A stretch of 25,789 nt of DNA from a virus: the IMG/VR virus record IMGVR_UViG_3300009603_000053, positions 1-25,789 of that record; one strand, 5' to 3'. Positions within the stretch are counted from its first letter, which is position 1; each line of letters begins with the position of its first letter. A program made the position numbers and the translations under genes. This document shows positions 1 to 25,789 of the stretch, one piece after another. The notes under the pieces are model-generated. The model did not search any database, was not told the DNA's origin, and saw only the letters and a list, made by a program, of their open reading frames with translations.

Positions 1-1
1 A

Positions 2-208
2 TCAGGGAGCGCTCACTTTTTTAACATGGCGGATTTATGCTGGACAATTTTCCGGCATGTTCATGATCCGGAGGCGGATGTCGAGGTCCACATTCAAAAG
101 GTGAGGGATGCCGGCGTGGATGGTGAGCTTGGCGTGGTTAGGCTTAAGTTCGACAGGAATTGTGGTGTTTATTCAGAAGGCAATCAAAAATTCGAGGACA
201 TGATATGA
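2..208 (+). CDS. DnaB-family replicative helicase, C-terminal end (5' cut by window edge)
   Basis: The reading frame is open from base 2 with no stop upstream, so the first ATG at 26 is probably internal and the gene begins outside the window. The in-frame residues SGSAHFFNMADLCWTIFR, followed by VHIQKVRDAGVDGELG and RLKFD, match the end of phage DnaB/Twinkle/T7 gp4-type helicase domains. There a Gly-Ser-Ala-x-x-x-x-x-x-Ala-Asp segment precedes a Lys-x-Arg...Gly strand and a final Leu-x-Phe-Asp strand. These hexameric ATPases unwind DNA at the replication fork. The Walker motifs and any primase part would lie upstream and are not visible. The stop overlaps the next gene as ATGA (205-208), suggesting cotranslation. 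The assignment rests on about 68 residues; a short unrelated gene starting at 26 is the alternative. Confidence 0.72.
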   Translation, partial: SGSAHFFNMADLCWTIFRHVHDPEADVEVHIQKVRDAGVDGELGVVRLKFDRNCGVYSEGNQKFEDMI

Positions 209-519
209 ATCAAAGTTATTGGGCAGAAAAACAAAAGAATCAAACGCAAATGTTGAGGGTTATCCATGACCAAATGCATGATCTTGATGAAGATATGCAC
301 AAGGTTGCTGCCACACTGGGAAAAGTTGCAATTCACATGGAAGAGGCAACCAAGAGTGTTGTGGCGAACAGTGAGCGCCTTGATCTTCAGAGCCAGCGCA
401 TCGATTTGTTAGTTGAGCGAACTGATATATTATCCAGTGCGATTGTGAAATGGGCACCCATTACCGTGCGTCAGAAAAAGTTGTGGGAAAAGGAAATGAA
501 ACAAAAGGAGAAGAAATGA
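205..519 (+). CDS. Small coiled-coil protein, unknown function
   Basis: A 104-residue product not recognised as a named family. ATG 205 is preferred over an upstream ATG at 160 because it overlaps the helicase stop as ATGA and has GAGGA at 194-198 in front. From about residue 15 to 80 the sequence is helical and charged with regular hydrophobic spacing (HDLDEDMHKVAATLGKVA, then SERLDLQSQRIDLLVERTD), typical of a coiled coil. The last 15 residues are Lys-rich (KEMKQKEKK). There is no signal peptide and no cysteine. It lies between a replication gene and a nuclease-like gene, which suggests a middle gene; the function cannot be inferred. Confidence 0.75.
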   Translation: MNQSYWAEKQKNQTQMLRVIHDQMHDLDEDMHKVAATLGKVAIHMEEATKSVVANSERLDLQSQRIDLLVERTDILSSAIVKWAPITVRQKKLWEKEMKQKEKK

Positions 520-830
520 AGATTCAAAGATTCCGGCACAAGTTCAATGCGAAGCCGACCGAGCTCGATGGGATTAAGTTTGCCAGTAAAAAGGAGGCTC
601 AATATTATGCTGATCTAAAGCTGCGGCAAGCCGCCGGGTTAGTTCTATTTTTCTTAAGACAAGTGCCATTTCATTTACCTGGGAATATCCGGTATGTCTG
701 CGATTTCGCCGAGTTTCTGGCAGACGGCGAGGTGAGATTTGTGGATGTCAAGGGATTCAAGACTGACATGTATAAGTTGAAGGTGAAACAAGTCAAGGAT
801 GTTTACGGCGTAACCATTGAGGAGGCGTGA
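516..830 (+). CDS. DUF1064-type PD-(D/E)XK nuclease-like protein
   Basis: A 104-residue protein. It has the FASKKEAQYYADL signature near residues 22-34, a YVCDF strand at 60-64 and a FVDVKG strand at 75-80. Together Glu27, Asp63, Asp77 and Lys79 reproduce the PD-(D/E)XK active-site pattern. Phage proteins of this shape are grouped as DUF1064 and have been compared with Holliday-junction resolvases and other small DNA endonucleases; activity here is inferred from the family. The length is normal for DUF1064. ATG 516 overlaps the previous stop as ATGA and has AGGAG just upstream (506-510), so it is preferred over the in-frame start at 450. Position beside helicase fits a recombination or replication role. 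Confidence 0.8.
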   Translation: MKIQRFRHKFNAKPTELDGIKFASKKEAQYYADLKLRQAAGLVLFFLRQVPFHLPGNIRYVCDFAEFLADGEVRFVDVKGFKTDMYKLKVKQVKDVYGVTIEEA

Positions 831-1012
831 TGGGACATTGCAAGGATTGTCGGTACTGGCAAGAACCGGATAACAAAATGGGGATGTGCCTGAAAACAAT
901 TCCTGATTGGAGGGATGGATTTGGGACCATGGGCGAGGATGGCTGGGAATCCGGGATCTACACCGGACCCCTGTTTGGTTGCGTACATTTTGAAGAGGAT
1001 GACAATGACTGA
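830..1012 (+). CDS. Small cysteine-containing protein, unknown function
   Basis: A 60-residue product beginning MGHCKDCRYWQEP. The N-terminal Cys-x2-Cys, a third Cys near residue 20 (MGMCLK) and a fourth near residue 51 (FGCVHFEED) are spaced as in small metal-binding phage proteins. Such proteins are often annotated hypothetical, with the pattern C-x2-C-x-Y/F-W...C...C. ATG 830 shares its first base with the TGA of the preceding gene and is well placed after GGAGG (821-825). The alternative GTG at 827 would sit too close to that site. The tail is acidic. Zinc binding is a guess from the cysteine spacing; the function is unknown. Confidence 0.7.
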   Translation: MGHCKDCRYWQEPDNKMGMCLKTIPDWRDGFGTMGEDGWESGIYTGPLFGCVHFEEDDND

Positions 1013-1181
1013 CAAGAACCTGGCGGACCAAGTGGATGAACTCACCGATCATGTGGCAAGGATGACCGGCCTGATCCTCGAGATGAACAAGTTGTTCGAT
1101 ACATATAACAGCAAGCTCGAGCGGATTGTCCAGGCAATCGAAGAGGCAGAACGGGCGGAGGGCGAACATGATCTTCATTGA
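1005..1181 (+). CDS. Short helical protein, unknown function
   Basis: A 58-residue product starting MTDKNLADQVDELTDHVARM. It is almost wholly helix-forming, with heptad-like leucines, valines and isoleucines through to RIVQAIEEAERAE, and looks like a short coiled coil. ATG 1005 lies 6 bases after GAGG (995-998) and overlaps the previous gene by 8 bases; an in-frame ATG at 999 has no ribosome-binding site. It sits in a chain of overlapping small genes and is followed by a membrane protein gene that starts inside its last codons. No family recognised. Confidence 0.7.
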   Translation: MTDKNLADQVDELTDHVARMTGLILEMNKLFDTYNSKLERIVQAIEEAERAEGEHDLH

Positions 1182-1404
1182 GCTCACGGCCAGCGTACTG
1201 ACTATCATAACGATTTATTTGCTTTCACATGCGACCTGGTGGAATCGCTACCAGATTTATGGATGTTTCACCGGATTGGCCAGCCAGGCATTCTGGCTGT
1301 ACATCATATTTGTCCAGCATCTCTACGGACTGTTATTGGCAGATATGGTGATATTCGTGCTTTACGTTAGTAGAATCAACAAGTTAATGAGAGGGAAACG
1401 ATGA
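1168..1404 (+). CDS. Small three-helix membrane protein, PnuC-like in pattern
   Basis: A 78-residue, very hydrophobic product with three probable transmembrane helices: IELTASVLTIITIYLLS, a second around GLASQAFWLYIIFV, and a third around GLLLADMVIFVLYVS. It ends with the basic tail KLMRGKR. The Gly-x-x-x-Gln/Ser-x-x-Phe-Trp motif in the middle helix recalls small phage membrane proteins that resemble half of a PnuC-type nicotinamide riboside transporter. The match is by pattern only. ATG 1168 follows GGAGGG (1157-1162) by 5 bases and overlaps the preceding gene; its stop overlaps the next start as ATGA. A holin-like role is possible but less likely, because a lysis cluster exists downstream. 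Confidence 0.7.
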   Translation: MIFIELTASVLTIITIYLLSHATWWNRYQIYGCFTGLASQAFWLYIIFVQHLYGLLLADMVIFVLYVSRINKLMRGKR

Positions 1405-1715
1405 ACAACAAAGAGAAATATTCAACGGGAGCTACAAGGAACCCAATAGCTCCGGTGCGCTACGATTTGGTGAAATGGGGATTCATTAGAGAGCTCGCCA
1501 TGGTTATGGATGAAGGTGTCAAGAGTCACGGCGCACCTGGAACAGATGGCAATTGGGAATCCGGCATGCCTAAAAGCGTGGTGATCAATCATATGTTCGA
1601 GCATTGGCACAAGTGGCTGGAAGGGGACCGGAAGGAACCTCACCTGGCTAAGATGGCATTCGGGCTGATGGCGCTCTGGTATTATGAGCGCAAGGGGATC
1701 GATGTGAAAAGGTAG
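1401..1715 (+). CDS. dATP/dGTP diphosphohydrolase-like protein (DUF5664 type)
   Basis: A 104-residue protein beginning MNNKEKYSTGATRNPI. The start (KYSTGA-R, then VRYDLV), the middle (GVKSHGAPGTDGNWESGMP) and the end (HMFEHWHKWLEGDRKEPHL, then AKMAFGLMALWYYE) follow the phage DUF5664 family. Pfam names that family dATP/dGTP diphosphohydrolase, and it belongs to the all-alpha MazG/NTP-pyrophosphatase group. Such enzymes hydrolyse dNTPs to dNMP and pyrophosphate, and in some phages shape the nucleotide pool. The usual Glu-Asp-His triad reads Glu-Pro-His here (KEPHL), a visible departure that could affect metal binding. It overlaps the previous gene as ATGA. No partner for 2-aminoadenine synthesis is visible in the window. 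Confidence 0.78.
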   Translation: MNNKEKYSTGATRNPIAPVRYDLVKWGFIRELAMVMDEGVKSHGAPGTDGNWESGMPKSVVINHMFEHWHKWLEGDRKEPHLAKMAFGLMALWYYERKGIDVKR

Positions 1716-1775
1716 TTGACAAGTTCTTGGCGAGTGGTAAGGTGATCCCGTTATTCACTATGAATGGAGGTCACT

Positions 1776-2078
1776 ATGCTTTATAGACAAATAGACAAGG
1801 TTCCTTCCCCAAGCAAGATGCGACCGCACAAAGCAATTCTCCGCAAATTGGATAAATTATGTCAACAACATGAGGAGTTAGTAATCCGCGTGGAGTGTGA
1901 AAGCGATGACGATGGCATTATAGAAGATACTATATGTGGAGTTCTTGCTCAAATATACGAATTATGTTGGGTGCTAAATATTGATATACAAGCTGAAACA
2001 TGGGGGGATGATATCACTCTGTATATCCAAAATAAGGAAAAGACATATCACCTTAATAGTTTGGAGCCGGTTGAATAA
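1776..2078 (+). CDS. Small acidic protein, unknown function
   Basis: A 100-residue product starting MLYRQIDKVPSPSKM. ATG 1776 is chosen because GGAGG at 1766-1770 lies 5 bases before it; an in-frame ATG at 1764 precedes the site. The sequence has a basic N-terminal 35 residues, an acidic patch (CESDDDGIIED) and a hydrophobic centre (GVLAQIYELCWVLNIDIQ). There is no signal peptide or known motif. It is separated from the preceding gene by 60 bases containing TTGACA at 1716-1721 but no convincing -10 box. Its base composition is more A/T-rich than its upstream neighbours. It is the last gene before the long gene-free stretch. Confidence 0.65.
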   Translation: MLYRQIDKVPSPSKMRPHKAILRKLDKLCQQHEELVIRVECESDDDGIIEDTICGVLAQIYELCWVLNIDIQAETWGDDITLYIQNKEKTYHLNSLEPVE

Positions 2079-2325
2079 CACACCGTTATGCACGGGCAAA
2101 CATAATGGTATCTCTTTGTGAATCCTCGAAGCTGATGTTAATGGGACTATTTGGATAGGGTTGGATCTTCCGCTTCATGGTATGGGCAAAGCCTCGGCCT
2201 CGTCCCACTTTTGGGATTGATGCCTCACAATTCTCCGAGTTTTGTTAGATCATTCCTAGAATACTTTAGATACAAGCATTTACAGAGGCTCGAGTCGGTC
2301 CGATGTGGTGAGTTTGTGACCTGAT

Positions 2326-2350
2326 ACCCCCCCCAGGGGTCTTTTTTTTT
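2326..2350 (+). terminator. Terminator-like hairpin followed by T9
   Basis: ACCCC (2326-2330) pairs with GGGGT (2336-2340) across a 5-base loop, and is followed by C and nine T residues (2342-2350). The stem is short but all G/C except one pair, and the T-run is ideal for intrinsic termination. The position, about 250 bases after the early gene cluster, fits an end point for that transcript. The run of eight C residues allows alternative pairings in register. Confidence 0.5.
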
Positions 2351-2506
2351 GGGCCGGGGGGGTCTGAAAAGGCGATACCCGAAAAGTGGGGGGGGCGTGA
2401 TTAACGTTGGGGAGCTCGGCATGTGGAATCTCCCACAAGACCCAAGTCGGAAAATTCCGGAAATCCGGCGCAAAACCCCCAGGTTCCCAACCCCATGTAC
2501 CGGATT

Positions 2507-2574
2507 AAAAAAAATTAATAAAGAAAGAAAAGAAAAAAGAAAAAGAACCAAAAAGAAAAAAGAAAAGAAAGAAA
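2507..2574 (+). repeat. Purine-rich low-complexity tract
   Basis: About 68 bases are almost entirely A with scattered G, interrupted only by TTAAT near the start and one CC pair. The unit is an irregular GAAA/GAAAA/GAAAAAA series rather than an exact tandem repeat. Such tracts can be DNA-bending or unwinding elements. It could also be a degraded low-complexity coding end of the weak frame 2349-2624. Confidence 0.7.
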
Positions 2575-2722
2575 TATTTAACTTCAAAATCTCTAAAACC
2601 AAAGTCAAAACCATCAACTCGTGATCTTCAAGATATCCCTTAGTTATCTATTAGAGCACACCTTCCAGAATCTTAATATCCGGTACGCCTTTTCCCCTTG
2701 AATTCTCGGTAAAATAAAATGC

Positions 2723-2752
2723 TTGACAACAATTTTAAGAATGCCAAGAAAT
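2723..2752 (+). promoter_or_regulatory. Weak candidate promoter before the lysis/late genes
   Basis: TTGACA at 2723-2728 is a perfect sigma70-type -35 box. The best -10 at 18-base spacing is AGAAAT (2747-2752), only three of six matches. It lies 27 bases before the first gene of the next cluster, which is where a promoter is expected. The poor -10 keeps this tentative; a phage-specific promoter would not be recognised by eye. Confidence 0.22.
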
Positions 2753-2778
2753 TAGCCGTCTGATACATTTTGGTCAAG

Positions 2779-2970
2779 ATGTGGATTTTATTAATGATTA
2801 TTTTCAGTGCCCCTTATGAAGTGGAAACGGTTGACATCCTCGGAAATTACCAAACCAAATCCGAGTGTGTCGAGGAGATCCAGAGGGCGCTTGTCTTGGA
2901 GGTTCCGAAGCAAACCAGCTTTGGGTGCGTAAAAATTGAAAGAATCCGTGAAGCTGACAAATCACTTTAG
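2779..2970 (+). CDS. Small exported or membrane-anchored protein
   Basis: A 63-residue product starting MWILLMIIFSAPYEVETV. The first 12 residues are hydrophobic and could be a short signal or anchor. Two cysteines follow, in KSECVEEIQR and SFGCVKIER, an arrangement seen in small secreted phage proteins that may form a disulfide. ATG 2779 is preferred over TTG 2770, which would add only MVK; no strong ribosome-binding site is visible. The end overlaps the M15 peptidase gene by 23 bases. It is the first gene after the long gap, so it may open the lysis/late transcript. Function unknown. Confidence 0.6.
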   Translation: MWILLMIIFSAPYEVETVDILGNYQTKSECVEEIQRALVLEVPKQTSFGCVKIERIREADKSL

Positions 2971-3325
2971 TCGCAAAGAAATGTGTTGCCCATGCTGCGG
3001 TGTCATGAAGATGGAGAACGATGTCCTCCAGGCAATCGAGGCAGTCCGTTGTGAGTATGGCAAACCGATTTATATTAATTCTGCTTATCGTTGTCAGAAA
3101 CATAATGCGGAGTTGAAATCCAAACCAAGTAGTTCTCACCTGGTAGGGCTCGCCATCGATATTCGGGTGAATAGTTCACGCGAACGCTATGGATTGTTTA
3201 GACACCTGATCCAGCATTTCACCCGGTTTGGTTTCGGCGATGGCTTTATTCATGCCGATCTGGATCATATCAATAAAACGCCGAACGTCATATGGGATTA
3301 TTACGGGAAAGATGTTCCCAAATAA
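2948..3325 (+). CDS. M15-family peptidase, likely endolysin
   Basis: A 125-residue protein of the small Peptidase_M15 (M15A/M15_3) type, zinc enzymes that cut peptide bonds in peptidoglycan. The motif SSSHLVGLAIDIRV holds zinc ligands His64 and Asp71, and GFIHADLD supplies His102 of the closing His motif. The beginning, MKLTNHFSRKEMCCPCCG, matches the usual K-L-T-x-x-F-S-x-x-E-x-x-C start of these enzymes and supports GTG 2948. A longer TTG start at 2936 remains possible. There is no signal peptide, so release would need a holin; candidates lie downstream. The CCPCC cluster at 13-17 is cysteine-richer than usual. A tail-associated peptidase is less likely given its place beside lysis genes. 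Confidence 0.85.
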   Translation: MKLTNHFSRKEMCCPCCGVMKMENDVLQAIEAVRCEYGKPIYINSAYRCQKHNAELKSKPSSSHLVGLAIDIRVNSSRERYGLFRHLIQHFTRFGFGDGFIHADLDHINKTPNVIWDYYGKDVPK

Positions 3326-3518
3326 TAATGAATTCCAGTGTCCTTTTTGTAAATCGGAAACGGTACTGGTCGATAGCATGAAAAATAAAATGCTTTTTAC
3401 ATGTCAGTCTTGTGAATGTACGGATGTGGTTAAACAGAAATATTCACTGGGGCCGCTCCCGTATTATTTTCTATCCGGCAAAAATCTTTTTGTTCCGGAC
3501 ATTCTCGGGAAAAATTGA
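3312..3518 (+). CDS. Zinc-ribbon protein, unknown function
   Basis: A 68-residue product starting MFPNNNEFQCPFCKSETV. Cys10-x2-Cys13 and Cys31-x2-Cys34 (plus Cys36) form a classic zinc-ribbon spacing of Cys-x2-Cys, 17 residues, Cys-x2-Cys. The C-terminal half (KYSLGPLPYYFLSGKNLF) is hydrophobic and aromatic and matches no family I know. The start overlaps the peptidase gene by 14 bases; an in-frame start upstream at 3228 would place it deep inside that gene and is not favoured. The ribosome-binding site is weak. Nucleic-acid or protein binding is the usual role of such ribbons. Confidence 0.62.
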   Translation: MFPNNNEFQCPFCKSETVLVDSMKNKMLFTCQSCECTDVVKQKYSLGPLPYYFLSGKNLFVPDILGKN

Positions 3519-3519
3519 G

Positions 3520-3906
3520 ATGAAATATTGGTGGGCATCCTGGCTCCTTATTTTCTTGCTGACGGTTTTTTCCTCCTCCGTCTTTGCTCAAGATCGTCCG
3601 GCCCTCCCTCTGCCGGATACGGCACTAAGCTGGGATGTCCATCGCTCCCTTGGTATTGTCCTGGAATTCGAAACCGACCGCGGCAAACTCTATTTTGCTC
3701 ACCCGGTTCTGTACACGCAGATGATCCCCGAATGCACGGCAATAACCTGGGAAGAACCCGGCCCACATTTATGGGTCATGGAAACCAATACAACCACAAT
3801 TCCGGAACAATACACGTTATTGAAACAACCCACGGGCTACCGTTATGAAGGCGAGCAGTGGCAGCCCTGGGTGTGGCAATCTTTCAAAGAATTGGAGCTC
3901 CAATAA
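3520..3906 (+). CDS. Exported (periplasmic) protein with signal peptide
   Basis: A 128-residue product with a clear Sec signal peptide: MKYWWASWLLIFLLTVFSSS, then VFA before Gln-Asp, giving a predicted signal peptidase I cut at about residue 23/24. The mature part is about 105 residues and Trp- and Pro-rich (TWEEPGPHLWVMETN, GEQWQPWVWQSFKELELQ). It contains only one Cys (PECTAITW) and no catalytic motif I recognise. ATG 3520 lies one base after the previous stop. The signal and its position in the lysis region suggest work in the periplasm, for example in lysis or superinfection exclusion; that is inference. Confidence 0.72.
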   Translation: MKYWWASWLLIFLLTVFSSSVFAQDRPALPLPDTALSWDVHRSLGIVLEFETDRGKLYFAHPVLYTQMIPECTAITWEEPGPHLWVMETNTTTIPEQYTLLKQPTGYRYEGEQWQPWVWQSFKELELQ

Positions 3907-4106
3907 TGGCGGAAATCAAAGAACGGCGTGGAACCTCACTGAGAAATGTATTCGCCGCCCACGCATTGCAAGGATTGATTGCCAAGTACGGCATAGATAT
4001 GCACAAATATCCTATCATCCAGCATTGCAATGATGCTTTCATTATTGCGGATGAAATGATGACACACACTCATAAACAACCTATTAACAGGGAGCAACAA
4101 AAATGA
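3906..4106 (+). CDS. Small protein, unknown function
   Basis: A 66-residue product starting MAEIKERRGTSLRNVFAAHA. The ATG shares a base with the previous TAA, and TTGGAGC lies upstream. The middle contains LQGLIAKYGIDMHKYPI and FIIADEMM, a mixed helical pattern with several His residues. No motif or transmembrane segment is clear. The stop overlaps the next start as ATGA, tying its translation to the small holin-like gene. Confidence 0.68.
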   Translation: MAEIKERRGTSLRNVFAAHALQGLIAKYGIDMHKYPIIQHCNDAFIIADEMMTHTHKQPINREQQK

Positions 4107-4273
4107 ATGAAATTATGGCCGGATTTAAAGGTAAAAAAACTTTTATCTTGAGTTTTGTCGCGGTTGCCAGTTTATTTTGTGAAATGAATGGCTGGTGGAT
4201 GGCACCGAAAGAATGGTACATGATGTTGGGATTTGGTGGAATGGCCAGCGTTCGCGCCGGCATGTCTAAGTAA
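4103..4273 (+). CDS. Small membrane protein, holin candidate
   Basis: A 56-residue gene beginning MNEIMAGFKGKKTFILSFVA. A hydrophilic basic start (KGKK) is followed by one hydrophobic stretch (TFILSFVAVASLFCEM) and a second, weaker one (WYMMLGFGGMASVRAGM), suggesting one or two membrane spans. ATGA overlap with the gene before, GGGAG at 4090-4094 upstream and TAATG overlap with the gene after support it as real. Size, topology and location between the peptidase and spanins fit a small holin that lets the endolysin reach the cell wall. No holin family signature is certain. Confidence 0.62.
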   Translation: MNEIMAGFKGKKTFILSFVAVASLFCEMNGWWMAPKEWYMMLGFGGMASVRAGMSK

Positions 4274-4494
4274 TGCCCAGGGACTACCGGGGAGAATACG
4301 ATAATTACCAATCCCGTCCGAAGCAGCTTAAAAATAGGAGCTCCCGGAACAAGGCGCGGCGGAAAATGGTCAACGCCGGGAAAGCTTCAAAGGGGGATGG
4401 TAAGGATGTACACCATAAGGACAATAATCCGCGCAACAATGCGAGAAAAAATTTAACCATCATGGGTAAATCCATGAACAGGAGAAAAAAATGA
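4273..4494 (+). CDS. HNH-like small basic protein
   Basis: A 73-residue, strongly basic product. Its second half, GDGKDVHHKDNNPRNNARKN followed by LTIMGKSMNR, has the compact HNH pattern. A His-His/Asp-His pair is followed by Asn residues in N-N-P-x-N-N and a final N-L...N-R. Short phage proteins of this type, with the preceding Lys/Arg-rich helix (RNKARRKMVNAGKASKGDG), are usually annotated HNH endonucleases, although no zinc-binding cysteines are present. It starts on the last base of the previous stop and its own stop overlaps the next ATG. A nicking or packaging-associated activity is possible; homing is conceivable but unproven. Confidence 0.68.
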   Translation: MPRDYRGEYDNYQSRPKQLKNRSSRNKARRKMVNAGKASKGDGKDVHHKDNNPRNNARKNLTIMGKSMNRRKK

Positions 4495-4568
4495 TGACAC
4501 CGTTCATTAAATACCTGGCAACATTTCTGTTCGGCTGGGCAATGGCCGCATGGATGTACATTAAATGA
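4491..4568 (+). CDS. 25-residue transmembrane microprotein
   Basis: The product is MMTPFIKYLATFLFGWAMAA plus five residues, essentially one membrane helix from about 6 to 23. Three features argue that it is translated. AGGAG at 4480-4484 is well spaced from ATG 4491. Its start overlaps the HNH-like gene stop as ATGA, and its stop overlaps the next gene start as ATGA. A second in-frame ATG at 4494 could also be used. It may be a small holin or antiholin partner; no homologue is recognised. Confidence 0.5.
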   Translation: MMTPFIKYLATFLFGWAMAAWMYIK

Positions 4569-4807
4569 CTATTACCCTGATTTCCGGCGCGGTACTTTTT
4601 ATTGTCGGCGTGTTTTTCTTTGCCTATCGCCATGGTAAGAAAATGGCCGCACTTGATACCCTCATTGAAGGCAATATTAAAAGCAATGAGGCCAGGAACA
4701 AAATTAAGGAGATCAATGCGAAATATAAAAAAGAAATCCGCGGTCTTAATCGTGATCGCATTTTGCGTTTTTGGGGGTTGCACAAAAACGGTTCAAAGAA
4801 ACCTTGA
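4565..4807 (+). CDS. Candidate i-spanin (Rz-like)
   Basis: An 80-residue protein with one N-terminal membrane helix (ITLISGAVLFIVGVFFFAY, about residues 3-21). A basic turn and a charged helical stretch (KKMAALDTLIEGNIKSNEAR, then NKIKEINAKYKKEI) follow. This is the shape of an inner-membrane spanin: an anchor plus a periplasmic coiled coil that contacts an outer-membrane lipoprotein to destroy the outer membrane in Gram-negative lysis. It is shorter than lambda Rz (about 150 residues). The strongest support is the overlapping, out-of-phase lipoprotein gene starting inside it at 4716, the classical Rz/Rz1 layout. ATG 4565 overlaps the previous stop as ATGA. Confidence 0.7.
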   Translation: MTITLISGAVLFIVGVFFFAYRHGKKMAALDTLIEGNIKSNEARNKIKEINAKYKKEIRGLNRDRILRFWGLHKNGSKKP

Positions 4808-4973
4808 AACCTTTATTCTCCCGGATCAGCCGGTCATTGCTCCGGTACCTTCCGGGACTGATTTTATTTTATCGGAAAACAATTTTATTGATCTGACCAA
4901 GTACATCATCGAGCTTCAAAGTATCCTCGAACAATGCAACGCACAAGCGGAGGTTTACAATGGAGCGCGATAG
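4716..4973 (+). CDS. Candidate o-spanin lipoprotein (Rz1-like)
   Basis: An 85-residue product starting MRNIKKKSAVLIVIAFCVFG and continuing Gly21-Cys22. This is a basic n-region, a hydrophobic core and a lipobox-like Val-Phe-Gly-Gly-Cys, so signal peptidase II should cleave before Cys22 and lipidate it. The mature part contains LPDQPVIAPVP, a Pro-rich stretch common in Rz1 proteins, and a C-terminal helix with one Cys (LEQCNAQAE). The ATG has AGGAG at 4707-4711. The first 92 bases overlap the i-spanin gene in another frame, and it continues past it, as in overlapped spanin pairs. Its end overlaps the next gene by 14 bases. Confidence 0.75.
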   Translation: MRNIKKKSAVLIVIAFCVFGGCTKTVQRNLETFILPDQPVIAPVPSGTDFILSENNFIDLTKYIIELQSILEQCNAQAEVYNGAR

Positions 4974-5385
4974 CAAGGGTCAATTCAAAGACACGGGGAA
5001 AAAAGTAAAAACCCGTGGGCACATCAACAAGATGGAAAAGGACAAGATTGATGACCTCTGCAAGAAAAAGGGATTCAATCCGGTAAGCTGGCTGATCGCG
5101 GTCGCGGAGAATAAGGATATTCCATGGAGGGAGAGGATCCGTGCGACCATCGAGATCAATTCCTGTTTGCATCCGAAAAAGAAAGCGATGGATGTTGCCG
5201 TGGATCAAACAATCACGCTGGTACGACAAAACATGCTGGAGGCAATAGATGTCAAACATATCGATACCTCACTTATACCGGCCGCGTTCCTATCAAAAGC
5301 CGGTCTGGCTGGCGATGGAACTGGGCGTAAAGCGATTGGTCCTAACCTGGCATCGAAGGGCCGGAAAAGACTGCACAAGCCTTAA
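4960..5385 (+). CDS. Candidate terminase small subunit
   Basis: A 141-residue protein placed directly before the large terminase. It starts MERDSKGQFKDTGKKVKTRG after CGGAGG (4948-4953) at good spacing. Residues 25-95 form helices (INKMEKDKIDDLCKKKGFN, then VSWLIAVAENKDIPWRERIRA), compatible with the DNA-recognition and oligomerisation parts of small terminases. No family signature is certain, so the call depends mainly on position. The last 45 codons (5249-5385) overlap the large terminase in another frame, an unusually long 137-base overlap, and this tail is Gly/Lys/Arg-rich (AGDGTGRKAIGPNLASKGRK). Confidence 0.55.
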   Translation: MERDSKGQFKDTGKKVKTRGHINKMEKDKIDDLCKKKGFNPVSWLIAVAENKDIPWRERIRATIEINSCLHPKKKAMDVAVDQTITLVRQNMLEAIDVKHIDTSLIPAAFLSKAGLAGDGTGRKAIGPNLASKGRKRLHKP

Positions 5386-6577
5386 CGTAATGATCGACCA
5401 AATGCTGCAAAGGCCCGGATCCTATTATCACCTGTTTCCCACTGGTCGGCAGGGTCGAAAAGCCATATACGAAGGAATCGGAAAAAACGGGATTGCCTAC
5501 ATGGACCATTTCCCGAAACAGATCATTGCCCGGAAAAACGACCAGGAAATGCTGGTCGAGGTCAAGGGGGAAAAGGGACATTCTATTTACCAGGTGGTCG
5601 GAACGGATAAGGGTATGGATTACCTTAGAGGAACCAACCCGGTCGGCGTTATCTTTTCAGAGTATTCGAGAATGAGCCCGGCGGTATGGGATACGATCCG
5701 CCCAATCCTCCGGGAGAACGAGGGTTGGGCGATTTTTGCCTACACGCCCTGGGGCGAGAATCACGGTTACGATTTATATAACATGGCCAAGGATAATGAT
5801 GAATGGTTCGCATCGTTTCTAACCGTTGATGATACGGTGGATCATGACGGCAAGCGCCTGATTTCCGATGCGGATGTCGAAGAGGAACGCAAATCCGGTA
5901 TGAGCAAAGAAATGGTTGCCCAGGAATTTTATTGTAGCTTTCAATCGGCATTGCCAGGGGCGTATTTTGCCAGTGAAATGGAATCCGCCCTGGAACAAGG
6001 GAGAATTACCCAGGTGGCTTATGAACCCGAGATCCCGGTTTCAACTTACTGGGATCTGGGACTTGCGGACGCCAATGCGATTTGGTTCGCGCAGCATGTC
6101 GGTAACGAAACCAGGCTGATTGATTATTATGAAAATTCCGGTGAGGGCCTGGTTCATTACATCCAGTTACTCCGGAGCAAGGAATATGTTTATGATCGGC
6201 ATCATGCACCGCATGACATCGAGGTTCGGGAATTTTCCACGGGAAGATCCAGGCGTGACACGGCGCTTAACCTCGGGATTGATTTTATAGTGGGCAAAAA
6301 GATTGACAAGATGGAATCCATCGATTCGCTCCGGCGCTATCTAGGCCGTTGCTGGTTTGACCAGGTAAAATGCAAAGTGGGGATTGCGGCATTGAGGAAT
6401 TATCATAAGGCATTTAATGACAAGACCCGGACCTTTTCCTCGCCGGTCCATGATTGGAGCTCGCACGGGGTAGATGCACTGATGGAATGTTCGAATGCCT
6501 ATTACCTGGACGGGTTTGAAGATACCAACCGGAAACAGACTCAAACCCTCAATGATTACGATATTTTTAATTCGTAA
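5249..6577 (+). CDS. terL: Terminase large subunit
   Basis: A 442-residue DNA-packaging motor with an ATPase followed by a nuclease domain. YRPRSYQKPVW (10-20) is the adenine-binding Q region. TWHRRAGKD (33-41) is the Walker A variant with Arg-Ala-Gly-Lys, VGVIFSE (132-138) is Walker B ending in the catalytic Glu, and AYTPWGE (164-170) is the coupling motif. The RNase H-like nuclease has Asp269 (TYWDLGLAD), Asp323 (PHDIEVRE), and Asp402 or Asp409 in HDWSSHGVDAL. The length is normal for podoviral terminases of this type. GGAGG at 5238-5242 lies 6 bases before ATG 5249, deciding the start despite overlap with the upstream gene. It works at the portal vertex to pump DNA into the prohead. Confidence 0.95.
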   Translation: MSNISIPHLYRPRSYQKPVWLAMELGVKRLVLTWHRRAGKDCTSLNVMIDQMLQRPGSYYHLFPTGRQGRKAIYEGIGKNGIAYMDHFPKQIIARKNDQEMLVEVKGEKGHSIYQVVGTDKGMDYLRGTNPVGVIFSEYSRMSPAVWDTIRPILRENEGWAIFAYTPWGENHGYDLYNMAKDNDEWFASFLTVDDTVDHDGKRLISDADVEEERKSGMSKEMVAQEFYCSFQSALPGAYFASEMESALEQGRITQVAYEPEIPVSTYWDLGLADANAIWFAQHVGNETRLIDYYENSGEGLVHYIQLLRSKEYVYDRHHAPHDIEVREFSTGRSRRDTALNLGIDFIVGKKIDKMESIDSLRRYLGRCWFDQVKCKVGIAALRNYHKAFNDKTRTFSSPVHDWSSHGVDALMECSNAYYLDGFEDTNRKQTQTLNDYDIFNS

Positions 6578-6665
6578 GAAAATTTAACATTTCACTAGGA
6601 TTTTGATTGCCAATTCGATTAGGTTTTATTTACCTTTAACCAAGAATACTAAAGGAGTAAAAAAA

Positions 6666-6929
6666 ATGGGTTTTATTTTTTCGCCGCCAAAAATGCCAAG
6701 TCCTCCCCCCTTACCTCCGCCGCCCAAACCGATTGTGATGCAACCGGTTCCCGAGCCGCCTCCGCCGCCCGAGCCGCCGAAAGAGATTGACAGATCGGCC
6801 GAGGAAAAAGAGGAACGCATGGCAATCCTGGCGAGGAAACGTCAGGGACGAAGATCAACCATTATGACAGGGGCTTTAGGCGATACATCCGAGGCGAGTG
6901 CTTATAAGAAAAAATTGTTAGGAGACTAG
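6666..6929 (+). CDS. Proline-rich structural-module protein
   Basis: An 87-residue product with an N-terminal GFIFSPP, then a long polyproline region (about residues 6-45, including PPPLPPPPKP and EPPPPPEPP). A charged helix (ERMAILARKRQGRRSTIMTG) and a GD-ending tail follow. Many T7-like and BPP-1-like phages carry such a gene between terminase and portal, with the same R-R/G-R-x-S-T-I-x-T-G-x-x-G core. Its role is not established, though it may be a minor virion component. AAGGAG at 6651-6656 precedes ATG 6666; a longer in-frame start at 6603 lacks a site. The 88 bases before it, 6578-6665, are A/T-rich and hold no clear signal beyond a weak TTGATT...TATTTA. Confidence 0.8.
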   Translation: MGFIFSPPKMPSPPPLPPPPKPIVMQPVPEPPPPPEPPKEIDRSAEEKEERMAILARKRQGRRSTIMTGALGDTSEASAYKKKLLGD

Positions 6930-8588
6930 ATGCCAGATGTTATTTCGTTGATCAAGCGACACGATAAACTGAAACAACGGCGCACCCAATGGGAGCCATT
7001 TTTCAGAGATGTCCGGGATTATATTCGACCGAGAAAAGGCAAAGTGGATTCGTCAATTCATCAGTTCGGCCAACCGCTGACCAATAAGAGATTTGATTCT
7101 ACGGCCACGGAAGCGAATAGACTCCTTGCATTATCGATGCAGAACTCCCTCTGCCCGAGTTCAGTGATCTGGTACAAGTTGAAGATCCCCGAAGCTCACC
7201 GAATGGCAGAGCTTAATGATGATCCGGCAGTTCAGGCATGGTTCAACCAAGTCAGTGAAAAAATGTTCTATACCATGCACACTAGTAATTTCTACAGTGT
7301 GATCGGTGAGGCATTTTTGGATTACACTTCATTCGGTACCATCTGCATCATGGTCGATGAAGATGACCTGACCCATCCAAACTTTAACGGGATCATTTAT
7401 AAATCCATGCCGATTGGTGAATTTGTGTTTGCCGAGGACCGGCGTGGTGTACCTGATACATTATTTTGGGAATACAAGTTAAGTGCCAGGCAAGCCGCCC
7501 AGCAATTCGGGTTGAAGAATTTGCCCGAGGTCGTACGCGAAGCCGCCCAGGAAAAACCCGATGAAGAATATGATTTTCTCCGCGTGGTGCTTCCGGCCGA
7601 GGATTACTATTCGAAAAAACGCCGCGGTAAAGAAACCAAAGCATGGACCTCAATCGATATATTTTCACACGGTAAAGAAAAAGTTGCCGAGAGTGGATAC
7701 AACGAATTTCCTTATGCCATCGGAAGGTTTGCCAAGGAATCCGGCGAGCTCTGGGGAAGGTCCCCGGCCGATGTTGCCATGGCCGACATTAAAGTTTTAA
7801 ACAAGATCCGCGAGCTCGAACTACGCGCACTCAACAAGGCAGTCGATCCGCCACTGATCGCACCGCACCAGGGAATAGTCGGCGCTTTTAAACTTATTCC
7901 AGGAGCGATTAATTATTCACGCGAACCCGAACGCATTAAATTTTTACCATTCGAAGGCCGCTTTGATCTCACCAATCTAAAAGGGGATGAACTCAAACGC
8001 GGTATCCGGTCCATGTTCATGGCGGATCAGTTGATCATGCCGGAAAAACCGAACATGACCGCGCAAGAAGTTATTGAATTAAGGGATCAGTTTCAGCGTA
8101 TGTTAGGCCCCACGGTTTCACGTTTTGAATCCGAGGTGCTTAATCCGCTGGTAATTCGTACGTTCGCCATTGGTTTCAGGACCGGGCTGTTTCCTCCTCC
8201 TCCGGAAGCATTGCACGGGCTCAATGAAATCGATGTCGAATTCGTTGGGAGCTTGGCCAAGGCACAAAAACTTAGTGACGTTTCAGCTATAACACAGTGG
8301 TTTGGTATGCTTGGCCAGGCGGCCCAATTTGCTCCGGATATTCTTGACATCGTGGATTTTGAAGAGGCATTAAGAATTCTCGGTGATCGCCTGGCGGTTC
8401 CGGGTGAAGCACTCAAATCGAAAGCGGCATTGCAGCAATTAAGAACGGTCAAGGCAGAACAGATGCAACAACAACAACAAACAAACGAATTGATGCAAGC
8501 GGCCCAAGGGGTGAGTATGGCCGGTCCCGGCATCAAGGCACTAGCGGAGGCAAATGAAAAAACAGAGGGAGTGGGAGCCGAAGTTTGA
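6930..8588 (+). CDS. Portal (head-tail connector) protein
   Basis: A 552-residue protein of the T7 gp8-like head-tail connector family, which forms the dodecameric ring through which DNA enters and leaves. Family features are the N-terminal helix QRRTQWEPFFRDVRDYI and then RFDSTATEANRLLALSMQN. Further on are SFGTICIMVDEDD, the SPADVAMADIKVLNKI region and the wing/clip region with KAVDPPLIAP. The C-terminal barrel has GPTVSRFESEVLNPLVIRTF, and the tail is Gln-rich (MQQQQQTNELMQAAQ). The length is typical (500-560). The ATG directly follows the preceding TAG. The 3' end overlaps the next gene by 35 bases. Confidence 0.95.
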   Translation: MPDVISLIKRHDKLKQRRTQWEPFFRDVRDYIRPRKGKVDSSIHQFGQPLTNKRFDSTATEANRLLALSMQNSLCPSSVIWYKLKIPEAHRMAELNDDPAVQAWFNQVSEKMFYTMHTSNFYSVIGEAFLDYTSFGTICIMVDEDDLTHPNFNGIIYKSMPIGEFVFAEDRRGVPDTLFWEYKLSARQAAQQFGLKNLPEVVREAAQEKPDEEYDFLRVVLPAEDYYSKKRRGKETKAWTSIDIFSHGKEKVAESGYNEFPYAIGRFAKESGELWGRSPADVAMADIKVLNKIRELELRALNKAVDPPLIAPHQGIVGAFKLIPGAINYSREPERIKFLPFEGRFDLTNLKGDELKRGIRSMFMADQLIMPEKPNMTAQEVIELRDQFQRMLGPTVSRFESEVLNPLVIRTFAIGFRTGLFPPPPEALHGLNEIDVEFVGSLAKAQKLSDVSAITQWFGMLGQAAQFAPDILDIVDFEEALRILGDRLAVPGEALKSKAALQQLRTVKAEQMQQQQQTNELMQAAQGVSMAGPGIKALAEANEKTEGVGAEV

Positions 8589-8811
8589 TGAAGAGGACCG
8601 CAAAAAAGTAGCGGTCAATTATTTTCATTGTTTCAATACTGAATCCGGTCTGGAGGTATTAAAGGATTTGGAAGAGATGTACCAGGGAAAATCCAGTGTA
8701 GTAGCCAATGATCCTTATGGGACTTATTTCCAGGAGGGTTGTCGGTTTGTTTATTTACTGATCAAGGAAACGGTCAAACTTGGTGAAGAACTAAAATCAA
8801 AAGGAGAATAA
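8554..8811 (+). CDS. Bbp19-like phage structural protein
   Basis: An 85-residue protein resembling Bordetella phage Bbp19, encoded between portal and scaffold in this phage group. Matching points are a Phe...Ser/Thr-x-x-Gly-x-x-Val-Leu-x-x-Leu core (CFNTESGLEVLKDLEEMY), then a NDPYGTYFQEGCRFV segment. In the family the latter reads as Asp-Pro followed by x-x-Glu-Gly-x-Arg, then a hydrophobic helix and Ile-Lys. The molecular role is not known. It starts inside the portal gene in another frame and ends 3 bases before the scaffold gene. Its own 3' end (AAAGGAGAATAA) provides the scaffold ribosome-binding site. Confidence 0.75.
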   Translation: MKKQREWEPKFDEEDRKKVAVNYFHCFNTESGLEVLKDLEEMYQGKSSVVANDPYGTYFQEGCRFVYLLIKETVKLGEELKSKGE

Positions 8812-8814
8812 TTT

Positions 8815-9654
8815 ATGGCAACTGAAACGCAAGAGCCGGTAACCGACACCTCGAGCGAATCTGAAGCAGCGCCGCTGGAAGCACCAGCCACATGGATTGA
8901 TGATGTTCCGGAGGATTACCGGGAAGAAAAATCGTTAAGCAAATATCAATCGGTCGGTGACCTGGCAAAAGGCCATGTACACCTTTCCCGGATGATGGGG
9001 AACTCGGTCAAGATCCCCGGCGAAGAGTCAACCGATGAAGAGCGTAACGATTTTTATACCAAGCTGGGGCGCCCGGAAACGGCGGACAAGTATGAGTATG
9101 CACGCCCGGATATGCCGGAAGGAATGTCATACGATGAAGATTCAGAAAAAGCATTCAAACAACTGGCGCATGACCAGGGCATCACGCAAACACAATTAGG
9201 ATCCATCCTGGATTTTTATAATAAGTTTGCCCTGGATTCCCAAATTGACCAGAAATTGCACATGGATGAAGCCTATTTTAAAGGCGAGGCGGCACTGCAA
9301 AAAGAATGGGGAATGAAGGGGTACGATCGTAACGTGGCGATCGCACAACGGGCCATGAAAGAATTTGGTGGTCCGGAGCTCGAGAAATTATTAACCACGG
9401 ATCCCCGTGGTTCCCATCCGGCGCTGATCAAAGCGTTTTACCAGATGGGATTAAAAAGCCAAGAGGCTCGGCCATTGGATTCCGAACATGATTCCAGTTT
9501 TCTTGATGTTGGCTCGGCGTTGAAGGAAATTGAAAATTTCAACAAGCCCGGACATAAACATTATAAAGCGTACTGGGACAAGAACGATCCCAAGCATGCC
9601 GAGGCTATTGCTTTCCGGGATCGCCTGTTTGATATGGCTTACCCGGAGGAATAA
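8815..9654 (+). CDS. Capsid scaffolding protein
   Basis: A 279-residue acidic protein with a disordered N-terminus rich in Glu, Ser, Thr and Ala (TETQEPVTDTSSESEAAPLE). There follows WIDDVPEDYREEKSLSKYQS with VGDLAKGHVHLSRMMG, a segment common in podoviral scaffolds, and FYTKLGRPETADKYEYARPD, the hallmark G-R-P-x-x-x-x-x-Y motif. The middle is long helices, and the C-terminus carries HKHYKAYWDKNDPKHAEAI, likely the capsid-binding end. Scaffold subunits line the inside of the prohead and leave before or during packaging. Position between portal and capsid is canonical. AAAGGAG is well placed. Confidence 0.9.
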   Translation: MATETQEPVTDTSSESEAAPLEAPATWIDDVPEDYREEKSLSKYQSVGDLAKGHVHLSRMMGNSVKIPGEESTDEERNDFYTKLGRPETADKYEYARPDMPEGMSYDEDSEKAFKQLAHDQGITQTQLGSILDFYNKFALDSQIDQKLHMDEAYFKGEAALQKEWGMKGYDRNVAIAQRAMKEFGGPELEKLLTTDPRGSHPALIKAFYQMGLKSQEARPLDSEHDSSFLDVGSALKEIENFNKPGHKHYKAYWDKNDPKHAEAIAFRDRLFDMAYPEE

Positions 9655-9909
9655 ATGGAAAGCAATATTACATGCGGCGAGTGTAAAAATTTTGGTAAGA
9701 AACGAATCGTATTATCGAGAAAGGAAAATCCATTTCGCCTCGGAAGGTTAAGAGGCAAGAAATTTGATTATTGTTTGCATTACGATCAACCAGCCAGGAG
9801 CGAAGATTTTTACGGGTTATGCGAGGTAGCAATTCGTAAGCCGGTAGAGATCGAAGATCCCGGCATCACAACTACGGACCCGGTAACGGATCCTCCGCTA
9901 GTTGCATAG
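9655..9909 (+). CDS. Small cysteine-containing protein between scaffold and capsid
   Basis: An 84-residue product beginning MESNITCGECKNFGKKRIVL. Cys7-x2-Cys10, a later Cys in FDYCLHYDQ and another in GLCEVAIRKP form a four-cysteine pattern, C-x2-C...C...C, like that of the small protein at 830-1012. It may bind a metal ion. The C-terminus is Pro/Thr/Asp-rich (DPGITTTDPVTDPPLVA) and probably disordered. The ATG follows the scaffold stop directly, and GGAGG within the scaffold end lies 5 bases before it. No family recognised. Confidence 0.72.
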   Translation: MESNITCGECKNFGKKRIVLSRKENPFRLGRLRGKKFDYCLHYDQPARSEDFYGLCEVAIRKPVEIEDPGITTTDPVTDPPLVA

Positions 9910-9917
9910 CAGTACCC

Positions 9918-10004
9918 CGGATACCCCGTAAGGGCCCAACCGTTGTATCCGAGAGCCCGATGGTCGGTTACCTCTCTATATTATTAATCCTCATTGAGAG
10001 GTAA
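9918..10004 (+). promoter_or_regulatory. Two hairpins in the capsid leader, one hiding the ribosome-binding site
   Basis: CGGATAC (9918-9924) pairs with GTATCCG (9945-9951). TTACCTCTC (9968-9976) pairs with GAGAGGTAA (9996-10004) across a 19-base loop. The second stem contains GAGAGG, the only ribosome-binding site for the capsid ATG at 10010, so folding would block initiation. The 100-base leader has no long T-run, so it is not a standard terminator. It could tune capsid translation or stabilise the mRNA. Confidence 0.5.
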
Positions 10005-10009
10005 ATGAA

Positions 10010-11412
10010 ATGAGCACTGAAGTCAACAAGGCTTTTGTCAACAAGTATCGCTCCAATTTCATTCACCTTGCCCAGCAAAAAGGTTCGCGTTTGCGAAACT
10101 TTGTGCGAGTGAATGAGGGTGTAGTAGGTAAGGCAGATCATTTTGACCGCTTGGGTAGTACATCGGCGCAAAAAATGACAAGTCGGCATGCAGACACGCC
10201 GCTTATTTCTACACCCCACTCCAGGCGAAAAGTTGTGATGGAAGATTACAACTGGGCGGATCAAAAAATAGGTCCCTTTACATGGCAACATGTATCGAAC
10301 AACTCCGTGAACTCAGGGAACCTCTTAACGGGTTATGCCGTAGACAATCCTGAGCCGAGCCTACTAATGGTAGGAAGGTGCAACGATCATCCCGGAAGGG
10401 AGTACATCACAAGCGTGATGGAAGCGCGGAGCAACCTTAATGGTTGATGATATGATCTGGTCTTTATGGAAACATAAAGCAGTGGGAAACCACGGATAAG
10501 GTTTTGCGAACCTTGTTGAACATATACGCTAGTGGACAAGGCAGATCAGATAAAAATGTTATCTGATCCCAAGTCCGAATATATGACCGCTGGAGTTTGG
10601 GCAATGGGTAGAACAATTGATGACTTGATTTTGGCCGCGATGACAGGAAACGCTACCAGCGTATCCTCGACCGATGCCGCGTCAGACGTAGCTCTACCTT
10701 CCGCGCAGAAAATAGTTCACGGGTTATTGCAATGGCCCCTTTACATGGTGACATGTATCGAAAAATTTTGTGAATTCATGGAACGCCTTATCGGGAAACC
10801 GAAGGTAATCATGAGCCAAGCCCACTAAGGTGGGAAGGTGCAACGACCATCCCGAAAGGGAGTACACCGCGAGTGCGGTGGAAGCGCAAAACAACCCAAT
10901 GGGTTGATGATATGGTCTGGTCTTTATGGAAACATAAAGCTGGGATAATCCCGGGCAAGGAATAACAAACCTTGTTGAACATAAACGCGGCTGGAATGAC
11001 TATGGCAAAACTACGAACTGCAAGGAAAATATTACGGGAGGCAGACATTGATCCCGATGAAGAACTTTATCTCGCCATCAGCGGAGATAAAATGGATGAT
11101 CTGTTTTCTGAATCAGGAACTCCGATCATCAATTTTGATTACAACGACAAGAAACCGATGGTTACCGGAAGCATAGGTGCCTTTTTCGGTTTTAATTTTA
11201 TTCACACAGAGCGACTCAATAACGATTCGGATGGTAACCAGCAAGTGTTGGCATGGGCCAAGTCTGGAGTGGGACTTTCTATCGGGCAAAATATCGAGAC
11301 TAAGATCTCGGAACGGCCAGATAAAAATTACTCATTTCAAACTTATGCCCAGATGTCACTGGGATCCGTAAGAATACAAGATAATCACGTTATTGAAATT
11401 GCTTGCCAATAA
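10010..11412 (+). CDS. Major capsid protein, split by two group I introns
   Basis: The coding sequence joins 10010-10261, 10529-10724 and 10988-11412 (873 bases, 290 residues). Without splicing, frame 1 stops at 10447 after a 145-residue truncated product. Splicing restores WAD-LVDKADQIKM and KIVHG-SAGMTMAKL, both conserved blocks of the podoviral capsid family sometimes named Phage_capsid_2. Other family blocks are TPHSRRKVVMEDYNWAD, GVWAMGRTIDDLILAAMTGN, DIDPDEELYLAIS and GAFFGFNFIHTERL. The subunit forms the icosahedral shell around scaffold and DNA. GAGAGG precedes the start, inside a hairpin. The splice junctions preserve frame exactly: GAT then CTA at the first, GGG T then CG GCT at the second. 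Reading the three open frames as separate genes is rejected, since each internal 'start' lies mid-fold. Confidence 0.93.
10262..10528 (+). ncRNA. Group I self-splicing intron 1 in the capsid gene (267 bases)
   Basis: The 5' exon ends in GGAU (10258-10261), which pairs with GUCC (10272-10275) to form P1 with the required U-G wobble. The intron ends in G10528. The 3' exon CUA (10529-10531) pairs with UAG (10269-10271) as P10. P2 is TACATG-gcaa-CATGTA (10279-10294). P4 is CTCAGG/CCTGAG (10312-10317, 10349-10354). CCTAC/GTAGG (10360-10364, 10370-10374) is another stem. P7 is GATCAT/ATGATC (10385-10390, 10452-10457), with a CATCAC/GTGATG hairpin between. P9 is CTTTATG-gaaa-CATAAAG (10462-10479). 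The P7/P9 arrangement resembles the IA2 introns of phage T4 (td). No endonuclease gene is present. Confidence 0.92.
10725..10987 (+). ncRNA. Group I self-splicing intron 2 in the capsid gene (263 bases)
   Basis: The 5' exon ends in GGGU (10721-10724), pairing with GCCC downstream in the intron as P1 with a U-G wobble; the intron ends in G10987. P2 is TACATG-gtga-CATGTA. P4 is TTCATG/CATGAG (10775-10780, 10810-10815). CCCAC/GTGGG is at 10821-10825 and 10830-10834. P7 is GACCAT/ATGGTC (10845-10850, 10912-10917). A CACCGC/GCGGTG hairpin lies at 10865-10880, and P9 CTTTATG-gaaa-CATAAAG at 10922-10939. The fold and much of the sequence match intron 1, with paired changes in P4, P7 and the variable hairpins. 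The P10 pairing is weak here. No endonuclease gene is present. Confidence 0.92.
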
Positions 11413-11424
11413 GGGAGGTGTACG

Positions 11425-11886
11425 ATGGCTACATATTATAGTACTGAATACACCACTCACCGTGATGGTCCGGACAAGAATGATCCGACAACCAGCAACG
11501 GCGTTGTGTATGAATATGCACGATTTACAGGGCAAGCACTTTCAAGCTCTGACACGGTTGAATTGATGAAGATCCCAGCCGGGGTCCGTATTTTACCGCA
11601 ATCTTTCATTATCGTTTCTGACCTAGAATCGTCAGCAACGGTTAACGTTGGATACGCGGCTCATACGGCACTCACCGATGGGTCTGCCGTGGCAGTCGAT
11701 GTTGATGCTTTCTGTAGTGCGATTGCGGCCGATTCCGCAAGGACGGTCACGCACTTTCATGAGAGCGGAACGCATGACACGGGCTACGTCACAACCGGGG
11801 AAATGATTTTGACCCTTGGTTTAGGCGCTGGCACATCAGTTTCCGCTGATACCTTTGACATGCATATTATGTATTGCAAAGGCTAA
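11425..11886 (+). CDS. Putative head decoration or minor structural protein
   Basis: A 153-residue protein with strong AAGGGAGGTG upstream (11410-11419), directly after the capsid gene. The sequence is beta-rich and Ser/Thr/Ala-rich (FTGQALSSSDTVELMKIPAG, VRILPQSFIIVSDLESS, TVNVGYAAHTALTDGSAVAV). This suggests a beta-sandwich of the sort found in capsid decoration and head-stabilising proteins. The Val-Glu-Leu-x-x-Ile-Pro-x-Gly-x-x-Ile/Val-Leu phrase recurs in small proteins encoded next to podoviral capsid genes. There is no signal peptide. Decoration is inferred from position, efficient translation signal and fold type; a tail protein is possible. Confidence 0.68.
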   Translation: MATYYSTEYTTHRDGPDKNDPTTSNGVVYEYARFTGQALSSSDTVELMKIPAGVRILPQSFIIVSDLESSATVNVGYAAHTALTDGSAVAVDVDAFCSAIAADSARTVTHFHESGTHDTGYVTTGEMILTLGLGAGTSVSADTFDMHIMYCKG

Positions 11887-11906
11887 CGCATAATTCTGTT
11901 TGTGAT

Positions 11907-11924
11907 CGGGCCTTTCGGGGCCCG
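11907..11924 (+). terminator. GC-rich hairpin after the head genes
   Basis: CGGGCC (11907-11912) pairs with GGCCCG (11919-11924) around TTTCGG. The all-G/C stem lies in the 126-base gap between head and tail genes. A T-run is lacking (GTTGCATC follows), so termination would be weak or partial; it may instead protect the end of the capsid message. Bases 11925-12012 show nothing further. Confidence 0.42.
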
Positions 11925-12012
11925 GTTGCATCAGGGTTACATATTAACCAAACCAAGATCGGGCAATCTACGGCATCTGAGGGAGTCCCGGATTTGGGAT
12001 TAAGGACCAATT

Positions 12013-12588
12013 ATGCCTTCAAAAGTTGATATTTGTAATGAGGCTCTTAATTTACTCGGCGCTAATACGATCAGTTCGTTGACCGAGAGTTCGACCACGG
12101 CCGTTTTATGCAATCGCATTTACGATACCGAGGTGGATTTTCTGCTCCGGCAACATAACTGGAACGCGGCGGTACAGGAGGCGAATCTCGCGGCTGTTAC
12201 CGGCACACCGATTGTTGGCTGGCTCTATAAATTTTTAATGCCGACTGACCCTTACTGTTTACGGGTGCTCAATGTTTATGACACCTCGGACGATGACCAG
12301 AATTTTCAATGTCGCGGCCGCCACATTTATTGCGATACCTCGGCGGTTGATATTATTTACATCGGGCGCATCACTGATCCGAGCGAATTTGATTCAATGA
12401 TGATGAAAACCTTGGTGGACCTTTTGGCTTACCGGCTGGCGTTCCCGGTGACCCGAAGTAAGGAAACTACGGAAACCATGTTTGCGGCGTACCGCAATAC
12501 CATGGCCGATGCCATGGCCGTGGATTCGCAAGAAGGCACACCGGAGGAATTAAAGAGTGATCACTTACTTGATGCGAGATTGCGTTAA
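12013..12588 (+). CDS. Tail tubular protein A-like (gp11-type) head-tail adaptor
   Basis: A 191-residue protein of the T7 gp11-like tail tube/adaptor family. The beginning, KVDICNEALNLLGANTISSL with nearby TAVLCNRIYD, is the family's N-terminal signature. FLLRQHNWNAAVQEANLAA matches the segment after it (usually R-x-x-x-W-x-F/N). The middle has the strands FLMPTDPYCLRVLNVYD and VDIIYIGRITDPSEFDSM, and the end has LAYRLAFPVTRSKET. The product forms the ring joining portal and tail nozzle. The length is typical. Its stop overlaps the next ATG by one base, giving the usual gp11-gp12 pair. Confidence 0.9.
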   Translation: MPSKVDICNEALNLLGANTISSLTESSTTAVLCNRIYDTEVDFLLRQHNWNAAVQEANLAAVTGTPIVGWLYKFLMPTDPYCLRVLNVYDTSDDDQNFQCRGRHIYCDTSAVDIIYIGRITDPSEFDSMMMKTLVDLLAYRLAFPVTRSKETTETMFAAYRNTMADAMAVDSQEGTPEELKSDHLLDARLR

Positions 12589-15035
12589 TGGCGAAAGTTT
12601 TTCCGGTACAAACAAATTTTACAGCCGGGGAATTTTCTCCCAGGTTGTTGGGAAGGGTTGACGTTGCTAAATACAACAACGCTCTAAAGACCCTCGAGAA
12701 TGCCTATGTTCTGCCGCATGGCGGGTTGAAGCGCCGTGGTGGATCCCATTTTATCGCCCAGGCAAAAGTCACGGCATCCGGATCCGAGATGATGCCGAAC
12801 GGCACCTTTGCCTCGGACATTGCCGGCTGGACTAACAAATCTGTTGGCACGGGTTCAATCGCACACTCAACCAATTTAATGAATATTGTTTCTTCCAACG
12901 CTTCAAATTACGGTTGGGCGGAAGAACAGATTACCACGGTAAAAGGTCAGCGTTACGTTTTAGGATTTGTTATCGGGACCGGTGCTATCAGTCTGCAAAT
13001 CGGGAACAGTAGCGGCGGTGAGCAAGTGTACACCTCAACCGAGTTTGCGGTCGGTACACATACGATGGAATTTACAGCGCAAAGCACCGATACATACATG
13101 GGCTGGAAACATACGACTGGTGCAACTCATACCCTTGACACGGTTACTCTTAAAACAGGGGATTTTGACAAAAAAGTTCGTGTCTTTCAATTCGAATTTT
13201 CAACCACTCAAGCTTATATTTTGGAGTTTGGCAATCTTTACGTTCGCATCTATAAAGATAATGGACAAATAAGATCAGGCGGTAAACCGGTCGAATTGAC
13301 CACACCTTACACCGAAGCGGATCTGTACGATTTAAAATTTTGTCAGTCGGCTGACACACTTTATGTTGCTGGAAGAAATTACGCCCCCCGGAAAATAACA
13401 CGCTCAAGTCATACCGCATGGACCTTAACCACAATTTCTTTCTCCGGAGCTCCGGCAAGTTTTGCCGGATCCGCTGATGAATACCCGGCGTGTGTCACTT
13501 TCTTTGAAGAACGATTATATTGGGCTGGATCCAATGATAACCCACAAACTATTTGGGCATCAAAATCAGGTGACTTTGAAAACATGGCCGTAGGATCAGG
13601 GGCCGCCGATGATGCAATCGAGTTTGCCCTGGCCGCAAGCCAGGTGAATGTCATTCAATGGCTGATCGGATCATCTGCCGGGTTGATTGTTGGAACCGTT
13701 GGAGGTGAATTTAAACTAACGGGCGGAACAGCCCCGGTGACTCCGACCAATGTCCAGGTAATACCGGAAACAAGATACGGATCCAATAACGTGACCCCAA
13801 TCGAAGCCGGTCGCGCTGTTTTGTATATCCAGCGTGCCGGAACCAAGTTAAGGGAGCTCGCGTTTAATTTGGACGTTGATGGCCTAGTTGCTCCTGACAT
13901 GACAATTTTATCAGAACATATTAGTGCCGGTGGCATTGTTGATATGGCCTACCAACAAGAACCCGATACCCTGGTTTGGCTGGTGCGTGCCGATGGGACC
14001 TTGATTAATGTGACTTATGAACGTGATCAGAATGTTGTTGCATGGGCACGCCATCCGGTCGGTGGATATTTTGGTAACGCTACTATCACGGTTACGGATT
14101 ACGCCAATATCGCGGTCGGCACCACTTTGATTTTTACCAAATCCGATGGGACCACGGTGACTTTTACTTCCGAGGCTTCTGGCGGTACTGCACCCTCGGC
14201 GGATAACGGTTGGAGGCCGAACGAATCGAATGATACGACTGCTGATAATTTATTTACAGCAATCAACGCACACGCGGATTTTACCGTGTCCAACCCGGCG
14301 GCCAATGTGGTCACGGTTGAGGAAACCGTGCATAAGGTCGGGTACCTGACGATTGCAAGCTCTGATACGACAAGACTCGCGGTGACCGATGAAGGCAATG
14401 CGGTAGTCGAATCCGTAGCATGTATCCCAAGTGTTGACGGGTTATCCGATGAAGTATGGATCAGTGTCAAGCGAACGATTAACCAGACAACCAAACGATT
14501 TATTGAATACCTGGATCCGGCAATTTATGTGGATTCAGGACTCACTTATTCCGGCGCGGCTGCAACCACATTTTCCGGGCTCGAACATCTGGAAGGGGAA
14601 ACGGTGCAGATTATTGCCGGCAGTGCTACCAGTAAGGCAGTTTATCCGGATGCCACGGTTGCCGATGGCAGCGTATCGATCACGGGTAACGGTAGAACCC
14701 ATGCTTATATCGGGCTCGGCTATAACACAACATTAACCACTTTATCCCCGGAGTTTGAACTGCAAGGCGGCGGATCCACGGTCGGACTGAAGAAATCATG
14801 GAACCGTGTCCAGGTCAATGTTTACCAGACGGTCGGGCTTACGATTAATAACCAGGATATTGTTTTTCGAATCACCTCGGATTTACTGGACAATCCTCCC
14901 CCGGAATTTACCGGTATTAAAGACATTACCCAGTTGGGATGGGATGCGGAGGATCTCGAATTAACTATCCAGCAAAAACAGGGATTGCCAATGACGATAT
15001 TAAATATTACAGGAGAACTAACGGTGACCCAGTAA
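12588..15035 (+). CDS. Tail tubular protein B-like (gp12-type) tail nozzle with inserted domains
   Basis: An 815-residue protein of the podoviral tail nozzle family. Hallmarks are QTNFTAGEFSPRLLGRVDVA (near 8-27), HGGLKRRGGSHFIA (44-57), VRVFQFEFSTTQAYILEFG (197-215), TFFEERLYWAGSN and the late DEVWISVKRTINQTTKRFIE. The protein closes the tail tube distal to gp11. Residues about 63-192 look like an inserted beta-sandwich (MMPNGTFASDIAGWTNKS, then YVLGFVIGTGAISLQIG) of carbohydrate-binding type. Residues about 496-603 form a second insertion (TVTDYANIAVGTTLIFTKSD, ending SSDTTRLAVTDEG). The family usually runs straight across both sites. The ATG shares a base with the previous stop. Confidence 0.92.
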   Translation: MAKVFPVQTNFTAGEFSPRLLGRVDVAKYNNALKTLENAYVLPHGGLKRRGGSHFIAQAKVTASGSEMMPNGTFASDIAGWTNKSVGTGSIAHSTNLMNIVSSNASNYGWAEEQITTVKGQRYVLGFVIGTGAISLQIGNSSGGEQVYTSTEFAVGTHTMEFTAQSTDTYMGWKHTTGATHTLDTVTLKTGDFDKKVRVFQFEFSTTQAYILEFGNLYVRIYKDNGQIRSGGKPVELTTPYTEADLYDLKFCQSADTLYVAGRNYAPRKITRSSHTAWTLTTISFSGAPASFAGSADEYPACVTFFEERLYWAGSNDNPQTIWASKSGDFENMAVGSGAADDAIEFALAASQVNVIQWLIGSSAGLIVGTVGGEFKLTGGTAPVTPTNVQVIPETRYGSNNVTPIEAGRAVLYIQRAGTKLRELAFNLDVDGLVAPDMTILSEHISAGGIVDMAYQQEPDTLVWLVRADGTLINVTYERDQNVVAWARHPVGGYFGNATITVTDYANIAVGTTLIFTKSDGTTVTFTSEASGGTAPSADNGWRPNESNDTTADNLFTAINAHADFTVSNPAANVVTVEETVHKVGYLTIASSDTTRLAVTDEGNAVVESVACIPSVDGLSDEVWISVKRTINQTTKRFIEYLDPAIYVDSGLTYSGAAATTFSGLEHLEGETVQIIAGSATSKAVYPDATVADGSVSITGNGRTHAYIGLGYNTTLTTLSPEFELQGGGSTVGLKKSWNRVQVNVYQTVGLTINNQDIVFRITSDLLDNPPPEFTGIKDITQLGWDAEDLELTIQQKQGLPMTILNITGELTVTQ

Positions 15036-15475
15036 TGAAATACAAAATTGTGCCATTCAAACAGGAACATTGGGACATGATCGAATTCCGGGAGTTTGAA
15101 CGGGTAGCGATGGAAAAAGTTTTAAATGAAATCCGGCTCCGGGTTACTGCTTCCGGGCCGACTTACACCGGGTTTGTAGATGACAAGGTGGCCGGGTTTG
15201 CCGGGGTTATGCTCATGTGGCCGGGCGTTGGTGAAGGATGGATATTGGGGTCGAATTTATTTGAGAGCAATAAATTATGGTTTGTAAGGAATGTGAAAAG
15301 GTACCTGGAAAACATTATGAATACACATCAAATGCATAGAGTACAGACAACGGTGATGCATGGTCATACCGAACTGATTCGCCTGGTTGAATTTTTAGGA
15401 ATGAAATTTGAAGGTCGTCTAAGAAATTACGGGCCGAACGGTGAGGATTATCTAATATATGGGAGGACTCAATAA
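15035..15475 (+). CDS. GNAT-like acetyltransferase-fold protein (gp13-type position)
   Basis: A 146-residue protein, MKYKIVPFKQEHWDMIEFRE onward. It has a strand-rich centre (TYTGFVDDKVAGFAGVML), a helix region (LWFVRNVKRYLENIMNTH) and a typical GNAT end (RVQTTVMHGHTELIRLVEF, then GMKFEGRLRNYGPNGEDY). T7-like phages place a gp13-type protein, often annotated acetyltransferase, exactly here between the nozzle and internal virion genes. It helps internal protein assembly in T7 and need not be catalytic. The expected acetyl-CoA loop (Q/R-x-x-G-x-G/A) is not convincing, so enzyme activity is doubtful. ATG 15035 overlaps the preceding stop. Confidence 0.8.
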   Translation: MKYKIVPFKQEHWDMIEFREFERVAMEKVLNEIRLRVTASGPTYTGFVDDKVAGFAGVMLMWPGVGEGWILGSNLFESNKLWFVRNVKRYLENIMNTHQMHRVQTTVMHGHTELIRLVEFLGMKFEGRLRNYGPNGEDYLIYGRTQ

Positions 15476-16159
15476 ATGGCACAAGCTCTCCCCTATATAA
15501 CGATGGCAGTTCAGGTTTTCGGGACGATCAGGCAATCACAAGCACAAGCCGCGGTCATGGAACAGAATGCCGCGATTGCCAGGCGTGATGCAGTGATCCA
15601 GCAACAAAATGCAACATACAACGCACAAGTTCTCGAGATGGAAGCCAAACAATCCGAACAAATTGCTGCTTACAATGCGGCGGTTTTAGAAAACGAAGCG
15701 ATTGCCGCTGAACAGCAAGCCCAGTACGAAGCGGATAAATCAAGGCGTGATGCGGCAAGGTTACGCGGTGAGCAAACCGCATTGTATGGATTCGCCGGGG
15801 TCCAGATGACAGGCACACCGTTAGTGATCGAGGCGGATTCGGAATTCATGGCCGAAGCAAACGAAGCGAATCTTTTACATCTCGGTTCAGTGAATGCTTA
15901 CAAATCAAGAAGTCAGGCAACATTACAAACTTATCAAGCTGGCGTTGAAGCCGGTCGGTATCGTTCCGAAGCATCCGAAACAATACGGCAAGGCACAATT
16001 GCCGGACAGGCGTTGATGTCGGAGGCCGAGATCAGTGAGTTCCAAGCCGGGGAAACCAGGACGGCTGGTTATATGAAGGCTGGTTCAACTATTTTATCCG
16101 GTGCCGGTAAACTGGGTGATACGAAGAAAAAGCCTCCAATAAAAAAGAAAACAAACTAA
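15476..16159 (+). CDS. Internal virion protein (gp14-like)
   Basis: A 227-residue, Ala/Gln/Glu-rich protein. After a short hydrophobic start (ALPYITMAVQVFGTI) it runs as a long helix (AAVMEQNAAIARRDAVIQQQ, AAYNAAVLENEAIAAEQQA), then DKSRRDAARLRGEQTALYGF and AGVQMTGTPLVI. The phrase R-G-x-Q-x-A-x-Y/F-A-x-x-G-V-x-x-x-G-S/T-P is the hallmark of podoviral internal proteins equivalent to T7 gp14. Such proteins are ejected at infection and are thought to form the outer-membrane part of the DNA channel. GGGAGG is well placed. The C-terminus is Lys-rich (KKKPPIKKKTN). Confidence 0.88.
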   Translation: MAQALPYITMAVQVFGTIRQSQAQAAVMEQNAAIARRDAVIQQQNATYNAQVLEMEAKQSEQIAAYNAAVLENEAIAAEQQAQYEADKSRRDAARLRGEQTALYGFAGVQMTGTPLVIEADSEFMAEANEANLLHLGSVNAYKSRSQATLQTYQAGVEAGRYRSEASETIRQGTIAGQALMSEAEISEFQAGETRTAGYMKAGSTILSGAGKLGDTKKKPPIKKKTN

Positions 16160-16160
16160 C

Positions 16161-18494
16161 ATGGCTCAAATTCCAACAATCAAGGCTCAAAGTATACAGG
16201 GGCTCCCGGGAACCGCTGGCGGAGTTCTTTTGACCAGGACCGGTACATCCAATATTCAGATTCAAACGCCCATAACACAAAAGATGAACCCGGCGGCATT
16301 CGGCCAAACCGGGGCGGCGCTTGCCGAGGGTGCGAGTAAAATTTTTAATGAAGTTCTGATTCCCCGTTTGAAAAAAGAAAAAGCGGATCAGGAATATCAG
16401 GAATACGCGGATGCATCGGCATCTTTACATCAGGATATAGATCGATGGCAACTAGATATTGAGAGCGACCCTGGCAAAATGATTGATGGAAAGGATATTG
16501 TTCAAGGAACTTTAGCCAAACAAAAAACTTGGCTCGGTTCGATTGATAATAGTGTGAGCTCGCCGCGTTATCAGGCCGCGCTCAAAGCCCAGTTTGCTCA
16601 AAGGATCAGTACGCTGGCATTAAAGGCGGCTAATTTAAAAAGCAAACATAATAACAAAGTAACCGAAAGCGCATTTACCAAGGCTATCAATGAGCAAATT
16701 ATTGCCAAGTTGCAATTGCCCTCCAAACAAGATGAGGTAACCGTATTACCAAACTGGAACAAAAACTTTCAGACTTTACAAGGTCATGAAAATGGCATTT
16801 TAAAATCCGGTTTGGATCCTATTAAAAAAGCAGAGGCCATCGAAAGTGGACGGCTAAAAATATTTAACGAAGTGGTAGCCCGAATGAAACTGCAAGACCC
16901 TAAACTTGGCATTGAGTTTATGAAATCGGCTCACATTGATAAATTGCTGGAAGGTACTTCAACCGGGTATCAGGCGCGAGTCGATGCTATCAAAGCATTT
17001 CAAGATGTTCAAACAGCGCACACTACCTATGAAAATTTGATTCATAAGGCCCAAGAAGATCGCGATGAAAGTATTGCCGTGGAAACAGTCGAGGCGATGC
17101 ATCCGGTACTTTACGAACAATTGTTTGTTGCCAAAACAGCGGCACAGCGTAGGGCGGAAAATATAGTTGAACTCACGCCGGTTTATCTCGAAACCAATAT
17201 CAAGCCGCTTTACCGCGATGCCAACATGATGGATGATTACAAGGTGCTTTATGACCAAGCACTCAAACATCCAAGTGCAAGGCTGGTCGGTGTTACGGAT
17301 CCCGTGGTACACAACAAATTTTTACAGGAAATTTATAGCGAAACAATAAACATGAATGAGATGCATGCCAGTGAATCTCTTTCACCGGGGAAGAAACTCG
17401 AAATAGACAAGATGATGTTTTCCCGGAAAAGGGGTCAATGGTTGAAAGAGGATTACAAATATACAACTGCCAAAAAAACTTTAGGGAAACTGGTAATGAT
17501 CCCGGCGGATAGCACGGATAAACATCAAAAACAAATGGCCGCGGTTGCGCTCGGCAAGTTCATGGCAATAGAGGAACAGGCACTCACACAGGGTCAAGAG
17601 TGGACACAAAAACATGTTGATTGGTTTAAAGTCACAGAGGATTTAATGACTCAGTATGGAGGTGTTTATAAAAATTATGGGGATGAACATACGCAAACTT
17701 ATTTATATGGATTGAATTTAAAATTACCCAAACAAGTAAGAAATATGGCTTTCCGGGATAACGCCGGAAAAACCATTTACGATTTTGAAGCGCAAGAGGT
17801 AGAGCTCCATAACCTTGCCACTAAAGGAATGATCAAAGGGGAAAAACTAAGAGAAGCATACGAAGTGCTCGACCAGTTCCGCAATATTATTACTCCTAAT
17901 GTTTTGAATGATCAAAGGAAAAAAATACCAGCTAAAGATATTCCGGTATCCAAATTTGGCACCTTTTTAGCCAAGCCGCCAAGTCCGGCGGATATACCCG
18001 AACGGCAAGAGGTTCCCGTTCCAGAGCCTCAACCGACTTCTAATATTATTGATCCGGCAAGGTATCAGGAAATCCCCGAGCCGCCTCCGCCAGCCCAGCC
18101 CGTGGTTGAGCCAGTGGTTGAGCAAGTGATCGAAGAGGTTATTAACGCGGTCACCGAGGAGCCACGGCAAGCAGAAATGTTTTCGGGGGATGAATATTAC
18201 GAAGAATTAAGGAAAGAAAATATTGCGCTTGAAAAAGAAAAGGTCGCGAGGAAACTTGAGAATCAGAAATTCAAAGAGAAGAGTGCGGCGGAGTTTAAAG
18301 AGTGGGAGCGTAGGAATAAGGAGAATAAGGCTGCTAGGAAGGCCGGGATAGCAGAGTTTAATCGGGGAAAGGATCTGTACGGGGAAAAAGGTTATTACGG
18401 CAATAGCAAAGAGGCAACTGAATACAGGAAAGCGCTTGAGGAGAGTTACCCAACTGGGTCGGATTTGATGGACTTAATTAGGAGCGGTAAATAA
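16161..18494 (+). CDS. Internal virion protein (gp15-like position)
   Basis: A 777-residue protein. The N-terminus has QSIQGLPGTAGGVLL and MNPAAFGQTGAALAEGASKI, a start seen in podoviral internal virion proteins. Residues about 65-590 are mostly helical repeats with Lys/Glu (RLKKEKADQEYQEYADAS). A Pro/Glu linker follows (IPEPPPPAQPVVEPVVEQV, about 630-670), and then a highly charged coiled coil (ALEKEKVARKLENQKFKEKS). By position and length it is the counterpart of T7 gp15, thought to form the periplasmic tube for DNA entry. No enzyme motif is visible. It has a weak ribosome-binding site and starts 1 base after the previous stop, so coupling is likely. Confidence 0.78.
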   Translation: MAQIPTIKAQSIQGLPGTAGGVLLTRTGTSNIQIQTPITQKMNPAAFGQTGAALAEGASKIFNEVLIPRLKKEKADQEYQEYADASASLHQDIDRWQLDIESDPGKMIDGKDIVQGTLAKQKTWLGSIDNSVSSPRYQAALKAQFAQRISTLALKAANLKSKHNNKVTESAFTKAINEQIIAKLQLPSKQDEVTVLPNWNKNFQTLQGHENGILKSGLDPIKKAEAIESGRLKIFNEVVARMKLQDPKLGIEFMKSAHIDKLLEGTSTGYQARVDAIKAFQDVQTAHTTYENLIHKAQEDRDESIAVETVEAMHPVLYEQLFVAKTAAQRRAENIVELTPVYLETNIKPLYRDANMMDDYKVLYDQALKHPSARLVGVTDPVVHNKFLQEIYSETINMNEMHASESLSPGKKLEIDKMMFSRKRGQWLKEDYKYTTAKKTLGKLVMIPADSTDKHQKQMAAVALGKFMAIEEQALTQGQEWTQKHVDWFKVTEDLMTQYGGVYKNYGDEHTQTYLYGLNLKLPKQVRNMAFRDNAGKTIYDFEAQEVELHNLATKGMIKGEKLREAYEVLDQFRNIITPNVLNDQRKKIPAKDIPVSKFGTFLAKPPSPADIPERQEVPVPEPQPTSNIIDPARYQEIPEPPPPAQPVVEPVVEQVIEEVINAVTEEPRQAEMFSGDEYYEELRKENIALEKEKVARKLENQKFKEKSAAEFKEWERRNKENKAARKAGIAEFNRGKDLYGEKGYYGNSKEATEYRKALEESYPTGSDLMDLIRSGK

Positions 18495-20911
18495 TGGCAA
18501 CTGAAGAACAATTCGAACCCGATGTCACACTAATATTAGAACAGGACAAACCGCCCGAAGAGGCACCCGTTACCATTCCGGATAAGGACATGAGCAAGGT
18601 GTATTCCGCGAGTGAGGCAAACGCTTATCTTCATGACCAGTTGCTAGAACAGGATGAAGAAACCGGCGAGATTGTTTCACTGGTTGAAAATGTTGTTCCG
18701 GATGGTGATTTCGATGTGACTAAACCGGTCATGCCGAGAGGCGGTAATCGTACCATGAATACCTTTGAAAGCCTGATTCCGGAACCCGAGCTCCAAGCTA
18801 TTAAAGAGGCTGGTGCCATGGGAACCGATACGCTCAATACGGCGGTTCGAATCATCGGCGGATCGGCGGAGGATGCCATCCACAATTCACTAAAATATTT
18901 TTACAGCCTGACCCCGGATTATTTTCAAGATGCATTCGAGCAATCGATGTTCGGTCAAGGCGGAGGTGTTGCCGGAATTACCGGAACCGAACAGCAATTC
19001 GAAGCATCCAGGCTGTTCCCTCACATGGGCGGAGTAGTCGAAGAGGTAGCGCGAGCGATTGGCCAGTTTGCCTGGGGAATGAAAGGCGCCGGTATGTTGC
19101 TCAATACGAAAAAAGCAATTGTTGCTCGCGGCGCTATTTCTGACATGACCGTATTTAATCCTGACCACGGGAACCTCGCGTCATTAATCAGGGACATGGA
19201 TTTCGGTCCGGAAGTGATACAGGATCTCGCGGCATATATCGATTCGACCGAACCTGGGACACAAACCGAGAAACGTGCCCGGATGTTAGCCGAGGGAATT
19301 ATTTTATCCGGCGTGATTGCCGGTGCGATGAAAAGCCCGAAAGCATCCAAGGAAATTTATGAGTGGGGTGAAACATTTTTTGGCGAAGGCGGTACAGGCC
19401 GCCCGGCGGTTGACAAGGTAGTCGAACTGTTATCCGAGATGAAAAAGAAATGGCCATCGGATAAATCATTCCGCGAATATCTGAACCGTCACTTAGGTAA
19501 TGAGGCTGGTACTGTGCCGGGGCCAAAAAAGAAAAAAACAAAAGTAAAAAAATTAAGCCGGACCGAAGAAACCGGAACATTAAATACCATCTACCCGGAA
19601 GTCAACCAAGGTATGGAAGAAACCATGGGTCGCATGGATCCGGTGGAGTCAAAAATGTTGCGCGAGAATATGGAACAACATGCCGGAACTCCATGGGCAG
19701 CCGCAACGGTTCGGGGCCTGACCATCCGGGAATTTTTTCACCGTGCCATGGAAGGCCGGCTGGATGAAGCGATGGAGCTCGCGAATAGTAAATTATGGGG
19801 CAAGGATGCACTGACCAATTATGCGATGGGCAAAGCGTTTGTTCATAGTAAGGCAGCGGTTTTAGAGTTTGCCGGGAACTATTCTTTTATCGGGAAAAAT
19901 CGTAAAGCCGAACTTGATATATCCGGCTCATTTAAAAACTGCAACCCGAGCAAGGATTGTGCAAAATTTTGTTATGCCTCGATAGCTAATGCCAGACCGG
20001 CGGAATTGATGAAGGCGGAATTCACCGAATGGGTTGCGGAGAATCATCCGGCAATTTTAGCCAAGCGTGTGGGTGCACTCTACAGCGCCACGCCGCAAGG
20101 AATGACGGGGCTGGCATTAAGGATTAATGACAAGGGAGATTTATCCGATGCCCAGGTAACATTGATCAAGGCAATGAACAAGCAAGGTCACCGGATGCAG
20201 ATATTTTCCAAGCGCCCGGACCTACTGGCAAAGGTGCCTGACTTTAATTTAAAAATGTTATCGATTGATTCAACCAATTTCGAATTGACCCGGAAGCATC
20301 CGGAATTTCAACTGGCCGTGACCATCACCGATGATATGACTCCGGCAATGATTGCGGAGGTCAATGACCGGGTAGCTGTTTATCTGCCGGTGAATATGAA
20401 AGGCGGCGAGGTCACCCGTGCGGATGTCAAGAAACGCTTTCCGGATTCATTTAAAAAGATGACCAAGAAACTCTGCCCGGTCGATGGCGGCAAGATGAAA
20501 ACAAAACCGGGTACCAGTTTCGTTAGTATTGCCAACAAGACCGCCGAGCCCGGATTATGGACTTGTACAGCATGCGATAAGTTTGGAGCCGCCGGATGTT
20601 TTTTTGGTAAGAACCAGACCGAGAACGCGAAGAAAATTAATAACCAGATCAAACAGGCGAATAGCTCGATACCGAAGCCAACGGCAATAGAAAAAGCAAA
20701 GGAAAAAGTGAATGACATCATTGTGGAAATAGCCGAAACAGCCGATGAAATCCAAGCGACCGCTGGGCGGAAGGGAACCTATTCTATACCGCTCCAAGAA
20801 CAAGAATACTTTGTGAAGGAACAGGCGCGTTTGCGTGGTAAATATGATAAGGCGGTCAAAGAACTGGAAGATTTAGGTGGCACCCCAACTGTAACTTTAT
20901 CAAAAAAGTGA
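18494..20911 (+). CDS. Internal virion protein with Gp88-like cysteine domain
   Basis: An 805-residue protein among the ejection genes. Residues 1-60 are acidic and include FEPDVTLILEQ, echoed in the next large protein. Residues 160-280 contain amphipathic and hydrophobic helices (GIILSGVIAGAM), and 343-355 is a Lys-rich linker. From about 460 to 705 the sequence resembles the phage Gp88 domain. It has Cys483-x5-Cys489-x3-Cys493-Tyr-Ala (CNPSKDCAKFCYA), then ALRINDKGDLSDAQ, HRMQIFSKRPDLL and DFNLKMLSIDST. It closes with Cys661-Pro and Cys691-x2-Cys694-x7-Cys702. Seven cysteines in this layout suggest a metal or iron-sulfur centre. The reaction is unknown. The end is a helical segment (IEKAKEKVNDIIVEIAET). 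AGGAG precedes the ATG. Confidence 0.72.
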   Translation: MATEEQFEPDVTLILEQDKPPEEAPVTIPDKDMSKVYSASEANAYLHDQLLEQDEETGEIVSLVENVVPDGDFDVTKPVMPRGGNRTMNTFESLIPEPELQAIKEAGAMGTDTLNTAVRIIGGSAEDAIHNSLKYFYSLTPDYFQDAFEQSMFGQGGGVAGITGTEQQFEASRLFPHMGGVVEEVARAIGQFAWGMKGAGMLLNTKKAIVARGAISDMTVFNPDHGNLASLIRDMDFGPEVIQDLAAYIDSTEPGTQTEKRARMLAEGIILSGVIAGAMKSPKASKEIYEWGETFFGEGGTGRPAVDKVVELLSEMKKKWPSDKSFREYLNRHLGNEAGTVPGPKKKKTKVKKLSRTEETGTLNTIYPEVNQGMEETMGRMDPVESKMLRENMEQHAGTPWAAATVRGLTIREFFHRAMEGRLDEAMELANSKLWGKDALTNYAMGKAFVHSKAAVLEFAGNYSFIGKNRKAELDISGSFKNCNPSKDCAKFCYASIANARPAELMKAEFTEWVAENHPAILAKRVGALYSATPQGMTGLALRINDKGDLSDAQVTLIKAMNKQGHRMQIFSKRPDLLAKVPDFNLKMLSIDSTNFELTRKHPEFQLAVTITDDMTPAMIAEVNDRVAVYLPVNMKGGEVTRADVKKRFPDSFKKMTKKLCPVDGGKMKTKPGTSFVSIANKTAEPGLWTCTACDKFGAAGCFFGKNQTENAKKINNQIKQANSSIPKPTAIEKAKEKVNDIIVEIAETADEIQATAGRKGTYSIPLQEQEYFVKEQARLRGKYDKAVKELEDLGGTPTVTLSKK

Positions 20912-20915
20912 TATA

Positions 20916-23900
20916 ATGAAATACGAACAAACACAACAAGCAATATTAAGAGGACTGCAAGATGGCAACGAAATCACCGAAGACGAATACGGAAGAATTG
21001 GCGGCGCTCTTTCTGGAGTCGAATCGAATCTACGGACCAAGCCTTCCCAAGAAGGAAATGGACCAGTTGATAACCAAACAATCGAAACTACTGGCCGACA
21101 CCGCGAAATCCGAGAAGAGGCTGGAAGAGATCCTGGCGCAACCTCCGAAGAGGTAGACCCCGATGTAACCCTTGTCATGAGGCAAGGGGAAGAACCGATT
21201 GAATCCCCCGATACTCCCTTGGCCACTCCGGCCGTGTTTGATCCGACACAAGAATATGAAGTCCAGCAAGTTGGCGGATGGGGTGCGTTCAAAGGATTTT
21301 TCAAGAAACGCCCTCCGAGAGAACCCTTCAACGTACGCCCCATGGGACCGGCCGGTCAGAACAATGAAGTTCTGCAAAAATTCGTTAAGCAATATGTTGA
21401 TAACGAAATGGATTTCACCGAGCCCAGGAACATTGATGAAGTTAAGGCCGAGGCCAAGGCTGATCCGAGAGATCCACGGGACATCGATCCGGCGGAACTG
21501 GATAACTCGGCCATCATCGTTAAGATCCGCCAGATGACTAACGCGGCATCTATCCGGGCGATGGAAGCAGTTAAAAAAGCCAACCAAACAAAATTACCGG
21601 AAGACATAAAGGCGGCCAAGGAAGCGATGGTTGATATGGGAAACCACTTGGTTACCGAGCAAAGCCTAAAATCCGGCCCGGCGCGTACTACAAAATATAT
21701 GGGAGTCAAACTGGATCCGGAAGATCCTATATCCGAGTTGCAAGCTAAAAAGTTTTCCGAAGTTGCAATTGAGGCCGCCATGGAAGCGCCAATCGGTGCC
21801 AGTGATGAACAGTGGCTTAAAATTATGGCCAATGCGGCCGAGCATATGGAAATTGATGAATGGGCGGAAAAGGCCAAGGACATTATCGGATTCAAGGATG
21901 TATTTTTGGGACTCATGTATCCATTCATGTTGAGTTCTTTTAAAACAATCTTGGGTGTCAATGTTGTAAGTAATTTAAATATCCTGATTAATTACCCACT
22001 GACAAAAGGGGCGGCGGCTGTTTTGAGCCCGGCACGGCGGGCTGCCATTTTTTGGAAGAGTGATAAAGATCGTATAACTTACAAGAACGGACTCCGGTCC
22101 TTAATGGTTATTGGGCGTGCCTTTCCGGAAGCAATGGCATTCGCTTGGCAAACTTTAAAAACCAATCAACCGGCTGGCGGCCAGAAAACAAAACTCGATC
22201 AATCTTTTTCAAACACCAAGGAAGATGAAGTTATCACCTCCGGCAATCTTAGAGACATGTTTGAAAATATTCATCAGAACCCGGCCAATAAGGATAAGTG
22301 GTTTAAACAAACGATCACACCGCAAACTGTTAAAGAGGGCGGACCCTTTGCTCTCTTCATTGATGCAGTGGGCAAGGTGACCAGTTATCCGGGCCGAGGA
22401 TTAAAAGGTGGAGATGAATTTTTCAAAACTTTCGGCAGACGGTTAGGCCAGATGGATGAAGCCTACAAGAAAGCATTCAAGGATGTGGAAGCCGGTGCGA
22501 TTACTATTGGCGAGGTTGAAGAAGTGGTTGACGCTTATTTAAAAAAACCAACTCCTAAAATGATGTTCAAGGGTGAAGAGCTCGCGGAGTTCATGACCTT
22601 GCAGCAAGACCTCGGGGAACTCGGTGAGTTAATGAATCGGGCGCGTGATACCGGGATTCTGAATTACGGATTGCCATGGGGCCGGATGTTTGTACCTTTT
22701 TTAAAGGTCATGGTGAATTCTACTAAATATGCATTGCACATGTCCAACATGACCGGGAAATCTTTTGATGATTTAAAAGGATTAAACGGCGGTGCCGCGC
22801 GAGACATGGCACTCGGTCGGTTTGTTGTAGCCGCTGGATATGTAACCACGGCCCATTTTCTTGCGACCGGGTTTTGGGATAATGTTCAGCTTTGGGGTTA
22901 CGGTGCCTCTGGTGTGGATATGCCGGATCCGGAAAACACCAAGGCCCTTAAAGAAATAGAAATGAATGCCGGGTTCAAACCGTGTTCCATAGTATTTGAT
23001 GATGAAAACGGCGGTCGGCATACTTACCAGTTTGGCAAGATCGAACCGCTCGGCACTTACTTCTGTATGGTTGCGGATATTGCCCAAAACGCTCATGACA
23101 TCGCTGGATATTGGGGCGAAGAAGAGTACGGGAAATTAATGATGACGTTGTATGCGGTCGGACACAATAACCTGATCTCGAAAAGTTGGGCGCGGTCGGT
23201 CCATGAATTACTGAATCTGTTTATGAATCCGACTGATCAAACGGCGCGATATTTTGACAATCTGGTCCGGATGGGTATTCCCCGGATTGTTTCTGATTTC
23301 AAGACCGCGGCCGGGGATGATGAATTCCGGGAAATCCAGCATGCCATTGACGGGGTACAGGGAGTTTGGGAAGTGATGAAAAACCAGATCCCAGGATTAA
23401 GCAAAACGCTGCCTGGCAAGAAAAATATCTGGTACGAACCGGTTGCTAACCATGGCAACTGGGGGCCTGACTTTATCAGCCCGTTTAACTACACCCGGAC
23501 TGATCCGGACATAGTGGACAAGGAAATGAAGCGATTGAGAATGCCAATGAGAAATGTGAATTATAGAATAGAAGGCGTAAAACTTCACCCGGCGGTCAGG
23601 ATCCGGTGGATGCAGTTGGCCAATGAGCCCATGTATCACCAAGTATTACCACTTGGTGGCAAACCGATTGCCAAGAAGGCGGTCGAGGCGATTATCAAGA
23701 GCCAGCGTTATATCGGATGGACTGATGATGAACGGGTGGAATACGTTAAAAAGGAAATCATGGGCCGAAGAAGTATCGCCAAGAAACGATTATTTGATGC
23801 TGGGGGTCCCATGGATGAAGTGATTGCCAAACATCAGCCGGATCTGTTAACAAGAATCGAAGAGTCGAAAGCCCGGCAACAAAAAACAGATAATCCGCTT

Positions 23901-23972
23901 GAACAACAAGACTACTTTAACCAACTAGGTACATCGCGAGGACCGGTGTTACCAAATTTACGGGTGCAATAA
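20916..23972 (+). CDS. Large internal virion (ejection) protein
   Basis: A 1018-residue protein in the T7 gp16 position, last of the internal protein genes. Residues 81-86 (DPDVTL) repeat the motif of the preceding protein. Residues about 326-380 hold a hydrophobic run (VFLGLMYPFMLSSFKTILG, LNILINYPLTKGAAAVL) that could insert in the inner membrane. Further on, WGRMFVPFLKVMVNSTKYAL and ALGRFVVAAGYVTTAHFLAT are characteristic of large podoviral ejection proteins. No transglycosylase motif is visible. The first 80 codons are poor in hydrophobic residues and overlap a 64-codon frame, and the ATG has no ribosome-binding site. Reinitiation after the stop at 20911, or a different true start, must be considered. 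Confidence 0.82.
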   Translation: MKYEQTQQAILRGLQDGNEITEDEYGRIGGALSGVESNLRTKPSQEGNGPVDNQTIETTGRHREIREEAGRDPGATSEEVDPDVTLVMRQGEEPIESPDTPLATPAVFDPTQEYEVQQVGGWGAFKGFFKKRPPREPFNVRPMGPAGQNNEVLQKFVKQYVDNEMDFTEPRNIDEVKAEAKADPRDPRDIDPAELDNSAIIVKIRQMTNAASIRAMEAVKKANQTKLPEDIKAAKEAMVDMGNHLVTEQSLKSGPARTTKYMGVKLDPEDPISELQAKKFSEVAIEAAMEAPIGASDEQWLKIMANAAEHMEIDEWAEKAKDIIGFKDVFLGLMYPFMLSSFKTILGVNVVSNLNILINYPLTKGAAAVLSPARRAAIFWKSDKDRITYKNGLRSLMVIGRAFPEAMAFAWQTLKTNQPAGGQKTKLDQSFSNTKEDEVITSGNLRDMFENIHQNPANKDKWFKQTITPQTVKEGGPFALFIDAVGKVTSYPGRGLKGGDEFFKTFGRRLGQMDEAYKKAFKDVEAGAITIGEVEEVVDAYLKKPTPKMMFKGEELAEFMTLQQDLGELGELMNRARDTGILNYGLPWGRMFVPFLKVMVNSTKYALHMSNMTGKSFDDLKGLNGGAARDMALGRFVVAAGYVTTAHFLATGFWDNVQLWGYGASGVDMPDPENTKALKEIEMNAGFKPCSIVFDDENGGRHTYQFGKIEPLGTYFCMVADIAQNAHDIAGYWGEEEYGKLMMTLYAVGHNNLISKSWARSVHELLNLFMNPTDQTARYFDNLVRMGIPRIVSDFKTAAGDDEFREIQHAIDGVQGVWEVMKNQIPGLSKTLPGKKNIWYEPVANHGNWGPDFISPFNYTRTDPDIVDKEMKRLRMPMRNVNYRIEGVKLHPAVRIRWMQLANEPMYHQVLPLGGKPIAKKAVEAIIKSQRYIGWTDDERVEYVKKEIMGRRSIAKKRLFDAGGPMDEVIAKHQPDLLTRIEESKARQQKTDNPLEQQDYFNQLGTSRGPVLPNLRVQ
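20962..21156 (+). CDS. Possible overprinted 64-residue gene
   Basis: The product, MATKSPKTNTEELAALFLES onward, reads like a real helical protein (LPKKEMDQLITKQSKLLAD, then SEKRLEEILAQPPKR). Its leucine spacing and composition are better balanced than those of the overlapping frame. AGAGGA (20949-20954) lies 7 bases before the ATG. The whole gene lies inside the first 80 codons of the large ejection gene, in another frame. Its TAG (21154-21156) falls exactly where the conserved DPDVTL motif of that gene begins. It may be a separate small gene, the true start of the ejection protein by a -1 frameshift, or chance. Confidence 0.5.
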   Translation: MATKSPKTNTEELAALFLESNRIYGPSLPKKEMDQLITKQSKLLADTAKSEKRLEEILAQPPKR

Positions 23973-25310
23973 ATGACTGTATCGACTACAACCAGAAAAA
24001 AGAGTTATACCGGTAATGGTTCGACAAATATTTTCGCGTATGATTTCCGAATTTTTAGTGATTCGGATTTAAAAGTATACGTTGATTCCGTTTTAAAATC
24101 CCTCACGACTCATTACACAGTATCCGGAGCCGGAGCGGCATCAGGCGGAAATGTGACATTCACACTCGGCAATACTCCGGCAAGTTCGAAGAGTGTCGTA
24201 CTTCTCCGCACGCTTCCCCGAACACAAGCAACCGATTACGTTGACAACTCCGCATTAAGCGCAACCTCTCTTGAAGATACCGCTGATAAAAATTTAATGC
24301 TGATCCAAGAGATCGATGCGGTAGCCGGGGAAGGTTTTGGATTTGCTGAAACGGTCGTGGATGCCGGAACCACAACGGTCAACAAGAACGCAGCGGATCG
24401 CGCTAATAAATTACTATCATTCGATGCGGCTGGCGGACTGATCGCCACGCAAGAAATCGGGGTGAGCCGGGGAAACTGGGCAGCCTCGACTGCATATATT
24501 CAGCGCGACATTATTAAGGATACCGATAATAATAATATTTATCTCTGTATTGTTGCACACACATCCAGTGGAGCGGTTCCGATCAGTTCGAATACCGATG
24601 TAGCCAAGTGGGTTTTATTAGTTGATGCCGCGAGTGCAACGACCAGCGCCACGGCGGCTGCTACCAGTGCGACCGCTAGTGCGACCAGTGCGACCGCTAG
24701 TGCGACCAGTGCAACCGCGGCAGCTACATCTGCAACTGCCGGGGCAACCTCCGCCACGGCTAGTGCAACCTCGGCAACCGCGGCGGCTTCCAGTGCGACT
24801 GCGGCGGCGGCATCAGCGGATGCGTTTGATGATTTATATTTAGGGAGCAAGTCGGGGGATGTATCCGTTGACAATGATGGGGATGCACTCACGGCTGGAG
24901 ATTTATATTTTAATACCTCTGCCAATAATTTAAGAGTATGGAATGGATCAGCATGGCAAGTCGCTGCGGTAAGCACCAGCGGAATGCTCACAGAAATCAG
25001 TGAGGATACTTCGCCGCAACTTGGTGGTGACCTCGATACAAACTCGCGAAACATTTTAATCGATGACGCACATTTTATCGCGGACGATAGCGGCAATGAA
25101 TATATTATTTTCCAGAAAACTGCATCAGCAATCAATCAAATTGATGTGACGAATGCGGCGGCTGACAACGATCCAAGTATCACCGCAACGGGTGGCGATA
25201 GCAATGTTGGTTTAACTATTGCAGCCAAAGGCACCGGGGTAGTCCAAATTACAACAACGATGAATCCAACATTAACCAGTACAGGCAAGGCTCTAGTCCT
25301 TGGATTTTAG
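23973..25310 (+). CDS. Tail fibre protein with T7 gp17-like N-terminus
   Basis: A 445-residue fibre. Residues 1-150 follow the T7 tail fibre N-terminal domain that docks on the tail: KSYTGNGSTNIFAYDFRIF, then VYVDSVLKSLTTHYTVSGAG, VVLLRTLPRTQATDYV and SLEDTADKNLMLIQEI. Residues about 165-215 (NWAASTAYIQRDIIKDTD, IYLCIVAHTSSG) resemble a small carbohydrate-binding module. Residues 220-283 are an Ala/Thr/Ser heptad array. LYLGSKSGDVSVDNDGDALT followed by GDLYFNTSANNLRVWNGSAW is a segment common in marine phage fibres. The end, TAAKGTGVVQITTT-like, is short, with no chaperone domain. Receptor binding may involve the following genes. Confidence 0.88.
   Translation: MTVSTTTRKKSYTGNGSTNIFAYDFRIFSDSDLKVYVDSVLKSLTTHYTVSGAGAASGGNVTFTLGNTPASSKSVVLLRTLPRTQATDYVDNSALSATSLEDTADKNLMLIQEIDAVAGEGFGFAETVVDAGTTTVNKNAADRANKLLSFDAAGGLIATQEIGVSRGNWAASTAYIQRDIIKDTDNNNIYLCIVAHTSSGAVPISSNTDVAKWVLLVDAASATTSATAAATSATASATSATASATSATAAATSATAGATSATASATSATAAASSATAAAASADAFDDLYLGSKSGDVSVDNDGDALTAGDLYFNTSANNLRVWNGSAWQVAAVSTSGMLTEISEDTSPQLGGDLDTNSRNILIDDAHFIADDSGNEYIIFQKTASAINQIDVTNAAADNDPSITATGGDSNVGLTIAAKGTGVVQITTTMNPTLTSTGKALVLGF
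24634..24822 (+). repeat. In-frame heptad repeat array in the tail fibre gene
   Basis: About eight degenerate 21-base units encode seven-residue repeats of the form ATSATAA, ATSATAS or ATSATAG. Two adjacent units, 24669-24689 and 24690-24710, are identical copies of 21 bases; the others differ mainly at third positions. Such a tract should form a flexible or helical fibre shaft and can change length by slippage without losing frame. Confidence 0.85.
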
Positions 25311-25319
25311 GAGAACGTT

Positions 25320-25649
25320 ATGGCAAGCGAATTATTAAAAGTATCACATACCGCTGGAGTCACTAACAGCGAATCAGTGTTAATTAATGGTGTCAGTGGA
25401 CATACTTATACCATTCTTTCAATTACATTTTGCGAAACGGCTGGGGCGGCTGAAACATTCGATCTTTATATCGATGACGACGGTGGCGGAACAGATTATG
25501 AGATTTATTCAGATCAGCCACTAGGAGCTAACCAAACTTTTGAGCATACTGGAAGAATCATTCTTGAGGGTACTGACCATTTATGTGCTGCAACTGCAAG
25601 CTCTGCCAATGTTGACATCGTTGTTAGCTACCTCGATCAGACCCTATAG
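25320..25649 (+). CDS. Small beta-rich tail-associated protein
   Basis: A 109-residue protein starting MASELLKVSHTAGVTNSESV after TTAGGAG. Strands predominate (GHTYTILSITFCETAGAAET, FDLYIDDDGGGTDYEIY, NVDIVVSYLDQTL), suggesting a small beta-sandwich. It follows the fibre gene by 9 bases and is followed closely by another tail-type gene, so it is probably a virion or fibre-accessory protein. It resembles in style the protein at 11425-11886 but has no clear sequence match to it. Similar short proteins are found near fibre genes of uncultured marine podoviruses; the function is unknown. Confidence 0.68.
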   Translation: MASELLKVSHTAGVTNSESVLINGVSGHTYTILSITFCETAGAAETFDLYIDDDGGGTDYEIYSDQPLGANQTFEHTGRIILEGTDHLCAATASSANVDIVVSYLDQTL

Positions 25650-25661
25650 GAGATATATAAT

Positions 25662-25789
25662 ATGAGTGGAATCGTAGGAGGAATTAATCTTAGAAGTTCT
25701 GGTCTGGTAAATAATAGTTCGGCGGCAGATGGGGCATTACTTACTGGGACAGGAACAGGATTACCAGCGGGTTTTGAAGCTGCTGCTGG
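25662..25789 (+). CDS. Start of a further tail/structural gene (3' cut by window edge)
   Basis: The open frame runs off the window after 42 codons. It starts MSGIVGGINLRSSGLVNNSS, a Gly/Ser-rich opening (Ser-Gly-Ile-Val-Gly-Gly) that recurs in structural proteins of uncultured marine phages encoded after the tail fibre. TAGGAG (25647-25652) lies 9 bases before the ATG. Nothing more can be said about its fold; a fibre or receptor-binding component is the likeliest guess from position. Confidence 0.62.
   Translation, partial: MSGIVGGINLRSSGLVNNSSAADGALLTGTGTGLPAGFEAAA

Follow-up and report, generated by a model that had tools for sequence, protein, structure and literature searches.

Two related group I introns without open reading frames in the major capsid gene of a marine-type phage

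The question raised by this locus is whether three consecutive open reading frames of a marine-type phage represent broken genes or the pieces of a single capsid gene. The window, i.e., the whole stretch of 25,789 nt that was analysed (positions 1 to 25,789 of IMG/VR record IMGVR_UViG_3300009603_000053), contains at this place three distinct open reading frames in a mechanical listing (10010-10447, 10532-10828, and 10972-11412), just as the earlier note on this DNA, which expected automatic annotation to report three broken genes, had foreseen. The same note proposed that the removal of 10262-10528 and 10725-10987 turns these frames into one 290-residue capsid protein. Indeed, the segments 10010-10261, 10529-10724, and 10988-11412, when joined, form 873 nt in frame, which encode 290 aa followed by a stop codon. 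The gene is set in a podovirus-type module, with the genes of a head-tail adaptor and tail tubular proteins. The coding features relevant here are:

6930..8588, plus strand: head-tail adaptor, a podovirus-type portal-position protein (phrog_332, E 8.9e-135)
8815..9654, plus strand: scaffold-type protein for capsid assembly, encoded ahead of the capsid gene (phrog_3742 / phrog_458; positioned as the 'capsid assembly protein' of Pelagibacter phage Baldr)
10010..10261, plus strand: exon 1 of the major capsid gene, codons 1-84, ending ...NWAD (PF19821 positions 1-80; uninterrupted homologues in L001, L002, and L009)
10529..10724, plus strand: exon 2 of the major capsid gene, 196 nt, a length not divisible by 3 (PF19821 positions 82-139)
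10988..11412, plus strand: exon 3 of the major capsid gene, with the stop codon (PF19821 positions 149-291)

A search with capsid profiles, which the earlier note had suggested as a check, recovers the spliced product at full length. The match to the phrog_3437 major head protein spans positions 1-290 (E 2.3e-85) and scores 287 bits for the joined protein vs. 72, 55, and 129 bits for the three pieces taken singly, each of which covers its own third, while the match to PF19821 (Phage_capsid_2) scores 258.6 bits (curated cut-off 25) over positions 1-291 of 293. A solved relative is 9eg4, 'Phage major capsid protein'. The junction residues WAD-LVD and VHG-SAGM are found at the bases at which they had been predicted, and the first insertion site (site 1) lies inside the conserved capsid block MEDYNWAD. 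One essential capsid gene would be annotated automatically as three broken genes, and phages of such a kind therefore lose a much-used marker gene.

Natural intronless alleles are the strongest evidence for the interruption of a single gene. In L001 and L002 (96% protein identity) and in L009 (98% over 220 residues), the capsid gene is uninterrupted and the DNA is continuous across both junctions. The junctions of L001 read GGGCAGAT directly followed by TTAGTGGAC, and CATGGTT directly followed by CCGCTGGA, and the sites are empty at exactly the predicted bases. Chance is excluded, because the intronless relatives read identically across both junctions. L018 contains intron 1 only, with an exact empty site 2, and L036 contains intron 2 only. 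Both introns are present in L037, L038, L039, and L046, where their sequence is identical to that in the window as far as the contigs reach (L046 stops within intron 2; L080, L128, and L156 show three of these four contigs again). A natural series is thereby represented within one gene, comprising alleles with neither intron, with either one alone, and with both. Of the 74 capsid loci in viral contigs that were counted, 72 could be scored at site 1 (5 occupied, 67 empty) and 68 at site 2 (5 occupied, 63 empty); most of the occupied ones are copies of one phage, that of the window. The supposition that two introns in the capsid gene of a podovirus are uncommon is therefore borne out within this capsid family, but not for phages at large, among which precedents exist (PMC3706429, PMC7886860).

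The three broken frames of the raw annotation could also be read as a sign that the inserts are not introns, i.e., that the capsid gene is decayed or frameshifted, or that it is interrupted by a translational bypass element, an intein, or an assembly artefact. We assign to this reading a negligible probability, as the exact empty sites in relatives effectively refute it. The frame continuing each exon meets stops in both inserts, and hence they are not inteins. They are not an assembly artefact either, since intronless, single-intron, and identical double-intron contigs exist, the last of these among several further IMG/VR contigs that belong to different data sets. Decay is further contradicted by purifying selection on the exons (dN 0.05 vs. 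dS 0.7-0.8), and the pairing expected of a ribozyme is compensated between the two inserts. That both are group I introns is supported by Rfam score, compensated structure, and exact empty sites. Their features are:

10262..10528, plus strand: group I intron 1, 267 nt, without an open reading frame of its own
10258..10275, plus strand: P1 of intron 1, exon GGAU (10258-10261) with guide GUCC (10272-10275), U.G at the splice site
10269-10271 with 10529-10531, plus strand: P10 of intron 1, 3 bp, UAG with CUA
10725..10987, plus strand: group I intron 2, 263 nt, without an open reading frame of its own
10721..10738, plus strand: P1 of intron 2, exon GGGU (10721-10724) with guide GCCC (10735-10738), U.G at the splice site

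In a scan of the whole window, the Rfam group I intron model RF00028, proposed earlier as a check, matched both intervals above its gathering score of 50, at 10252-10479 (61.7 bits, E 1.3e-13; a modest score for intron 1) and at 10715-10939 (96.4 bits, E 5e-24). No other Rfam family scored above its cut-off in the window, and the same search gave no RF00028 match in the intronless relatives. A permissive Rfam scan additionally pointed to isrG at 24647-24803 on the minus strand (29 bits vs. a cut-off of 100), which we rejected as a composition artefact located in the Ala/Ser/Thr repeat of a tail-type protein (ORF 23973-25310). The marks of group I splicing recognised in the earlier note, namely the 5' exons ending in T, their pairing with internal guides (GGAU/GUCC and GGGU/GCCC), the terminal G, and the P10 of intron 1, are all present at the bases named there. 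The terminal G of the introns is at 10528 and 10987, and U.G occurs at the 5' splice site in all four distinct introns that were aligned.

The structure of these four introns was written out from P1 to P9.2. A total of 69 structure pairs form in each of the four at all places where neither letter is missing, although the percentage paired is biased, because the structure was drawn from the same sequences plus the Rfam consensus. Every helix of the P3-P8 core, with its P3/P7 pseudoknot and P4-P6 domain, pairs in all four introns. Between intron 1 and intron 2, there are 11 two-sided compensatory changes (one in P1, three in P3, one in P4, two in P5, one in P6, one in P7, and two in P7.2). The one in P1 concerns the third pair, which is A-U in intron 1 and G-C in intron 2; the exon change from A to G is accompanied by a change from U to C in the guide, i.e., the guide co-varies with the exon. 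When the partner strand was slid as a control, 1-2 two-sided pairs remained vs. 11. In the shuffle control, none of 500 shuffles matched the covariation score or the cell count, while 40 of 500 reached 11 two-sided pairs, since only four sequences, in two groups, are compared. Each intron folds better than all 200 of its shuffles (z-scores -4.4 and -5.4).

All four introns have the hairpins P7.1, P7.2, P9.1, and P9.2, and a layout with P7.1/P7.2 and P9.1/P9.2 is that of subgroup IA phage introns. P7.1/P7.2 are used in the classing of group I introns (PMC3984707). As judged from the hairpin layout alone, both introns look like members of subgroup IA (IA2-like, phage type). Inside either intron, no open reading frame of 60 aa or more was found, and hence no intron-encoded homing endonuclease.

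Based on these features, both introns most likely self-splice by two transesterifications. Each intron would fold into a ribozyme within the primary transcript, its internal guide pairing with the last four exon bases to place the U.G pair at the splice site. Exogenous G would then cut the 5' splice site in a guanosine-initiated transesterification, and the exons would be joined after the terminal G of the intron, which would restore the 290-residue capsid frame. The capsid protein is needed in hundreds of copies, and virions would thus depend on both splicing events; we infer from the sequence that splicing occurs and is required for virion production. The skipping of exon 2 would lead to a stop after three codons (...NWADRLE stop), and so it matters that the two ends of an intron pair strictly with each other. 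Ribosomes leaving exon 1 could advance through 61 codons of intron 1 until they meet a stop, and such read-through could hinder the folding of this intron. We are highly confident in the explanation taken as a whole, namely that two introns free of open reading frames and derived from one ancestor self-splice to restore the capsid frame, and that their lineage has since moved to diverged alleles.

The common origin of the two introns is suggested by their sequences, which are 79.5% identical over 259 nt. Among the matches listed, no other intron matches either of them as well over its length. In a tree of the capsid introns and about 90 other viral-contig introns having one shared core motif, taken from the matches listed, the capsid introns form one clade (support 1.0) composed of a site-1 subclade (0.95) and a site-2 subclade (0.99), and the distance between site-1 and site-2 introns is 0.31 vs. 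at least 0.68 to anything else among those matches. In 2.9 million viral contigs, the 3' motif of the introns is confined to the capsid introns themselves, and an exact scan of about 85,000 bacterial and archaeal genomes gave no occurrence of it; the 5' motif has one further occurrence, in L173, a 155-kb phage record. As the capsid introns form sister subclades separated by a short distance and their motifs are nearly exclusive to them, one of the two capsid introns is most likely the source of the other; they descend from one ancestor, and one site was probably populated from the other site. Without any mutation, GUCC, the guide of intron 1, can base-pair with GGGU of site 2 through G.U, but GCCC, the guide of intron 2, faces A at site 1, and this weakly favours a spread from site 1 to site 2.

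Several other stretches were noted in the course of these comparisons. In L173, the 5' motif CCTTTACATGGNNACATGTATCGAA is found at about 6320-6800 on the minus strand after a RecA-like frame and is followed by an open reading frame that may encode an intron-encoded protein. L056 contains at 6040-6218, on the plus strand, a group I-like core in another viral gene (about 80% identity to intron 1 over 177 nt), with flanks unlike the capsid gene. L065, L075, L093, L103, and L118 each contain two or more separate intron-like stretches and are candidates for multi-intron phage genes. An inverted stretch of 14 nt in 1075-1104 that matches intron 1 exactly was rejected, being at about chance level for a window of this size.

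The distribution of the capsid introns is patchy and at odds with exon ancestry, and the intron lineage has moved into diverged alleles in related phages. The introns at the same site are 98% identical between the window and L018 (intron 1) or L036 (intron 2), with 6 differences each, while the exons of the same pairs are 85-87% identical (dS 0.68 and 0.81, respectively) and differ at 42 of 117 and 49 of 120 4-fold sites. The movement of introns between alleles follows from this disparity and from the rejection, in the capsid tree, of a single clade of the three intron-bearing alleles (AU p 1.75e-5). A purely vertical inheritance, in which near-total constraint keeps the introns alike and the intronless relatives have lost them precisely, could appeal to the constrained nature of group I cores and to the AU test for the window and L036 as sisters, which does not significantly exclude such a grouping (p 0.053; for the window and L018 as sisters, p 8e-4). 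However, at 57 positions that are changeable, as judged by comparing intron 1 with intron 2, 4 changes are found per same-site pair vs. about 20 predicted from the rates at 4-fold sites (binomial p 4e-7 and 1e-8), and thus constraint alone is insufficient to explain the 98% identity. Moreover, both introns are missing from L009, whose exons are the closest to those of the window (dS 0.24), while L018 and L036, which are more distant, carry near-identical ones. Vertical inheritance is therefore, in our opinion, very improbable.

Reverse splicing at the RNA level, recombination inside the intron, and an endonuclease acting in trans were considered as the routes by which the introns could have moved. 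In the case of the last one, an enzyme that is free-standing, or was formerly intron-encoded and then lost, would have cut intronless alleles, and repair would have copied the intron in. Homing is the established route for phage introns (PMC3984707), the occupancy of the capsid sites is patchy, and a free-standing 73-aa HNH_3 protein, just over the Pfam cut-off and the sole endonuclease-like gene seen, is encoded at 4273-4494 on the plus strand of the window and in near-identical contigs. Against this route speaks the lack of an open reading frame within either intron, as well as the absence of visible co-conversion at site 2, where the flanks identical between L036 and the window comprise 4 nt upstream of the intron, which are the guide target, and 1 nt downstream. 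The 24-nt identical upstream run shared by L018 and the window lies in a block largely common to intronless alleles and is uninformative on co-conversion. The HNH protein is also encoded, with 57-60% identity, by two relatives whose capsid genes are intronless (G012 and G013), and its gene is located just ahead of the terminase genes. HNH proteins next to terminase genes commonly serve packaging. Since intronless relatives also carry the gene, its product is perhaps packaging-associated rather than a homing enzyme, and it is a weak candidate for the introns' own endonuclease. Homing by an endonuclease in trans is thus a serious possibility, albeit one that we consider somewhat doubtful.

An endonuclease-free minimal group I lineage might have spread by reverse splicing, both between the two sites of the capsid message, which is highly expressed, and between phages, into alleles of the gene that have diverged; this is proposed here tentatively, as a possible but rather unlikely route. 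According to a 2014 review, the spread of introns by reverse splicing at the RNA level is without direct experimental evidence (PMC3984707). With introns more alike than the exons around them and no endonuclease inside them, the capsid gene offers a clean natural case for the study of how minimal group I introns move.

The kind of arrangement described here is already known, as there are precedents in several phages: the capsid-gene intron of mycobacteriophage LittleE, the splicing of which was proven by RT-PCR and N-terminal sequencing (PMC3706429), the capsid-gene intron of lactococcal phage Tuc2009, as cited in the same paper, several group I introns per capsid gene in crAss-like phages (PMC7886860), and the abundant group I introns of Jug phages (PMC12363816). 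As in LittleE, a group I-type intron resides in the major capsid gene, related alleles are intronless, and the terminal U/G rules apply; the tail-gene intron of BAKA (265 nt), to which a 5' intron segment of LittleE is 98% identical, also lacks an endonuclease gene (PMC3706429). Unlike in our case, where splicing is deduced from sequence, LittleE and BAKA are unrelated siphoviral phages with one intron per gene, an endonuclease in that of LittleE, and RT-PCR-proven splicing (PMC3706429). Introns 2 and 3 of Staphylococcus phage Twort orf142, as PMC10136302 relates from Landthaler and Shub (1999), are likewise two highly similar IA2-type introns flanking a short exon, but in that account Twort has three introns, an exon of 23 nt, and observed exon skipping, while the exon here is of 196 nt and the gene is that of the capsid. 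The major capsid gene of crAss-like phages is similarly split into several fragments by group I introns; however, these are large gut phages, and intron-type domains are encoded by three of the four segments of the example given there (PMC7886860), in contrast to the present small podovirus-type phage with its minimal introns that lack open reading frames. Pelagibacter phage EXVC032P Baldr and HTVC010P-type phages share with the window the capsid family (52.6% and 41% identity) and the surrounding gene order, but their capsid gene is uninterrupted, and the G+C content of the window is 47%. Less usual than these precedents are the full occupancy series in one gene and sister introns that are endonuclease-free and move without visible co-conversion.

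A minor observation concerns the lifestyle of the phage. L249 (IMGVR_UViG_3300025277_000082), a longer contig that is 99.99% identical to the window over 24.5 kb, contains at 10643-11740 on the minus strand an open reading frame of 365 aa that by eye resembles a tyrosine integrase, and a small nearby open reading frame could be excisionase-like. Because of these integrase-like and possible excisionase-like frames, the phage may be temperate.
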